DNA of 64,000 nt from Haloprofundus salilacus (GTDB lineage Archaea > Halobacteriota > Halobacteria > Halobacteriales > Haloferacaceae), in assembly GCF_020150815.1 (NCBI RefSeq), contig NZ_CP083724.1, positions 310,001-374,000 of the forward strand, in the 5' to 3' direction. The notes under the pieces were generated by a model. The model was not told the DNA's origin. It was given only the letters and a program-made list of their open reading frames with translations, and made no database searches. Made by a program: the position numbers and the translations under genes. Of this stretch, positions 1 through 64,000 are shown piece after piece. Position 1 is the stretch's first letter. Each line of letters starts with the position of its first letter.

Positions 1-1268
1 GTCACCTCTCCGATGCCGTACTCGTCGCCCCACCGTGCGACGATAGCGACGATGAGACCGACGACGCCGAGGGCGACGACGGCGATAGAGGCGAACGCGA
101 CTCGGAAGTCGAACGTCTCGATGAGCACGCCGAAAAGCGGCGGCGCGACGGTGCTACCGACCATGATACCAATGGTGACGACGGCGAAGTTTCGTCCGAG
201 GTCGGCGCGGGCCGAGAGGACGTCAGCCAGTTTGTCGCGGGCGGGTGTGCTCAGACTCCCGACGCTCCCGGCGACGACGGCGGTGACGATAGCCGCTGAC
301 GGCGGCAGAACGAACGACGCGAGCAGGAGGACGAACACGGCGACGAGCGCGTAACTGCCGACGATGAGCGGCGCTGGCGCGAACCGGTCCGAGAGGTCGC
401 CGCCGACGAGCATGAACACCGCGCCGACGCCGAACATCACCGAGAGCGTGAGGCTCGCCGTCGACGACTCGACGCCGTACCCCTGTTCGAGGAGCGTGAC
501 GACGAACGAGGTAATGCCCCACATCGCCGTCGAGGCGACCAGCGCCAGCAGACCGAGCGCGAGAATCGTCGGCGAGTCGAGCAACGCCCGCGTGCCGGCG
601 CGGAGTCGGCTCGAGAGCGACGGAGTCTGCGACCTCTCGTCGGGGCGCTCCGGCCCGTTCGGTCGACGAACCGACGCGGGGACGTATCGAAGCGAGACGA
701 CCACCGCGAGGACGGCGTACAGGAGACCGACTGCCCCGATGAGAGCGAACGCGTGGCGCCAGTTTAGCCCGTCGAGCGAGGAGACGGCGACGATGACGAC
801 GGGCGGCGCGGCGAACCCGATGTTTCCCGCGAAGCCGTGGACGCTGAACACCCGCCCGCGGTTCGCCTCGGTCGTCGCGTCCGAGAGAAGCGGGTAATGT
901 GCCGGGTGGTGACCGGCGACGCCAACGCCGAGGAGTATCTGGCCGACGAGAAGCCACTCGAACGTCGGCGCGGCCGCGAGGACGAGTGCGCCGATGCCTC
1001 CGAGAACGAGGCAGAGACCGAGCGTGAGTGTCCGGTCGTACGTGTCGGAGAGATAGCCGAACGGGAGTTGGAACGCCGTGTTGATGAACGCCTGCGCTCC
1101 CATCGCGAAGCCGAGCGTCGCGATCGTCACGTCGAACTCCGTCGCCAACACGCCGAGAATCGGCGGGAAGAGAACAAGATGCATGTGGTTGACGACGTGC
1201 GACCCGCTCACGAGGCTCAGCACGACGAGTGCCTCTCGGGGGAGCGTCCGCAGCGAACTGAACGACAC
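1..1268 (-). CDS. MFS transporter, 3' end outside the window
   Basis: Translation of the minus strand gives a long hydrophobic protein of about 420 residues that runs off the left edge. It begins LPREALVVLSLVSGSHVVNHMH and contains the MFS loop 2-3 signature region (FGYLSDTYDRTLTLG), a conserved VGQILLGVGVAGHHPAHYPL helix, and a second half with the matching loop GGDLSDRFAPAPLIVG. This is the twelve-helix major facilitator architecture in the inner membrane. I chose the GTG at 1266-1268; an internal ATG (NHMH) is an alternative start. The substrate cannot be told. No frameshift is visible in the part present. Confidence 0.85.
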   Translation of the reverse strand, partial: MSFSSLRTLPREALVVLSLVSGSHVVNHMHLVLFPPILGVLATEFDVTIATLGFAMGAQAFINTAFQLPFGYLSDTYDRTLTLGLCLVLGGIGALVLAAAPTFEWLLVGQILLGVGVAGHHPAHYPLLSDATTEANRGRVFSVHGFAGNIGFAAPPVVIVAVSSLDGLNWRHAFALIGAVGLLYAVLAVVVSLRYVPASVRRPNGPERPDERSQTPSLSSRLRAGTRALLDSPTILALGLLALVASTAMWGITSFVVTLLEQGYGVESSTASLTLSVMFGVGAVFMLVGGDLSDRFAPAPLIVGSYALVAVFVLLLASFVLPPSAAIVTAVVAGSVGSLSTPARDKLADVLSARADLGRNFAVVTIGIMVGSTVAPPLFGVLIETFDFRVAFASIAVVALGVVGLIVAIVARWGDEYGIGEV

Positions 1269-1548
1269 GCGGGAGTGATGACCGTCTCGGTAGTTAGTAC
1301 TGCGTGAACCGGAAGGGACTGACTCGGTTAAATCGACTGCCGAGGCGGCGAAGCAGGTCGTGGACGCGGTCGAAAACGCGAGCACTAACGAGGGGATTCG
1401 CCTCCGCGTCACCCGAGAAAACGCGACGGTGAGATGCAGACGACGTCGAAGAGATCAGTTAGGGAGAAACCGTCGCCGCATTCGCTCGGAGAACCGCCGC
1501 GGAGGGCGGTACGGATTTCACGACCGGCGACGAGTGTCGGGACGGAAC

Positions 1549-2517
1549 GTGAACGAGAGCCACCGAATCGACGTGAGCAGGGGAAGCCTCGAAGGGACGA
1601 ACAGCGCGTACGTGCTCCCGAAACGCGGCGTCGTCGTCGACCCGGGACCGCCAGGCGACGACGCGTGGGACCGCCTCGTCTCCGGTATCGAAGAGACCGG
1701 ACTCGAACTCCGCGACGTATCGTCGGTGCTCGTCACCCACTGGCACGTCGACCACGCGGGACTCGCGCCGCGACTCTGCGAGACGAGCGACGCGACGCTG
1801 TACCTGCACGAGAGCGACGCGGCGTTCGTCGCTGACTACGCGGCCGCGAGACGAGAGCGCGTTGACCGGGACGCCCGAAAACTGGCGGCGTGGGGCGTCC
1901 CCAATGAAACCGTCGAGTCGGTGGTCGCGGGCGATAGGCCGTCGCCGATGCCGGACGAGTATCCGGTCGAGTCGCTCGTGGACGGCGACACTGTCGTGGG
2001 CGTCGAGACGATTCACACACCCGGACACACGCTCGGTCACGCCGCGTTCGTCGCGCACGGTGACGAACGCAACGACGCTACGCTGTTCGTCGGCGACGCG
2101 GTGTTGCCCACCTACACCCCGAACGTCGGTGGCAGCGACACCCGCGTCGCCGACGCGTTAGAAACGTATCAGGGGACCCTGTCGAACCTCAGAGAACGCG
2201 CAGCGGCGTCGAGGCAAACGGAAACGGCACATCCGGGACACGGGGCAGAGCTGTCGCTCGGACCCCGCATCGACGAGATTCTGACGCACCACGAGATACG
2301 AACGGAGCGAGTGTACGACTGCGTCGAGAAGCGCGGCCCGCTCACCCCGTGGCAAGTCGCGACGCATCTGTTCGGCGAGATGTGCGGGATCCACGTCAAG
2401 ATGGGCGCCGGCGAGGCGGCCGCGCATCTCTCGGCGCTGGCGGCGGCGGGACGCGTCGAACGGGTCGGTGACGAATCCGGCGACGACGAACCCGTCGTCT
2501 ACGCGACCGATCCGTAG
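1549..2517 (+). CDS. Metallo-beta-lactamase fold hydrolase
   Basis: Cytosolic MBL-fold enzyme of about 322 residues. The zinc motif HWHVDH lies at residues 64-69, followed by TPGHTLGH, a GDAVLP aspartate and a C-terminal HPGHG histidine, so all metal ligands are present. The C-terminal third (GPLTPWQVATHLFG, AAAHLSALAAAGRVE) resembles the winged-helix tail of MBL hydrolases of the LACTB2/glyoxalase II type. The reading frame stays open back to an ATG at 1360, but the added N-terminus is arginine-rich and unlike the family; the GTG at 1549 fits the usual start. The substrate is unknown; thioester hydrolysis is a common role for this subgroup. Confidence 0.85.
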   Translation: MNESHRIDVSRGSLEGTNSAYVLPKRGVVVDPGPPGDDAWDRLVSGIEETGLELRDVSSVLVTHWHVDHAGLAPRLCETSDATLYLHESDAAFVADYAAARRERVDRDARKLAAWGVPNETVESVVAGDRPSPMPDEYPVESLVDGDTVVGVETIHTPGHTLGHAAFVAHGDERNDATLFVGDAVLPTYTPNVGGSDTRVADALETYQGTLSNLRERAAASRQTETAHPGHGAELSLGPRIDEILTHHEIRTERVYDCVEKRGPLTPWQVATHLFGEMCGIHVKMGAGEAAAHLSALAAAGRVERVGDESGDDEPVVYATDP

Positions 2518-2576
2518 TGGGTCCAGTAAGCGGTAGCCGACGCTTCGCGCGCGAATCGTTCGAGCAGTCCCCGCGG

Positions 2577-3014
2577 ACCACTCCTCTGAGTAGTGCGTCT
2601 GTACTCGGTCTTCGAGCCAATCGAGCTTGTCAAAGAGTACGTACAGATGGTGTTTGTCCTCGAGCGGCGTCGGTTCTACGGCCGAGTCAGCGTTCGGCGG
2701 CGGGTGGAGATGTCCAGCGGGAGCGTCCGGCTTTGGGTGTCGGTCCCAACGACACTCCCACCTCTCATCGCGTGCAACCTCCAGGTAGTGTACCGAGTAC
2801 GCACCGCCTTCGAACCAGCGAACGTCGATGCGGACCTCGGTGACCGGGTCGAGTACTGCGCCTCGTCGATTCGCAGTTCGAGGACGCGCGGTGCGAGGGA
2901 GTCAGGTCTGAACCCCCAATCGACGACGAGGGGGTGGGTCGCGGCCCGCCGGGCGAGCAGTTCGAGCGTCGAGATATCGAGCGAGCCGGTCGGTCCTTCG
3001 GGGCGGTCGCTCAC
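2577..3014 (-). pseudogene. Frameshifted haloarchaeal hypothetical gene, partner of the HTH gene
   Basis: Starts with GTG at 3012-3014, one base after the stop of the HTH gene, and reads LDISTLELLARRAATHPLV ... RVLELRIDEAQY in one frame. Near 2840-2855 the homologous text moves to another frame: VTEVRIDVRWFEGGAYSVHY, CRWDRHPKPDAP, HLHPPP, LEDKHHLYVLFDKLDWLEDRV. The second frame then has no stop where the family normally ends and runs on antisense into the MBL gene. I recognise this as a haloarchaeal protein of unknown function that usually follows a DUF7342-type HTH gene. A real frameshift or a sequencing error would both give this picture. The left end is approximate. Confidence 0.7.
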
Positions 3015-3015
3015 G

Positions 3016-3542
3016 TTACGCTCGCGCTCGGTCGTCGCGCATCGACTCGGCTCGCCGAACGGCCCGTTCGAGAACCGAGATGTCACGGCGGACGGTTCGC
3101 CACTCCGCGAGTTCGTCCCACCGTTCGTGCACGGATTCGGAGTCAGTGTCGGGGGTCTCGGACTCGATGACCGCGTCAGGACCGGGAACGCCGTACCGCT
3201 CTTGAAAACCGCGATCCTCGTCGATCAGTTCGTCGACCCGAGTTCGCAGTTCCGCAGGAGTGTGCTCGTGAGCCAACTGTTCGACCCACTTCCCCCGGAA
3301 GTACGGCGGATTTCGCCGGTAAGTCGCGGGCCCTGCGTCGCTTCGGTCTGCGATTCCCATCTCGGCGAGTTGCGAGAGCGCCTGGGGGGCACCGTTCTCG
3401 GAACAGTCCGCCCAGTCGGCGAACTGTCGGACGGAGGCGGGGGCGTGCGTCCCGACGAGGACGTCGTAGACGCGCTGGAATATCGTTCTCTCCTGTTTCC
3501 ACCGCTCCCGCGCGTTTCCCTCCGGGGTCGGCGCTCGGTCAT
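3016..3542 (-). pseudogene. Winged-HTH regulator (DUF7342-like) with a frameshift at its 5' end
   Basis: The main frame reads ERWKQERTIFQRVYDVLVG, a winged HTH (APASVRQFADWADCSENGA, PQALSQLAEMGIADR), then PATYRRNPPYFRGKWVE and a helical C-terminus (ELRTRVDELIDEDRGFQERY, EWRTVRRDISVLERAVRRAE). This matches a haloarchaeal HTH family that I know as DUF7342. The frame has no ATG, GTG or TTG between its upstream stop and the conserved part. The only good start, ATG at 3540-3542 (MTERRP), is in another frame, so a one-base change lies between about 3503 and 3540. An ATG at 3358-3360 could give a short version without most of the HTH. An AT-rich promoter region lies at 3545-3595. Confidence 0.7.
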
Positions 3543-3598
3543 AACTGTGTCTCGGTTAACTAAATTCACATATATTTCTAGTAGCTCAGATATCTTCG

Positions 3599-5050
3599 CT
3601 ACCGTCGGTCATCCACCGGGGCGAACTTCACGCCGTACCGCGGAACTCCTTCCTGTTCGTACAGTCTCCGAACGACCGCACGAACCTCGTCGTCGAGTTC
3701 GACGGTTCCAGCGTTGGCGTCGGTCAGTTGCACCGGGATCGTCACGGATTCCCCCTTGTGTTCCAGTTCCACGATGGCGACGTCGTACGCGCCGTCGCGT
3801 CGCTGCTGCTCGGCGAACTCCGGCGGCGCGCCGCCGTGACCGATGGAGGTGGCCGCGCGGACGGTTCCAGTTCGAGGGAGTTCGACGCGCTCGAACTCGA
3901 TGCGACGGTGGCAGTTCCGACACGCGCCCTCCGGCGGGAACGTGAGCGCCTCGCACTCAGGGCACCGCCCGGCCGCGAGTCGGTAGCGTTGGTCGAGCGA
4001 CCGCTGCCACGCCGGGAGGCTGACGTGCGCGCCGCCGCCGGCGACGTCGACGGTGCCGATATAGCCGCGTTCGCGGAGATATTCGGGGTAGGTGACCGAG
4101 ATGCCGCCGTCGAGTTCGGCGTCAAACCCGCTGTCGACGCGGCCCTCGAACAGCATCGCCGTCGCCCCGCCGCCGCTGCCGAAGAAGACGGCGAGCGTTC
4201 GGTCGTCATCCTCGGCGGCATCGAGCGCGGCAGCCAGTCCGAGCGGGACGCCCGCCGCCCCCGCGTCGCCGATTCGGTCGACGACCGTCCCGCGAGCGAG
4301 CGTTTCGCGGGGTATCGAGAGGTCACCGGTCGCGCGCGAGGGCATCCGGGCGTCTGGTTGGAACACAGCCGCGCCGTCGACGTCTGTGATATCGACGTCG
4401 AGTCTATCGGCGGCGTCCGGGTCCGCACCGAGGCCCTCGACGGCGCTCGTCACGCTCTCTCGAATCGCGCGTCGCTCGTAGCTGGTGATGTCGAGTCCGG
4501 TCAGTTCGTCGCTGCCGCGTTCGCGGTAACTGATGCCCGCGAGTTCGTCGACGTGACTGGTCGAACCCAAACGTTCGACGGACCCACTCTCCGCGAGGAG
4601 AAACGCCGCGGCCCCGGCACCAAACGGGTGGTCGGCGCTCGCCGGGTCGCCGCGCGGGAGGTCGGCGGCGACGACGAGGGCGGGACCCTCGGCGTCGAAC
4701 CCCGAGTCGAGGGCCTGTGCTCCCGCGAGCGTGCTTTGCGTGAATGTCCGTATCGAAGTCGACGTCGGAAGTCCGAGCGCGCGGACGAGACGCGGCGCGA
4801 TCTCCTCGGCGTCGAGCGGCGGCGTCGTCGTCGCGAGACAGACCGTCGAAACGTCGTCAGGGTCGAGGCTGCTACGAGAGAGCGCGGACTCCGCCGCCGC
4901 GACCGCAAGCGTCAGCGCGTCCTCGTCGACCGTCGGGACGGTCTTCGACTCGATTCCAGCGCCCGAATAGCGACCCCACACGTCGGCGACCTCGTCTGCC
5001 GAGATTCGGAGTCGCGGGAGCGCGACGCCGACGGCGTCGATGGCGTTCAT
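3599..5050 (-). CDS. HMG-CoA-synthase-like thiolase-fold protein fused to a DUF35 zinc-ribbon/OB domain
   Basis: 483 residues. Residues 1 to about 340 have the HMG-CoA synthase/ketoacyl synthase III fold (VGVALPRLRISADEVADVWG, PFGAGAAAFLL, LAVFFGSGGGATAMLFEGRV). The last 125 or so form a rubredoxin-like zinc ribbon (CPECEALTFPPEGACRNC) followed by an OB fold (GTVRAATSIGHGG, VTIPVQL), that is DUF35. Where HMG-CoA synthases carry the nucleophilic cysteine this protein has FTQSTLAGAQAL, and no other cysteine sits nearby. It may therefore bind or channel acyl-CoA without classical catalysis. Its start overlaps the thiolase stop by four bases, so the two are translationally coupled. Confidence 0.85.
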   Translation of the reverse strand: MNAIDAVGVALPRLRISADEVADVWGRYSGAGIESKTVPTVDEDALTLAVAAAESALSRSSLDPDDVSTVCLATTTPPLDAEEIAPRLVRALGLPTSTSIRTFTQSTLAGAQALDSGFDAEGPALVVAADLPRGDPASADHPFGAGAAAFLLAESGSVERLGSTSHVDELAGISYRERGSDELTGLDITSYERRAIRESVTSAVEGLGADPDAADRLDVDITDVDGAAVFQPDARMPSRATGDLSIPRETLARGTVVDRIGDAGAAGVPLGLAAALDAAEDDDRTLAVFFGSGGGATAMLFEGRVDSGFDAELDGGISVTYPEYLRERGYIGTVDVAGGGAHVSLPAWQRSLDQRYRLAAGRCPECEALTFPPEGACRNCHRRIEFERVELPRTGTVRAATSIGHGGAPPEFAEQQRRDGAYDVAIVELEHKGESVTIPVQLTDANAGTVELDDEVRAVVRRLYEQEGVPRYGVKFAPVDDRR

Positions 5051-6222
5051 CGCTCCCCTCCGCTCGACCGCTCGAACAGATGGACCGTCGCGCCGCCGCC
5101 GCTCCCGCCGACGTTGTGTGCGAGACCGTATCTCGGACTCTCGACCTGCGTGTGCGCCTCGCCCCGGAGTTGCTCGAATAGTTCGACTATCTGGCCGGTC
5201 CCGGTCGCGCCGATGGGGTGGCCCTTCGATTTCAGCCCACCGGAGGTGTTGACTGGGAGTCGACCGTCGGGATCGGTGACGCCCTCGCGGAGCAACCGTC
5301 CGCTCTCGCCGGGGTCACAGAAGCCGAGATCCTCGTAGGCGACGAGTTCGGCGATGGCGAAGCAGTCGTGGACCTCCGCGATGTCGACGTCGGTCGGACC
5401 GATGCCGGCCTCGCCGTAAGCGCGTTCAGCGGCGCGGCGACTCGCGGGGATGCTCGTGAGCGTGTCGCGCTGGAAGAGACCGACGTGTCCGCTCGACGCG
5501 CCCATCCCAGCGACGCGAACCGGGTCGTCGCTGAGTTCGAAGGCCGCCTCCTCGCCGGCGACGATGACGGCGCTCGCGCCGTCGGTCGTCGGACAGCAGT
5601 GGTAGAGATTGAGCGGGTCGGCGACCGTCGGAGCGGCCATCGCGTCTTCGAGCGAGCACTCGAAGCCGAGGTGGGCGTTCGGGTTTCGCGCGCCGTTGGC
5701 GTGGTTCTTCACGGCCACACGCGAGAGATCCTCCGTCGTCGTCCCGTACTCGTTCGTGTGGGCGCTCGCCATCTGCGCGTAGACGCCCGAAAACGTCGTC
5801 CCCGAAAGTCGCTCCCACTCGGTTTCACCGCTCACGCCGAGCCACCACTTCGTGTGGTCCGAACTCGTGTCGGTCATCACCTCGTAGCCGCCGGCCAGCG
5901 CGATGTCGGCCAGTCCCGCTCGAACCGCCGCGACGGCGCTCCGAAACGCGTACCCGCTGGCGGCGCAGGCGTTCTCGATGCGAGTCGTCGGAACGCCATG
6001 GAGACCGACGTGTTCGGTCACCGCCGGGCCGCTCAATCCGAGTTGTCGGCCACCGACGCCGAGGGTGCCGACGAACGCCTCGTCGATTCGCTGCGGGTCG
6101 AGTTCCGCGTCGACGCTCGCCGTCGCGCGGTCGAACGCCGTCTCGAACAGGGACCGATAGCTCTCGTCCGGGAACGACCCGAACGGCGACTGCCCCGCCC
6201 CGACGACGTACACGTCTGTCAT
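5047..6222 (-). CDS. Thiolase-family acyl-CoA acetyltransferase
   Basis: 391 residues with the thiolase fold: N-terminal DVYVVGAGQSPFG, nucleophile motif ENACAASG (Cys86), NTSGGLKSKGHPIGATG with the catalytic histidine, and a C-terminal NVGGSGG in place of the CxGxGxG of biosynthetic thiolases. That C-terminus is typical of the archaeal and SCP2-type thiolases that work with a DUF35 partner. The reaction is reversible Claisen condensation or thiolytic cleavage of 3-ketoacyl-CoA in the cytoplasm. It is first in a two-gene operon with the HMGS-like/DUF35 fusion and is divergent from a PaaG-like crotonase. A role in degrading a carboxylic acid or side chain is more likely than mevalonate synthesis, but this is inference. 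Confidence 0.9.
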   Translation of the reverse strand: MTDVYVVGAGQSPFGSFPDESYRSLFETAFDRATASVDAELDPQRIDEAFVGTLGVGGRQLGLSGPAVTEHVGLHGVPTTRIENACAASGYAFRSAVAAVRAGLADIALAGGYEVMTDTSSDHTKWWLGVSGETEWERLSGTTFSGVYAQMASAHTNEYGTTTEDLSRVAVKNHANGARNPNAHLGFECSLEDAMAAPTVADPLNLYHCCPTTDGASAVIVAGEEAAFELSDDPVRVAGMGASSGHVGLFQRDTLTSIPASRRAAERAYGEAGIGPTDVDIAEVHDCFAIAELVAYEDLGFCDPGESGRLLREGVTDPDGRLPVNTSGGLKSKGHPIGATGTGQIVELFEQLRGEAHTQVESPRYGLAHNVGGSGGGATVHLFERSSGGER

Positions 6223-6343
6223 GCCCCGAGAAGGGAGCGAGAGCGAGAAAAAACCATAGGACGAGGCGCCGGTCGCTGGCGCCGGAATCTCCGACCGATG
6301 TTCCGGCAGCCACGTTTAACACCGACCGCTCGGTGCACTCTGC

Positions 6344-7111
6344 ATGGTACGCACCGAAGTCGACGGTCGGACTTGGACGCTCACGTTCGACCGACCTGAG
6401 GCACGCAACGCGTTCACCGAGTCAACGGCACGGGAGTTGGTCGCCGCGCTCGGAGAGGCGGCGGACGACGACGCGCGGGCGGTCGTCCTCACCGGCGAGG
6501 GCAAGGCCTTCAGCGCGGGCGGCGACCTCGAAGCGATGCGCGACCGCGAGGAGACGCCCGCCGAGGCGTACGAACGGGTACAGGAGACACTCAACGCGGT
6601 CGTCGAGGCGATTTTAACGGCTCCGTTTCCAGTCGTCTCGAAGGTCAACGGCGACGCCGTCGGCGCGGGGACGAACGTCGCCGCAGCCTGTGACTTCGTC
6701 GTCGCCGACGAGGGGGCGCGGTTCGGAGAAGTGTTCGTCAACGTGGGGCTCATCCCCGACAGCGGTGGCACCGTGCTTTTGCCACAGTTGGTCGGCCTCC
6801 GGCGGGCGAAGGAGTTGACGATGACGGGGCGACTGTTCAATGCCAAGGAGGCGCGGGAGATGGGCCTCATCAACGAGGCCGTCGAGAGTGGAGAACTCGA
6901 CGCGGCCGTTTCCGAGCTCCTGGAGACGCTCGCGTCGAAGCCGACCGAGACGCTCGCGCTGATAAAACAGGGACTGCACGAGAACGTCGGCCGACCGTTC
7001 CGCGACGGGTTGGAGCGGGAAGCACATCTGCAGGTACAAGCGTACGCGACTAACTCGCACGCGGAGGGAGTCGACGCGTTCTTGGAGGGTCGGTCGCCGG
7101 ATTTCGAGTGA
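6344..7111 (+). CDS. Enoyl-CoA hydratase/isomerase family protein, PaaG-like
   Basis: 255-residue crotonase. The oxyanion-hole segment GKAFSAGGDLEAM lies near residues 58-70, the second oxyanion and catalytic region is NVGLIPDSGGTVLLPQLVG, and the C-terminal helix ends AYATNSHAEGVDAFLEGR. The PDSGG motif, with Asp rather than Glu, is the form seen in PaaG-type delta3/delta2-enoyl-CoA isomerases and ring-epoxide isomerases. True hydratase activity is therefore less certain. The start follows an AT-rich stretch (acgtttaacac) about 30 bases upstream, consistent with a near-leaderless mRNA. It is divergent from the thiolase operon, suggesting shared CoA-thioester metabolism. Confidence 0.9.
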   Translation: MVRTEVDGRTWTLTFDRPEARNAFTESTARELVAALGEAADDDARAVVLTGEGKAFSAGGDLEAMRDREETPAEAYERVQETLNAVVEAILTAPFPVVSKVNGDAVGAGTNVAAACDFVVADEGARFGEVFVNVGLIPDSGGTVLLPQLVGLRRAKELTMTGRLFNAKEAREMGLINEAVESGELDAAVSELLETLASKPTETLALIKQGLHENVGRPFRDGLEREAHLQVQAYATNSHAEGVDAFLEGRSPDFE

Positions 7112-7145
7112 GGAGCGTACGAAGGGGCTAGTGGCCCGTATCCGT

Positions 7146-8393
7146 TCAGACGAACGACTCGAACTTCTTGTCGTTCCCCGTATCGGGGAGGTACTCGACG
7201 ATACTGCGGTGCGCGCCGACCTCCTCGATGAGCGTCTGGAGCGCGTCGACGACGGTGGCGATATCCCGGTTCAGTTCGTGTTCGCGGTACGTTCCGCCGC
7301 TCTGTCCGCGGTGCTGCTTGTGCGAGACCGTGAGGTTGAGAATCTCGAAGTCGGAGAGGAATCCACGGATACGGCGCGCAGTTCGGGGTTCGCGCCGGGA
7401 GTGGTGACAGAACTCCTTGTAGCGCTGGTAGACGATGCGCGAACGCGCCGGCGACTCGCCTTTCGCGCTGAGCGTCGTCAGCGCGTACAGCGTCAACTGC
7501 TCGTGTTCGGTGAGATCGCGCATGATGTCCATGCTCTGCTGGGCCTCGAGTTTCTCCTGGGCGCGCCGGACGTGGTCTGTCGTCACCTTGGTCGCCTTCT
7601 CCGTTCGCGCCAAGTCCCCCGCTTTCCTGAGCAGCGTGATGGCGCGGCGCGCGTCGCCGCCGTCCTGTCGGCCGTGAGCGGCGCATAGTGAGAGCACGCC
7701 GTCGTCGAGCGCACCCTCGTAGAAGGCGATATCGGCGCGCTGTTCGAGCACTTTCCGGAGTTCGCCCGCGTCGTACGGCGGGAACGAGATTTCGGTCTCG
7801 CAGAGCGACGACTGCACCTTCGCGTCAAGGCGCTCGCGAAACGTCGAGTCGTTGGAGATGCCGATGAGACCGAGTTGGATGTTGTCGATGTACCCGTTGT
7901 TGTCCGCCCGCGTGATCTGATAGAGGAACGTGTCGTCGCGGATGTGATCTATCTCGTCGAGGACGAGGAGCACCGTCCCCGTGAGGTCGTTGAGTTCGTT
8001 CCACAGCAGGCGGTACACCTTCGACTGCGGATGACCGGTTTCGGCGATGTGGTGTTCGGGTTCGCGGAGCTCGTTGATGAGCCGAATCGCGGCCTGATAG
8101 CTGGTGCTTAACCCGTCGCAGTTCATGTCGACGACGGTGAGTTCGACGTCGTAGAACTCGGCTGACTCCGCGAGGTCGTTCAAAAGAAAGTTCGTGACGG
8201 CAGTCTTTCCAACACCCGTTTTCCCGTAGATGAAGATGTTGTCGGGGTACTCGCCGTTTATCACAGGTTGTAGCGCCGCCTCGTACGCCTCGGTTTCGTC
8301 GTCGCGGCCGACGATGTCGTCCGGAACGTACTCCACCTTCAGCGTGTTCCGCTGTTTGTACAGCGTGTCGTCCGGTTGGAATCGCGGGGTCAT
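7146..8393 (-). CDS. orc1: Orc1/Cdc6 replication initiator
   Basis: 415-residue AAA+ initiator. Walker A is GKTGVGKT, Walker B is VLLVLDEIDHI, sensor 1 is LIGISND, and sensor 2 lies in GGDARRAITLLRKAGDLA. The C-terminal winged helix begins around TEHEQLTLYALTTLSAKGE and ends IVEYLPDTGNDKKFE. It recognises ORB repeats and loads the MCM helicase. The gene ends next to the crotonase, and its 5' side opens straight into a 1 kb ORB-rich region, the usual arrangement of an archaeal origin with its cognate initiator. All motifs are intact. Confidence 0.95.
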   Translation of the reverse strand: MTPRFQPDDTLYKQRNTLKVEYVPDDIVGRDDETEAYEAALQPVINGEYPDNIFIYGKTGVGKTAVTNFLLNDLAESAEFYDVELTVVDMNCDGLSTSYQAAIRLINELREPEHHIAETGHPQSKVYRLLWNELNDLTGTVLLVLDEIDHIRDDTFLYQITRADNNGYIDNIQLGLIGISNDSTFRERLDAKVQSSLCETEISFPPYDAGELRKVLEQRADIAFYEGALDDGVLSLCAAHGRQDGGDARRAITLLRKAGDLARTEKATKVTTDHVRRAQEKLEAQQSMDIMRDLTEHEQLTLYALTTLSAKGESPARSRIVYQRYKEFCHHSRREPRTARRIRGFLSDFEILNLTVSHKQHRGQSGGTYREHELNRDIATVVDALQTLIEEVGAHRSIVEYLPDTGNDKKFESFV

Positions 8394-8447
8394 CTGAGTC
8401 GGCCTCCGGTGAGAGAAGCCGTGGTTCGAGACTTAGTTGTTTCGACC

Positions 8448-8998
8448 ATCGTTTCCACTGTTTCCAGTATAGCTCCCCCTCGGCTCTCTTTCCGCTAATC
8501 GGTTTACACCCCTCCGTTTCCAGTAAACCCGGACAGAACGTTCGAAGAGCCGGTGAGAGCAGCGATATCAGTTCTCACGAGTAGGGTAGCTGCGCAGTTC
8601 GAATCGATTGGACGAACGCGGACAATCGGCGTTAGACGTAGATCGGCAAATACAGACAGTCGGCGATGAGGCGAACGCGATTGCCGTTGAGAAACAGCAA
8701 ACGAATAGAAATTGTATTGAGACTGAATACTGTGGCTGAAAATCAGTCTGGCGGGTTTTAACTCCCACGCTGACCGTAAGACCCCGGTATTTCCAGTAAA
8801 TCTGTCGCGTCACATTCTTTCGAGATGACCGCTCGAACACAACTGCCCGCTTCCAGTATTTCCAATAAAGTAACATTAATATAGTATGGCACCCCCAGAA
8901 TTTCCAGTAAATGCGCAGGAAATTTCGAACCGCGAGACTAAAGCGAGGTCGATCTCGTAAGACGGACCTGACACCCTCCCCCCATCGTTTCCAGTAAA
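8448..8998 (-). repeat. Left ORB array of the origin
   Basis: Read on the minus strand, the copies are: a double element at 8448-8472 (two TTTCCA cores), a near-perfect one at 8510-8529 (TTTACTGGAAACGGAGGGG), weaker ones at 8782-8801 (TTTACTGGAAATACCGGGG) and 8892-8911 (TTTACTGGAAATTCTGGGGG), a degenerate tandem pair at 8850-8871, and a strong one at 8975-8998 (TTTACTGGAAACGATGGGGG). All G-tracts point toward orc1. The strong outer and inner copies with weaker ones between suggest sites of graded affinity; this is inference from match quality only. Confidence 0.8.
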
Positions 8999-9027
8999 GG
9001 AGGTTCCGAGAGTGGGGGAGGGGTAAG

Positions 9028-9146
9028 ACGGGTATCTATTCCTAGCGAAACATTGATTATCTTGTCTACTTAATTGGTCCGTAGGCTCGAAATCGAGTCG
9101 AAAGAAAAAGACAGTCGTTTTTCTTTGAGTTCACGAATTGCGTGAG
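9028..9146. other. Candidate duplex-unwinding element with a stem-loop
   Basis: AT-rich core between the oppositely oriented ORBs. It contains a nine-base inverted repeat, AAAGAAAAA at 9101-9109 and TTTTTCTTT at 9118-9126, with an eight-base loop, and just before it a small palindrome CTCGAAATCGAG around 9087-9098. Weak AT base pairing is what is expected where an initiator opens the helix. A role of the hairpin itself is not established. Confidence 0.55.
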
Positions 9147-9185
9147 AGTATCGTCCTTGCTTCCTCCCCCACCTTTTCAGCTCCG

Positions 9186-9272
9186 TTTTACTGGAAACGG
9201 TGGGGAGGGTGTGTCCGTCCACATCCACCGTCCAACAACTTGTTAGCGTATTAGTGGAAACGATGGGGGTCC
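9186..9272 (+). repeat. Right ORB pair of the origin
   Basis: Two elements in plus orientation: TTTTACTGGAAACGGTGGGG at 9186-9206 followed by AGGG, and TTAGTGGAAACGATGGGGG at about 9250-9269. Their G-tracts point toward the P450 gene, opposite to the left array. The first is the best-conserved copy in the origin. Confidence 0.8.
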
Positions 9273-9391
9273 CGTCTGTCAGAAGCACATCTCGACGGCA
9301 GAGCCAGCGCCGTACTGTCCGTGTGACAGCATACTCTCTGCAAAGAATAGCTTCGTGAACGTTGATTGGGCTATCTACTGTACCTTCTTTG

Positions 9392-10651
9392 ATGAGTTCA
9401 ACCGATCCGCAAGGACTGCAAGCGTTCCCCGACGAACTCTCCAGTCGTGAATCGTGGCTCGAACCGTTCGGGTGGTACCAAAAGATGCGAGACGAGGCGC
9501 CCGTTCGATACGATGCGTCCCGCGGGTCGTGGGACGTGTTTCGTTACGACGACGTGAAACGAATTCTCGACGACGACGAGACATTCTCGGCCGACCCCGA
9601 GCGGGCGAACGATTACATCGAACCCGAAACCGAGGGCGAGGGGCTGATTCTTCAGACGATGCTGTTCGAGGATCCGCCGAGACACGACGTTCTCCGGAGC
9701 GTCGTCGAAGAACCGTTTCGATCGCGCGCAATTCGACAACTCGAACCGCGAATACGGGAGTTGACCGCGAATCTGCTGGACGATGCACTCAGCAATTCCG
9801 ACGGATCCAGCAATTCCAGCGGCCCCGACAAGGAGATGGACGTCGTCGGCGACATCGCTTACCCGCTCCCGGTGATGGTCATCGCCGAGCTGCTCGGCGT
9901 TCCGGTCGAGAAACGCGACCAGTTCAAAACGTGGTCGGACACGTTGGTCGAGGCCGCGAGCGACGACGTGGACACCAAAGCGTACATGGATGATCAGCGA
10001 CAGGTCCAGATGGAGATGGCGTGGTACTTCCTCGAACTCATCGAGGAACGTCGCGAGAACCCGCGTGACGACCTTGTCTCGCGAATCGCCACCGCCGAAC
10101 TTGACGACGGGTCCCAGCTCGCTCGCGAGGAAGTTCTCGGCACGTGTATCCTCCTACTCGTCGCGGGGAACATCACGACGACAAATCTCATCACGAACGC
10201 CGTCCGCTGCTTCGACGAGACGGACTCCTTCGAGACCGTCCGCGGCGACGACCGGGCGCTCGCGACGACCATCGAGGAGGTGCTCCGCTACCGTTCGCCC
10301 GTTCAGGCAATGACGCGCGTCGCCAAGTCGGACGTGACAGTTCACGACGCGACCATCGAGGAGGGCGACCGCATCGTCGTCTGGCTCGGATCGGGAAACC
10401 GCGACGAGCGCAAGTTCGACGACGCCGAAACGTTCCTCGCCGACCGAGCGCCGAACCAACATCTCGGCTTCGGCCACGGCACACACTACTGTCTCGGCGC
10501 GCCGTTGGCTCGTCTCGAAGCCAAAGTCGTCCTCTCGGAACTCCTCGACCGAGCGATGGACCTCCGAGTGACCGAAACGGAACTCTCGCCGACGCGGAGT
10601 TCGTTCATCTACGGCGTCGAGTCTCTCCCTGTCGCGTTCGAGACGCGCTAA
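9392..10651 (+). CDS. Cytochrome P450
   Basis: 419 residues. The heme-ligand loop FGHGTHYCLGAPLAR holds the thiolate Cys at about residue 367, the I-helix reads LLLVAGNITTTNLI (acid/alcohol pair replaced by GN before TT), and the K-helix ExxR is EEVLRYRSP. This is a soluble bacterial-type P450 without a membrane anchor. It would oxidise a small hydrophobic substrate with ferredoxin as electron donor; no redox partner is encoded nearby. ATG 9392 is preferred to the upstream TTG at 9362 because the shorter form starts directly with the conserved N-terminus. Its promoter must lie within the origin region. Confidence 0.92.
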   Translation: MSSTDPQGLQAFPDELSSRESWLEPFGWYQKMRDEAPVRYDASRGSWDVFRYDDVKRILDDDETFSADPERANDYIEPETEGEGLILQTMLFEDPPRHDVLRSVVEEPFRSRAIRQLEPRIRELTANLLDDALSNSDGSSNSSGPDKEMDVVGDIAYPLPVMVIAELLGVPVEKRDQFKTWSDTLVEAASDDVDTKAYMDDQRQVQMEMAWYFLELIEERRENPRDDLVSRIATAELDDGSQLAREEVLGTCILLLVAGNITTTNLITNAVRCFDETDSFETVRGDDRALATTIEEVLRYRSPVQAMTRVAKSDVTVHDATIEEGDRIVVWLGSGNRDERKFDDAETFLADRAPNQHLGFGHGTHYCLGAPLARLEAKVVLSELLDRAMDLRVTETELSPTRSSFIYGVESLPVAFETR

Positions 10652-10706
10652 AGCGCACGTAAAGGGGACGATGACCACACCGGTGGCGGTGAACGAGACG
10701 GCGAGT

Positions 10707-11399
10707 TCACTCCAGCGACAGCGAGAACCCCCACGTCGCCTGTTGCTGGGACTCCATCGACTCCGAGAGGACGTTGTACGTCGCCTCGAAGCGGAACTCG
10801 CCGACCGGAAGGCAGGCGTCCTCGCCAGGCGTCGCGTAGAGGTTGACCAGTTTTGCGGTCGACTCTCCGGGTTCGAGGGCGACCGTCCGGTACTCTTCGG
10901 TGACCGCAATCGATTCGGCGAGACGCCAACATCCCGCTTCGGCGTCGTACTCGCCGTCGGCGGGGAGGAGTATCAACTCGCCGTCCGTATCCGAGACGTA
11001 CTGGAAGAACACGTCGCGACCTTCCCCGATTCCGACCGTGCGGTCGCTCTTGTTGGTCACCGTCACGCGGAGTTGCGGGGGGTGGTCGTCAGTCGCGACG
11101 GCCTCGGTCAGTTCGACGCTCGGGACGACGGGTAACTCCGGGGACTCGTCGGTGTTCGAGAGGACGGCTCCCGGACCGCCGGTTCCTTCGGGGCGCGTGC
11201 CGCCCGCGCCTCCAGAGTCGTTGCCGTCGGTCGGGAGACCAGAACCGTCACCGTCGCCTCCGGAATCCGAACCGTCACCGCCGTCCGGGGTGCCCGAGTC
11301 GTCGCCCCCCGGGTTCGCTGCGTTCGACGTACAACCGGCGATCGTCGAAATCGAGAGCACGCCGGCAGCCTTCAGCATCGTTCGTCGCGTCGGGGACAT
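10707..11399 (-). CDS. Secreted lipoprotein of unknown function
   Basis: 230 residues. The N-terminus MSPTRRTMLKAAGVLSISTI carries a twin-arginine motif, a hydrophobic stretch and a lipobox IAGC, so it is probably Tat-exported and lipid-anchored. A Gly/Ser/Asp-rich linker (about residues 25-75) follows, then a compact beta-rich domain with NKSDRTVGIGEGRDVFFQYV and EPGESTAKLVNLYATPGEDA. The domain looks like an immunoglobulin-type extracellular fold, but I recognise no named family. The frame is open further upstream to 11543, but only the ATG at 11397-11399 puts the signal peptide at the N-terminus. Confidence 0.8.
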   Translation of the reverse strand: MSPTRRTMLKAAGVLSISTIAGCTSNAANPGGDDSGTPDGGDGSDSGGDGDGSGLPTDGNDSGGAGGTRPEGTGGPGAVLSNTDESPELPVVPSVELTEAVATDDHPPQLRVTVTNKSDRTVGIGEGRDVFFQYVSDTDGELILLPADGEYDAEAGCWRLAESIAVTEEYRTVALEPGESTAKLVNLYATPGEDACLPVGEFRFEATYNVLSESMESQQQATWGFSLSLE

Positions 11400-11543
11400 A
11401 CAGACAGATTGTCTGACGAGGTGATAACAGCGTGGTAAGCACAAACGCTCGTTTGAGTGTTCGACTCTCCGGTAGGACGAATCTCCGTCGATCGCCGCCA
11501 GGGACATTTCGGGCACTAAAATTAGGAAAATTATAGTGTACAT

Positions 11544-11633
11544 TTATTTTAACTATCCTATTCACCAACTTATTATCGAAATCATTGGGAGAAAAGAAAC
11601 TATTTATATCGTGCTTTCAGATGAACGAACAGA
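11544..11633. promoter_or_regulatory. Promoter region before the CARDB-like gene
   Basis: AT-rich spacer between divergent exported-protein genes. A plausible TATA box CTATTTATAT lies at about 11599-11608, roughly 26 bases before the start ATG at 11634, so the transcript would be nearly leaderless. Confidence 0.5.
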
Positions 11634-13136
11634 ATGAATTTCCAGCGCGACTTCGCCTCTCCCGCAGTGACGGTCGCGCTCGTTTTCGCCCTCCTCACCG
11701 TGGCGGGTGCGCCGGTCGCCGCGAGCGCAGTCCAGGACCGAGACGAGCGCGCCGTCCACACAGATGACCGCGGCGTCACCTCTCAGCAATCGACCGCACA
11801 GAACGCAACAACCACCGCCGACGCGAACGATGACGCCGACGAGTCGAGCAAATCGAACGAATCGAACACCACACAGACCGTCTCGTCGCCGACTACTACT
11901 CCTGCTCCGACGCCGACTACAACCCTCACTCCGAATCCGACCCCCGACGGAGGGATCGCAGGCGAGACGAGTTTCGAGATTTCGTCGCTCTCTGCGCCGA
12001 CGACGGTTCGGCGCGGCGATCGAATCAGCGTAGGTGCTACAGTGACTAACGGTGGCGCGTCGAGCGGTGCGGAACGCGTCAACTACTCCTTCGGCGGGGC
12101 GGTCGTCGCTACCCAGCGAGTGACGCTCGACGCGGGCGAATCCACCCGCGTCACGTTCCGGTCCTCGCTCTCGGAAATCGAACAGCGCCGCGGGTCGGCC
12201 GTCCCCGGAAGCTACGTCCACGGCGTCCGGAACGAGACGGGCGACGGCGCCGCCGCGCGCGTTCGAGTGACCCCGAACGTCGACTTCACGGTCCAGACGT
12301 TCGACGCCCCCACGGAGCTCTCGCATGACGAACCGTATATCGTCCTCGCCACGGTCGAAAACCCCGGCGACACGACGATTACGAGGACCGTGGCCTACGA
12401 GTTCGACGGTTCCGAAATCGGCGAGAAGACCGTCACCGTTGACGGCGGGAAGCAGCGACAGGTCGCGTTCAAGATTGCGCTCGCCGACGTCGAGGCGGCG
12501 GTCGGTCCGGTCGCCGACGGGACGACGCACAACCACGGCGTCGTCACCGGCGAGTCGAGACGAGGCGGGGAGGTTCGCATCGTCGAAGGGCCGAGCGCCG
12601 ACGCGTCGACGCTCGCAGTCGAGGACCTCCAGGCGGAAAATGACATCCGACCGGGCGAGATGGTGTCGGTAAACATGACCGTCCGCAACGTCGGGTTGAG
12701 CGACTTCGAGGGACAGCTTTCGTACCGACTCGACGACGCTATCGTTGCCACCGAGTGGGTCCACGTCCCCATCGGTCAGCAGCGGACGGTCCAGTTTCGG
12801 CTGAGTTACGCCGACGTCGAACGTGCCGCGGTCCCGCTGTCGTCGCGCGACACGACTCACGGCGTCTGGGTCGGCGACGAGTCGCTACGGACCCGTCCGG
12901 TCACGGTCCACGCATCCGTGGAGACGCCGACGGAGACGCCGCCGGCGGCGACGTTCACACCTGCCGGGAGTTCGACACCCGACTCGTCGGGTTCCGCGTC
13001 GTCGGGTGACGGCGAGTGCCGGCGCGGGTTCTTCAGCGAGTGCGGCGGGACGGCGATGGACGAGACGACGCTCACGCTCGTCGGTATCGCCACGTCGGTG
13101 CTCGGAATCGTCTACGAGATGCTCAAGAGTCGATAA
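11634..13136 (+). CDS. Secreted protein with three CARDB-like repeats and a C-terminal membrane anchor
   Basis: 500 residues. A signal peptide (VALVFALLTVAGAPVAASA) is followed by a low-complexity Thr/Ser/Pro-rich stalk to about residue 115. Three tandem beta-sandwich repeats of about 90 residues follow, each with the pattern G(D/E)xxxVxxTVxN, a YxFDG-like strand, and an end carrying HGV (SYVHGVRNETG, TTHNHGVVTGES, DTTHGVWVGDES). A second TP-rich linker and a cysteine pair (GECRRGFFSECGG) precede a C-terminal hydrophobic helix, LVGIATSVLGIVYEM. Such repeats are typical of CARDB adhesion-type domains on the archaeal surface. A PH-domain membrane protein follows after only two bases, so they are one operon. 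Confidence 0.8.
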   Translation: MNFQRDFASPAVTVALVFALLTVAGAPVAASAVQDRDERAVHTDDRGVTSQQSTAQNATTTADANDDADESSKSNESNTTQTVSSPTTTPAPTPTTTLTPNPTPDGGIAGETSFEISSLSAPTTVRRGDRISVGATVTNGGASSGAERVNYSFGGAVVATQRVTLDAGESTRVTFRSSLSEIEQRRGSAVPGSYVHGVRNETGDGAAARVRVTPNVDFTVQTFDAPTELSHDEPYIVLATVENPGDTTITRTVAYEFDGSEIGEKTVTVDGGKQRQVAFKIALADVEAAVGPVADGTTHNHGVVTGESRRGGEVRIVEGPSADASTLAVEDLQAENDIRPGEMVSVNMTVRNVGLSDFEGQLSYRLDDAIVATEWVHVPIGQQRTVQFRLSYADVERAAVPLSSRDTTHGVWVGDESLRTRPVTVHASVETPTETPPAATFTPAGSSTPDSSGSASSGDGECRRGFFSECGGTAMDETTLTLVGIATSVLGIVYEMLKSR

Positions 13137-13138
13137 CC

Positions 13139-14176
13139 ATGTCACGAGGACTTCCAGCCGCCTGGAGCGCACTGTTCGGTCTCCCGTTGGTCGTCGTCGG
13201 CGGCTACATCTACGGGTTTCAGTCACAGTACCCGCTCGTCGAGGGGCAGGCGACGGCACCGCCGATAGCCGGCGTTTTACTCGCGGCGTTCGGCCTGTTC
13301 GTCTGTGGACTCGGAACCTACGTCCAGTTCGTCGGCGCGCCGCCCGCGCCCACGATGCGGGCGAGCGAGACGTTCGTCGACGACAGAGACCCCGCCCAGC
13401 GAAACGCGCTGGCGCAGGCGTTCGCCTCCGTCCCCTTCCTCGCCAGCGGCATCGCCCTACTCTACTTCACCGCGTATCCGCTCGTCTATCCGACTCTCAC
13501 GCTTGCGCTCGGTCTCTACCTCTTTTCGACCGGTATCCTCCGTTACTGGCGGAACACGCTTACAACGTATCTCGTCACTAACCAGCGCGTGATAGAGGAG
13601 TATCGTTTCCTCTCGCTCGTCAGAAACGAGCTGTCGTTGGAGAAAGTTCGCGCCGTCGAAGAACGTCGTTCGATGCGGGAGTCGATAGCCGGTCTCGGGA
13701 GCGTCCACGTTAGGGCGGGGGCTTCCGGCGGTCTCACCGTCACCATCAACGACGTTTACGACTCCACGAAGTTCGCGGACGTGATTCGCGCCCAACTCGG
13801 CACCGAGGAATCGTCGGAGAACGGCGATGTCCTCGTTACGAACGACAATGCGGAACACCCTAACACGGAACTCCACGATGGCACCCCCGAAACGATTCGA
13901 TTCGACGGTACCGAGACGAACGATACTCGGGGGATGAACGACGAGTACGGCGCTATCGCTGACGCAAAGACGAACACGTCGGAAACCGAATCCGAAGACG
14001 TCCACGACTCACCTCCTGCCGATCGACGTTTCGATTTCGACGGTGACGTTCGAGAGACCCGACGCGAAGACCACGTCGTCGCCGAGCGTGCGAACCGAGT
14101 CGACACTACCGATGTTGGCGACGAGGTCGATAGCGTCGACGCCGACGACACGACGAAGCAGCCTCGAAATCAGTAG
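13139..14176 (+). CDS. PH-domain membrane protein
   Basis: 345 residues. Two pairs of hydrophobic helices (ALFGLPLVVVGGYIYGF, VLLAAFGLFVCGLGTYVQFV, FLASGIALLYFTAYPLVYPT, LTLALGLYLFSTGILRYW) are followed by a bacterial PH-like domain: TTYLVTNQRVIEEYRFLSLV, ELSLEKVRAVEERRSM, GLGSVHVRAGASGGLTVTIN. The last 100 residues are acidic and low in complexity, probably a disordered cytoplasmic tail. Function unknown. It overlaps no other gene and sits two bases after the CARDB-like gene, implying a joint role at the cell surface. The ATG at 13139 is chosen because upstream codons in this frame lie inside the previous gene. Confidence 0.8.
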   Translation: MSRGLPAAWSALFGLPLVVVGGYIYGFQSQYPLVEGQATAPPIAGVLLAAFGLFVCGLGTYVQFVGAPPAPTMRASETFVDDRDPAQRNALAQAFASVPFLASGIALLYFTAYPLVYPTLTLALGLYLFSTGILRYWRNTLTTYLVTNQRVIEEYRFLSLVRNELSLEKVRAVEERRSMRESIAGLGSVHVRAGASGGLTVTINDVYDSTKFADVIRAQLGTEESSENGDVLVTNDNAEHPNTELHDGTPETIRFDGTETNDTRGMNDEYGAIADAKTNTSETESEDVHDSPPADRRFDFDGDVRETRREDHVVAERANRVDTTDVGDEVDSVDADDTTKQPRNQ

Positions 14177-14639
14177 ACAGTTTCGACTCGGAACGATTCG
14201 TTTCTCGCTCCTCGTTTGTGTTCGTGGTCGTCACGCTTCGATCGTCAATATCGCCAAATATGCGTTTAAAAGTGGGCGGGGAGTGTCAGTACAAGAATCT
14301 AACCAAAAACAATAACTAACGCCTAGCAAAATTTTAGTCGCACGATAGTCATCAACTTGTCGGCGCTTGTTCTTCGACGCTTTCCGTAGTTACGCCGTTC
14401 GGGGTCGAGTACGAGGTACGTCGGTATTCTTTGAGAAGCGATAATACGGTGCACTATTCACTCCCATCACTCTCAACGATTTATAAGTTTATAATTGAAT
14501 AAACTTAACTTTCGTTGCTTCCGTTCTGGTTTACTTGCAGTGCAGCATCCTCGTCTGCTTCGTGTGTCTGTCGTACCGTCTGGTCTACGAACGGAGAACC
14601 GAGATCATTGTTAACATGTATCGTATACGCCTGCTCGAG
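14177..14639. other. Gene-free stretch, AT-rich
   Basis: About 460 bases with no credible coding sequence. Base composition falls to AT-rich around 14280-14345 and 14455-14520. A TATA-like string (ATTTATAAGTTTATAATTG) lies near 14480-14498 and could once have driven the mutarotase pseudogene. I see no repeat or RNA gene. Confidence 0.5.
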
Positions 14640-15725
14640 ATGCTCTCCGACTGGAACAGCAGTCCACGAATTTCGACGGCTTTTACCTACCGTTAACTCG
14701 ACGCAACACTCCTGTGAAAAACGGCTATCTCCGAGTCGTGCTTCTCCCGGAGAAAGGCGGCGACATCGTCTCTCTACGCGACAAGCGGACCGACGTCGAT
14801 GTTCTCTGGCACGCACCCCACAACTGGAGTGCGCCGATCGCGCGCTACGTCCCCTCGGAGCAAAACTCGACGTGGAAGGACCACTATCCAGACGGCTGGA
14901 AAACAAACCTACCGAACGCCGGAGACAGACACGAGATCGCCGGCAGTGCGTACGGACTTCACGGCGAGAGCGCGTTGCTTCCCCGGGACGCGTCAGTCAT
15001 CCGCGCGGACGACGAAGCGGTAACGGTCCGACTCGAAGTCGAACTCGTTCGCTACCCGTTCACCGTCGAACGCGAACTCACGCTTCGCGCCAATGAGTCG
15101 CGGCTGCGTATCTCGGAAAGCGTAACAAACTACAATAGAGTTGAACTCAATTGCGATTGTCAGCAGTATATCGAGCTTTGTCCCCGCTTCTCACTCCCGG
15201 CGAGCGGTTGGACGTGCCCGCTCGTCGCGGCGTCGTCGAGGAGTACAACGACGAGTTCCCGAATCGTCGGCTGCAGAGCGGAGCTGAGTTCGAATGGCCG
15301 AACGCACCCAGTCACGACGGAGGCGACATCGACCTCGCGACCGATATTCCTTGCCAGAACGCCGAGATTCACGACCTCGCGTACGCCATCGACCTGACCG
15401 AGGGGTGGTACGCGCTCACCACTCCGGTACTCGACCTCGGGTTCGCGCTTCGGTTCCCGATCGACCCGTTCGAGTCTCTCTGGTACTGGCAACCGTTCGG
15501 CGGCTATACGCCGAGTCACCGTTTTGGAATCGAACCTACAACGTCGGCCTCGAACCGACGACGGCGTACCCGGGCGACACCGACGGTCGGCGTGCGACCG
15601 GCACGATGAAGACGCTCGTCCCCGGTGAAACCGTCGAAGCCGAATTCGTCGCCGCGACGTACGGGGGACTCTCCGCGGTCGATTCAGTCTCTTCCAACGC
15701 CATCGTAGAGGGAACCGAACGCTGA
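14640..15725 (+). pseudogene. Mutarotase-like (aldose 1-epimerase superfamily) gene broken by three frameshifts
   Basis: Conserved text is spread over the three forward frames in the correct order. ATG 14640 reads MLSDWNSSPRISTAFTYR and then hits a stop near 14693. The next frame gives NGYLRVVLLPEKGGDIVSLR, VLWHAPHNWSAPIARY and YIELCP. From about 15185 a third frame carries GVVEEYNDEFPNRRLQSG, AEIHDLAYAIDLTEGWYALT and SLWYWQPFGGYT. From about 15510 the first frame returns with SPFWNRTYNVGLEPTTAYPG to the stop at 15725. The family is a beta-sandwich sugar-binding epimerase common in haloarchaeal sugar clusters. Three independent shifts in one gene argue for decay rather than a single sequencing error. 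Confidence 0.8.
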
Positions 15726-15842
15726 TACCGCTCTCACTGTGTCGTTGTTCGCCTCCGAACCACTCGAGGCCGAGCGACTGCTCGTCTTCCAGCAGCACCT
15801 TTCATTACCGATGCCAATAGAGATGCTGGCGAAAGCCGAGCC

Positions 15843-17054
15843 ATGGAGTACGAATCCACAATCTACGACGAGTTGGGCGTCCCGAACGTGGTCAACGCGG
15901 CGGGCACGAAGACACGTATCGGCGGAAGTCGAATCCGACCGGAAGCGGTCGAAGCGATGAGTCGGGCGGCGGAGGCGTTCGTCCGTCTCTCAGACCTCCA
16001 GGTTCGAGCGGGTGAACTCATCTCCGAGGTCACCGGAGCGGAGGCCGGCTACGTCGGCAGCGGCGCGGCCGCCTGCATGACGCTCGCCGCGGCGGCGGCT
16101 ATCGCCGGCGACGACTTGGGCACGATGGCCAGACTCCCCGAAACTGAGGGAATCCCGAACGAAATAGTGATGCCGCGCACCCACCGAAACGGCTACGACC
16201 ACGCGTTCCGTGCGGCGGGCGCACGAATTGTCGACGTCGGCAACAACGACAACTACCTCGGAACGGGGTCGAACAGCACCGAACCGTGGGAGATAGCTGA
16301 CGCCATCACCGACCAGACGGTCGCCGTTGGCTACATGCAGAAGGTGTTCAGTACGCCGCCGCTGGAGGACGTCGTGGAGGTCGCCCACGCCCACGACATC
16401 CCGGTCATCGTCGACGCTGCCGCTGAAGTTCCGCCGCGGGAGAACCTCTCGGCGTTCATCGAGGCGGGCGCGGACATGGTCGTCTTCAGCGGCGGAAAGG
16501 CCATCCGCGGGCCGCAGACGACGGGTATCCTCGCGGGCAAGCGCGAGTACATCCGCTCGGCGGCGCTCCAGCATCTCGACATGCACGTTGCCGAGTCGGT
16601 CTGGGAACCGCCGACGGAGCTGTTCGACAAGGACGCGCTCGACGGGGTTCCTCGACAGGGAATCGGGCGACCTCTGAAGGTCGGCAAGGAGGAACTCGTC
16701 GGTCTCATCGCGGCACTGGAAGCGTTCATCGACGAAGACCAGGACGCGCTCTCCGCCGAGTGGAACAATCGACTTGACATCATCGACGCGGGACTTGCGG
16801 ACCTCCCCGGCGTGACGACGACCAGAGCGCCCGGCGGAAAACTGATGGTCGCCCCCGAAGTGTACGTCGAAATCGACCCCGAGACGGCCGCGCTCGACGC
16901 GGTGGAACTCGTCGGTGCGCTCAGGAAAGAGAACCCCCGAATCTTCGTCGGCTCCGACGACCTCCTCGACGGCGGGTTCACTATCAACCCGATGTGTCTT
17001 TCCGACGACGGGGCGGATTATGTCGTCGAGCGGATTCGAGAGTACCTCGCGTAG
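15843..17054 (+). CDS. PLP-dependent enzyme of the SelA / D-glucosaminate ammonia-lyase family
   Basis: 403 residues, aspartate-aminotransferase fold type I. The PLP lysine is in FSGGKAIRGPQTTG (Lys219) and the pyridine-binding Asp in VIVDAAAEVPP (Asp191). The N-terminus LGVPNVVNAAGTKTRIGGS and the block VGSGAAACMTLAAAAAIAG are characteristic of SelA-like proteins, including DgaE, which removes ammonia from D-glucosaminate 6-phosphate. Archaea do not use SelA for selenocysteine, so a catabolic lyase or racemase role is more likely. RidA, which hydrolyses imines released by PLP lyases, lies convergent 48 bases downstream. The sugar context suggests an amino-sugar acid substrate; the exact reaction is unknown. 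Confidence 0.85.
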   Translation: MEYESTIYDELGVPNVVNAAGTKTRIGGSRIRPEAVEAMSRAAEAFVRLSDLQVRAGELISEVTGAEAGYVGSGAAACMTLAAAAAIAGDDLGTMARLPETEGIPNEIVMPRTHRNGYDHAFRAAGARIVDVGNNDNYLGTGSNSTEPWEIADAITDQTVAVGYMQKVFSTPPLEDVVEVAHAHDIPVIVDAAAEVPPRENLSAFIEAGADMVVFSGGKAIRGPQTTGILAGKREYIRSAALQHLDMHVAESVWEPPTELFDKDALDGVPRQGIGRPLKVGKEELVGLIAALEAFIDEDQDALSAEWNNRLDIIDAGLADLPGVTTTRAPGGKLMVAPEVYVEIDPETAALDAVELVGALRKENPRIFVGSDDLLDGGFTINPMCLSDDGADYVVERIREYLA

Positions 17055-17102
17055 TCGTTCGCTTGTCGGGACGTTCGACCGACGAGACGCTCTACTGCCG
17101 AA

Positions 17103-17480
17103 TCACTCGACCGTCGCGACGACCTCGATTTCGACGCCGATGTCGATGGGGAGGTCGGCGACTTCGACGGCGCTTCGAGCGGGGTACGGGTCGCTCATGT
17201 ACTCGCCGTACACCTCGTTGATGGCGTCGTAGTTCGCCATGTCCGTGACGAACACCGTCGCCTTCACAACGCTGTTGAGCGAACTCCCTCCGGCTTCGAG
17301 GACGGCGGCGACGTTGTCGAGCGTCTGTGCGGTCTGTTCGCAGATATCGTCGCTGACGACGTCTCCGGATGCTGGGTCGACGGGTCCCTGTCCCGAGACG
17401 AAGATGCGGTCGCCGTCTCTGATCGCCTGCGAGAACGGGCCGATGCTGGCGGGTGCTGCGTCCGTGCGTATCTCTTCCAT
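17103..17480 (-). CDS. ridA: RidA family 2-iminobutanoate/2-iminopropanoate deaminase
   Basis: 125 residues, the normal RidA length. Family motifs are IGPFSQAIRDGDRIFVSGQG, QTLDNVAAVLEAGGSSLNSV, KATVFVTDMANY and the active-site YPARSAVEVADLP with the conserved arginine (Arg102), then GVEIEV. RidA trimers hydrolyse reactive enamines and imines released by PLP-dependent dehydratases to ketoacids and ammonia. Its tail-to-tail position with the SelA-like PLP enzyme makes a functional link attractive, though RidA is also a housekeeping protein. Confidence 0.93.
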   Translation of the reverse strand: MEEIRTDAAPASIGPFSQAIRDGDRIFVSGQGPVDPASGDVVSDDICEQTAQTLDNVAAVLEAGGSSLNSVVKATVFVTDMANYDAINEVYGEYMSDPYPARSAVEVADLPIDIGVEIEVVATVE

Positions 17481-17610
17481 GCGTCGTTCGTGAGGAACAC
17501 CGCCGCACTCTTAGTGGTTTCTCCGGTGTCGCCCGTCGCGTGGGTTCCTCACGTCGCGTCCGCCGCGACAGTTAACACCCGTCCACCCGAACCGGTTTTC
17601 GAACCCACAG

Positions 17611-18216
17611 ATGAACCTCATGCGTCTACTGGACGAATTACGCGTGCTGAGCCAGAACGGGCTGAAGTACGCCGACGACCCCTACGACGAGGAGCGGTAC
17701 GAGCGGATACTCGAACTCACGTGTCAATACTACGGTGACGCGCTCGAACTGCCGGCTACGGACGTCCGCGAGCGCTTCGATGCCGAACTCGGCCACGTAA
17801 CGCCGAAAGTCGGCGCGGAAGCGGCGGTGTTCGACTCCACAGGACGCATTCTGCTAATGCGCCGTACCGACGACAGCACGTGGTGTCTCCCCTGCGGATG
17901 GGTCGACCCGAACGAATCGCCCGCCGAGACGGCAGTCCGCGAGACGCGCGAGGAGACCGGACTCGACGTTTCGGTGACCGAACTAGTCGACGTGTACCAC
18001 CACCCGCCCGACGACCGATTCGGTCCACACGGTCGTATCGACGTCCTCTATCGGTGTGTGGTCGACGACGGAGCGCTCGAACTCTCGCACGAAGGGGAGG
18101 CGCTCGATTACTGGGAGATAGACGACGTTCCAGTCTGGCACAAAGCGCACGAGACGTACGCTCGCGACGCCGCCTGTGCGTCTCCCGAGACGGCAACCGA
18201 GTCAACCGACCCGTAG
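17611..18216 (+). CDS. Nudix hydrolase with N-terminal NUDIX_N helical domain
   Basis: 201 residues. Residues 1-60 form the helical NUDIX_N domain (LLDELRVLSQNGLKYADDPY, YERILELTCQYYGDALEL). The Nudix box begins at Gly96 (GWVDPNESPAETAVRETREE, then TGL), with the metal-binding glutamates in RETREETG. Enzymes of this build hydrolyse NADH, ADP-ribose or nucleoside-diphosphate sugars. A second methionine three codons in (residue 4, at 17620) is an equally good start. Transcribed alone; its relation to the sugar genes is unclear. Confidence 0.9.
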   Translation: MNLMRLLDELRVLSQNGLKYADDPYDEERYERILELTCQYYGDALELPATDVRERFDAELGHVTPKVGAEAAVFDSTGRILLMRRTDDSTWCLPCGWVDPNESPAETAVRETREETGLDVSVTELVDVYHHPPDDRFGPHGRIDVLYRCVVDDGALELSHEGEALDYWEIDDVPVWHKAHETYARDAACASPETATESTDP

Positions 18217-18297
18217 CGAACTCTCCGAACCGAACGAGCAGCGCGGAGTGTATCGGGCAGAACGGCTATGTGGGTAGCTCTCAACCTCAATGGTAAG

Positions 18298-19053
18298 ATG
18301 GTTCGACCGGCGATTCAGCTGTACACGCTCCGCGAGTTTGAGGAACCGCTGACCGAAACGCTCCACCGGCTCACCGACACAGTCTACGAGGGTGTCGAGT
18401 TCACCGGATTCGGCAATGAGTCGCCCGAAGCGATCGCCGACGCGCTCGACGATACGGGGCTCGAACCCGTCGGCGCGCACGTCGGTTTCGACGTGCTCGA
18501 AACCGACTACGAGGCGACTGTCGAGGCGTACCGAACGCTGGGATGCGACCAGATCGTCGTCCCCACCTACGGCGAGGAGGGGTTCACCTCCGCCGACGCA
18601 ATCTCTGACACCGCCGAGGAACTGTCCGCGCTGGCCGACCGCCTCGCGGCTGACGGGTTCGAGGCGCACTACCACAACCACGCCTACGAGTTCGCGGCGC
18701 TCGAAGAGACGTTCGACACCGCCTACGACGCGTTTGCCGCGCGGACGGACGACCGGCTTGGATTGGAGTTTGATGTCGGACTCGCGCGTCACGGCGGTGT
18801 CGATCCGGTGCGGTACCTCGACCGCTACGCCGACCGAATCTCGCTCGTCCACCTGACGGACACGATTCCCGGCGGCGACGACACGCTCCACGTCGACCTC
18901 GACGGGGGCGTCGTGGACCTCGACGCCTGCGTCCGGGCTGCTGCCGCCGGAGAGGCCGATTGGCTCATCCACGAGAACGGGTTGACGACCGACCCCGCGG
19001 CGACACTCGAATCGAGTTCTCCCCGTCTCCGAGAACTCCTCGACGCGGCCTGA
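18298..19053 (+). CDS. Sugar phosphate isomerase/epimerase family TIM barrel (AP endonuclease 2 fold)
   Basis: 251 residues. Starts MVRPAIQLYTLREFEEPL, with the family markers GYEGVEFTGFG-like first barrel motif (VYEGVEFTGFG), VGAHVGFDVL, HYHNHAYEFA (metal-binding His and Glu), LGLEFDVGLARHGGVDP and SLVHLTDTIPGG. These supply the His/Glu/Asp metal site of xylose-isomerase-like epimerases. Members act on inositols, 3-keto sugars or ketohexoses. It is followed after 58 bases by two Gfo/Idh dehydrogenases on the same strand, a typical pairing. ATG 18298 is preferred to an upstream in-frame ATG at 18268 because it begins the conserved barrel directly. Confidence 0.88.
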   Translation: MVRPAIQLYTLREFEEPLTETLHRLTDTVYEGVEFTGFGNESPEAIADALDDTGLEPVGAHVGFDVLETDYEATVEAYRTLGCDQIVVPTYGEEGFTSADAISDTAEELSALADRLAADGFEAHYHNHAYEFAALEETFDTAYDAFAARTDDRLGLEFDVGLARHGGVDPVRYLDRYADRISLVHLTDTIPGGDDTLHVDLDGGVVDLDACVRAAAAGEADWLIHENGLTTDPAATLESSSPRLRELLDAA

Positions 19054-19111
19054 GCGCCCGCGCAGTCTTTCGGTCACAATACTTATCATCAGCGCAGCGG
19101 GACCTACGCGT

Positions 19112-20101
19112 ATGCAACGCATCGTCGTGGTCGGCGCCGGGGCGGCGGTGCAAGCGCACGCCGAACGGTACGAGCGCTTCGACGACGCAGCCGTCTACGG
19201 CGTCGTTGGAGGCGCCGCCGAGTCGGGCGACGGCGGTTCTGATTTCGAGAGCGTCGACGCGCCGAGCTACGACTCGCTCTCGGGCGCGCTTCGAGACGAC
19301 GACGTTGACGGCGTCGACATCTGCGGCCCGGGTTCGACTTTCGGCGACGCGCTCGAAACAGCGCTCAACGTGGGGATACCGACCCGCTGCGACCCACCGT
19401 TCGCCCTCGACGATGCGACGTACGACCGCGTCGTCTCGCTGGCAGCAGAGAGCAACGGCTGGATACTGTCGCACTCTCCGCACCGCTTCTCGCGGCTGTA
19501 CGACCGCCTCCACTCGGCGATCGAGTCGGGCGGTATCGGTTCGATAGGCGTCGCGAGAATCGAACGAACCGCGCCGTTCTGCGGTCCCGGATGGAACGTC
19601 TCCTACGATGGCGTCTCCGCCATCGAGAGTCACGTGGACGCGCTCTGTGCCGTCCTCGCCCACGACGTGGACGTCCTCGAGTGGACGTTCGGGCCGATAG
19701 AGCGGGTGTTCGTCCGGATGCGGACGAGCGCGCGGTGCGATCATGCCCATGCCGTGTTCGCGTTTCGAGAGGGTGGGCGGGCGACCGTCGAGACGCGGTG
19801 GCATCGAAATGAGCCGCCCGACCCGCGCGTCAACGTTGAGTACAGCGGCAATCACGGGCGTCTCGACTTCGACGAGAGCGACGCATCGACAGCGCTTCGG
19901 GAAGACGGAGCGTCGCTCGCTGTCGACCCACCGGAGGACGACTGTCGCGGCCGCGCGCTCCGGTCGTTTCTCGACCATCTGCGGGACGCCGACCTGCCCC
20001 CGTCGGACGTCGCGCCGACGACTCCCTCTCGGGTCGTCGCCGCGGTCCGTCGGTCGGCCGACGAGGACATCCCGGTCACACTCGCGGAGGGGTCGCCGTG
20101 A
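19112..20101 (+). CDS. Atypical Gfo/Idh/MocA oxidoreductase lacking the EKP motif
   Basis: 329 residues with the two-domain Gfo/Idh/MocA architecture. An N-terminal Rossmann fold (MQRIVVVGAGAAVQAHAERY) is followed by a C-terminal beta domain (IGVARIERTAPFCGPGW ... ESHVDALCAVLAHDVDVLEW). In the place of the family EKP motif, whose lysine is part of the active site, it has TRCDPPFAL. The expected GxGxxG is GAGAAV. The protein may have lost dehydrogenase activity or act as a partner subunit of the next gene, whose GTG start overlaps its TGA by four bases. A TATA-like AATACTTATC lies about 25-30 bases before the start. Confidence 0.8.
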   Translation: MQRIVVVGAGAAVQAHAERYERFDDAAVYGVVGGAAESGDGGSDFESVDAPSYDSLSGALRDDDVDGVDICGPGSTFGDALETALNVGIPTRCDPPFALDDATYDRVVSLAAESNGWILSHSPHRFSRLYDRLHSAIESGGIGSIGVARIERTAPFCGPGWNVSYDGVSAIESHVDALCAVLAHDVDVLEWTFGPIERVFVRMRTSARCDHAHAVFAFREGGRATVETRWHRNEPPDPRVNVEYSGNHGRLDFDESDASTALREDGASLAVDPPEDDCRGRALRSFLDHLRDADLPPSDVAPTTPSRVVAAVRRSADEDIPVTLAEGSP

Positions 20102-21084
20102 CCGTCCGCGTCGGCATCTGTTCGACCGCCCACGTCAACGCCGAGGTGTACGCGGCGCTGCTGTCGAAACTCCCGGCAGTCGACCTCGTCGGTATCTCGG
20201 GCCAGAACCCCGAGCGCGCGCAGCAACGGGCGAACGCCGTCGGAACGTCAGCGATGCCACACAGCGAATTGATGCGAACGGCCGACGGCGTCGTCGTCTG
20301 CTCACCGACGGCCGCCCACGAGGAATTGATAGAACTCGCGCTGCAACACGACGTCGCCGTGCTCTGCGAGAAACCCCTCGCGACGTCGTTGGCGGCGGCG
20401 AAGTCGATTCAGGACCGCTGCGAGGAGCGCGACGTCGTCACCGGAATGGCGATGCCCCTGCGCTACAGTCGCCCGATGCGGCGACTCAAGGAGCGTTACG
20501 AAGCGGGCGCCGTCGGCGAACTCCTCGCCGTCTCGGGCGTCAACCGCGGCCGGATGCCCGGCGGTTGGTTCGTCGACCCTGAACTGGCCGGTGGCGGTGC
20601 TATCGCCGACCACACCGATCACATCGTCGACGTGGTCCGGTGGATCACCGGCGAGGAGGTTCGCGAGGTGTACGCCGAGACTGACACGCGGTTCTACGAT
20701 ATCCCCGTCGAGGACGTGAACTTGCTGTCGATGACGCTTTCGAACGGCGCATCATTCTCTCTCGACGGGTCGTGGAGTACGCCGCAGAAGAACCCCTTCT
20801 GGGGCGACGCTAGCGTCGAACTCGTGGGGTCGGAGACGACGCTGTCGGCGGACTGCTTCGGCTACCGCTACAGCCACGTCCGAGACACCGGTCACGGCGG
20901 ACACAACGAGTCGATTTACTGGGGCGCAGACCCGAACAACGCGCTCCTCCGCGATTTCGTCGCGTCGATACGCGGCGAGTCGACGGTCGCAACGTCGCTC
21001 GACGACGCCGTCCAGACGGCGGCCGTGATAGCCGCGGCATACGAATCGGTCGAGCGAGGGGAACCGGTCGAAGTCACGTACTGA
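20098..21084 (+). CDS. Gfo/Idh/MocA family sugar dehydrogenase
   Basis: 328 residues. NAD(P)-binding start VRVGICSTAHVNAEVYAALL, intact CEKPLATS motif, and a substrate domain with RGRMPGGWFVDPELAGGG, DHTDHIVDVVRWITGEEVRE (catalytic His) and ETDTRFYDIPVEDVNLL. It probably oxidises a sugar or polyol hydroxyl. It is coupled to the preceding EKP-less paralog by a GTGA overlap. It is clearly related to the convergent gene at 21149-22162, sharing the VREVYAETDTRF and DIPVEDVNLLSMTL segments. Confidence 0.9.
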   Translation: MTVRVGICSTAHVNAEVYAALLSKLPAVDLVGISGQNPERAQQRANAVGTSAMPHSELMRTADGVVVCSPTAAHEELIELALQHDVAVLCEKPLATSLAAAKSIQDRCEERDVVTGMAMPLRYSRPMRRLKERYEAGAVGELLAVSGVNRGRMPGGWFVDPELAGGGAIADHTDHIVDVVRWITGEEVREVYAETDTRFYDIPVEDVNLLSMTLSNGASFSLDGSWSTPQKNPFWGDASVELVGSETTLSADCFGYRYSHVRDTGHGGHNESIYWGADPNNALLRDFVASIRGESTVATSLDDAVQTAAVIAAAYESVERGEPVEVTY

Positions 21085-21148
21085 GTCGTCTCCTCCGTCC
21101 TGTGATCGTCTTTCGTTGCTCCTCGCTTCGACCTCCGATTCGGCGCTC

Positions 21149-22162
21149 TCAGCTCGTCGGAGATGTGAGTTCGACGAGCTCGACGTCGACGGGTTTGGTC
21201 CGACGTGCGGACTCGTAGGCGGCCTCCACGACGGCCACGTCGTTGACCGCGTCCGCACCCGTCTTCAACGGGGGGCGGTCCTCGGCGACGGCCTCGACGA
21301 AGTCGGCGACGAGTCCCTCGTCGGGGTTCGACCCCCAGTACACCGACCGGATTCCGGGGTCGTCGGTGTCGCGCGTCTGCTTTATCTTCTGGTCGAAGCA
21401 GTCGATGGCGACCACGCCTTCCGTGCCGACGAGCCGCAGCGTCGCATCGCCCCAGAAGTCCCACTCGTCGGGCTTGCTCCACGAGCCGTCGAGGACGAAC
21501 TCGGTCCCGTCGGTGAGCGTCATCGACAGCAGATTCACGTCCTCGACAGGGATGTCGTGGAAGCGCGTATCGGTCTCCGCGTACACCTCGCGGACGTCCT
21601 CGCCGGTGATCCATCGGACGATATCGACGATGTGCACCGAGTGGTCCATCACGGCCCCACCGCCGGACTCGTCGGCGTCAACGAACCAGCTACCAGGCAT
21701 CTGCCCCCGGTTCGTCCCACTGAGGAACTGGACGTCCCCGAGTGCGCCGTTCTCGACGGCCGTCTTCGCGTTTCGAACCGGCTGATTGAACCGAAGCGGC
21801 ATAGCAACACCGAGGTGGACGTCCGCGCGGTCACAGATTTCGACTATCTGTTGCGCCTCGTCGACGCTCGGCGCGAGTGGTTTCTCGCAGAGAACATCGA
21901 CGCCGGCGGCGGCGGCGTGCCGAACCCACGCGAGGTGGTCCGCGTTCGTCGAGCAGACGACGACGCCATCTACCTCGGCGAGTAGCGCCTCAGTGTCGAG
22001 GTAGTCGACGCCGTACTCGTCGGCTTTTTTGCGGCCCTCCTCTTCCCGTCCGTCGGCTTCTGTCAGCCCGACGAACTCGGCGTCCGGCAGGTCGTTCAGA
22101 CAGGCGGCGTAAGAGTCGGCGTGCAGGTGAGCGACCGAACAGAGACCGATGCAGACCGTCAC
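21149..22162 (-). CDS. Gfo/Idh/MocA family sugar dehydrogenase
   Basis: 337 residues. Start VCIGLCSVAHLHADSYAACL, intact LCEKPLAPS, and the substrate domain NRGQMPGSWFVDADESGGG, DHSVHIVDIVRWITGEDVRE, ETDTRFHDIPVEDVNLL. It is the closest relative in this window of the gene at 20098-21084, which faces it tail to tail across 64 bases. Its GTG start overlaps the TGA of the upstream Gfo/Idh gene by four bases, so the pair is one operon. Substrate unknown; a sugar or inositol is likely. Confidence 0.9.
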   Translation of the reverse strand: MTVCIGLCSVAHLHADSYAACLNDLPDAEFVGLTEADGREEEGRKKADEYGVDYLDTEALLAEVDGVVVCSTNADHLAWVRHAAAAGVDVLCEKPLAPSVDEAQQIVEICDRADVHLGVAMPLRFNQPVRNAKTAVENGALGDVQFLSGTNRGQMPGSWFVDADESGGGAVMDHSVHIVDIVRWITGEDVREVYAETDTRFHDIPVEDVNLLSMTLTDGTEFVLDGSWSKPDEWDFWGDATLRLVGTEGVVAIDCFDQKIKQTRDTDDPGIRSVYWGSNPDEGLVADFVEAVAEDRPPLKTGADAVNDVAVVEAAYESARRTKPVDVELVELTSPTS

Positions 22163-23157
22163 GCTCCCACCTCCGTAGGCGACACCGGTTCGCCGTGCTC
22201 GCTGGACTCGATGGCCGCGAGCGCGATCCTGACCGCCTTTCGGGCATCGTCCGGCGAGATATCCGGGTCGTGGCCGTGTTCAACGCACTCAATGAAATGC
22301 TCGAGCTCGGCCGTGTACGGACTCTTCGCTAGCGGACTCTCGGGTGCGTTCGCGCCTTCTGCTCCGCCGGAGATACGGACGGCGTTCTCGTCGCGAGCGT
22401 CGAACTCCAACATCCCTTCGTCCCCAGCGAGTTCGTAGCTGGTAACGAACGGCGACCCCTCCGGGTATCCCCACGAGGCTTCGACGTGACCGACCGTCCC
22501 GTCCTCGAAGCGCAGCACGACCGACGAGTGTTGGTTGAGGTGGCCGTCATCCCACTCGGCCGTCCGAGCGAACACCCGTTCGACGTCGCCGACGACCCAG
22601 CGCAGGTAGTCGAAGTCATGGATGGCCATGTCGAGAAGGACGCCCCCGCTCTGCGCTTTGTCGCCGAACCACGAATTGCTGCCGTACCGTGGCGGTGACG
22701 ACATCCGCTCGGTGCGGAACGTGCCCGGCGTTCCGATCTCGCCCGCGTCGATGCGCCGTTTCGCTTCGACGTACTCGGGGAAGTACCGCAACACGTGGCC
22801 GGTCATGAAGGTGATACCGGCTTTTTCTACCGCCTCGACGATGGCGTCTGCGTCCTCGACGGTGCGAGCGAGCGGTTTCTCGCAGAACGCGTCGAGTTCG
22901 CGTTCGGCGGCGGCCTCGACGAGCGGTCTGTGCGTCGGCGTCGGCGTACAGATATCGACGACGGTGACGTCGGCGTCGTCCATCATCTCTTCGGCGTCGG
23001 CGTACACGTCGGCCCCCGGGGCGTGCTCCGCCGCGAATTCCTCTCGGTTGTCGCCGAGCGACGCGACGGCGACGACTTCCGCGTCAGCCACCTCCTGGTA
23101 ACTGTTAGCGTGAGTCGTGGCCATGAAGCCACTTCCCACTAAGCCAATTCGTTGCAT
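22159..23157 (-). CDS. Gfo/Idh/MocA family dehydrogenase
   Basis: 332 residues. Start MQRIGLVGSGFMATTHANSY, FCEKPLARTVEDADAIVEAV, THRPLVEAAAERELD, and substrate-domain motifs SSPPRYGSNSWFGDKAQSGG and LLDMAIHDFDYLRWVVGDVE. These place it with inositol or glucose-fructose type dehydrogenases. The ATG at 23155-23157 is chosen because it begins at the dinucleotide-binding strand. A GGAGGTG string lies immediately in front of it, closer than a normal ribosome binding site. First gene of a two-gene operon with the following dehydrogenase. Confidence 0.9.
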   Translation of the reverse strand: MQRIGLVGSGFMATTHANSYQEVADAEVVAVASLGDNREEFAAEHAPGADVYADAEEMMDDADVTVVDICTPTPTHRPLVEAAAERELDAFCEKPLARTVEDADAIVEAVEKAGITFMTGHVLRYFPEYVEAKRRIDAGEIGTPGTFRTERMSSPPRYGSNSWFGDKAQSGGVLLDMAIHDFDYLRWVVGDVERVFARTAEWDDGHLNQHSSVVLRFEDGTVGHVEASWGYPEGSPFVTSYELAGDEGMLEFDARDENAVRISGGAEGANAPESPLAKSPYTAELEHFIECVEHGHDPDISPDDARKAVRIALAAIESSEHGEPVSPTEVGA

Positions 23158-23212
23158 CACCTCCAACGTGCGGAACTATCGATATTAAAACTTCTGTAGC
23201 GGCAACTAGCAC

Positions 23213-24490
23213 TCAGATGTTCGACCAGGTAGTGTTCGTCTCGGAGGTGAAGCCCGCTCCGGCGAAGCGGTCGCTCTCGTCGAACACCGACCGGATGACC
23301 GAGGGGTCCTCCAGCAGTCGGTGGCGGAGATAGCTCCCGCGGGCGCGCCCGCCGCCGGTTCGCGTGATCTCGAGCACTTCGAGGTACTCCCACTCGCGCA
23401 ACAGGTCGTGGACGCGCCGTTTCGAGAGCGCGTCTAAACTGACCTCTGCGCAGATGTCCTCGTAGGCGGCGTACACCTCCGAGGTCTCGAACGTCCGCGT
23501 CTTCTCGACGAGCGCCAGCGAGACGACCGCCAGCAGCGTCGCCTTCTGCTGGGTGGTCGCCCCCGCGAGTAACGCCTCGACTCGGTCGCGTTCGGCCAAG
23601 TTGTCGGCGCGCTGCACGTGGTCGACGGTGATGGCGTCGGCGTTGTCGCACGCGGCGAGTTCTCCGGCGTGACGGAGCAGATTGATCGCCTTCCGCGCGT
23701 CGCCGTGCTCCTCCGCGGCGAGGGAGGCGCACTCCGACACCGCGTCGTCGGAGAGCGTTCCGCTCTCGAAAGCGTCCGACCGACTCCGGATTATCTCGCG
23801 GAGCGCCCGGCGGTCGTACGGCGTGAAGACGATTTCGCGCTCCTGGAGGCTGCTTTTGACCCGCTCTTCGAGCCGATTTCGGTACTTTATCTTGTTGCTG
23901 ATGCCGACGACACCCACCGAACACCGGTCGAGCTTCCCCGTCTCCGCCGCGCGCGACAGCTGCATGAGCAAGTCGTCTCCCTCCAGACGGTCGATCTCGT
24001 CGAGGATCACGAGCGCGACGTCGAAGCGAGCGTCGAGTACCCGCCAGAGCAAGCGATAGTACCGCGACCGGCCGAGGCCGGTCTCAGGGACGACCAACTC
24101 GGTCTTCTCGGGGTCGTTCAGCGCACGCACCGTCGCCCTGACCGCGCGCGTTTCGGTGTTCTCCTGCGAGCAGTCGACGATAGCGCGACCGACGGTGACG
24201 CCGTTCTCCGCCGCGGCTTCGACGATTCGCTCCGTCGCGTACCGTGCGCAAAGCGACTTTCCGGTGCCGGTCTTGCCGTACAGGAAGACGTTGCTCGGCG
24301 CTTCGCCCGTGACGGCGGGGTTGAGGGCGGTCGCCAGGCGGCGGATCTCCTCGTTTCGGGCGACGATGTTCGCGGGGTCGGGGACGTACCCGACCTCGAG
24401 CCATCCTTTCTTCGAGAAGATTCGGTCCCGAGGGCTAAACGCGTCCCCGAGGGCGCCCGCGTTCTCGACCGGTTCGTCGTACCGTGTCAT
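23213..24490 (-). CDS. orc1: Second Orc1/Cdc6 family protein
   Basis: 425-residue AAA+ protein. Walker A is GKTGTGKS, Walker B is ALVILDEIDRL, sensor 1 is VVGISNKIKYRNRLE, sensor 2 region is EEHGDARKAINLLRHAGELA, and the C-terminal winged helix spans about residues 310-400 (ATTQQKATLLAVVSLALVEK, YLEVLEITRTGGGRARGSYL). It is only distantly similar to the origin-linked copy at 7146, so it is a separate paralog. It lies inside the sugar island with no strong ORB cluster beside it. It may be an orphan initiator, a regulator, or the initiator of another replicon. Confidence 0.93.
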   Translation of the reverse strand: MTRYDEPVENAGALGDAFSPRDRIFSKKGWLEVGYVPDPANIVARNEEIRRLATALNPAVTGEAPSNVFLYGKTGTGKSLCARYATERIVEAAAENGVTVGRAIVDCSQENTETRAVRATVRALNDPEKTELVVPETGLGRSRYYRLLWRVLDARFDVALVILDEIDRLEGDDLLMQLSRAAETGKLDRCSVGVVGISNKIKYRNRLEERVKSSLQEREIVFTPYDRRALREIIRSRSDAFESGTLSDDAVSECASLAAEEHGDARKAINLLRHAGELAACDNADAITVDHVQRADNLAERDRVEALLAGATTQQKATLLAVVSLALVEKTRTFETSEVYAAYEDICAEVSLDALSKRRVHDLLREWEYLEVLEITRTGGGRARGSYLRHRLLEDPSVIRSVFDESDRFAGAGFTSETNTTWSNI

Positions 24491-24782
24491 ACAGTCCCAT
24501 TACTGGCACGTGGCTGATAAACGCATCGGGCGTCCACCTTCACTGCGAATCCGCTCCCCAGCGGTCCGAGTGCGAGTCCTCGACGCTCTCCGGTCGCGCT
24601 CGGCGTCCACCCCCTCCCCCCTCGTTTCACCTGTAAGACATTACAACCCTAAATCCGTAATGGGATGCAAGTCATTTACACCCGTGCACGTTTACTCGGC
24701 CCTCGGTGAATCTGTCGAGTCCGACGGCTCGCCGTGCGCAGCAGGCACCGTCGGAAAACGCTGCGGAAAAAGTCGGGCCGCG
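24491..24782. promoter_or_regulatory. Intergenic region upstream of the second orc1, with one ORB-like site
   Basis: About 290 bases. Near 24611-24636 a C-rich run is followed by CTCGTTTCACCTGTAAG, which resembles the G-string plus TTTC...GTAA layout of the ORBs at the main origin but with an altered core. About 40 bases on, GTCATTTACACCCGTG looks like a diverged inverted copy. One or two weak sites are not enough to call an origin; autoregulation of orc1 is an alternative. Confidence 0.35.
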
Positions 24783-25481
24783 TCAGCCGAGATACGCGTC
24801 GGCGCTCTTGTGGAGCGCGACGAACCCTTCGGCGAACTCCGCACCTCTGGTCCGCCCGAGCACCCGCGCCTCGGCGCGAACGCCCTCGACGAGTCCGTCG
24901 AACTCCGCGTCGATGCCGCCGTGTTCCTCCAGCCACTCGACCTGCGACTCGTGCTGGAGTATCGCCTCCTCCTTCGTCGACTGGTAGTCGGCGATGTCGA
25001 TGTACGTCTCCGGTTCGAACGAGGAGGTCGGCTTGCCGAAGTAGTAGACGTTCTGCGGCTCCCACGGTTCGTACTCCGTCTCCAACAGCGGAAGCGAACA
25101 CATGTAGTAGGCGTCCGTCACCAGCCTCGACGTGGCCCGATGGTCGGGATGCATGTCGTCGCGGTAGTGGGTGAGCACGACGTCGGGGCGGTGTTCGCGC
25201 AGTACGTCGACGAGTTGGAGGCGGTTCTCCATCGAGTATCGCACGCGGCCGTCCTCGAAGTCGAGGAACGCCGCCTCCGCTCCGAGCGTCTCGGCGGCGG
25301 CCTCGGCCTCGCGTTCGCGCGTGGCCGCCACCTCGGCCTCAGTGGTGTCGAAACCGCCGTACTCGCCGCGGGTCATGTAGACGACGGTGACGTCGTCGCC
25401 GCGGTCAGCGTGCTTTGCGAGCGTGCCGCCGCAGAAAATGTCTGCGTCGTCTGGATGTGCGACTATCGCTGTGAGATGCAT
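24783..25481 (-). CDS. PIG-L family deacetylase
   Basis: 232 residues. The zinc motif AHPDDADIFCGG lies at residues 8-19, the third ligand is in DDMHPDHRATS, and the strand VVLTHYRDDMHP is typical of the LmbE/PIG-L/BshB fold. The family removes N-acetyl groups from N-acetylglucosaminyl compounds and related amides. In this island it is a clue that the substrate carries an N-acetylated sugar, though some PIG-L proteins act on unrelated amides. ATG 25479-25481 starts the fold; the frame stays open upstream to 25541 without conserved sequence. Confidence 0.9.
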   Translation of the reverse strand: MHLTAIVAHPDDADIFCGGTLAKHADRGDDVTVVYMTRGEYGGFDTTEAEVAATREREAEAAAETLGAEAAFLDFEDGRVRYSMENRLQLVDVLREHRPDVVLTHYRDDMHPDHRATSRLVTDAYYMCSLPLLETEYEPWEPQNVYYFGKPTSSFEPETYIDIADYQSTKEEAILQHESQVEWLEEHGGIDAEFDGLVEGVRAEARVLGRTRGAEFAEGFVALHKSADAYLG

Positions 25482-25620
25482 ACACACATCAGTCATACAA
25501 GTCGATATTAAGCGTTGTGCTGCGGCCGGTTTCGAACGCAACCGTTGCCGGCCGGCACGCCGGAGTCCGCCGTCGCGCCGGAATCCGCCGTCGAGGAAGA
25601 CGACCGAACCGGGCGTTCGC

Positions 25621-26424
25621 CTACGAGAAGAGGTGTTCGAGGTCGGCGCGGACGCGCGGCGGCATCCGCTCGGGTGCGGTTCGGTACGGCGGTACCTCCG
25701 CGGTTACCCACCCGTCGTAGCCGACCGCCGCGAGCGCGTCGTCGACGGCGTTCCAGTCGACGTCGCCCTCCAGCGGGTAAGTGAAGCCGTCGATGGTGTC
25801 GACGTCGGTCCGATAATCCTTCACGTGGACGCGCTCGATGCGCTCGCCGAGGATTCGGATCCACTGCTCGGGACGGCCGAACCGCCTGACGTTCCCGACG
25901 TCGAAGTACGCGCCGACCGGTCCGGCCGTCGACGCTTCGTCGACGAACTCGGCGAACTCTAGCGGCGAGAGCAGAAAGTCGTTCCAGACGTTTTCGACGC
26001 AGACCGTCACGCCGCGGTCTGCCCCGACCGAAGCGAGGGTTCGGACGGACTCCAGCGCCCTGTCGTACGCGTCGTCGTACGGCGTCTCGTCGTCGACCAC
26101 GGCCGGAACGATCAGCACGGCACCGGCGTCGAACGCGTCCGCGAGCGCTATCATCCGCTCGCCCGCCTCGATACCGGCCGCTTGAGTCTCCTCGTCTGGA
26201 CTCGACAACTGCCGCTCCCAGTGCAGCGTCGTCGAGACGGCGGGTACGTCGAGTCCAGCCTCCGCGATTCGGTCGACGAGTTCGTCGACCGCCCCGTCGT
26301 CCCACAACGGTCCGTCGGCGGTCAGGTTCGGTTCGATTCCGTCGTACCCGGCCTCCGCGAGTGGGTCGACGTTCGCTTCGAGGCGCTCTTCGGGAAACCC
26401 CATCTGGTTGAGTGCGAACCTCAT
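25621..26424 (-). CDS. Sugar phosphate isomerase/epimerase family TIM barrel
   Basis: 267 residues. MRFALNQMGFPEERLEANVD, YDGIEPNLTADG, PAVSTTLHWERQL, VTVCVENVWNDFLLSPLEF, GAYFDVGNVRRFGRPEQW and RVHVKDYRTD outline the AP-endonuclease-2/xylose-isomerase-like barrel with a Glu-Asp-His-Glu metal site. This subgroup resembles hexulose-6-phosphate or 3-keto-sugar isomerases. It lies downstream of the divergent Gfo/Idh gene that begins at 26615. A second ATG two codons upstream (26430) is possible. Confidence 0.88.
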   Translation of the reverse strand: MRFALNQMGFPEERLEANVDPLAEAGYDGIEPNLTADGPLWDDGAVDELVDRIAEAGLDVPAVSTTLHWERQLSSPDEETQAAGIEAGERMIALADAFDAGAVLIVPAVVDDETPYDDAYDRALESVRTLASVGADRGVTVCVENVWNDFLLSPLEFAEFVDEASTAGPVGAYFDVGNVRRFGRPEQWIRILGERIERVHVKDYRTDVDTIDGFTYPLEGDVDWNAVDDALAAVGYDGWVTAEVPPYRTAPERMPPRVRADLEHLFS

Positions 26425-26614
26425 GCACACCAGTTCCTGGTCGCGCCAATTTATAGGTTCGCGTGGCGGATCGGTGGCCGGCCGACGGTAGACCGATGTC
26501 GAATCAACGGCGAACTGGCGGCGAACTGGCGGTGAATCGACGGTAGACCGGCGACTGACCGCCGCCGACGAACCGGCGGGTAGCTTTAACTCCGAGTGTG
26601 CAATATGTGAATCC

Positions 26615-27637
26615 GTGACACTTTCAGCCGGATTCGTCGGTGCGGGAGGTATCGCCTCGGTTCACCTGGAGACGCTCGACGCTGCGAGAGACGGTAACCT
26701 GACCGGCTACGACGGAAACATTCTTGACGTGGAACTGGCCGCCGTCGCCGATGTCGACGAGGCGCAGGCGCGGGACGCCGCTGCCCCGCGCGACGCCGCA
26801 GTATACACCGACGGCGTCGAACTCGTCGAGTCGGAGTCGCTGGACGCGCTCGTCGTCGCCGTCCCGCCGTTCGCCCACGGGGAGTACGAGCGGGCGGCGA
26901 CGGAGTACGGCGTCGATCTATTCGTCGAGAAACCGGTTGGTCTCGACGCCGACGCCGCACGCGAGACGGCGCGGCGCATCGCCGACTCCGGAATTCTCGC
27001 ACAGGCTGGTTACGTCTGCCGGTACGGCGGGATAACTGAGCGCGCGTTAGAACTGCTCGACGGCCGCCGCATCGGCCACGTCGACAGCACCTACTGGGTT
27101 CCGCTTCCGGACACGTCGTGGTGGCGTCAGCGGGCGCAGTCAGGCGGCCAGATCGTCGAGCAGTCGACGCACGTCTACGACCTCCACCGCTATCTCGTCG
27201 GAGAGGTGACGGCCGTGACGGGGAGCGGAACCGACGGTCTGCTCGTCGACAGCGTCGACTTTCAGGACGCGACGTCGGTGACGCTCGACCACGAGTCGGG
27301 AGCCGTCTCGCACGTCTCGTCGACGTGCGGTTCGGTCGACTCCCGCTTCGAGGTGCACATCGCCGCCGAGGACGCGTTTCTCGAACTCGACTACTTCGGT
27401 CACACGCTGTCGGGCACCGTCGACGGCGAGGCCGTCCGGTTCGAAGCCGACGGCGACTGGTACCGCCGCGAGTTCGAGGCGTTCCTGCGCGCGGCGGCCG
27501 AATCCAGCGGTTCCCGAAGGGATTCCTCGGAGCGCGCCGACGTTCGGTCGACGTTCGACGACGCCGTGGAGACGCTCGAATTGACGCTCGCAGCCCGCGA
27601 AGCCGCCGAGTCCGGCGAGCGAGTTCCGCTCAGCTAA
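26615..27637 (+). CDS. Gfo/Idh/MocA family dehydrogenase
   Basis: 340 residues, starting with GTG (LSAGFVGAGGIASVHLETLD). The VEKPVGLDADAARETARRIA motif is intact; the substrate domain has STYWVPLPDTSWWRQRAQSG and GGQIVEQSTHVYDLHRYLVG. It is divergent from the TIM-barrel epimerase and is followed 83 bases later by the ABC importer ATPase on the same strand, so oxidation probably follows uptake. The closest described families are inositol 2-dehydrogenase and other sugar dehydrogenases; the substrate is not predictable. Confidence 0.9.
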   Translation: MTLSAGFVGAGGIASVHLETLDAARDGNLTGYDGNILDVELAAVADVDEAQARDAAAPRDAAVYTDGVELVESESLDALVVAVPPFAHGEYERAATEYGVDLFVEKPVGLDADAARETARRIADSGILAQAGYVCRYGGITERALELLDGRRIGHVDSTYWVPLPDTSWWRQRAQSGGQIVEQSTHVYDLHRYLVGEVTAVTGSGTDGLLVDSVDFQDATSVTLDHESGAVSHVSSTCGSVDSRFEVHIAAEDAFLELDYFGHTLSGTVDGEAVRFEADGDWYRREFEAFLRAAAESSGSRRDSSERADVRSTFDDAVETLELTLAAREAAESGERVPLS

Positions 27638-27676
27638 CTGGGGTGACCGCCTCTGCAGCCAGTGAAGTTACCCTGC

Positions 27677-27695
27677 AGATTTATTACGGTCTGTT
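27677..27695 (+). promoter_or_regulatory. Promoter element of the ABC ATPase gene, shared with the binding-protein gene
   Basis: AGATTTATT followed after one base by CGGTCTGTT, ending 25 bases before the ATG at 27721. The TTTATT part is a good archaeal TATA box. The same two strings occur in front of the binding-protein gene at 28946-28968, there five bases apart, suggesting coordinated control. Confidence 0.5.
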
Positions 27696-27720
27696 GCAAT
27701 TCGCCATGTAGTGAGTTCCC

Positions 27721-28857
27721 ATGGGTAAGCTAGACATCCGTAACCTCCGGAAAGAGTTCGCGGACGGAGACGGGTCGATCGTCGCGGTCGACGACCTGAA
27801 TATCGACGTCAACGACGGCGAGTTCCTCATCTTCGTCGGTCCGTCCGGGTGCGGCAAATCGACGACGCTCCGCTGTATCGCCGGCCTGGAGACGACGACG
27901 GAGGGGAAGATACTCCTCAACGACGACGACATTACGCACCAACCGCCGACCGAGCGCGACATCGCGATGGTGTTTCAGAACTACGCGCTCTATCCGCACA
28001 TGTCTGCCCGGAAGAACATCGGGTTCGGACTGAAGATGTCGACGGACATGTCGAAAGACGAGATAGACAAACGCGTCGAGCAGACGGCGGAGATGATGGG
28101 TATCGAGGAGCTACTCGAGAAGAAACCCGGCGAACTCTCCGGCGGGCAGCAGCAGCGCGTCGCGCTCGGCCGCGCCATCGTCCGCGAACCCGAGGTGTTC
28201 CTGATGGACGAACCGCTGTCGAATCTCGACGCCAAACTCCGGACGACGATGCGGACGGAGCTTCAGAATCTCCAACAGAATCTCGGCATCACTACCATCT
28301 ACGTCACGCACGACCAGACAGAGGCGATGACGATGGGCGACCGAATCGCCATCCTCGACGGCGGCGAGCTCCAGCAGCTCGGCACGCCGCTGGAGTGTTA
28401 CTACGAGCCGAACAACCAGTTCGTCGCGGGCTTCATCGGCTCGCCCTCGATGAACTTCTTCGACGTGGAGTACGCCGACGGCGCGCTAATTCACGACGCA
28501 TTCCGGTACGAACTCTCGCAAGCGGCGCGCGAGGAACTCGCCGGCCACGAGGGACCGCTGACGCTCGGCGTCCGGCCCGAGAGCTTCGAGATCACCGACG
28601 AGAGCGACCCGAACTCGATTCCGGCCCCGGTTTCAGTGACGGAGCCGATGGGCGAGACGACGTACGTCTACGTCGACATCGGCGACAAGCGCTGCACGGT
28701 GACGCTCGACGGGGAGCGGGTGATCGAACCGGGAGCGACGCTCCACGTCGTCATCCCCGAGGAGAAGATGCACCTGTTCGACGCCGAAACGGGCGAGACG
28801 GTCAAAACCCGGAACGTCTCCGCCGCGACCAACGTCGACGTCAACGCTCGCGCCTGA
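27721..28857 (+). CDS. ABC sugar importer ATP-binding protein (MsmX/UgpC type)
   Basis: 378 residues. Walker A is GPSGCGKST, Q-loop VFQNYALYPHMS, signature LSGGQQQR, Walker B VFLMDEPLSNLDA, switch THDQTEAMTM. Residues from about 240 form the regulatory TOBE domain ending LHVVIPEEKMHLFDAETGET. This class of CUT1 ATPases energises carbohydrate import and may serve several permeases. It stands directly before the binding protein and permease genes but seems to have its own promoter. It is closely similar to the ATPase at 62500. Confidence 0.95.
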   Translation: MGKLDIRNLRKEFADGDGSIVAVDDLNIDVNDGEFLIFVGPSGCGKSTTLRCIAGLETTTEGKILLNDDDITHQPPTERDIAMVFQNYALYPHMSARKNIGFGLKMSTDMSKDEIDKRVEQTAEMMGIEELLEKKPGELSGGQQQRVALGRAIVREPEVFLMDEPLSNLDAKLRTTMRTELQNLQQNLGITTIYVTHDQTEAMTMGDRIAILDGGELQQLGTPLECYYEPNNQFVAGFIGSPSMNFFDVEYADGALIHDAFRYELSQAAREELAGHEGPLTLGVRPESFEITDESDPNSIPAPVSVTEPMGETTYVYVDIGDKRCTVTLDGERVIEPGATLHVVIPEEKMHLFDAETGETVKTRNVSAATNVDVNARA

Positions 28858-28945
28858 GTTCGTCGCGCAAACACCGCCGCGACGCCGCGTTCGCTCTGCT
28901 TCGACCACTGGAGAGACTATTCTGTGACATGGTACAACACACCAA

Positions 28946-28968
28946 AGATTTATTGTATGCGGTCTGTT
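28946..28968 (+). promoter_or_regulatory. Promoter element of the sugar-binding protein gene
   Basis: AGATTTATT, five bases, then CGGTCTGTT, ending 18 bases before the ATG at 28987. The TTTATT is placed for a nearly leaderless transcript. The repeated CGGTCTGTT matches the element before the ATPase gene. Confidence 0.5.
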
Positions 28969-28986
28969 TGTTCCTCTGAGGCTAGT

Positions 28987-30303
28987 ATGAGCAACAGAAA
29001 TCTCAGTCGACGTAAGATCCTCGCACTGACCGGTTCGGTCGGTGCGGCGAGTTTAGCGGGCTGTTCGAGCGGCGGAACCGGCGGTGGAAATGACAGCGGC
29101 GGCTCCGGCGGCGGTAACGGCTCCGGATCCGACGGCGGTGGCGGTAACGGCGAGAGTTCGGCGACGTTCTGGGCGTGGAACGATCCCGGTCTCGCGCCGA
29201 TCCGTGAGGAACAGGCCACCGAAATCGCAGAGCAGAGCGACAAGATTTCAGATGCCAGCTGGGAGTACTACCCCTTCGAGAACTACCTGGCGAAGGCGAC
29301 GACGGCCATCCCGGCCGGGAACGCGCCGGACAGCCTGGCGCTGTCGGTGCTGTGGGTGCCGCGTTTCGCGGACCAGGGCGTCGCGTTGAACCTCGAAGAG
29401 AACGGGTTCAACCCCGACGACTACGTCTCGGCGGCGCGCCGCAACGCGAGCTACGACGGGACGCTGTGGGCGGTGCCGTGGTACGCGGACTGCCGTCTCC
29501 TCGCCATCAACACGGCGATGTTCGAGGAGGCGGGGTTGGAAGTTCCTGACCCCACGCACCGCCCCAGTTGGGAGGAGTTCGCGTCGTGGATCGACGCGCT
29601 CGGCAATTCGGGGACTGCCGCGTTCTCGATGTCTGCGGGCGAGGGGTTCGATTGTTTCGTACTCTCGAACGGAGGCGGTTACCTCAACGAGGACGGGACG
29701 GAAGCGATAATCAACAACGACGCCGCCCTCGAAGCGGCGAACTACCTGCAACCGAAAATCGTCGACGACAAGACGGTCCTCGCGCGCAACCCCGGCGGAA
29801 CGGACGCCATCGAGGACCTCCTCGCTGGAGAGGCGGCGATGTGTTTCGCCGGGTCGTGGATGTATCCGCGCCTGCGCGACAGCGGTCTCGACTGGCAGTA
29901 CCTCCCGTACCCGAGCGGTCCGCAGATAGACACGAGCCACACGTGGAGCGCGGGCGTCTTCTACACCATCCCAAGTCGCGGCGGCGCGAACCAGGAGATC
30001 GGGCTGGAGTGGCTGAACTACATCAACTCGATCGAGGTCCAGCGGAGCGTGACGAAATCGATGGGCGGCTTCCCCGGCCGCAAGGACGCCTACGAGACCG
30101 AAGAGTTCAAACAGTTCCTCGAGGACAACCCGAAACTGGAACCGGTCGCCCAGGAGATGGAGAACACGGTTCCGTTCCCGAGTCACCCAGAAGTGTCGAA
30201 GATGTGGGATAGCGTTCACACGCAGGCACAGTCGATGTGGCAGGGGGCGGACCCGAAACAGGCGCTCGACAAGGCAGCCCAAGATATCAACGCGCTGCTC
30301 TAA
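28987..30303 (+). CDS. Extracellular solute-binding protein (family 1), sugar ABC importer
   Basis: 438 residues. The N-terminus MSNRNLSRRKILALTGSVGA has a twin-arginine motif and leads to the lipobox LAGC, then a long Gly/Ser linker. Mature-part motifs are WEYYPFENYLAKATTAIPAG, APDSLALSVLWVPRFADQGV, GTLWAVPWYADCRLLAINTA, AAMCFAGSWMYPRLRDSG and GGFPGRKDAYETEEF. This is the CUT1 (maltose/oligosaccharide type) fold, lipid-anchored outside the cell. ATG 28987 is preferred over an in-frame start at 28924 because it puts the Tat signal at the N-terminus. Confidence 0.92.
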   Translation: MSNRNLSRRKILALTGSVGAASLAGCSSGGTGGGNDSGGSGGGNGSGSDGGGGNGESSATFWAWNDPGLAPIREEQATEIAEQSDKISDASWEYYPFENYLAKATTAIPAGNAPDSLALSVLWVPRFADQGVALNLEENGFNPDDYVSAARRNASYDGTLWAVPWYADCRLLAINTAMFEEAGLEVPDPTHRPSWEEFASWIDALGNSGTAAFSMSAGEGFDCFVLSNGGGYLNEDGTEAIINNDAALEAANYLQPKIVDDKTVLARNPGGTDAIEDLLAGEAAMCFAGSWMYPRLRDSGLDWQYLPYPSGPQIDTSHTWSAGVFYTIPSRGGANQEIGLEWLNYINSIEVQRSVTKSMGGFPGRKDAYETEEFKQFLEDNPKLEPVAQEMENTVPFPSHPEVSKMWDSVHTQAQSMWQGADPKQALDKAAQDINALL

Positions 30304-30305
30304 CC

Positions 30306-31244
30306 ATGGCGCAGTCACAAGGGCTACAGCGCATTCGTCGTCGCTTCGGCGGATACGTCTCCGACCTCGACGTCAGCAACTCCGACACGGACCTCTCGTG
30401 GTACGCCCTCGTCTTACCGAAGGCTATCCTCTTCGCGGCGATACTCCTGATTCCCTTCATCGGCGCGTTTTACATCAGCCTCCACGAGTGGGCGCCGTTG
30501 GCCCAGTCGCACCCGTTCGTCGGACTCGACAACTACGTGCGGCTGTTCAACGACCCCATCTTCTGGAACGCGATCATCAACACCGCCGGATACAGTTTCG
30601 CGCTGCTCGTCTTCGACGTCCCCATCGCGCTGGGGTTGGCGCTGCTGCTGAATATGAACCTCCGAGGGACGAAGTTCTACTCGGGGGCGATATTCCTCCC
30701 CGTCGTGACCTCCTGGGTCGTCGTCTCGCTCATCTGGACGTGGCTCTACAACCCCGAGTACGGGCTGTTGAACGCCATACTGGGTGGTATCGGACTGCCC
30801 CAGCTATCGTGGCTCCAGAGTTCGAGCACGGCATTGGCATCCATCGCGCTCATGAGCGTCTGGAAGCATATCGGATTCAACATGGTCATCTTCCTGGCCG
30901 GACTGAAAGGGATCCCGGACGACTACTATGAGGCGGCCATCGTCGACGGCGCGAACCGCTGGGAACGGTTCCGTTACATCACGCTGCCGCTGTTGAAGCC
31001 GACGACGTTCTTCGTGTTCGTCGTGACGCTCATCTTCTCGTTCCGCGTCTACACGCAGGTGTACGTGATGACGCAGGGCGGACCGGTGCGGTCGACGTAC
31101 ACTATCGTCTACTACTTCTGGCAGACTGGGTTCCAACAGTTCGAGATGGGGTACGCCAGCGCCATCGCCGTCGTGTTGTTCCTCATCGTCTTCGGACTGA
31201 GCATCATCCAACAGCGCACGTGGGGTGGTGACGTTGAGTACTGA
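30306..31244 (+). CDS. Sugar ABC transporter permease (MalF/UgpA type)
   Basis: 312 residues with six hydrophobic helices (from LPKAILFAAILLIPFIGAFY to AIAVVLFLIVFGLSIIQQRT). The EAA loop is EAAIVDGANRWERFRYITLP, which contacts the ATPase. Starts two bases after the binding-protein stop, so it is in the same operon. The C-terminus overlaps the next permease start. Intact and normal in length. Confidence 0.93.
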   Translation: MAQSQGLQRIRRRFGGYVSDLDVSNSDTDLSWYALVLPKAILFAAILLIPFIGAFYISLHEWAPLAQSHPFVGLDNYVRLFNDPIFWNAIINTAGYSFALLVFDVPIALGLALLLNMNLRGTKFYSGAIFLPVVTSWVVVSLIWTWLYNPEYGLLNAILGGIGLPQLSWLQSSSTALASIALMSVWKHIGFNMVIFLAGLKGIPDDYYEAAIVDGANRWERFRYITLPLLKPTTFFVFVVTLIFSFRVYTQVYVMTQGGPVRSTYTIVYYFWQTGFQQFEMGYASAIAVVLFLIVFGLSIIQQRTWGGDVEY

Positions 31245-32115
31245 CGAACTCGAATTCGACGACGGACGGCCGAGCGTCGAACACGAAGGGTCGTGGTACG
31301 ACACGCTCGCGAAGGGCGTCGCCCACCTCATCTTGCTCACCGCGAGCGCGGTCATGACGATTCCGTTCGTCTGGGCGTTCTTCACGTCGCTCAAGCCCGA
31401 GAACGAGATATTCACCACTATCAAGCGGATAATCCCGGCAGATCCGACGTTCGCCAACTACGTCAACGTCTGGATGCAGAATCCGCTCGACCGGTGGATA
31501 TTCAACAGCCTCATACTGGCTGTTGGCGTCGTGTTCTTCACGCTCCTTCTGGACACGCTCGCGGGCTACGCTCTCGCGAAGGGTGACTTCAAGGGGAAGT
31601 CGCTCGTCTACACGCTCGTCATCGGGACGCTCGTCATCCCGCCGCAGGTGGTTCTGGTGCCGCTCTACCTGGAGATGAACGCGATCAACTGGTCGAACAC
31701 GTACTGGGCCATCATGGTGCTGTACATCGCCAACCCGTTCGGGACGTTCATGATGCGACAGTTCTTCCTCGGCGTCCCCGACTCGCTCATCGAGGCGGCG
31801 CGGATGGACGGCTGTAGCACGTTCCAGATCTACACGCGCATCATGCTGCCGCTGGCGAAACCGGCACTGTCGTCGCTCGGCGTGTTCACGTTCATCTTCG
31901 TCTGGGGGGCGTTCCTCTGGCCGCTGGTCATCCTCAACGACTCGGCGATGTACCCCCTCCAGGTCGGCATCGGCCTGCTCACCGGGCGGTACGGTTCGCA
32001 GTGGGGGCAACTGCTTGCGGCGGTCATCCTGGCCGCCCTGCCCGTCCTCGCGGCGTACCTGCTCGCCCAGCGGACGTTCATGGAGGGCATCGCGCTCACG
32101 GGAGGGAAAGGGTAG
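31234..32115 (+). CDS. Sugar ABC transporter permease (MalG/UgpE type)
   Basis: About 293 residues. Helices run from VAHLILLTASAVMTIPFVWA to LLAAVILAALPVLAAYLLAQ, with EAA loop EAARMDGCSTFQIYTRIMLP and the family end FMEGIALTGGKG. Likely start TTG 31234 (reads MSTDELEFDDG); tandem GTG codons at 31225 and 31228 are alternatives. All overlap the preceding permease. It forms the channel heterodimer with that permease. Confidence 0.92.
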   Translation: MSTDELEFDDGRPSVEHEGSWYDTLAKGVAHLILLTASAVMTIPFVWAFFTSLKPENEIFTTIKRIIPADPTFANYVNVWMQNPLDRWIFNSLILAVGVVFFTLLLDTLAGYALAKGDFKGKSLVYTLVIGTLVIPPQVVLVPLYLEMNAINWSNTYWAIMVLYIANPFGTFMMRQFFLGVPDSLIEAARMDGCSTFQIYTRIMLPLAKPALSSLGVFTFIFVWGAFLWPLVILNDSAMYPLQVGIGLLTGRYGSQWGQLLAAVILAALPVLAAYLLAQRTFMEGIALTGGKG

Positions 32116-32343
32116 ATGTTACCTGACGTTCCCTCCGTCGTGTTGCGCCTCGGCTACTCCGGACAGAACGAGCCGATCGTCGGGGGTGCGCTCGTCTTCC
32201 TCGTCGCCGCAATCGGCGTTCTCTATCTGTCGTTCGTCCGCGACGAGATGGAGGCAGGTCCGGTGATGAAGATCGGCGGCATCCTCCTCCTGGGGATGGC
32301 GCTGCTCGCGTACTTCTGGCCGATGCGGCCGTGGCCGCACTGA
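32116..32343 (+). CDS. Small two-helix membrane protein of the importer operon
   Basis: 75 residues, ATG immediately after the permease TAG. Two predicted transmembrane helices, IVGGALVFLVAAIGVLYLSFV and MKIGGILLLGMALLAYFWP, with a short charged loop (RDEMEAGP). I recognise no named family. Zero spacing to the permease and codon use like its neighbours argue that it is real, and it could be a small accessory subunit of the importer. Confidence 0.75.
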   Translation: MLPDVPSVVLRLGYSGQNEPIVGGALVFLVAAIGVLYLSFVRDEMEAGPVMKIGGILLLGMALLAYFWPMRPWPH

Positions 32344-32445
32344 GCGGGCCAGGATCCGCGTTTTCGCCTTCTTCTCGCGTTCTTCTCGCCTCCGTCGAGC
32401 GTTACGAGGGAATGACTCATAACGGCCCATCACACAGTACCACCC

Positions 32446-33906
32446 ATGCGAATCGCAGTCGCCGCTGTGAGCCACGAAACCAACACGTTCGCCGAGGGGT
32501 CGACCGGCATCGAGACGTTCTCGACTGCCACCGGCACCGAACTCCTCGAGACCGACGCGGTCGGGCGCTCGCTCGGCGGTATCGTCGAGGCGCTCGAAGG
32601 AGCGGACGAAGACGTCGAGATACTGCCGACGGTCGGTGCGAGCGCGCTCCCGGCACCCACCGTCGAACGGGAGGCGTTCGAGTGGATGAGACGGGAGCTA
32701 ACCGACCGGCTCGACGGTGAACCCGTCGACGGGGTCTGTCTCGACCTCCACGGCTCGATGTTCGTCGAGGGGGAGCCCGACCCCGAGGGCGCGCTCCTCG
32801 CGGCGGTCCGCGAGCGCGTCGGTCCCGAGGTGCCGATAACCGCGGCGCTCGACATGCACGCAACGATAACCGAGCGGATGGTCGATCTGCTCGACGGCGT
32901 CGCGGGCTATCGAACCGCCCCGCACACCGACGTGGCGGAGACAGGCGTCCGGGCGGCGAATCTGCTGCTCGACGCCGTTCGCGGCGAGAAGTCGCTCGTG
33001 CTCGGCTGGGAGCGACTCCCGATGCTGTTGGCCGGGGAACAGTCGGAGTCTGAGGCAGAACCGATGCGCACCCTCGTCGGCCTGCTCCGCGAGGCCGACC
33101 GAACCGACGGCGTCTACGACGCCAACTACTTTCTGGGCTTCCCGTGGGCCGACAACCCCCACGCGGGCTGTCACGCGCTGGTAACCGGTGACGCGTCGGC
33201 GGCGTCCGTCGTCGACGAGAGGGCGACCGAACTCGCGAGAGAGTTCTGGCGGCGGCGCGACGAGTTCGACTTCACGACGGAGGCGTACACACCGACGGCG
33301 GCGCTGAACGAGGCCGCCGAGACGAATAGGCGACCGGTTGTCGTCGCCGATACGGGCGACATCCCCGGCGCGGGCGCAGGTGAGAACGTGACGAACCTCC
33401 TCACGGCGATTATCGACCGGGACGACCTCGGGAGACCGCTTTTCGCCGTCGTCGCCGACGCCGACAGCTACGAAACCTGCCGCGCGGCGGGGGAGGGAGC
33501 GACCGTCTCGTTGGAACTCGGCCGCAACTATCCGGACGGAGCGCCGCTGGAACTCTCCGAGGGAGCCGTCGAGCGCCTCGCCGTCGAGAACGTCGACGAC
33601 ACCGGCGACACCGACGTCGGAACCGCGCTCGTGTCGCTCGACGGCGCGGACGTCGTCGTCGCCGACCGTCGAACGAACGTCCACCGCGACCCGGTGTTTC
33701 TGCGGCGACTCGGCGTCGACCCGACCGCGCGCAAACTGATCGTCCTGAAGAGCGGCTACCTGAGTCCGGCGTGGAAAACGGTCGCTGCGCGGCGGTTGTT
33801 CGCGCTGACGCCCGGCGAGACGAACCAGCGACTCGCCGAACTGCCGTACGAGCGGATTCCGCGCCCCATCTACCCGCTCGACGCGGACGCGACGTGGTCG
33901 GGCTGA
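32446..33906 (+). CDS. M81 family metallopeptidase (MlrC-like)
   Basis: 486 residues. MRIAVAAVSHETNTFAEGST opens the DUF1485 domain with its zinc histidine. LDLHGSMFVEGEPDPEGALL and ITAALDMHATITERM supply the other ligands, and FLGFPWADNPHAGCHALVTG and DTGDIPGAGAGENVTNLLTA are family blocks. The C-terminal MlrC domain ends KSGYLSPAWKTVAARRLF. Named after the microcystin-degrading enzyme, most members act on other amides. It starts 102 bases after the importer operon on the same strand and precedes an enolase-family gene, so it is probably catabolic. Confidence 0.9.
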   Translation: MRIAVAAVSHETNTFAEGSTGIETFSTATGTELLETDAVGRSLGGIVEALEGADEDVEILPTVGASALPAPTVEREAFEWMRRELTDRLDGEPVDGVCLDLHGSMFVEGEPDPEGALLAAVRERVGPEVPITAALDMHATITERMVDLLDGVAGYRTAPHTDVAETGVRAANLLLDAVRGEKSLVLGWERLPMLLAGEQSESEAEPMRTLVGLLREADRTDGVYDANYFLGFPWADNPHAGCHALVTGDASAASVVDERATELAREFWRRRDEFDFTTEAYTPTAALNEAAETNRRPVVVADTGDIPGAGAGENVTNLLTAIIDRDDLGRPLFAVVADADSYETCRAAGEGATVSLELGRNYPDGAPLELSEGAVERLAVENVDDTGDTDVGTALVSLDGADVVVADRRTNVHRDPVFLRRLGVDPTARKLIVLKSGYLSPAWKTVAARRLFALTPGETNQRLAELPYERIPRPIYPLDADATWSG

Positions 33907-33985
33907 CGCTACGACGGGCGGCGTAACAGTCGAAAACCGTCGTTGTCGCCGGTGACTTTATTCGACGGGTAGTCGATACGTGGGC

Positions 33986-35158
33986 ATGGAGATAGTCGGA
34001 CTGAAAGCGTTCGCCGTAGACATCCCGCTTGTTCCGTTCGAGGAGGGCGGCGTCGCGCCGTACGTGACGAATCACAACTCGCTGGAGCGCATGACGCGCG
34101 TCCTCGTCCGCGTCGACACCGACGAGGGCGTCTCCGGGTGGGGCGAGATGCGCGTCTTCCTCACGCCGGAGGCGACAGTTTCGATGCTCGAAGATGGAAT
34201 CGAACCGTTCGTCGTCGGTCGTTCGCCGTTCGAGGTCGAGACGTTCCGCCGGCAGGTGTTCATCGAGTACGCCAACGCCGACCTGTTCTTCGCGCCCGTC
34301 GAGGTCGCCTGCTGGGACATCGTCGGGAAGACGCTCGACAGACCCGTTTACGAACTGCTCGGGGGGTGGACCGCCCCCGGGCAGACGGAGACACGCCACC
34401 GGCAGCATCAGGACGAGTACACCGCCACCCGCGCCGAGCGCGCCGTCGACGTGGCGTACTGCCTCGGTATCCTCCCGCCCGAGGCGTCCGCCGAGCGCGC
34501 CGTCGAGGTCCTGAACGACGGATACTCGGTGCTGAAGACGAAGGCCGGGCGGGACTGGCGTTCCGACGTCGAGCGCGTTCGAGCGATGCACGACGCCGTT
34601 GACGGTGAACTCGATTTCCGTCTCGACCCGAATCAGGGATGGACCGTCGACGAAGCCGTCCGCGTCGCAGCGACGCTCGCCGACGCCGGAGTCTACCTCC
34701 AGTACCTCGAACAGCCGATTCGCGTCGACAACCACCGGTCGCTGGCGTCGTTGCGGGCGCGTACCCAGCAACCTATTGCACCGAACGAGGACACCTACGC
34801 ACCGCACAACCTCCGTCGCCTCGTCGAAGCCGGGGCGATAGACGTCGCCGTCCTCGATCTGACGCCCGCCGGGGGACTCTCCGGACTCAGACAGCAGGTC
34901 GCCGTCGTCGAGGATGCCGGTCTCCCGGCGACGCACCACTGCGCGTTCGACCTCGGCGTCCGGACGGCCGCTATTCTCCACGCGGTGTACGGCCTGCCGG
35001 GACTCACGCTCCCGCCGGATTCGGTGTACTACGGCTGGGAGACCGACGTGATTCGAGAGCCGTTCGAGATAGCCGATGGCGCGCTGACCGTGCCGCAGTC
35101 GCCGGGACTGGGCGTCGACGTGGACGAAAGCCTCGTCGAGGAGTACCGCATCGCATGA
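33986..35158 (+). CDS. Mandelate racemase/muconate lactonizing enzyme family protein
   Basis: About 390 residues, enolase superfamily. The capping domain is followed by a barrel with SVLKTKAGRDWRS (KxK catalytic lysines), DFRLDPNQGW (first metal Asp), LQYLEQPIRVDN (Glu) and PIAPNEDTYAP (third metal ligand). THHCAFDLGVRTAAILH takes the place of the usual His or Lys on the other face. It would dehydrate or racemise a sugar acid or related carboxylate in the cytoplasm. ATG 33986 is preferred to an ATG two codons before. Coupled to the creatininase gene by an ATGA overlap. Confidence 0.9.
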   Translation: MEIVGLKAFAVDIPLVPFEEGGVAPYVTNHNSLERMTRVLVRVDTDEGVSGWGEMRVFLTPEATVSMLEDGIEPFVVGRSPFEVETFRRQVFIEYANADLFFAPVEVACWDIVGKTLDRPVYELLGGWTAPGQTETRHRQHQDEYTATRAERAVDVAYCLGILPPEASAERAVEVLNDGYSVLKTKAGRDWRSDVERVRAMHDAVDGELDFRLDPNQGWTVDEAVRVAATLADAGVYLQYLEQPIRVDNHRSLASLRARTQQPIAPNEDTYAPHNLRRLVEAGAIDVAVLDLTPAGGLSGLRQQVAVVEDAGLPATHHCAFDLGVRTAAILHAVYGLPGLTLPPDSVYYGWETDVIREPFEIADGALTVPQSPGLGVDVDESLVEEYRIA

Positions 35159-35991
35159 CGTTCGGACTGGGATCGTTCGACGGCGACGGCGACGCCGATG
35201 TCGACTGGACCGCAGAGGTCGCGTTCGCAGCGCGCACCGCCCCTGAGATTCGCGCTGTCGGTGAGAGTGGCGGGTCGGTGCTCGTCCTCCCGATCGGGAG
35301 CGTCGAACAGCACGGCGACCACCTCCCGGTCGCGACGGACTCGATTCTCGCCTCGGCGGTCGCCGCCGCGGGGGCGACGGCGGTGGTCGACGACGTGCCG
35401 GTGCTGGTCGCGCCAACGTTCTGGACCGGGTACTCGCCGCACCACCGCGCGTTCGGTGGGACGCTCACCGGCGAGTTCGACACGCTGCTTGACCTGCTCG
35501 GCACCGTCGCCGACGCCGCGCTGGACAACGGATTCGACGCGCTGTTGCTGCTCAACGGTCACGGCGGCAACCGAGCGCTCGTCGACGCCGCGGTTACCGT
35601 CGTCGGCCGCGCCCACCCCGCAGTGGAGTCACTCGGTCTCACGTACTTCGACCTCGCCGCACCGTTTGCCGACGAGATTCGCGAGAGCGACGCCGGCGGG
35701 ATGGCCCACGGCGGCGAGTTCGAGACGTCATTGATGCAGTATCTCCGCCCCGAACTCGTCCGCGAGGACGCGCCCGCGACGTATTGGGTGGAGCCGTACG
35801 ACCTCGCCGGTAACGATTTGCTCGACGGCGGCCCGCTGTCGGTGTACCGGCCGTTCGGGGCGTACTCGGACAGCGGCGCTATCGGCGATCCGTCGCTGGC
35901 CAGCGCCGACAAGGGCGAACGCTTCTTCGACGGCATACGGGCCGAACTCGCGGCGTTGCTCCTCGACGTTCACGAACAAAACGCGGACTGA
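35155..35991 (+). CDS. Creatininase family protein
   Basis: 278 residues. Metal motifs are LVLPIGSVEQHGDHLPVATD, LLLLNGHGGNRALVDAAV and AHGGEFETSLMQYLRP, all intact, with GYSPHHRAFGGTL. The family includes creatinine amidohydrolases and other cyclic amide or sugar hydrolases such as those acting in flavin and mycofactocin pathways. The ATG lies inside the stop region of the enolase-family gene (ATGA). Together with MlrC this gives two amide-hydrolase-type enzymes in one transcription unit. Confidence 0.9.
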   Translation: MTFGLGSFDGDGDADVDWTAEVAFAARTAPEIRAVGESGGSVLVLPIGSVEQHGDHLPVATDSILASAVAAAGATAVVDDVPVLVAPTFWTGYSPHHRAFGGTLTGEFDTLLDLLGTVADAALDNGFDALLLLNGHGGNRALVDAAVTVVGRAHPAVESLGLTYFDLAAPFADEIRESDAGGMAHGGEFETSLMQYLRPELVREDAPATYWVEPYDLAGNDLLDGGPLSVYRPFGAYSDSGAIGDPSLASADKGERFFDGIRAELAALLLDVHEQNAD

Positions 35992-36045
35992 CGCCCCGTT
36001 CGGTCTTCGGGTGTCGAGTACCGTCGAACTCGACCAGTTTCACAC

Positions 36046-37191
36046 TCACTCGTCGGACGGTAGCAGTCCGTCAGCGCCGAGCGAGCCGTCGAGGAGTCCG
36101 CTCGCGGTGATGACGAGGAGGCCGACGGCGGCCACGTACGCGTACATCGACTGGACTCCGACGAGGTCGAGGAGGTGTCCGGACGCGAGTTCGCCGACGC
36201 CCGACCCGGCGGCGAAGCCGAACCCGGTGAGAAATGTCTGCGCCGTCGACCCGATGGAGATGGGCGCGAGTTCGTGGGCGAGGTTCACCGCCGCAAGCAT
36301 GAACGCGGCGTAGCCGACGCCGAGCAGTAGCTGTAGCGCGACGACGAGAGACGGCGCGGGTGCCGACGCGTAGAACGCGAACGTGACAACGTGACAACCC
36401 GCGCCCGCTATCAGGAGCCGACGGTACGACGCGGTGAAGCGCGCCGCACAGAGGAACACCGCCGCCTCGCCGAGCGTCTTAGCGGCGACGGAGAGACCGG
36501 TGAGCGCGTCGCTCGCGCCGAGACTCCTGACATACACCGACAGATACGCGCTCCCGGCGGGGAACATCGTTCCCATCAGAAACGCGGCGACCAACAGCAC
36601 GGCGAAGTTGCGGTCCGTCACGAGCGACGCCGCGCGGAGGCCGACGCTCTCCGTTGGCGGTTTGCTCTCGACCGGAATCCGGAGGAGTACGAGCACGAGC
36701 ATCGCCATGCCGAGGCCGAACACGTAGAAGACGACGACCGACCCAAGACGGGCGCTGACCACGCCGGCCCCCAGCGCGGCGACACCGAAGGCGATGCTCC
36801 CGTACGCGCGGACGTTCCCGTACGACAGCCCCGCCGAGAGCAGCATCGAGTTCGCGACCGGCCGTATCGGCGCTCGAAACGCCGCGAACGCGACGGTGAC
36901 GAGCGCGACGAGCGGGAACACCGCGGCGGCACTCGGATACAGCAGTCCCAACGCTCCCGCGCCGGTGACGCTGACGAACAGAATCCGCTTCTGCGCGCCG
37001 AAACGGTCGCTCAACAACCCCCACGCGGGGAGTGCGGCGATACCGGCCGTCCGGAGCAGAAAGCCGATCGTCCCCATCTCGACGCCGGTCAGTCCGATCT
37101 CCTCGAAGTAGGCGTTACGGAACACGACGAAGCCGCTCCACGCCGCGAAGTAGAGGAAGTAGAACGACTTGAAGTAACTCCGCTCGTCCAT
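36046..37191 (-). CDS. MFS transporter (LacY/nucleoside permease-like)
   Basis: 381 residues, about twelve hydrophobic helices. N-terminus FYFLYFAAWSGFVVFRNAYF, loop motif PAWGLLSDRFGAQKRILFVS, mid-protein RIPVESKPPTESVGLRA loop, and a C-half with SVAAKTLGEAAVFLCAARF and GVGYAAFMLAAVNLAHELAP. The first part resembles the MFS_1_like (LacY type) group, which suits a sugar or nucleoside proton symporter. Convergent with the creatininase operon, downstream of glucose dehydrogenase. Confidence 0.88.
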   Translation of the reverse strand: MDERSYFKSFYFLYFAAWSGFVVFRNAYFEEIGLTGVEMGTIGFLLRTAGIAALPAWGLLSDRFGAQKRILFVSVTGAGALGLLYPSAAAVFPLVALVTVAFAAFRAPIRPVANSMLLSAGLSYGNVRAYGSIAFGVAALGAGVVSARLGSVVVFYVFGLGMAMLVLVLLRIPVESKPPTESVGLRAASLVTDRNFAVLLVAAFLMGTMFPAGSAYLSVYVRSLGASDALTGLSVAAKTLGEAAVFLCAARFTASYRRLLIAGAGCHVVTFAFYASAPAPSLVVALQLLLGVGYAAFMLAAVNLAHELAPISIGSTAQTFLTGFGFAAGSGVGELASGHLLDLVGVQSMYAYVAAVGLLVITASGLLDGSLGADGLLPSDE

Positions 37192-37290
37192 CTCGGTAGC
37201 ACTCTTCGACCGACCGGCTTAGTCGCTCGCCTCTCGGCGAGTCTCTCGGGGAATTCATGAAGCGATTTTCGAGGCGTCGACGACAGTCGG

Positions 37291-38361
37291 TCAGCGCGTG
37301 TCGAACTCGACGACGGTCTTGATGACGTCGTCACCCGTCTCGAAGGCCGCTTCGGCCTCCTCCGGTGAGTAAACGCCGGTGACGAAGGCGTCGGCGAACC
37401 AGTCGGGGAACTCCGCGAGTCGGTTCCTTGCGGTCTCGAACTGTCTCACGTTGGAGTTGACGCTGCCGAACAACGCCTTGTTCTCCAACACGAGTTCGCG
37501 GTGGAGACGGCCGCCGTCGACCTCGAACTCCCAGTCGTTCGGGATGCCGAGCAGCGCGCCGACACCGTTTGGCGCTAAGGCGTCGACGGTCTCGAAGGCG
37601 TGCTTCGCGTAACCGGTCGCTTCGTAGACGAAGTCGACCGCCTCGTGCGCGTCGGCCATCGCGTCGACCGGCGTCTCGCGGGAGTCGACGTACGTACCGC
37701 CGAGACGTTCGATGATGTCGATAGTCGGGTCAGGGCGGTCGCGTCGGCCGAGACAGTAGCTTCGCTCGAACGGCGACGAGGGCGTTTCCACGGTGGCGAG
37801 CGTGAGCAGACCGAGCGGCCCGTTACCCAAGACGAGCGCGCTTACGGGGTCCCACTCGAACGCCGACCGGGAGGCGAACGCGTGTTCGAGCGCTTTCTCC
37901 GTGTTCGATATCGGTTCGACGAGGAATCCGTGCTCGGCAAATTCATCGGGCACGGGGACGAGAAACTCCGGCGGACTCGTGAAGAACTCGGACATGTAGC
38001 CGTGCGCGCCGACGATGCCGCGTTCGACGTAAAAGCCATCCGGAGCCATGTCGGGTTCGCCCCGCTCGAAGTACTCGTTCGTCCCGTTCGGCGGGCGGCG
38101 AACCGTCGGCACGACGAGCCTCCCCTCCTCAAGTTCGGTATCGTTCGCGTCTTCGACGACGGCGACGGCCTCGTGGCCGAGAATCTGGTAGTCGTCGTTC
38201 TCGGGATAGCCACCGTGGTTGCCCCGTATCACCTCGTAGTCGGTGCCGTCGATGCCGACCCGAAGCGTTCGGAGGAGCGCCTCGCCCGAATCCGGGACCG
38301 GGTCGGGAACCTCGGTCAGTTTCGGCTGTGAGTCCCCGTGTTCGACGACGACAGCTCTCAT
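37291..38361 (-). CDS. gdh: Glucose 1-dehydrogenase (zinc MDR family)
   Basis: 356 residues. Its metal ligands fall at exactly the numbers known for the Haloferax mediterranei enzyme: Asp38 (LRVGIDGTDYEV), His63 and Glu64 (ILGHEAVAV), and the later glutamate in LVEPISNTEKAL. The cofactor motif is VLGNGPLGLLTLA. It oxidises glucose, and often related aldoses, to the lactone with NADP, the first step of the semi-phosphorylative Entner-Doudoroff pathway of haloarchaea. It lies upstream of the MFS carrier on the same strand (99-base gap), suggesting uptake plus oxidation. Confidence 0.93.
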   Translation of the reverse strand: MRAVVVEHGDSQPKLTEVPDPVPDSGEALLRTLRVGIDGTDYEVIRGNHGGYPENDDYQILGHEAVAVVEDANDTELEEGRLVVPTVRRPPNGTNEYFERGEPDMAPDGFYVERGIVGAHGYMSEFFTSPPEFLVPVPDEFAEHGFLVEPISNTEKALEHAFASRSAFEWDPVSALVLGNGPLGLLTLATVETPSSPFERSYCLGRRDRPDPTIDIIERLGGTYVDSRETPVDAMADAHEAVDFVYEATGYAKHAFETVDALAPNGVGALLGIPNDWEFEVDGGRLHRELVLENKALFGSVNSNVRQFETARNRLAEFPDWFADAFVTGVYSPEEAEAAFETGDDVIKTVVEFDTR

Positions 38362-38574
38362 TCAGCGGTCCCTCCGACCGACCTCGCCCCTCTATCCGTC
38401 GCTACCGGCCGGTTTCGGTCGTTGACACTGTCTAACATAGCTCGAGATTGCTCGTCACGGATGATAAACGCTCCGACGGGGAGTCTGCGAGTCCGGTCGA
38501 AGGGGTGACGTGCGCGACTCGTCATCGCCTCGAAGACGGAACTTTTTACCGGTGAACGGACTTACGTTTTCGTC

Positions 38575-39222
38575 ATGACAGAGGAAGCGGGCGACACCGA
38601 GGGATGGCCGGACCGACGTCGGTCGTCTCGCCGGAGCAAAGTCGGTCGGGTGATCGAGACGTACGAACTCGATGGGTTGGGCGAGAAACTCGAAGCCCAG
38701 TGGACCGCCGACGGCGACGACCGGTCGAGTCTCCGCGAACTCGCGACCGAGTTCAACCAGCGCCTGCTCGAAACCGCGCTCGAAGAGGGCGGAGTTACCC
38801 TCCTCGACGGTGAGGTCGAAAACTACTACCGACTCCTGACCGACGACGCCGTCACAAGCGGGACGAGAGTGCAAACCGAACGAACGCTCGAACGGAACGA
38901 CGTCGATGTCGAGAGACTGAAAAAGGACTTCGTCTCCCATCAGGCGATACACACCTACTTGGTGAAGTATCGTGGCGTCTCACGCGACGATTCGACAAAC
39001 GAGAACCGCACCGAGAAAGTCGACACGAGCATCCGCCGCCTTCGGAGTCGGACGCAGACCGTGACGACGAACTCTTTACAGTCGCTGGTGGACGCAGGAG
39101 AACTCGAAGTCGGCGATATCGACGTTCTTGTCGATATCAACGTCCACTGTGACGTGTGCGGACAGACGCTGACTGTTGACCAGTTACTTGCAGACGGTGG
39201 CTGTGACTGTCGTAGCGAGTAG
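38575..39222 (+). CDS. rdfA: Rod-determining factor RdfA family protein
   Basis: 215 residues. Conserved text KVGRVIETYELDGLGEKLEA, ELATEFNQRLLETALEEGG and QAIHTYLVKYRGVSR, and a C-terminal zinc knuckle NVHCDVCGQTLTVDQLLADG ending CDC. This matches RdfA of Haloferax volcanii, which promotes the rod form over the disk form, apparently through transcriptional or signalling control. Haloarchaea often carry several paralogs, so this copy need not be the main regulator. A T-rich stretch (AACTTTTTACC) lies about 30 bases before the start. Confidence 0.85.
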   Translation: MTEEAGDTEGWPDRRRSSRRSKVGRVIETYELDGLGEKLEAQWTADGDDRSSLRELATEFNQRLLETALEEGGVTLLDGEVENYYRLLTDDAVTSGTRVQTERTLERNDVDVERLKKDFVSHQAIHTYLVKYRGVSRDDSTNENRTEKVDTSIRRLRSRTQTVTTNSLQSLVDAGELEVGDIDVLVDINVHCDVCGQTLTVDQLLADGGCDCRSE

Positions 39223-40283
39223 GCCATCTCCGGGAGGCCGCGGCGGCCGTAACCGACGACCGATCGATTAGTTTATAAATTCTGACGGAGTTTCGTAATG
39301 ATGTACTCTGCCTTCAGAAGGATGATTGGAGAAACAGCTAAAATGCTTTTTTTTTCAGTCAGGAGGCTGTATAAGGGGTTTCGGATATCATCTAGGCGGC
39401 CGCCAGCTGTTTAGAAGTACTATTTTCACAATCGGCTACTAAACCGCCAGATAAGATCCGAGAAATCATCAATTCCCGATATATTAGTAGTTCATAGGTA
39501 ATAGGCGGATTCACTTGATCGTATTTTGGCTTTCCCCAATGGATAATTTACAACTCTATAACTGTTTATCGATTTGCGCTCATAACATGGTCGCGACACA
39601 TGGGTTTCGCTGCAGCGTGTCTCAACGTCGACCGTCGGCACCAGGCGAACGACGGTTTGTTCCGGCTCTCTCGCAGAATAAATATATGAACGCGTGAGCG
39701 TGCGTATCGAAAACTGTGTCGAAACCCCGTCGTTTGGGATGAGTGGAATCAGTGGAAGCTGTGCGGGCCGTGACCCCCGCACGCCCCGTGATTCTGTCTG
39801 ACGAGTTGTCACCATCGCCACGTGACCAGTCGTGGTGGTGCTCGTGCAACGCCGCGTGACGCTGCGGCCTATCCATCTCACGCCTGTGTGTTAGGTATTC
39901 TCATTAGAACAAATGTAGTCGAAGGGGTGGGAACGATATCGCCGTCTTCGTCTTTTGGTACGAGACTCTTTCGGCGACTATCGCGAGAGCATCGTCGAAC
40001 GCCGTTGACACGGTATCGTCGCTCTCGACAGCGTACTCTTTTCGCGGAGAGAGACGTTCCGAACTTGGTCGGACGAGTTCGAGTTCGGCGGAGTGTGGAG
40101 ACAGCTACTCCGCCGACTGGTGGATACCAAACCCAGATACAGGTGCGTCGTTGGGGACGGACGCGATTCGAACGGCGGGTGGGACCGTTATCAACTTGTT
40201 GGCGGGCTTAGCGACCGTCGGGCGCCGAGAACCCAATGAGATTTGGCGGAACAGTTATGTCAGCGTGAATGAAAGAGCCGCGT
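39223..40283. other. Gene-free stretch of about 1 kb
   Basis: AT-rich at 39245-39560 with a run of nine T around 39345-39355 and TATA-like strings (AATAAATATATGAAC near 39677-39690). Short open frames of 60-129 codons exist on both strands, but they are arginine-rich or overlap each other and show no known motif. It may hold decayed genes or an RNA; I can support neither. Confidence 0.45.
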
Positions 40284-40823
40284 ATGGACATACTCCGCCA
40301 CTTACTCGACAGTTCGGACCCTCCAGGAGAACCGCATCGCACGGGTAAGCAAGAGCAGTTCTACGACGAGACGACCAACGCCTCCGCCGTCACCGTCTTC
40401 TGGGAGGACGTCTCGGCGCTGAAGACGCTGCTCGACTCCGAGGCGACGACGCCGATACCCGACGGCGAAACGCTCGCGGTCGGCACAGTACCGACGGACG
40501 TGCCGACCGACGAACTCTCCCTGCGGATGGCGCACGAGCAACTACTCTCTGAACTGAACCGCCTCGCGACCCGATGGGAGGACCAACTCGACGCCTCGCC
40601 GTCTTCCGTCTGGCTCCCCGACGACTACAGCGTCCGTATGGAGACCTACCTCCGCCACTGTGAGGAACGGATCGACAACGACGCCGACCCCTTCTCCCCT
40701 CCGCGTTCGTTCGGCCGGGTGCGTTCGCTCGTCGGTCGCTGCTCCGCGGCCGACAACGACGACGCCGCGTCGGCCTTCGTCGGGAGAGAACACGTTCCCC
40801 TCACCGACTCCGAACGTCGCTAA
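40284..40823 (+). CDS. Hypothetical acidic protein
   Basis: 179 residues starting MDILRHLLDSSDPPGEPHRT. Soluble and acidic, no signal, no membrane segment. FWEDVSALKTLLDSEATTPI, LSLRMAHEQLLSELNRLATR and YLRHCEERIDNDADPF suggest mostly helix. Codon use (GC-rich third positions) is like the real genes around it, which is the main reason to call it. I recognise no family. Isolated between two gene-poor stretches. Confidence 0.6.
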   Translation: MDILRHLLDSSDPPGEPHRTGKQEQFYDETTNASAVTVFWEDVSALKTLLDSEATTPIPDGETLAVGTVPTDVPTDELSLRMAHEQLLSELNRLATRWEDQLDASPSSVWLPDDYSVRMETYLRHCEERIDNDADPFSPPRSFGRVRSLVGRCSAADNDDAASAFVGREHVPLTDSERR

Positions 40824-41269
40824 CTCGTCGTCAACCTGCCGGTGGCGGCGGTTCGACGCGTCGGTTTCTGCTCTCAGCCAACAAGTTGACGACGCCGCGA
40901 CGCCGGACTCCGGACGCGTTCCTCGCCGACGACGCAGACCGGTCGAGGTCGGTATCCGCGCGACGACGGAGGCCCTCGACCCCCCGACGGCTCTCGGCCC
41001 TCTCCTCATTCGACGTCGGTGATTCTTCTCGGACGACCTGCTTGGCCGTAGCGTCCCTTGACTGCCGAACCGTACCATCTTCCAGCTTTTCCACCCGTCG
41101 AGCGACGCGTTTCTTCGAAGTCGCTCCGCGCCCGTCCGCCGGTGATACATCTCCTCTCCGAAAAATACTAGATTCGAGATAAGTAGACGTCCGATATATC
41201 TCTAATCATGAATTACCAACACAGACGATACTGCGAGGAGCTTTATTCACCAATGAAGAATTATATCAC
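40824..41269. other. Gene-poor stretch before the PadR gene
   Basis: About 445 bases. The minus strand has an open frame (40831-41094) giving a charged, arginine-rich sequence without known motifs, possibly a decayed gene. The last 100 bases are AT-rich and contain TTTATTC at about 41242 and AATTATATCAC just before the PadR start, good promoter candidates. Confidence 0.45.
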
Positions 41270-41551
41270 GTGCACGACTTGAGCGGCTTTCAGCGCGACC
41301 TATTGTACGTTATCTCGGGGATGGACCGTCCGTCGGGACAGGAGGCGAAGGAACGACTCGAGCAGTACGTCGACGGCGAGATCAACCACGGACGCCTCTA
41401 CCCGAATCTCGATACGTTGGTGACGAAGGAGTACGTGGAGAAAGGACCGATAGACCGGCGGACGAACTACTACGCGATAACCGAACGCGGCGAGAATCTG
41501 ATTCGCGAGCGCCGAGCGTGGGAAGATGCGCAGGTCTCCTCCGAGTTGTAG
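41270..41551 (+). CDS. PadR family transcriptional regulator
   Basis: 93 residues, GTG start (VHDLSGFQRDLLYVISGMDR). Compact winged helix: GQEAKERLEQYVDGEINHGR, LYPNLDTLVTKEYVEKGPID, RRTNYYAITERGENLIRERR. This is the PadR/PhaH type that represses metabolic genes until an effector binds. It is followed 94 bases later by an LLM oxidoreductase on the same strand, a possible target. Confidence 0.9.
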   Translation: MHDLSGFQRDLLYVISGMDRPSGQEAKERLEQYVDGEINHGRLYPNLDTLVTKEYVEKGPIDRRTNYYAITERGENLIRERRAWEDAQVSSEL

Positions 41552-41645
41552 TCACCCCGCCGCTGTCGCAGTCGCCGTATCGTCTCGATAGGACAACCCT
41601 CGCGTCGCGCTCTCGACCGGTGCTCCCATACTCTTCGGGCGTCGA

Positions 41646-42578
41646 GTGCAGACCGTGACCGACGACCACCGAAACGCGGGTTACGAGCGACTGTTCGGCA
41701 CCGATGCGCTCACGTTCGGCGTCGGCTTCCCGCTCACGGCCGCTCGGGAGTCCAGACCGGCGGTCTCCGAGGAGATGGAGCTCGCCGCGCACGCCGAGCG
41801 CGTCGGCTTTGACGCGCTGTGGGCCCGCGACGTGCCGCTGTACTGGCCGCGGTTCGGCGACGCGGGCCAGACGTTCGACCCGTGGACGTGGCTGAGCTAC
41901 GCGGCCGCCCACACCTCGGATATCGCGCTCGGAACCGCCAGCGTCGTGCTTACGCTCCGGCACCCGCTCCACGTCGCCAAGAGCGCGGCTTCAGTCGACC
42001 GACTCTCAGACGGCCGCCTCGTCCTCGGCGTCGCGACGGGCGACCGCGACCCCGAGTTCCCGGCGTTCGACGTCGACGCCGACGAACGCAGCGAACTGTT
42101 CCGCGAGAGCGTCGACCTGCTTCGGACCGTCTGGCGCGAGGAGTTTCCGGAAATCGACTCCGTCTGGGGGTCGCTCGACGGCTCGCTCGACCTCGTCCCG
42201 AAACCGACGGCGGGGACGATTCCCTTGTTGCCAACCGGACACGCCCGGCAGTCCGTCGAGTGGATCGGCGAACACGGCGACGGCTGGTTCTTCTACCATC
42301 TGCCGCAGAACACGCTCGAATCGTATCTCGACGACTGGCGGACGGTCGGCGGCGAGAAGCCGTACGCGATGGCCGTTCGAACCGAGCTCGCCGACGACCC
42401 CCGGGCCGGACCCGAACCGCTCCACCTCGGCTACCGCGCCGGAAGCGACTGGTTCGCCGACTACTTCCGCACGCTGGACGAGATGGGCGTCGACCACGTG
42501 CTGATGTCGACGCCCGGCGACGATCCCGAAGCCGAACTGACGCAGTTCGCCGAGGACGTTATCGAACGCGTGCGCTGA
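41646..42578 (+). CDS. LLM class oxidoreductase (luciferase-like, TIGR03571 type)
   Basis: 310 residues. LFGTDALTFGVGFPLTAARE, HAERVGFDALWARDVPLYWP, SDIALGTASVVLTLRHPLHV, SASVDRLSDGRLVLGVATGD-like block (VDRLSDGRLVLGVATGDRD) and SVEWIGEHGDGWFFY are typical of bacterial-luciferase-like flavin enzymes. It probably uses F420 or FMN in the cytoplasm; F420 is common in haloarchaea. The substrate is unknown. Start GTG or ATG near 41646 places the conserved LFGTD segment about 15 residues in. Confidence 0.88.
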   Translation: MQTVTDDHRNAGYERLFGTDALTFGVGFPLTAARESRPAVSEEMELAAHAERVGFDALWARDVPLYWPRFGDAGQTFDPWTWLSYAAAHTSDIALGTASVVLTLRHPLHVAKSAASVDRLSDGRLVLGVATGDRDPEFPAFDVDADERSELFRESVDLLRTVWREEFPEIDSVWGSLDGSLDLVPKPTAGTIPLLPTGHARQSVEWIGEHGDGWFFYHLPQNTLESYLDDWRTVGGEKPYAMAVRTELADDPRAGPEPLHLGYRAGSDWFADYFRTLDEMGVDHVLMSTPGDDPEAELTQFAEDVIERVR

Positions 42579-42695
42579 CTCGATTCGCTGTCTCGCATCC
42601 GCCGGTCACCTCGGTCTCCGGGCCGCTGCGGTCGTCACGGCGAATCGTCGCGGCCGACGGTCGAACCGGTAGAGAATCCGAAAGTGGTTTTACCC

Positions 42696-42711
42696 TTTAG
42701 GCGAGCCTAAA
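42696..42711. promoter_or_regulatory. Perfect DtxR/SirR-like palindrome (iron-responsive operator candidate)
   Basis: TTTAGGCGAGCCTAAA: two seven-base arms, TTTAGGC and GCCTAAA, around GA. The TTAGG..CCTAA form is that of DtxR/IdeR/SirR metalloregulator boxes. It ends three bases before the ATG of an iron-type binding protein. In a leaderless haloarchaeal gene this overlaps the transcription start, a position suited to repression. Confidence 0.7.
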
Positions 42712-42714
42712 AAC

Positions 42715-43974
42715 ATGGACGGCGTTCCCGAGGGACGGAAGGCACCGACGCGACGCGACTACATCAAATACGGCGGAGCAATCGTCGGGGCGGGACTGCT
42801 CGCAGGCTGCGCGGCCAACGAACGTCCCGACTCGGGGGCGACTCCGGGAAGCAGCACACACGGAACGGACGAGGCGAGCGGTGGTGCGGAGTCGACGACG
42901 GCCGAATCTGGCGGCACCTACTCGGTGACGATGGCCCCGGCGGGCGAAGTCGCGTTCGAGAAGGTCCCCCGGAACGTGATGGTGTACAGCCTCCTGTACG
43001 CCGACATGGCCGTCGCGTACGGCCACGGCGACTCGGTGAACTCGCTCGGGTTCGACGCCGACGCCGGCGGGAACACGTTGGACGCGTACTACGAACGCCT
43101 CGACGGCGTCTCCTTCGACCGAAGCGGACTGGAGCAACTCAACACCGGTTCCGGCGAGGTCAACATCGACAAGGAACTGTTCTACGAGCTGAACTCGGAC
43201 CTCCACCTGGTCGACCCGTGTCTCGTCCTCTCGTTCGACGGGTGGGAGCAGTCCGACATCGACGAAATCCGCGAGAACATCGCGCCGTGGTTCGGCAACA
43301 TCTACAGTCGCGCGCACGGCCAACCGCCCGAGGAGTGCCGAGACGAGTACGAGTACTACACGCTGTGGGAACTCTCGGAGAAGATCGGAGCGGTCTTCCG
43401 AGAACGGGAGCGCTTCGAGGCGCTCCGGTCGGTCCACGACGATCTAATCGACCGGATTCGGACTGACCTCCCGCCCGCCGACCGACGACCCTCGGTCGGC
43501 GTAGCTATCTTCATGCAGGAGACGTTCTACCCGTCGAAACTCAACGCCCCCGGGTTCGCGGCTGCACACACCCGCCCGCTCGAAGCGACCGACGCATTCG
43601 CCGCCGATGACGTAACGTACGAGACGACGTACGATTACGAGACGATGCTCGAAATCGACCCGGATGTCATCCTCCACCCGTTCGGCATCGCCTCCTACTA
43701 CGACGTCGCGCAGGTTCGTCGGACGCTCGAAAATCACCCCGTCGGGAGTCAGCTAACCGCTGTCCAGAACGGTCGCGTCTATCCGTCCGGCAATCCGGTT
43801 CAAGGACCGCTGATGAACCTGTTCCAGTTGGAGATGACGGCCAAGCAGCTGTACCCCGAGCAGTTCGGCCAGTGGCCCGGGTACGAAAACGGCGACCCGT
43901 ACCCGGAGATTCCCGAATCGGAGCGGCTGTTCGACCGGCAGCGGATCGCCGACATCGTCGCCGGCGAGTACTGA
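42715..43974 (+). CDS. ABC transporter substrate-binding lipoprotein, iron-siderophore type
   Basis: 419 residues. Twin-arginine segment TRRDYIKYGGAIVGAGLLAG followed by the lipobox Cys, then a Ser/Thr/Gly linker. The mature protein has the PF01497 fold: VPRNVMVYSLLYADMAVAYG, AIFMQETFYPSKLNAPGF, DYETMLEIDPDVILHPFGIA and QLTAVQNGRVYPSGNPVQGP. It would bind ferric-siderophore or a related chelate outside the cell. The leaderless start directly follows a DtxR-like palindrome. No permease or ATPase is adjacent, so it must work with components encoded elsewhere. Confidence 0.88.
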   Translation: MDGVPEGRKAPTRRDYIKYGGAIVGAGLLAGCAANERPDSGATPGSSTHGTDEASGGAESTTAESGGTYSVTMAPAGEVAFEKVPRNVMVYSLLYADMAVAYGHGDSVNSLGFDADAGGNTLDAYYERLDGVSFDRSGLEQLNTGSGEVNIDKELFYELNSDLHLVDPCLVLSFDGWEQSDIDEIRENIAPWFGNIYSRAHGQPPEECRDEYEYYTLWELSEKIGAVFRERERFEALRSVHDDLIDRIRTDLPPADRRPSVGVAIFMQETFYPSKLNAPGFAAAHTRPLEATDAFAADDVTYETTYDYETMLEIDPDVILHPFGIASYYDVAQVRRTLENHPVGSQLTAVQNGRVYPSGNPVQGPLMNLFQLEMTAKQLYPEQFGQWPGYENGDPYPEIPESERLFDRQRIADIVAGEY

Positions 43975-43999
43975 TTGGAAGCGAGCGCTCTGCGACGAC

Positions 44000-44908
44000 T
44001 TACCCTACGAACTGGAGCACGACGAGAATCGTCCCGACTGACGCGACAGTCGTCGCGAAGACGTTCGCGGAGGCGAGGTTCGCGTCGCCGCCGAGCTCGG
44101 TCGCGTAGATGAACGTCGAGACGGCCGTCGGCATCGCGAGCATCAGCACGCCCGCCCGCGTCGTCGACACGTCCGCCGAGAGCAGCGAGAACGTCGCCAG
44201 CGCGATAGCGGGCATCACCAACATCTTCAGCGCTACGACCGACCCGACCGTCGAGAGGTCGACCGACGTTTCGTCCAGCGACAGCGACGCGCCGACGACT
44301 ACGAGCGCGACCGGAAGCGCGAGTTGTGCCACCGCGTCGAGTCCCGTCCAGACGGCGCCGGGGACCGAGACGCCCAACGCCGAAAAGAACAGTCCAACGC
44401 AGAGCGCCGCGAGCACCGGGTTGGTGAAGAGACCGCCGAGTTCGTCGCGCAGGTCCGCGTCGGTGTTGTTGACGAACACGAGCACTGCGATGGTCAACGG
44501 CACCTGCGTCAGCGCGCCGATGCCGAGGAGGAGACTCGCTTTCGCGGTGGCAACGTCGCCGAACGTCGCCGCGACTATCGGGAGACCGAGAAACCCGAGG
44601 TTACAGTGGTACGACTGAACGACGGCGACGCTGCGAACCGACGGGGACGACCTCCGGCGGTGGACAACCCACCCGACCGCCGCGGCGGCGAGAAGCACCG
44701 TCCAGAAGCCGAGTACGAGACGCGGTTCGAGAACGTCTCCGAGCGACTGTGAGGCCGTCGACGTGAAGACGAGTGCGGGGAGTGCGACGTAGAAGGCGAA
44801 CTGGGTGAGCCGGTCCGCGCGAGTTTCGTTCAGGAGGCCGACGTACCGTGCGAGAAATCCGACGCAGAGCACGACGAGGAGGTAAACGAGATTGGAGACC
44901 ACGTCCAT
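44000..44908 (-). CDS. AEC family transporter (auxin efflux carrier fold)
   Basis: 302 residues, about ten hydrophobic helices in two inverted halves. VYLLVVLCVGFLARYVGLLN and FYVALPALVFTSTASQSLGD open the fold, then SYHCNLGFLGLPIVAATFGD and the C-half LALPVALVVVGASLSL and LKMLVMPAIALATFSLL. Family members export or import organic anions by membrane potential. Convergent with the iron-binding protein; substrate unknown. Confidence 0.9.
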   Translation of the reverse strand: MDVVSNLVYLLVVLCVGFLARYVGLLNETRADRLTQFAFYVALPALVFTSTASQSLGDVLEPRLVLGFWTVLLAAAAVGWVVHRRRSSPSVRSVAVVQSYHCNLGFLGLPIVAATFGDVATAKASLLLGIGALTQVPLTIAVLVFVNNTDADLRDELGGLFTNPVLAALCVGLFFSALGVSVPGAVWTGLDAVAQLALPVALVVVGASLSLDETSVDLSTVGSVVALKMLVMPAIALATFSLLSADVSTTRAGVLMLAMPTAVSTFIYATELGGDANLASANVFATTVASVGTILVVLQFVG

Positions 44909-45101
44909 GCGGTCAAATCGGCCGTCGACGCACTTGGGCTTACGGCCTGTGGCAACCGAGGTGCGATTTCGTCGCGCTCGCTTCGTGGGGACTCGGTTTC
45001 GATTCTCCGGTCAACGTCTTCTCTGTCGACCAATTATTCTCGTCGAATCGGCTCGTACGGCGTCCCGAGCGAGAGGTGATGCAGGTGTTCTGTCCTCTTA
45101 C

Positions 45102-45293
45102 TCATTCGCTTTTGTCGCGGGCCTCGGACGAACGCTCAGCGTTCCACGCCGCCCGGCACTCGTCGCTACAGAGCGAGTATATCTGCAACTCTCCATTCGA
45201 GTCGCGCACTGTCGCGACGGGGTACCACTCGCTGGTTTCGATAGGCGACCCGCAGTACTCGCAGCGCTTCTTTGGGGCGGGCACGCTGCTCAC
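45102..45293 (-). CDS. Small zinc-finger protein
   Basis: 63 residues. CEYCGSPIETSEWYPV and YSLCSDECRAAWNAE supply a four-cysteine (CxxC, CxxxC) knuckle resembling TRASH or DUF7576-type haloarchaeal zinc fingers. Small haloarchaeal zinc fingers often regulate growth and biofilm, but this one has no assigned function. It stands alone between AEC and HalOD1 genes. Confidence 0.75.
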   Translation of the reverse strand: MSSVPAPKKRCEYCGSPIETSEWYPVATVRDSNGELQIYSLCSDECRAAWNAERSSEARDKSE

Positions 45294-45464
45294 TCCGCGG
45301 CGTCGCCGACTCCTTTCGTGGTTATCGGCGACTCACGCTCGCACTCGCGGTCGCTGGGTGACCGTCCGTGCAGCGCCGTACGGTGCGGGGACCCGCCACG
45401 TTGCGTCCGCCACGTGAACTGACCGACGGATGCGCGCCGCTCGCCCCGTCTGGGAGAGGCCATC

Positions 45465-45782
45465 TCAGTTTTCGAGTGAGCTGATGGCCGCCGTCGTCTC
45501 GCTCGACTTCGGCGGCGTCACGACGACTTCGCCGTCGCCGCGGACGACGACGTCGCAGCCCGCCATCGAAAACTGGAGTTCAAGCGAGTCTCGCGCCGAC
45601 CCGACTGTCGGCTGAAACACTCTGTTCAGTGCGTCGGGGTCGATGACGGAGTAGATGGGCTCTAGCTCTAACGGGTCGACGCCTTTCGCGTCTGCAACCG
45701 CCATCACTACCGTCGTGCTGATTTCGTCGTCGTAGCAGAACCGTCTGACGCTACCGACCGGGGTCGCCTGTATCGTGTCCAT
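45465..45782 (-). CDS. HalOD1 output-domain protein
   Basis: 105 residues made almost wholly of the HalOD1 domain: TVVMAVADAKGVDPLELEPI, YSVIDPDALNRVF and LQFSMAGCDVVVRGDGEVVV. HalOD1 is a haloarchaeal output module found alone or in two-component systems; its biochemical role is unknown. It follows the Bat-like regulator on the same strand after 69 bases, so both may be co-transcribed. Confidence 0.88.
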   Translation of the reverse strand: MDTIQATPVGSVRRFCYDDEISTTVVMAVADAKGVDPLELEPIYSVIDPDALNRVFQPTVGSARDSLELQFSMAGCDVVVRGDGEVVVTPPKSSETTAAISSLEN

Positions 45783-45851
45783 ATTACGACTGACGGAACG
45801 TTCGGGGAAAGCAACTTCTCCAACACTGGTAGGGCACCCGTTAGAAAGACA

Positions 45852-48023
45852 CTACGTATGTTGGTCCCCTTCGTCGGAGGAGGACGGATCGTCGTCGAAG
45901 AGCAGCGCGCACAGTTTCCGTTCGGCCGCTCGGAGGTGGCCGTTGAACGTCGGTTGGGTAATTCCGAGCGTCGAGGCGACTTCCTCGCCGGTCCGGTCGC
46001 GCGGCCACTCGAAGTAGCCGCTGTGGTACGCCGTCTGGAGCGTCTCCAGTTGCCGACTCGTGAGTTCGGTTTCGAGCGCTGTTCCGAACGTTCGTTCCGT
46101 CCGGTCGGCGCGCTCCTTGTCGCGCCGCGCGCGGAGTTCCGTCCCGGGATATCGCTCTTCGAGTCGAGCGACGAACGACCTGACGTCGGTGGTGTCCGGG
46201 AGTTCGACGACGACCTGCGCTGCGGACTCCGTGACCCGAATCGAGCGAGTGATAGCGCCGCACTCGACGAGCGTGGACGGAATCGTCTGCCCGGACACCG
46301 TCGCCTCGAACCGGTACGTCTCCGGTCCGTCGGCTTCGCCGATGAGGTCCAGACGCCGGATGCTCGGCACGTCTTCGGCGGCGGCGACGATGGCGCTCGA
46401 GGGTGCACCGCTCGCGCTGAAGAAGATGCGCGTCGTCCCGTCGGACTGCGGTACGATCCCACCGTACTCGATTTGGCACTTCGCCTCACTGCTGAGTCGT
46501 CTGATCGGGCCGTCTGACCCGTAAACTGCTAGTTCGAGTTCGACGACCGTGTCAGTGAGAAGCGTCTGTCTCGTCTCCGCGGAGTTTATCGCGTACGCTA
46601 TCGTCTCTCCGAGCTCCTCGAAGACGTTCTTCGACTGCTCGTCGAGCGCCCCCGGTTCGGCCGAGAACACCGTCAACACCCCGTAGGGCATCTCGTTGTA
46701 CCGAAGCGGGATGCTGATGACCGACTGTAACTCCCGCGCGAGGGCCGCTTTCCGCCACGGCGCTCCGCGCAGGTCCGAGGCGACGTTCGGGACGACCACC
46801 GCCGCCTCTGTCGACACCGCCGTCACCGCGGGCGGCCCGTCGTCGGCGTCGATGGATAACGAAACCGCGTCAAGATACCCTCGGTCGTCTCCGGCCCACG
46901 CGCGCGGTCTGAGCGTCTCCTCTGCGACTTCACCGATCCACGCGAAGGCGAACCGTTCGGTCTGCGTCAAGAGTTCGCAGACGGCCTGTTCTATCGCGTC
47001 GCGCGTCGTCGCCTGGACGAGCACCTGGTCGATCTCCCGGATGAGCTCGTTTATTCGGTTCAGTTCCTCTAACTGCTGATTCCGCGTCGCCAGTTCGCGT
47101 TCCTGTTCGCGGAGCGACTCCTCACGTTCGACGCGGTCGAGCGCGGCCTCGGTCGTCGCCGCCAAGTGGTCGGCCAACTGCTGCGTCTGCTGGTCGATGC
47201 TGCCGACCCCCTCGGAGAGAATGAGCAACACGCCGTGTCCGCCGAGCGGAATCCAGAGTCCGCTTCGAAACAACGTGTTCTGCGGGCTGGCCCGCTCGGA
47301 TTCGCCAAGATCCTCGATGACGACCGTCTCGTCGTCGACGAACGACTCCCACGTGACGGACGTCTCCCGCGGCCCGAACGACGGTACCTCGCCGAACGCG
47401 TCTTCGACGTACTCAGTATACGCCGTCGGCCGAAGCACGCTCGCCGATTCGTCGAAGAGGTAGATGACCACTCCCGGATGGTCGAGTACGTCGACGGCGG
47501 CGTCGACGGCGACTCGACTCGCCTCGGTCTTCGATTCGGTCTGCACGAGGTCGCGACTCGCCCGGTGTAGCGCGGTCTGGGTTCGCTCGAACTTCTTTCG
47601 TTCGATGGCGTGTCGAATCGCCCGGTAGAGTAAGGGCGGCGTGAGTTCGTCTTTGACGAGGTACTCCTGTGCGCCCTGCTGGACCGCCCGCACACCGACT
47701 GTCTCGTCGTGGAGACCGGTCAACACCACGATGGGCGTCTCCTGCGACCGGTCTCGGACGGTTTCGAGCGTCTCGATCCCGGTGCTGTCCGGCAGTCCGA
47801 GGTCAAGAAGCACTACGTCGACGCGCGAGTCGCCGTCGAGTCGCCGTAACCCGTCGCTCAGTCGGTCGGCGTGGCGGAGGTTCGGCGTCCCGACCGACTC
47901 GGGTTCGGGAACCGTCGCCGCGCGATCCGTCGCTTCGTTGAACATCTCCTCGATGAGTCGGACGTCGCCCGGATTGTCCTCGATTAGCAGAATCTCGACC
48001 GGTTCCGCGGGCGCGTCGCTCAC
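45852..48023 (-). CDS. Bat-like response regulator: receiver, GAF domains, HTH_10
   Basis: 723 residues. Receiver domain at residues 9-130 with phospho-acceptor Asp74 (VVLLDLGLPDSTG) and Lys in EYLVKDELTPP. Two GAF-type sensor regions follow (VDAAVDVLDHPGVVIYLFDE; AVCELLTQTERFAFAWIGEV), linked by a coiled coil (EQERELATRNQQLEELNRIN). Then comes the bacterio-opsin-activator linked domain and the C-terminal HTH_10 (LTSRQLETLQTAYHSGYFEW, STLGITQPTFNGHLRAAERK). It would couple phosphorylation and a redox or ligand signal to transcription. No histidine kinase is adjacent. Confidence 0.92.
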   Translation of the reverse strand: MSDAPAEPVEILLIEDNPGDVRLIEEMFNEATDRAATVPEPESVGTPNLRHADRLSDGLRRLDGDSRVDVVLLDLGLPDSTGIETLETVRDRSQETPIVVLTGLHDETVGVRAVQQGAQEYLVKDELTPPLLYRAIRHAIERKKFERTQTALHRASRDLVQTESKTEASRVAVDAAVDVLDHPGVVIYLFDESASVLRPTAYTEYVEDAFGEVPSFGPRETSVTWESFVDDETVVIEDLGESERASPQNTLFRSGLWIPLGGHGVLLILSEGVGSIDQQTQQLADHLAATTEAALDRVEREESLREQERELATRNQQLEELNRINELIREIDQVLVQATTRDAIEQAVCELLTQTERFAFAWIGEVAEETLRPRAWAGDDRGYLDAVSLSIDADDGPPAVTAVSTEAAVVVPNVASDLRGAPWRKAALARELQSVISIPLRYNEMPYGVLTVFSAEPGALDEQSKNVFEELGETIAYAINSAETRQTLLTDTVVELELAVYGSDGPIRRLSSEAKCQIEYGGIVPQSDGTTRIFFSASGAPSSAIVAAAEDVPSIRRLDLIGEADGPETYRFEATVSGQTIPSTLVECGAITRSIRVTESAAQVVVELPDTTDVRSFVARLEERYPGTELRARRDKERADRTERTFGTALETELTSRQLETLQTAYHSGYFEWPRDRTGEEVASTLGITQPTFNGHLRAAERKLCALLFDDDPSSSDEGDQHT

Positions 48024-48243
48024 GAGTATCCCCTCCTCTCGTTGTCCCGTCGAGAGGGTGCCCGCACTGACGGCGGCGTACGCTTCCGAAGACCGCAGAA
48101 AAGGCGTCGACGTCGGCGTTCCGTCTCCATCTTCTACCGATAGCGACTGCGCCTTCTTGAATGCTCGTGTCTCCGGTATGATTCATCATTTCTGACCGTA
48201 CACACAAACAAAATTATTTAGACTTTCGAGCCGAAGTCCGAGC

Positions 48244-48660
48244 ATGGGAAAATTAGACGAGGTGTCGGCGGAACGACTCCGGACGGCGTTGTCGGAGGCC
48301 GACGACGCCAAGGAGGCGAAGCGCCTCGTCGTCGCGCTCGAATACAAGGCCGGGCAGCGGGTAGACGATCTCAGCGAACGGTACGGTATCCCACGTTCAA
48401 CGCTGTACTCCTGGTTGGAGCGGTTCGAAGGCGGTTCGGTCGAAGCAGCCGTCAGCGACGACGACCGTCCCGGCCGACCGCCGAAGTTGGATGCCGACGA
48501 TCTCGCGGAACTTCGGGCGGATGCGTCGACTTCCCCGGCGAAACTGGGTTACGACGTTGGCGAGTGGACTGCGGCGCTCTTCCGACGCCACGTCGAGTCG
48601 AAATTCGGCGTCTCTTACTCTGAGGGACACGTCCGGCGGTTGCTCCGTCGGAGTCGGTGA
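48244..48660 (+). CDS. Orphan HTH protein related to IS630-type transposase N-termini
   Basis: 138 residues. Two HTH segments: VDDLSERYGIPRSTLYSWLE and, after the linker DDRPGRPPKLDADDLAEL, the winged-helix segment YDVGEWTAALFRRHVESKFG with VSYSEGHVRRLLRRS. This is the DNA-binding half of IS630-like transposases. No DDE nuclease domain follows and the stop is followed by unrelated sequence, so it is either a domesticated DNA-binding protein or a truncated transposase. Such stand-alone forms are frequent in haloarchaea. Confidence 0.82.
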   Translation: MGKLDEVSAERLRTALSEADDAKEAKRLVVALEYKAGQRVDDLSERYGIPRSTLYSWLERFEGGSVEAAVSDDDRPGRPPKLDADDLAELRADASTSPAKLGYDVGEWTAALFRRHVESKFGVSYSEGHVRRLLRRSR

Positions 48661-48817
48661 GCCGAGAGAAAAAGTCTGAAATCTAATAACTAAAAGGGAA
48701 GGCAAACACGATGTCAACCTCCGCAGTCAGTCAAATGCACCGCCATATAATACAGTTATTTATGTTTGTATTTGACCGAACTCGGCAGTGCGAGTGTCAA
48801 CTCGCTCCACTTTCGAC

Positions 48818-49909
48818 TCACCGACCGATATCGACGGGCGCTCCGCTCTCGGCCGCGCGGTGAATCGCCTCGATGGTTCGCATATCGACGAGTCCGTGTT
48901 CGCCGTCCGGGTAGACCTCTCTCCCCGAGAGGAGTCGGTCGGCGAAGTAGTCGAACTCCTCTCGCATCTCCTCGACTGCCTCGAACGAAGCGTGAGAGAT
49001 CTCGACAGTCACGTCCCCCCGCGACGCGTGGAGAGTACACTCGCCGTGGAATGCCGGTCGCAGTTCGAGCTGTCCCTCGGTGCCGGTAATCTTCAACTGG
49101 GTGTCGGCGTGCGCGCGCTGGCTCGCGGTACAGACCATCTGTACGTCGTCTTCGAGCATTGCGATGAACGACGACCGCTCGTCGGGAACGTCGGCGAACG
49201 CTTCGTGGTGAGACGCCATTCGAGACTCGACGGTCACGGGGTCGCGTCGGAGCAGGTATCGTGTGGTGTTTATCGAGTAGATGCCGAGGTCCATCACCGA
49301 CGTGCCGTAGCCGGTGAGTTCGGAGTCGAGGCGCCACTGGTCGCGGTCGGGAATCATCTCCAACAGCGGCTGTGAGTTGTTTCCGTACACCTGCACCGGT
49401 TTTCCGATGAAGCCCTCCTCGACGAGTTCGTGCGCACGACGGACCGCGGGGTCGGTCTGCATCCGGTAGGCGACCATCAGCGGGGTGTCGGCGTCGTCGC
49501 AGGCGTCGACCATTCGCTCAGCGCGCTCGACGCTCGCTTCCATCGGCTTCTCGCAGAGGACGCCCTTGCCAAGTTCGGCCGCGGTTTCGGCGTACTCGAG
49601 GTGGAACGCGTTCGGCGTCGCCACGTACACCGCGTCGTACGCCTCGGCGGCGGTTCCGGCGTGATATTCGTCGTAACTGATTCCGTGGTTAACGCCGTGC
49701 TCGTCAGCGATTCGGGTCGCCTTCTCTTCGGAGCTACTGACGAGGACAGTCGCCTCACAGAACTCCGATTCCGCTATTGCCGGGAGCGCGACGTCTGTCG
49801 TCCACCAGCCAAGTCCGATCAACGCGTAGCGAACCGTTCCCCCCGTCGACTGCTGCCAATCGCGGTCAGTGTACTGGTCTATCCAGCCGGCGAGTGTCAT
49901 GTCGTACAA
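48818..49909 (-). CDS. D-xylose 1-dehydrogenase (NADP+)-like Gfo/Idh/MocA protein
   Basis: 363 residues. RYALIGLGWWTTDVALPAIA, VTPNAFHL-type strand (VYVATPNAFHLEYAETAAEL), LCEKPMEASVERAERMVDAC, VAYRMQTDPAVRRAHELVEE and EYFADRLLSGREVYPDGEHG follow the haloarchaeal xylose dehydrogenase (Gfo6/XacA) pattern closely. That enzyme oxidises xylose to xylonolactone. In this galactoside island it may instead act on galactose or arabinose. It stands upstream of the KD(P)G aldolase on the minus strand's other side and appears singly transcribed. Confidence 0.85.
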   Translation of the reverse strand: MYDMTLAGWIDQYTDRDWQQSTGGTVRYALIGLGWWTTDVALPAIAESEFCEATVLVSSSEEKATRIADEHGVNHGISYDEYHAGTAAEAYDAVYVATPNAFHLEYAETAAELGKGVLCEKPMEASVERAERMVDACDDADTPLMVAYRMQTDPAVRRAHELVEEGFIGKPVQVYGNNSQPLLEMIPDRDQWRLDSELTGYGTSVMDLGIYSINTTRYLLRRDPVTVESRMASHHEAFADVPDERSSFIAMLEDDVQMVCTASQRAHADTQLKITGTEGQLELRPAFHGECTLHASRGDVTVEISHASFEAVEEMREEFDYFADRLLSGREVYPDGEHGLVDMRTIEAIHRAAESGAPVDIGR

Positions 49910-49975
49910 AGAGGACGACGTGACCGAAAAGCTATCGCCGTCGGACGCGGACCGGCGACGGCGTCGACAACCGCC

Positions 49976-50635
49976 TCACTCCGTCCGCGCCCGGTCGACG
50001 GCCGCGCGGAACTGTTCTGCGCGCTCGGTCAACACCTCGTACTCCCCTGCGGCTATCGCGTCGGAGTCGACGAGGCTGCTGCCGACGCCGACGGCCGTCG
50101 CTCCCGCGGAGACGAACGCCTCGACGTTGTCGAGCGAGACGCCGCCGGTCGGTACGAGCGGCAACTGCGGGAGCGGCCCGCCGAGACTTCTGACGTAGTC
50201 GGGTCCGAGCGACGACGCGGGGAAAATCTTCAGCAGGTCCGCGCCCGCTTCGTACGCCCGGACGGCTTCTGTCGGCGTCTGCACGCCCGGGGCGACGACC
50301 GCCCCGTAGCGGTTGCACGTCTCGACGACGCCGGGGTCGAAACTCGGCGTGACGACGAACGACGCTCCAGCCATCAGTACCGCTCGGGCGGTCTCGCTGT
50401 CGAGTACCGTTCCGGCCCCGACGAGCGCCTCCGAGTCGTCGAATGTCGACGTGACCGCCTCGAGCGTGTCGAGGACGCCCGCCGTGTCGGCGGTTATCTC
50501 GACGGTGTCGACGCCGCCGGCGACGAGCGCGTCGACGACTTCGATGGTTCGGTCGGCGTCGACGCCGCGGACGATGCCGACGACGCCGTTTTCGGCGATT
50601 CGTGTGTACGCTGATTGTTTTGATATTTCGCTCAT
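49976..50635 (-). CDS. kdgA: 2-keto-3-deoxy-(6-phospho)gluconate aldolase, class I
   Basis: 219 residues of the KDPG/KHG aldolase family. NGVVGIVRGVDADRTIEVVD, GVDTVEITADT with the catalytic Glu46, EALVGAGTVLDSETARA, FVVTPSFDPGVV and the Schiff-base lysine in DLLKIFPASSLGP (Lys136). It splits 2-keto-3-deoxy-6-phospho sugar acids into pyruvate and glyceraldehyde 3-phosphate, the last step of the modified Entner-Doudoroff or De Ley-Doudoroff route. It completes the galactonate pathway begun by the dehydratase at 53487. No KDG kinase is found in the window. Confidence 0.92.
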   Translation of the reverse strand: MSEISKQSAYTRIAENGVVGIVRGVDADRTIEVVDALVAGGVDTVEITADTAGVLDTLEAVTSTFDDSEALVGAGTVLDSETARAVLMAGASFVVTPSFDPGVVETCNRYGAVVAPGVQTPTEAVRAYEAGADLLKIFPASSLGPDYVRSLGGPLPQLPLVPTGGVSLDNVEAFVSAGATAVGVGSSLVDSDAIAAGEYEVLTERAEQFRAAVDRARTE

Positions 50636-50845
50636 AATCGCCAGTATCGCTGGTCAGCCTGTTCGTGGCATCCAGTTCGGTCTCACTCTCGCGGCCACCT
50701 ACTCAAACGTTCGGTTCGAGGGTATCCTCTCCGCCCACCGTTCGACGACGTGGTTCGCGAACGCGTAAGCGAAGATGTGTCTCAGAAACGCATAAGACGT
50801 GAAAAATGGATGCAGGATGGTTACTCAGCGAAGCGGCCGTCTGAG

Positions 50846-51220
50846 CTACTCCGGCCGAAGCTCTCTCATCCCGATGTCGACGTCGCCAGTCTTGGTTTTC
50901 ACCGACTCGCCGGTCCGACTGTCGAAGAGGTACAGCGCCTCCTCGTCGAACGTGATACGGACTGTCTCGCCTGCTCTCGGCCGGACCGTACTGTCGACGC
51001 GGGCGGTCATGTCGGCGTCCTCAAACACGTGCTCGTCGAGTAGCTCGAGCACTTCGTCGAGCCACGCGAAGTCGAACTCGCCGCGCTCCGGCTCCAGACG
51101 AGACCACGCGAACTCGCCCATGCGAACGTACTCGACGCCGCCCTCGGCCATCTGTCCGACGTCGACGGCCCAGCGACTCGGATTCCAGTGCTCGGGAAAG
51201 TAGCAGACTCCGACTTCCAT
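50846..51220 (-). pseudogene. Chimeric remnant: GH42 beta-galactosidase 5' end joined to an ABC-ATPase 3' end
   Basis: 124 residues in one frame. The first 55 or so (MEVGVCYFPEHWNPSRWAVD, YVRMGEFAWSRLEPERGEFD, FAWLDEVLELL) are the N-terminus of a GH42 beta-galactosidase, normally near 670 residues. The rest (MTARVDSTVRPRAGETVRIT, FDEEALYLFDSRTGESVKTK) is the TOBE end of a MsmX-type sugar ATPase, as seen at 28650-28850 and 63450-63600. The junction is near 51045-51060. A deletion between two genes of one orientation explains this. The GH42 promoter side, divergent from GH4, is retained. Confidence 0.8.
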
Positions 51221-51336
51221 CGTACTTTTGATGTGGTAATCCGACACAAATAAGTCCGCCGTCGCGCTTGGCCGATGCTCTTCCGGCGCTCCGCCGACGA
51301 TACGCTTATCACACTTCGTTCGCGAAACGGTTTCAC

Positions 51337-52644
51337 ATGCCTAGGATCACGTTCATCGGCGCCGGAAGTATGGTCTTTGCCCGGAAACTCATCGGCGACA
51401 TTCTCTCCTTCGAGGAGCTCTCAGACAGCACCATCACGCTGATGGACATCGACGAGCACCGTCTCGAACAGACGACCCGCATCGCGGAGGCGATGGTCGA
51501 AAACAGTGGCGTCGATGCGGCCATCGAGTCGACGACCGACCGTCGCGCAGCGCTCGACGGCGCGGAGTACGTGCTCAACATGATCAACGTAGGCGGCACC
51601 GAACCGTTCGAGAACGAGATACGCATTCCCGAGAAGTACGGCGTAGAACAGGCCATCGGCGACACGCTCGGTCCCGGCGGCATCTTCCGTGCGCTCCGGA
51701 CCATTCCCACGATGCTCGACATCGCGGCGGACATGGAGGAGCTCTGTCCTGATGCGCTCTTGATGAACTACACGAACCCGATGGCGATACTCTGCTGGGC
51801 GTTGTTCGAGGCGACCGAGGTCGAAACCGTGGGTCTCTGCCACAGTGTCCCGCACACCGCGGAAGCCATCGCCGACTACGTCGGCGTGCCGAAGGAGGAA
51901 CTCGATTACTGGGTCGCCGGCATAAACCACATGGCGTGGTTCCTCGAGTGCAAACACGACGGCGAGGACCTCTATCCGCAACTGGAGGAGGCGATGGACG
52001 ACCCCGAGACGTACCAGCGCGACACCGTCCGCTTCGAGATGATGCGTCATTTCGGCGCATTCCCCACCGAGTCGAGCCACCATCTCAGCGAGTACGTTCC
52101 CTATTTCCGGACTGACGCCGAAACCATCGAACGGATGGAGGGCACCGGCTACGCCGAGCGGATGGCGACAGCGACGTATCTGGAAGGCTGGAAGCGGCGT
52201 TCGGAGGAGCGCGACGGCGCGCTCGCGGACATCGACCCCGAGGAGGCCACCGTTGAACGGTCCGAGGAGTACGCCTCCCGCATCATCCACTCGCTGGAGA
52301 CCGACACGCCGCGACGGTTCAGCCTCAACGTGAGCAACGAGACGAACGCCATCGGAAATCTTCCGGCGGAGGCCTGCGTCGAAGTGCCGTGCTTCGTCGA
52401 CGGAACGGGCATCCACCCGTGTACGGTCGGCGATCTACCCCCCGAACTCGTCGGACTCGTCCGGACGAACGTCAGTGTCCAGCAACTTGCAGTGCAGGGT
52501 GCGCTTGACGGGGACCGCGAGGTGGTCCACCGCGCGGTAAAACTCGACCCGCTCACCGCCGCAGCCCTGAATCTCGACGAGATTCACGAGATGACCGAGG
52601 AACTCATCGCGGCGAACGAGGCGTACCTGCCAGTTCTAGAGTAA
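51337..52644 (+). CDS. GH4 family glycosidase (alpha-galactosidase/alpha-glucosidase type)
   Basis: 435 residues. NAD-binding start ITFIGAGSMVFARKLIGDIL, LMNYTNPMAILCWAL, metal-site cysteine and histidine in GLCHSVPHTAEA and WVAGINHMAWFLEC, and ECK-type substrate residues; GDTLGPGGIFRALRTIPTML is typical of the MelA-like branch. GH4 enzymes cleave by NAD-dependent oxidation at C3 and elimination, and need Mn2+. ATG 51337 starts the Rossmann strand. A TATA-like GCTTATCAC lies 20-30 bases upstream; it is divergent from the GH42 remnant. Confidence 0.92.
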   Translation: MPRITFIGAGSMVFARKLIGDILSFEELSDSTITLMDIDEHRLEQTTRIAEAMVENSGVDAAIESTTDRRAALDGAEYVLNMINVGGTEPFENEIRIPEKYGVEQAIGDTLGPGGIFRALRTIPTMLDIAADMEELCPDALLMNYTNPMAILCWALFEATEVETVGLCHSVPHTAEAIADYVGVPKEELDYWVAGINHMAWFLECKHDGEDLYPQLEEAMDDPETYQRDTVRFEMMRHFGAFPTESSHHLSEYVPYFRTDAETIERMEGTGYAERMATATYLEGWKRRSEERDGALADIDPEEATVERSEEYASRIIHSLETDTPRRFSLNVSNETNAIGNLPAEACVEVPCFVDGTGIHPCTVGDLPPELVGLVRTNVSVQQLAVQGALDGDREVVHRAVKLDPLTAAALNLDEIHEMTEELIAANEAYLPVLE

Positions 52645-52708
52645 GCGACGTCGCACCCGCCGGAGTCGTCCCCGGCGAGGCGCTCGGAACGAACTACGGT
52701 GAGCCGAA

Positions 52709-53485
52709 CTAGTCGCGGTAGTTCGGCAGCGTGTCGTCTTGCATGACCGCCGTCCGTCCGCCGTCGACGAGGAGATGCGTGCCGGTGACGAATCCGGCGT
52801 CGTCGCTGGCGAGGAAGGCAACGGCGCCGGCGACGTCTTCGGGCGCTCCGAGTCGGCCGACCGGGTGGATCGACTCGAGGTGTTCGCGCTCGGCGTCGTC
52901 CATCTCGTCGAGGGTTCGATCGACGGCGACCCAGCCGGGATTTACGGTGTTCACCCGGATATCGGGACCGAAATCCAGCGCCATCGCGCGAGTCATCCCA
53001 TTGATACCCGCCTTCACCGCGTTGTACGGGAACATCTTCGGCATCGTCAGGAATGCGTGGTTCGACGAGACGTTGGTGACGGTGCCGCGCTCCATCCGCT
53101 CGGCGGCGTGCTTCGCGCAGAGCCAGTAGGCGCGGAAGTCGGTCTCGACGACGAAGTTCCAGTCGTCGAGCGTCGCCTCGCCGGCTCCGGTGTTCGTCTC
53201 GACGCCGGCGTTGTTCACGAGGTGATCGAGGCGGCCGAACTCGTCGACGGTCGCCTCGACTAGCGCCGCGATGTCGTCGGGGTCGCGCATATCCGCGCGG
53301 ACGAACTCGGCGACGCCGCCAGTCTCGCGGATATCCGCGACGACGGCCTCGCCGGCTTCGGCGGTCCGTCCCGTAACGACGACCGAGGCACCCTCGTCGG
53401 CGAGCCGTCGAGCGATTCCGGCGCCGATACCGCGTGTCGATCCCGTGACGAGCGCGACCGATCCTTCGAATCGAGCGTCGGTCAT
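52709..53485 (-). CDS. Short-chain dehydrogenase, probable galactose/sugar 1-dehydrogenase
   Basis: 258 residues. Cofactor motif ALVTGSTRGIGAGIARRLAD, NNAG (HLVNNAGVETNTG), catalytic Ser in TNVSSNHAF and YxxxK in FPYNAVKAGINGMTRAM, and the C-terminal GFVTGTHLLVDGG. Last gene of the galactoside operon, one base after the galactonate dehydratase. Oxidation of galactose to galactonolactone would feed that dehydratase, which is why I suggest this role. The sequence itself only shows an SDR. Confidence 0.88.
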   Translation of the reverse strand: MTDARFEGSVALVTGSTRGIGAGIARRLADEGASVVVTGRTAEAGEAVVADIRETGGVAEFVRADMRDPDDIAALVEATVDEFGRLDHLVNNAGVETNTGAGEATLDDWNFVVETDFRAYWLCAKHAAERMERGTVTNVSSNHAFLTMPKMFPYNAVKAGINGMTRAMALDFGPDIRVNTVNPGWVAVDRTLDEMDDAEREHLESIHPVGRLGAPEDVAGAVAFLASDDAGFVTGTHLLVDGGRTAVMQDDTLPNYRD

Positions 53486-53486
53486 C

Positions 53487-54638
53487 TCACCACTCTGCGA
53501 TGCCGCCGTCCTCGTGTCGCCAGACGGGGTTGTGCCAGTTGACGTTCTGCTGGGCGCGCTCGCGGACGTACTCCTCGTCTATCTCGATGCCGAGACCGGG
53601 GTCCCGCGACAGCTCGATGTAGCCGTCGTTGTACTCGAAGGGGTCGGTGTCGACGAGATAGTCGAGCACGTCGCTCGTGGCGTTGTAATGGATGTCGAGG
53701 CTCTGTTCCTGGATGAGCGTGTTCGGGGTGCAGGCGTCCACCTGAACGCACGCGGCGAGCGCGATGGGTCCAAGCGGACAGTGCGGCGCGACCGCCACGT
53801 CGTAGGCCTCGGCCATCGTGGCGATCTTCCGCACCTCGGTGATGCCGCCGGCATGCGAGAGATCGGGTTGGATGACGTCGACGACCCCCTGCTTGAATAT
53901 CTCCTTGAAGTCCCAGCGCGAGTACATCCGTTCGCCCGTCGCGATGGGCGTCGTTGTGTGCGCCGCGATTTCGGGGAGCGCGTCGTTGTGCTCCGGGAGC
54001 ACCGGTTCCTCGATGAACATCGGGTTGTACGGCTCGATAGCCTTCGCTAGGCGCTTTGCCATTGGCTTCGACACCCGGCCGTGGAAGTCGACGCCGATGT
54101 CGGCGTCGTCGCCGATGGCGTTGCGGACCTCCGCGATGCGTTCTTCCGCTTCGGCGATGGCGGCGGGCGTGTCGATGCGCTTGAGCTCGGAGGTAGCGTT
54201 CATCTTCAGCGCCGTGAAGCCCGCGTCCATCTTCTCGCGGGCGGCCGCTCCGACGTCGGCGGGGCGGTCACCGCCGATCCACTGGTAGACGCGCACCCGG
54301 TCTCGCGCCCGTCCGCCGAGAAGTTCGTAGACGGGGGCATCGTAGTGTTTCCCCTTGATGTCCCACAGCGCCTGGTCGATGCCGGCGATGGCGCTCATGA
54401 GGACGGGTCCGCCGCGGTAGAAGCCGCCGCGGTACATCGTCTGCCAGTGGCGCTCTATCTCCATCGGGTCTGCGCCGAGGAGATAGTTGTCCAGCAGTTC
54501 CTCGACGGCGGCCTTGACGGTCTTGGCGCGGCCTTCGACGATGGGTTCGCCCCAGCCGACCGTACCGTTGCTCGTCGAAATCTTGAGGAACAGCCATCGC
54601 GGCGGCACCTCGAACAGTTTGTAGTCGGTGATTCGCAT
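53487..54638 (-). CDS. dgoD: D-galactonate dehydratase
   Basis: 383 residues, enolase superfamily. Recognisable DgoD features: GWGEPIVEGRAKTVKAAVEE, HWQTMYRGGFYRGGPVLMSA, FTALKMNATSELKRIDTPA, GVDFHGRVSKPMAKRLAKAI (metal Asp plus catalytic His), FIEEPVLPEHNDALPEIA (Glu), IATGERMYSRWDFKEIF (Glu) and VAPHCPLGPIALAACVQV. It converts galactonate to 2-keto-3-deoxygalactonate. It abuts the GH2 stop with no gap, so galactoside cleavage and galactonate dehydration are co-expressed. Confidence 0.94.
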   Translation of the reverse strand: MRITDYKLFEVPPRWLFLKISTSNGTVGWGEPIVEGRAKTVKAAVEELLDNYLLGADPMEIERHWQTMYRGGFYRGGPVLMSAIAGIDQALWDIKGKHYDAPVYELLGGRARDRVRVYQWIGGDRPADVGAAAREKMDAGFTALKMNATSELKRIDTPAAIAEAEERIAEVRNAIGDDADIGVDFHGRVSKPMAKRLAKAIEPYNPMFIEEPVLPEHNDALPEIAAHTTTPIATGERMYSRWDFKEIFKQGVVDVIQPDLSHAGGITEVRKIATMAEAYDVAVAPHCPLGPIALAACVQVDACTPNTLIQEQSLDIHYNATSDVLDYLVDTDPFEYNDGYIELSRDPGLGIEIDEEYVRERAQQNVNWHNPVWRHEDGGIAEW

Positions 54639-57371
54639 CTATTCTACCCCCACCGTCTCGACTAGGGTACTTAGGAGGTACGCTCCGACCGGTTGGTCGG
54701 CGTCACCGACGCGGAAGCAACAGCCGGCGACGACTCCGTTACCGTGCGGGCGACGGAGCAGGGCGGCGCCCTCGTTGGCGAGCCACCCTTCAACGTAGCC
54801 GACGTCGAGGCGGTCGTCGTCGTCCACGTCGGTTGCGATTTCATAGGGGTAGAGCCCTTCGAACGCCCAGTCGAGGCGCTCGCCGTCGACGAGGTCGCCG
54901 AGCAGCGAGCCGTCGTGGTAGAGCAGCGACGCGACGAGGTTCCAGCTCTCGGTCTCCGGGAGGGTTCGGTACTCGAAGACAGCGTCGTCCTGCAGGTGGC
55001 CGTCCACGTCCGGGACGACGACGACCGAGCCGCCGGATTCGGCGAACGCGGCCAAGTCATCGGAGACGGAACCCGAAGCGACCGCGATGTCGGCGTCCGA
55101 GAGGTTCGCGACCGTCTCGAACCCGAGTGCGTCGAACGACTGTGTGAGGCGGTCCTCAGCGCTGTATATTTGCGCGTCGGCGTCGGCGCGAACCGCGTCG
55201 CGGGAGACGACGGTGAGCGTCTCGGTGGTCGACGCTGACGTCTTGTCTGCACTGTCAGCGTCGCCGAGCGTCGCCGCCACGTCGACGGGACCAGACGCCT
55301 CTTCGGGGACGTCGAGTTCGACCGTCTCCGCGCGAGCGACGCCGTAGCCGTCGAGCGAGACAGGTACGTCGACCGTTTCGTCGAACGCGTCAAGCGTTAC
55401 CGGGCCGTCGATTTCAACGGTGGTGTCGTTGACGAGCGTTACGTCGACAGCGACGGTGTCGCCCGCCCAGACGGCACGGGATTCGGGTTCGACGCGGACG
55501 TAGACGGGCGCGTTGACCGACGCGAACTCGTCGACAAACGACTTCTCGTCGCGGAAGTAGTCGAGGATGCCGTTGAACTCCCACTCGATGTCGCTGAACT
55601 CCGTGATGACGTAGCCCGCGAGCGACTCGCGGACGCGCATCTCGCCAATAACGTCGGCGACGGAGACCGACTCGCGACCTTGCCACGCCTCCGCGAGGTT
55701 GCCGAGGTCGTCGAAGACATCCGAGAGCGGCGACTCAGCGAAGCGCTCCTGCACGCCCTCGGGCCGCTTCAGCTCGTCGTCGAGGAATTCGTGGGAGAAC
55801 CACGTCGGTTCGCCGTCGTAATGCTCCAGCAGCTTCGGCACGTCGCAGAGGCCCCAGGTGCCGAACTCGGAGACGATTGCGGGCGTCGACTCGGGGTCTG
55901 TCTCGGTCACGCCGTAGTTCGCACTGGGGTCAGACTCGATGCTGTCGAGGTCGTCGGCCCACGCCTCCGCGCGGTCGGGACTGACGAAGTAGCGGTGGTA
56001 GTCGTTGATGTCGGTCGCGACGTGCGCCCAGCCGGAGTTGTCGCAGGCGAGCCGCGTCGGGTCGCGCTCCTTTGTCTCCTCGTAGAGCGCCGCGAGGTAC
56101 TCCTGCTTCTCCTCGTCGGTCCAGAGCGGCTCCTCGTCCTCGTGCCCGCCGATGCCCCACTCTTCGTTGTAGAGGCTCCACGCGATGACGCTTGGGCGGT
56201 TGAAGTCGCGCTCAATGAGGCCGAACAGCTGTTCTTTCACCTCGCGCTTCGAGCGCTCGGTGTAACGGTCAGGGTTCGCCGGTTCCTCCCAGACAAGGAT
56301 GCCGAGTCGGTCGGCGAGTTCGACGAAGTCGGGGTGCGCGGGTTTGATGTGTTTTCGCAGGAGGTTGAAGCCGAGCTGTTTCGCGGTCCGAATCTCCTCC
56401 TCGAAGAGGTCCTCATCGAACGGCCGGTAGAGCGTGTCGGGGTAGTAGCCCTGGTCGAGCGCCCCGCGCATCGTGAACGGCTCGCCGTTGAGCAGCAGCG
56501 TCGTCCCGTCGTGGGAGACGCTCCGCATCCCGAAGTAGTCGGTCGCCTCGTCGACGACCTCGTCGTCCGTCTCCAGGCTGACGCGTACGTCGTACAGCGT
56601 CGGTGAATCGGGCGTCCAGTAGTCAGGGTCGTCGAGATCGACCGTCGCGGTGCCGACGCCCCTTTCGACATCGAATCGCGCGTCGGCGACCATGTCGCCG
56701 TCATGTTCGACGATGACTGTTCCTTCGAGGTCGGCCGGGATGGCCGCCTCGTCGCCGTTAGCGATGTCGACCGTGACGTGGGCGGCGTCCACGTCGAGGT
56801 CGGGCGTCACGCGTATGGTTTCCACGTGGACGGCGGGCCGCACCTCAACGCCGACGCGCTGCCAGATGCCGCTGACGCGCGTATACCACGGCTTCCCCTG
56901 TTTGCCGTGCGGAATCTCCTCGATGTCTTCGGGGTCGTGGACGCGGACAGCGACTGTGTTGGTGCCGGGCGTCGCCTGTTCGGAGACGTCGAACTCGAAG
57001 GGGAGGTAGCCGCCCTGGTGGTCGCCGACGCGCTCGCCGTTGACCCAGACGGTCGTCTCGTAGTCGACGGCGTCGAACGTCAGCGCGATGTACTCCTCGG
57101 GGTCGAACTCGGGGAGTTCGACGCTCCGGCGGTACCAGGCGGCGCCGGTGTACTCGCGGAGCGACTCGTCCTCCTGCCACGAGTGCGGCACCTCGACGGT
57201 GGCGGCGTCCTCGGGCGACCATCGGGCCCCGTTTCGGAACCACTCGGAGGTCTCACCCTCGTCGTCGGGGTCGAGGATGAACTCCCACGTCCCGTCGAGG
57301 TCGGTGCGGGTGCGGTACGATTCGTCTGCGCCCGTCGATGGACGGGCACGTTTAGTGATATCGTTCGTCAT
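54639..57371 (-). CDS. GH2 family beta-galactosidase
   Basis: 910 residues. Sugar-binding domain (TWEFILDPDDEGETSEWFRN, VEVPHSWQED, AAWYRRSVELPEF), immunoglobulin-like domain, then the TIM barrel: FNLLRKHIKPAHPDFVELAD, VIAWSLYNEEWGIGGHEDEE with the acid/base Glu, and PAIVSEFGTWGLCDVPKLL with the nucleophile Glu. The last 300 residues are acidic beta domains. No signal peptide, so substrates are imported first. The protein starts four bases inside the stop of the YesL-like gene. Beta-galactoside specificity is inferred from the DgoD neighbour; beta-glucuronidase or arabinosidase activity is possible in GH2. Confidence 0.88.
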   Translation of the reverse strand: MTNDITKRARPSTGADESYRTRTDLDGTWEFILDPDDEGETSEWFRNGARWSPEDAATVEVPHSWQEDESLREYTGAAWYRRSVELPEFDPEEYIALTFDAVDYETTVWVNGERVGDHQGGYLPFEFDVSEQATPGTNTVAVRVHDPEDIEEIPHGKQGKPWYTRVSGIWQRVGVEVRPAVHVETIRVTPDLDVDAAHVTVDIANGDEAAIPADLEGTVIVEHDGDMVADARFDVERGVGTATVDLDDPDYWTPDSPTLYDVRVSLETDDEVVDEATDYFGMRSVSHDGTTLLLNGEPFTMRGALDQGYYPDTLYRPFDEDLFEEEIRTAKQLGFNLLRKHIKPAHPDFVELADRLGILVWEEPANPDRYTERSKREVKEQLFGLIERDFNRPSVIAWSLYNEEWGIGGHEDEEPLWTDEEKQEYLAALYEETKERDPTRLACDNSGWAHVATDINDYHRYFVSPDRAEAWADDLDSIESDPSANYGVTETDPESTPAIVSEFGTWGLCDVPKLLEHYDGEPTWFSHEFLDDELKRPEGVQERFAESPLSDVFDDLGNLAEAWQGRESVSVADVIGEMRVRESLAGYVITEFSDIEWEFNGILDYFRDEKSFVDEFASVNAPVYVRVEPESRAVWAGDTVAVDVTLVNDTTVEIDGPVTLDAFDETVDVPVSLDGYGVARAETVELDVPEEASGPVDVAATLGDADSADKTSASTTETLTVVSRDAVRADADAQIYSAEDRLTQSFDALGFETVANLSDADIAVASGSVSDDLAAFAESGGSVVVVPDVDGHLQDDAVFEYRTLPETESWNLVASLLYHDGSLLGDLVDGERLDWAFEGLYPYEIATDVDDDDRLDVGYVEGWLANEGAALLRRPHGNGVVAGCCFRVGDADQPVGAYLLSTLVETVGVE

Positions 57372-58108
57372 TCGTGATGGTAGAGTGCGGTTTCAGCGCG
57401 ATACAGCGTTTGAGAACGGCGTTCCCCCGCGGTGTCGTCCGACAGGTCGTCGTAGAGAAACGCATGCAGCGAGAACGCGAGCGTCGGGAAGAGGAACGCG
57501 AACCCGACGGTGGTGAGCGCCGTCGCGACGAGGATGGCGGCGGTGAGAAGCGCCACCGCCAGCGAGAGTGTCGGCTGCCCCGACACACGGCGTCGGCCCT
57601 CGGCGAGCGCCGAGAGCGCCGACTCGCCGCGAGCGAGCGCGACGAAGGCGGGGAGCAACACCAGGACGGTGTAAAACGTCGCGTAGGCGCTCAGGACGGT
57701 CAGCACGAGCGCGAGCGTCGTTCCGACACGCACGAACTCGGCGGCGTAGAGGAGACTTACTCCGCCGAGCAGCAGCGGGAACACGCCGAGCAACGTCGCG
57801 TGCAGGAACTGCCTACGCACCGTGGCGAGCACGTCCCGCTTGTCGACGTGTCCGTCCGCGCGGAGCGACCGAATCGCGGCGTACGCGCCGACGGTTGCTG
57901 GTCCGAGGGTGACCACCGGGAGCGAGGCGAGCGTCCACAGGAGGCTCACCCCGACGAGTGCGAACGCGTTGTCGTAGGCGAATCGCCCCGTCTGGCGGAT
58001 CGCCTTGCCCAGCCGTTCGGCGTCGTGTTTCTCCTCCGAGTCGGCCTCGCGCCCCGCCGCTCCGGCAGCGGGTCGGCGCGCCGATTTCGGGTCGTCTTCC
58101 CCCGTCAT
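57368..58108 (-). CDS. DUF624/YesL-like membrane protein
   Basis: 246 residues. An acidic cytosolic N-terminus is followed by RFAYDNAFALVGVSLLWTLA, VVTLGPATVGAYAAIRSL, LHATLLGVFPLLLGGVSLLY, LALVLTVLSAYATFYTVLVL and ATALTTVGFAFLFPTLAFS, five hydrophobic helices as in YesL of Bacillus pectin and sugar operons. YesL-type proteins accompany CUT1 importers but have no proven function. ATGA overlaps couple it to the permease before and the GH2 after it. The open frame extends upstream to 58975, but that part is antisense-like arginine-rich text inside the permease gene. Confidence 0.85.
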   Translation of the reverse strand: MTGEDDPKSARRPAAGAAGREADSEEKHDAERLGKAIRQTGRFAYDNAFALVGVSLLWTLASLPVVTLGPATVGAYAAIRSLRADGHVDKRDVLATVRRQFLHATLLGVFPLLLGGVSLLYAAEFVRVGTTLALVLTVLSAYATFYTVLVLLPAFVALARGESALSALAEGRRRVSGQPTLSLAVALLTAAILVATALTTVGFAFLFPTLAFSLHAFLYDDLSDDTAGERRSQTLYRAETALYHHE

Positions 58109-58965
58109 CCGGTCGTCCCCTGAATGCTGACCGCGCTGATGAGGTAGTCCTGCAGAAGCAGGAAGACGATGAACAGCGGAAGCGACGCGAGAAGCGTCGC
58201 CGCCATCATCAGCCCCGGTTGGAACACCTGGCTGCTCGAAAGCGTCACTAGTCCGATAGGGAGCGTGTACGACCCCTCCGACTGGAGGACGATGAGCGGC
58301 CAGAGGAACTGGTTCCAGCTGCTGACGAAGGTGAACAGCGCCAGTGCGGTCATCGGCGACTTCATCATCGGCAGCATCAGTCGCGAGTAGATCTGGAACG
58401 TTGAGAAGCCGTCGAGCCGCGCGGCCTCCTCTAGCTCGTCGGGGAAGTCCCGGAAGAACTGCACCAGCAGGAAGACGCCAAGCGGTCCGGCGGTCAGCGG
58501 CAAGATGACGCCCGCGTAGTTGCTGATGAGCCCGAGGTCGGAGATAAGGGTGTAGAGCGGGACGATGTTGACGTACGCAGGCACCATGAAGCTCGCGATG
58601 ATGAGACTGAGCACGGCGTTGCGGCCCGGCCACTCCAGTCGCGTCAGCGAGAACGCGATGAGCGAGTCGAACAGCAGCACGATTATCGTCGTGATGCCCG
58701 CGATGAGCAGCGTGTTCACCGTCCACTGGACGATGAGCGACTCCGAGAGGACGAACTGGTACCACTGGAGCGTCGGTTCCGACGGAATCCAGTGGGGCAC
58801 GTTCGAGAACATCTCCGCTCGCGGCTTCAGCGACAGCGATATCATCCACAGGTAGGGGATGAGAAACAGGAACGCCATCCCGTAGAGGGCGACGTACAGT
58901 CCCACCGTCCGTAGCGACAGCTTCTCGAGGCGCGCTCGCAGTCCGTCGTTCGTCTGTGTGCTCAT
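58105..58965 (-). CDS. Sugar ABC transporter permease (MalG type)
   Basis: 286 residues with six helices (LYVALYGMAFLFLIPYLWMI to LLASLPLFIVFLLLQDYL), EAA loop EAARLDGFSTFQIYSRLMLP, C-terminal ISAVSIQGTTG. Start overlaps the stop of the other permease. Forms the membrane channel with it. Confidence 0.93.
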   Translation of the reverse strand: MSTQTNDGLRARLEKLSLRTVGLYVALYGMAFLFLIPYLWMISLSLKPRAEMFSNVPHWIPSEPTLQWYQFVLSESLIVQWTVNTLLIAGITTIIVLLFDSLIAFSLTRLEWPGRNAVLSLIIASFMVPAYVNIVPLYTLISDLGLISNYAGVILPLTAGPLGVFLLVQFFRDFPDELEEAARLDGFSTFQIYSRLMLPMMKSPMTALALFTFVSSWNQFLWPLIVLQSEGSYTLPIGLVTLSSSQVFQPGLMMAATLLASLPLFIVFLLLQDYLISAVSIQGTTG

Positions 58966-59888
58966 GAGGAGTCACCTGCCAGTTTGTAGTTGGTCAACGA
59001 GACGGCGATGAGTACCACGAAGAGGAAGTAACCAACCGCGGCCGCGTAGCCGAACTCGTGTTGGTTGAACGCCGCCTTGTAGAGGTACATCACTAGGGTG
59101 TCTGTCGCGTTGCCGGGACCGCCGCCGGTCATGATGAACACCTGACCGAATATCTGAAACGAGCCGATGAACTGGACAACGGTGACGAACAGCAGCGCCG
59201 GTTTCATCTGCGGCAACGTGATGTCCTTGAACGCCCGCCATCCGTGCGCGCCGTCCAGCCTCGCGGCCTCGTAGAGGCGTTCGGGAACGCCCTGACGCGC
59301 CGACAGCAGGATGACGAAGTTGAAGCCCATCGTCCACCAGATGGTCGCGATGGCGACGGCGGGCATGCCGAACGTCGCCGAGTTCAGCCAGTTCGGCGGG
59401 TTGATTCCAAGCTGTGCGATGTAGTAGTTGAAGACGCCGTAGCTGGGCGCGTACAGCTCGATCCAGATGAGCGCGACGACGGCCACCGTCAGCACGTACG
59501 GGCTGAAGAACACCATCCGAAGGAACCGCCGGCCTTTCAGCTGGCGGTTGACACCCAGCGCTAGCCCCAGTGCCAGAATCACCAGCGGCGGCACCGTCAG
59601 CAGGACGAAGTAGACCGTATTCCAGAGCGCGTTCCAGAACAGCGGGTCGTTCATCATCCGGACGTAGTTCTCCAGGAAGATGAACTCCGACTGCGTGGGG
59701 TAGATGGCGTTCCAGTCGTAGAGGCTCATGTACAACCCCTTCAGCAGGGGGAACAGGAGGAAGACGGAGAACACCACCAGGTAGGGGAGCGCGAACAGGA
59801 CGCCTTCGAGCGACTCCCGGTCTCGCATCGCGGCGGTGTTCTCCTTGACCGACTGGAGTCGGCCGGCGAGTCTGTTTGTGACGGACAT
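58962..59888 (-). CDS. Sugar ABC transporter permease (MalF type)
   Basis: 308 residues. Helices from FALPYLVVFSVFLLFPLLKG to AVGYFLFVVLIAVSLTNYKL, EAA loop EAARLDGAHGWRAFKDITLP, and FIMTGGGPGNATDTLVMYLY typical of MalF-type CUT1 permeases. Starts three bases after the binding-protein stop. Intact. Confidence 0.93.
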   Translation of the reverse strand: MSVTNRLAGRLQSVKENTAAMRDRESLEGVLFALPYLVVFSVFLLFPLLKGLYMSLYDWNAIYPTQSEFIFLENYVRMMNDPLFWNALWNTVYFVLLTVPPLVILALGLALGVNRQLKGRRFLRMVFFSPYVLTVAVVALIWIELYAPSYGVFNYYIAQLGINPPNWLNSATFGMPAVAIATIWWTMGFNFVILLSARQGVPERLYEAARLDGAHGWRAFKDITLPQMKPALLFVTVVQFIGSFQIFGQVFIMTGGGPGNATDTLVMYLYKAAFNQHEFGYAAAVGYFLFVVLIAVSLTNYKLAGDSS

Positions 59889-59891
59889 CGT

Positions 59892-61232
59892 TCACTGATT
59901 CAGCGCATCGTTGACGCCCTGAGCCGCTTGCTGGATGCCCTTCTGGGGCGAAACCTGCTGGCTGTATATCTCCGCGAGGCTGTCCGAAAGCCGTTCCTGG
60001 TACGTGTCGATGTTCTCCGTCCGCGGGACGTACGCGAGTTGGTCGTTGTCGGCCATCTCGAAGAACGTCGAGAGGGTCTTGTTCCAGACGTCCGACTGCC
60101 GGAGTTCGTCGGATTCGAGGATGGACTGACTCGCCGGCAGGTGTCCCGCGTCGGTTCCCCAGACGTTGGTCTCCTGAGTGAGCCAGCGCGCGGCTTCGAG
60201 CGCCGCCTGCTGTTTTGCTTCGCTGCGGTCAGGATTCATCGGCAGCGCCAGCGAGTGGCTGTCGGCCCAAGTGTACTGCTGGTCGCCCTCGGGGTAGACG
60301 AACGGCTTGAACATGCCGAACTCGAAGTCCTGGTCGTTCGCGGGGCCGTAGAACCACGTCCCGTTGGCGACCATGGCGAGGTCGCCCGCGTAGAACGCCT
60401 TCTCCCAGCGGTTATCCGCCATCTCCGGGCGGTCCCACTCCCACTTTCCGGTAATGTTCGAGAAGTACTCCGCGACGGCGACGCCCGTCTCGTTGTTGAA
60501 GGCGGCCTGGCTCTTGTCGTCGGTGAGCAACTGACCGCCAGCCTGCCGGAGGAACGCGAGGTAGACGCGGAGCAGTTCGCCGGGACCGTACGGCGTCGGA
60601 CTGAACGCCTGTTTGTCCGTCTCGCTGACGATGGCGTTGCAGGCGTCGGTGAACTCCTGTGCCGACGATGGCGGGCTCTCGGGGTCAAGTCCGGCCTCCT
60701 CGAAGATGGATTTGTTGTAGTAGATGCCGATTGGGTGGGTGTCCAGCGGCAGCGCCAGTCGGTCCCCGCCCAGCTGAACCTGCTGCCAGATCGAGTCGAC
60801 GTACGCGCTCGACGTGTCGTCGCTGACGAGGTCGCCGAGCGGCTGGAGCACGTCCTGATAGACGGCCAGCTGCGACGCGTGGATAACCGCCAGGTCGGGT
60901 GCGTTGCCGCCTGTGAGGGCGGTGTACAGTTTGTCGTAGTACTGGTCCCAGGGGAGCCGTTGCCTGTTTATTGTGATGTTGTCGTGGCTCTCGTTGAACT
61001 GGTCGACCATCTTCTCCATCGCGTCACCGTCGCCGCCGCCGAACAGCGTCCAGTACTCGATGGTCGTCTCTCCGCCGTTGCCGCCGCCTCCACTTCCGTT
61101 CCCGCTTCCGTTCCCGCCACCGCCGCCGAGGCTGTCCGTACAACCGGCGAGACCGACGGTGCCGGCGATACCGGCCGTTTTCAGGAAGTTACGTCTGTGA
61201 ACGAGGCTAGGTGCTCTGCTTTCGCGTGGCAT
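59892..61232 (-). CDS. Extracellular solute-binding protein (family 1) of the galactoside importer
   Basis: 446 residues. N-terminus VHRRNFLKTAGIAGTVGLAG with twin-arginine motif and lipobox Cys, Gly/Ser/Asn linker, then IEYWTLFGGGDGDAMEKMVD, QYYDKLYTALTGGNAPDLAV, GIYYNKSIFEEAGLDPE, DLAMVANGTWFYGPANDQDF and GTDAGHLPASQSILESDE. First gene of the operon ending at the SDR. Upstream, CTTATACATAATCG near 61255-61270 is a good promoter candidate. The order of the cluster suggests galactosides or arabino-galactans as ligand. Confidence 0.92.
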   Translation of the reverse strand: MPRESRAPSLVHRRNFLKTAGIAGTVGLAGCTDSLGGGGGNGSGNGSGGGGNGGETTIEYWTLFGGGDGDAMEKMVDQFNESHDNITINRQRLPWDQYYDKLYTALTGGNAPDLAVIHASQLAVYQDVLQPLGDLVSDDTSSAYVDSIWQQVQLGGDRLALPLDTHPIGIYYNKSIFEEAGLDPESPPSSAQEFTDACNAIVSETDKQAFSPTPYGPGELLRVYLAFLRQAGGQLLTDDKSQAAFNNETGVAVAEYFSNITGKWEWDRPEMADNRWEKAFYAGDLAMVANGTWFYGPANDQDFEFGMFKPFVYPEGDQQYTWADSHSLALPMNPDRSEAKQQAALEAARWLTQETNVWGTDAGHLPASQSILESDELRQSDVWNKTLSTFFEMADNDQLAYVPRTENIDTYQERLSDSLAEIYSQQVSPQKGIQQAAQGVNDALNQ

Positions 61233-61352
61233 ACCACTTGAACCATATTATCGATTATGTATAAGTGTTTCTCCGGTGCGAACGGGTCGTCTATCGAATT
61301 CGAAGAACGCCTGAGAGCGCCGTTTTGTTGGCACCTCACAACTCACTACGGT

Positions 61353-62369
61353 TCACTCATCGAACACCGGGCCAGAGCGCTCGGTGCTCGGGACCCGGCT
61401 TTCGACGCGCGGCCATCCGTCTTCCCACTGCAACGGGTCGAGCATGAGCGCACGCCTCGGTGTCGAATCGATCCACTCGTTCCCCTCGACGTACGCGTGA
61501 TAGACCAGCCACTCCGTGTCGCGGTCGTCGACCACCATCGAGTTGTGGCCGGGACCGACGAACCCCGCCCCGTCGTCTACGACGACCTCGCCGCCGAAGG
61601 TCATGAGGTTCCGCCCTTGGGCGTTCACGTAGGGGCCGCGCAGCGAGTCGGCGCGGCCGACTTCGACGCGGTAGGTGCTCAACGGTCCCTCGCAGCAGCT
61701 ACCCGTGGAGCCGAAGAAGTAGTACCGCCCGTCGCGCTCGTAGAGATAGGTCGCCTCGAAGCGGTCGCCGGCTATCTGGAACGGCTCCCCAGCGAGGGTC
61801 GTCCCGTCGGATTCGAGTTCGACGCCGTAGATGCCGTGGAAACTCCCCCAGAAGAGGTACGGCGTCCCGTCGTCCTCGTAGAAGAACGGGTCGATGGAGT
61901 TCTCGACGCCTATCTCTTCGCTCGTGAAGAGTTCCCCGCGGTCTTCGAACCGGCCGCCGGGGTCGTCGCTCGTCGCGATGCCGATGCCGGGGTTCTCGTC
62001 GCCCCACGTCGACAGCGAGTAGTACATTAGGTACCGACCGTCGCGGCGAACGACCATCGGCGCCCACACGTTCCCGTACTCCTTCCAGTCGGGGGTCGAT
62101 TCGAACGCCTCGCCGACGTACTCCCAGTCGACGAGATTAGACGACCGAACGATGGGTACGACGCGTGTCCCCTCGCCGTCTCTCCAGTCGTCGGCGGTTC
62201 CGTACGCGTAGAACTCGCCGTCGGCCGCGCGGTGGACCGACGGGTCCGCCAGTATCGGTTCGAACACCGGATTCTCGTAGGTCGGTCCGCCGCGGTCCCG
62301 GTCGAGACAGCCGGCGACGCTCGTGCCGGCGGCGAGACAGACTCCTCGGAGCAGCGTTCTCCGTCGCAT
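61353..62369 (-). CDS. GH43 family glycosidase, lipid-anchored
   Basis: 338 residues. MRRRTLLRGVCLAAGTSVAG with twin arginines and lipobox Cys. The five-blade beta-propeller shows ENPVFEPILADPSVHRAADG (general base Asp), NSIDPFFYEDDGTPYLFWGS (pKa-modulating Asp) and DRFEATYLYERDGRYYFFGS (general acid Glu); FVGPGHNSMVVDDRDTEWLV is the calcium/chloride His region. GH43 enzymes cut arabinans, xylans or galactans outside the cell. It stands upstream of the binding-protein gene with 120 bases between, so it may have its own promoter. Confidence 0.92.
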   Translation of the reverse strand: MRRRTLLRGVCLAAGTSVAGCLDRDRGGPTYENPVFEPILADPSVHRAADGEFYAYGTADDWRDGEGTRVVPIVRSSNLVDWEYVGEAFESTPDWKEYGNVWAPMVVRRDGRYLMYYSLSTWGDENPGIGIATSDDPGGRFEDRGELFTSEEIGVENSIDPFFYEDDGTPYLFWGSFHGIYGVELESDGTTLAGEPFQIAGDRFEATYLYERDGRYYFFGSTGSCCEGPLSTYRVEVGRADSLRGPYVNAQGRNLMTFGGEVVVDDGAGFVGPGHNSMVVDDRDTEWLVYHAYVEGNEWIDSTPRRALMLDPLQWEDGWPRVESRVPSTERSGPVFDE

Positions 62370-62499
62370 GCTCCTCCGGTATTGTTTCGCCTACATAACG
62401 TTAGGGGTCTGACTAAACGCACCAAAAAATGCGTCCACCGGGGCACCCGGGGAAAACTATATGAATATCTGCGAAGAACCACCCAACCATACAAAAACT
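62370..62499. promoter_or_regulatory. Divergent promoter region between GH43 and ABC ATPase genes
   Basis: 130 bases. A TATA-like AAAACTATATGAA lies near 62454-62466 for the ATPase. A CCGGGG direct repeat (CCGGGGCACCCGGGG, about 62437-62451) lies just upstream and could bind a regulator. GH43 promoter sequence lies near 62385-62400 (TGTTTCGCCTACATAACG). Confidence 0.4.
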
Positions 62500-63624
62500 A
62501 TGAGTGGCGTGAGCTTTACACATGTCAGGAAGACGTACGACGACGGCGACATCGTCGCGATAGAAGATTTCAGCCTCGAGATGGTAGACGGCGACTTTGT
62601 GTCTGTCGTCGGGCCGTCAGGGTCGGGGAAGTCGACGTTGCTACGCATGGTCGCCGGACTGGAGGACATCTCCGGCGGGGAGATACGCATCGGTGACCGC
62701 GTCGTCAACGATGTCGCACCGCAGAACAGAGGCGTGGCGATGGTGTTCCAGAACTACGCGCTCTACCCGCACATGTCCGTCAGGGACAACATGTCCTACG
62801 GACTGCGGCTGACGACCGACCTCTCCGACGACGAGATCGACCGACGAGTCGAGGACGCCGCCGAGATGATGGGGATCGGCGACCTCTTAGATAAACGACC
62901 GGGACACCTCTCCGGGGGTCAGCAGCAGCGCGTTGCGACCGGCCGCGCCATCGTCCGCGAACCCGACGTGTTCCTGATGGACGAACCGCTCTCTAATCTG
63001 GACGCCAAACTCCGGATGCACATGCGGACGGAACTGCAGCGGATCCAGGAGGATCTCGATACGACGACCATCTACGTTACGCACGACCAGGAGGAGGCGA
63101 TGACGATGTCCGACCAGGTAGTCGTCCTCGCCGAGGGCGAACTCCAGCAGGTGGCACCACCGGAGGAACTGTACTACCAACCGGCCAATATGTTCGTCGC
63201 GGATTTCGTCGGGTCGCCATCGATGAACTTCTTCGACGTCGAGGTTCACGACGGCGTCGCCGTCGGCGACGGCTTCGACTACCGCCTCCCGGAGTACCAC
63301 CGCGAACAAGTGGCCGACCGCAACGGGGATGCTTTCACGCTTGGAGTCCGCCCGGAGAGCGTCTCCGTCAGCGACACCGCCAGCGCGGAGACGGTCACCG
63401 CCGTCGTCGACGTCGTCGAACCCATCGGCAGCGACACCTACCTCTACCTGCACGTCGGCGACGTCGAGTGCACCGCTCGCGTCGAAGCGAAAACTCCCAT
63501 TCAGGAGGGCGACCACATCGAACTCCAGTTCGACGAGGAGTCGCTGCACCTGTTCGACGCAGAGACCGGCGAGAACGTCGTGTACTCGTTCGAGAAACCC
63601 GAAGCACCCGTCTCCTCGGCCTGA
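62500..63624 (+). CDS. ABC sugar importer ATP-binding protein (MsmX/UgpC type)
   Basis: 374 residues. Walker A is GPSGSGKST, Q-loop VFQNYALYPHMSVRDNMSYG, signature LSGGQQQR, Walker B VFLMDEPLSNLDA, THDQEEAMTM; TOBE domain from about residue 245 ends QFDEESLHLFDAETGENV. It is the likely energy source for the importer encoded on the other strand. ATG 62500 is used because the family starts there (SGVSFTHVRKTYDDG); an ATG at 62461 is in frame. Similar over its length to the ATPase at 27721. Confidence 0.94.
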   Translation: MSGVSFTHVRKTYDDGDIVAIEDFSLEMVDGDFVSVVGPSGSGKSTLLRMVAGLEDISGGEIRIGDRVVNDVAPQNRGVAMVFQNYALYPHMSVRDNMSYGLRLTTDLSDDEIDRRVEDAAEMMGIGDLLDKRPGHLSGGQQQRVATGRAIVREPDVFLMDEPLSNLDAKLRMHMRTELQRIQEDLDTTTIYVTHDQEEAMTMSDQVVVLAEGELQQVAPPEELYYQPANMFVADFVGSPSMNFFDVEVHDGVAVGDGFDYRLPEYHREQVADRNGDAFTLGVRPESVSVSDTASAETVTAVVDVVEPIGSDTYLYLHVGDVECTARVEAKTPIQEGDHIELQFDEESLHLFDAETGENVVYSFEKPEAPVSSA

Positions 63625-64000
63625 ACCCGCTCGCGGAGCGCCCTTTTTTCCGACGACCGCCTCCGTCCGGACCTCCCTGTTTTCGCCGCGAATCGTCGAG
63701 AGCGCGGCGTCAGCGGATCGTCACCGCTCCCGCACCTCGTTTCTTCTCGTCCTTCTCACCCTTCGTTTCTCTTTAGGAAACGGTAGTATTGCGTACCGAT
63801 GGAGATGCGTCGTCACCGGATTCGGAGGCGTACGCTCCGCGCGAGAGGTGACGGTCTTGCGCCGTCGACGATGGTGTTAGTTGGTCGCTAGAGGGCCTAA
63901 GACCGTTGTCGCGGTATTTCACCGCCGACGGCCGTTTCGGGCACGAACACGGGTCGGGGGGTCGGGAATCCGTTTCCTAACAGGAAATACTATGGTCTAG
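63625..64000. other. Gene-free right edge with an inverted repeat
   Basis: No credible gene in the last 375 bases; a downstream gene may begin beyond the window. TTAGGAAACGG at 63773-63783 and its exact inverse CCGTTTCCTAA at 63970-63980 form an eleven-base inverted repeat 186 bases apart. The right copy also forms the small palindrome TTTCCTAACAGGAAA (63973-63987). Confidence 0.45.

Follow-up and report, generated by a model that had tools for sequence, protein, structure and literature searches.

Positions 50846–51220 of the window (the whole 64,000-nucleotide stretch of Haloprofundus DNA analysed here) hold an open reading frame (ORF) of 124 codons on the reverse strand, with an ATG at 51218–51220 and a stop codon at 50846–50848; a GTG upstream of the ATG would add nine codons. 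The ORF consists of two unrelated halves fused in frame: the N-terminus of a GH42 beta-galactosidase and the C-terminal, TOBE end of a sugar ABC transporter ATPase. The GH42 half comprises codons 1–64 (51029–51220) and covers only the start of the TIM barrel. Residues 6–64 match positions 1–59 of the 376 positions of the Pfam profile Glyco_hydro_42 (PF02449; E 3e-20), residues 1–67 match the solved GH42 beta-galactosidase Bga (6lvw; E 3e-24), and tblastn comparison with intact GH42 genes gives 58–73% identity. The remainder of the profile, and with it a full-length barrel, is absent. The ATPase half comprises codons 70–124 and the stop codon (50846–51013) and represents the last ~55 residues of its parent, starting after MGNENF. 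Residues ~66–122 align with the C-termini of haloarchaeal sugar ABC ATPases, with 54–67% identity to those of the nearest operon type, in which GH42 comes first. A weak match links residues 61–107 to the ABC ATPase 7x0q (E 0.003), and the ATPase piece is so short that a Pfam search of the chimera returns no TOBE hit. Between the halves lie the junction codons 65–69 (VFEDA; 51014–51028), which fit neither parent when compared with GH42 and ATPase relatives. An earlier sequence-only reading of this DNA had recognized the chimera; its ORF and both halves stand, but the GH42 part runs to ~64 codons, not 55, and comparison with relatives moves the junction from 51040–51070 to the five codons given above.

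Neither half retains the functional core of its parent. The chimera keeps 64 of ~670 GH42 residues and ~55 of ~370 ATPase residues. The catalytic acid/base and nucleophile glutamates of GH42 enzymes sit far beyond residue 64 and are missing from the chimera, where GH42 sequence stops at codon ~64. Compared with GH42 beta-galactosidases (PF02449; 6lvw, 6y2k, 1kwg), the ORF has the N-terminus and lacks the remaining ~90%. Compared with the MalK/UgpC-type sugar-importer ATPases of GH42-first haloarchaeal operons (L116–L121), it has the C-terminal end with its own stop codon, while the nucleotide-binding domain is wholly gone, including Walker A, the signature motif and Walker B. Codon-position G+C contents in the chimera are still coding-like (0.73/0.38/0.83 and 0.62/0.47/0.82). 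Two of 25 near-invariant GH42 positions are changed in the stub, compared with 0–4 in intact relatives; because this falls within the intact range, the stub is judged to be young. Such conservation would fit a recent relic or constraint alike, and decay of the stub itself is not detectable.

The stub is flanked by a GH4 gene on the forward strand and by eda and gfo6 on the reverse strand. The chimera is followed by a spacer (50740–50845) with a lower G+C content (0.53) and a run of five T at 50802–50806, which has no homologue at this place in the congener G001. A segment ahead of eda (50636–50739) is shared in alignments with G001 and absent from operon-bearing congeners; it may have a regulatory role or be what is left of a GH42 3' end. 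The eda gene (49976–50635; PF01081) encodes an intact KDPG/KHG aldolase that is 90–92% identical in congeners, and the intact gfo6-like gene (48818–49909; PF01408) encodes a GFO/IDH/MocA dehydrogenase with 79–84% identity in congeners; both are distal genes of the old operon. On the other side, the GH4 alpha-glucosidase/alpha-galactosidase gene (51337–52644; PF02056) is the divergent neighbour of the lost operon and has the same divergent position in L113, L116, L117, L119 and L124.

The replicon that carries the window has 488,583 bases in a genome of 3.73 Mb, where no GH42 match other than the stub was found. Queries with the binding protein and first permease of an operon of the L117 type found only distant paralogues (25–41% identity), and the other ATPases found have 44–48% identity to the chimera tail. 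Both halves occur together in one ORF in no other genome among 118 relatives, 170 genomes of the family and 392 of the order, so the short protein is not one conserved elsewhere; such conservation would have undone the sequence-only reading. No publication bearing on this locus turned up in the literature on Haloprofundus or on haloarchaeal fusion pseudogenes.

Gene order and GH42 remnants in relatives

Seven loci from other Haloferacaceae (L116–L122) carry, on one strand, genes for GH42, a solute-binding protein, two permeases and an ATPase. These are the relatives with both parents in the same order that the earlier reading had proposed to look for. The parents lie on one strand with the 5' parent before the 3' parent, as a fusion by a single deletion demands. 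GH4 is divergent from GH42 in L116, L117 and L119, as in the window, and in L121 (genome G044) the ATPase gene is followed by eda on the same strand, also as in the window. From gh42 codon 64 to ATPase codon ~318, the intervening stretch measures 6.1–6.5 kb in the seven relatives. The reading that a deletion had removed the rest of both genes and whatever lay between them is thereby supported and given content, with a solute-binding protein and two permeases as the genes in between.

Within the genus, the arrangement is different. Four congeners (H. halobius, H. salinisoli, MHR1 and G002) carry an operon here in which the ATPase gene precedes GH42. Its genes have identities to the chimera of 58–61% (GH42) and 48–54% (ATPase), compared with 79–92% for neighbouring genes, and the nearest ATPase tails are those of the GH42-first operons. 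The congener operon was considered as direct parent and rejected because neither its gene order nor its low identity fits; different versions of the operon have occupied the site within the genus. An intact operon with high identity at this exact site was found in none of the genomes compared. At the inferred breakpoints, the longest shared words have 5–8 bases, which is no better than in random stretch pairs (8–98% of which do equally well), although this search for microhomology was run without the true parent sequence and so says little.

A second GH42 remnant occurs at the same site in G001 (L124:9590–10005, reverse strand). It shares with the window the upstream sequence, the first GH42 codons and the sequence ahead of eda. 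Unlike in the chimera, the start codon is gone (ATG to ACA); 36 bases and the central part of the gene are missing too, and the remnant runs into a broken GH42 C-terminus, not an ATPase end, with frameshifts and stop codons. Over the first 34 GH42 codons, differences between the window and G001 are spread evenly by codon position (8/9/11), compared with 11/7/45 over 190 codons of eda. Such an even spread is the pattern of gene decay, here in one or both of the lineages. The remnant in G001 differs from the stub and is further gone in decay, so the operon of this site has decayed by two separate routes in one genus. Two other genomes of the order (L150 in G419; L151 in G387) have GH42 genes with stop codons or frameshifts; sequencing error is possible in these cases, and they suggest that GH42 decays repeatedly.

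The G001 remnant also supplies the main loose end of a single-deletion account. Its GH42 3' end adjoins the segment ahead of eda, which fits less simply with an ATPase gene having lain between gh42 and eda. The 104 bases before eda are common to the window and G001 and are not found in operon-bearing congeners; in G001 they follow the GH42 C-terminus directly. Their first ten codons, shared with G001 (GGEDTLEPNV), may be a leftover GH42 C-terminus in the window too; the bases further upstream have no GH42 similarity.

Origin of the fusion

The ORF is very probably the scar of a galactoside operon, left by one deletion of about 6.1–6.5 kb. The ancestral operon would have had the order GH42, solute-binding protein, permease, permease, ATPase, eda and gfo6, and would have been divergent from GH4. 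A deletion from gh42 codon ~64 to ATPase codon ~318 would have taken the active site of GH42, the ABC importer as a whole and, from the ATPase, the Walker and signature motifs, leaving the gh42 start codon with its upstream region and the ATPase stop codon. Joining in frame would be a matter of luck, with one chance in three, and needs no selection. The 124-residue product, if made, would have no catalytic site and would be unable to drive transport. The old gh42 promoter may still feed eda and gfo6, with the lower-G+C spacer and its T5 run in between. With no working part of either parent remaining, the chimera is taken as a relic, most likely a young and non-functional one.

Fusions formed by multigene deletion are a known kind. 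Gallant et al. 2020 (PMC7671302) described deletion-generated gene fusions such as ppe38-71 in Mycobacterium tuberculosis, in which the loss of several genes at once fuses the beginning of one gene to the end of another and leaves the frame open. The Haloprofundus chimera is alike in this respect; it is unlike them in that its parents are unrelated in sequence and have both lost their functional core, and in that nothing points to a working product. As an example of gene loss it is clear but ordinary.

Other histories have to be weighed against a single deletion. If the congener order (ATPase, GH42, eda) were ancestral, the chimera would have arisen in several steps, for example by way of an extra GH42 copy, a duplicated stretch or an inversion, with deletions afterwards. 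That order does exist at this locus in the four congeners named above, and the GH42 3' end next to the segment before eda in G001 would agree with it. We nevertheless regard this course of events as improbable: the congener GH42 and ATPase genes are far less similar to the chimera than the 84–92% found for eda, gfo6 and GH4, the closer matches of both halves are genes from GH42-first operons or other GH42 genes, and more events are required. There is still less reason to see the fusion as an assembly error, the other outcome that would have undone the sequence-only reading. Collapse is unlikely because the genome contains no further close copy of either gene, which leaves nothing to collapse, and the flanks are colinear with G001, where GH42 at the same site decayed independently.

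Very little credence is likewise given to the idea that the chimera has been kept as a working small protein, such as a micro-protein with a regulatory or sugar-binding task. In favour are its open frame, its retained start codon and upstream region and its coding-like composition by codon position, and the deletion-born fusions of M. tuberculosis were found to be expressed (PMC7671302); however, such composition is expected of any recent relic, and a protein that lacks an active site, Walker motifs and a signature motif and recurs nowhere in the family and order genomes compared is a poor candidate for retention. Equally improbable is that the deletion-born ORF is expressed and now serves some other purpose, be it as a small regulator or as a leader for eda and gfo6. 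A single deletion is the explanation that we prefer.

The adjoining GH2 island and the cause of the loss

A GH2 island (52709–63624) adjoins the scar. It consists of a block of genes in the order SDR, dgoD, GH2, DUF624-like, permease, permease, SBP and GH43, together with an ATPase gene. The GH2 glycosidase gene (54639–57371, reverse strand; PF02837/PF00703/PF02836) has best solved matches among GH2 enzymes of several specificities, so its own specificity is putative and the label galactosidase is unproven. The island ATPase gene (62461–63624, forward strand) is an intact sugar ABC ATPase ORF with only 44% identity to the chimera tail and is thus not a copy of the tail's parent. The island is shared with a plasmid of Haladaptatus salinisoli, with 81% DNA identity over matching pieces. 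At its place, the three congeners in which the stretch is annotated or mapped (H. halobius, H. salinisoli and G001) have dgoD, SDR and IclR genes, which makes the island a gain in this lineage; it was probably acquired horizontally, as judged from these comparisons.

The sequence-only reading had suggested that the GH2 enzyme, which it called a galactosidase, and the second ATPase made the lost genes redundant. This idea concerns the cause of the loss, is compatible with a deletion, and is in keeping with the position of the island beside the scar and with its gain in this lineage. The wider distribution of the genes does not favour it. Of the 13 other family genomes that carry this GH2, 11 keep GH42, compared with 33 of 156, which is a positive association (Fisher p 7e-6, in a count of related genomes that are not independent). 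In G021, a complete GH2 island (L152:1908–14499) lies next to an intact GH42-first ABC operon (L120), and G001, which does not have this GH2, has lost GH42 here too. The GH2 enzyme and its transporter are thus unlikely to have caused the loss by making the lost genes redundant, and GH42 loss is not predicted by a genome's having another galactosidase family.

For annotation, the locus calls for caution, and the short ORF should be called neither a beta-galactosidase nor an ATPase. The scar cleanly documents the way in which entire sugar-utilisation modules disappear from haloarchaeal megaplasmids, with enzyme and importer gone in what would have been one deletion; in a sister lineage, this enzyme was lost from the same place in a different way.
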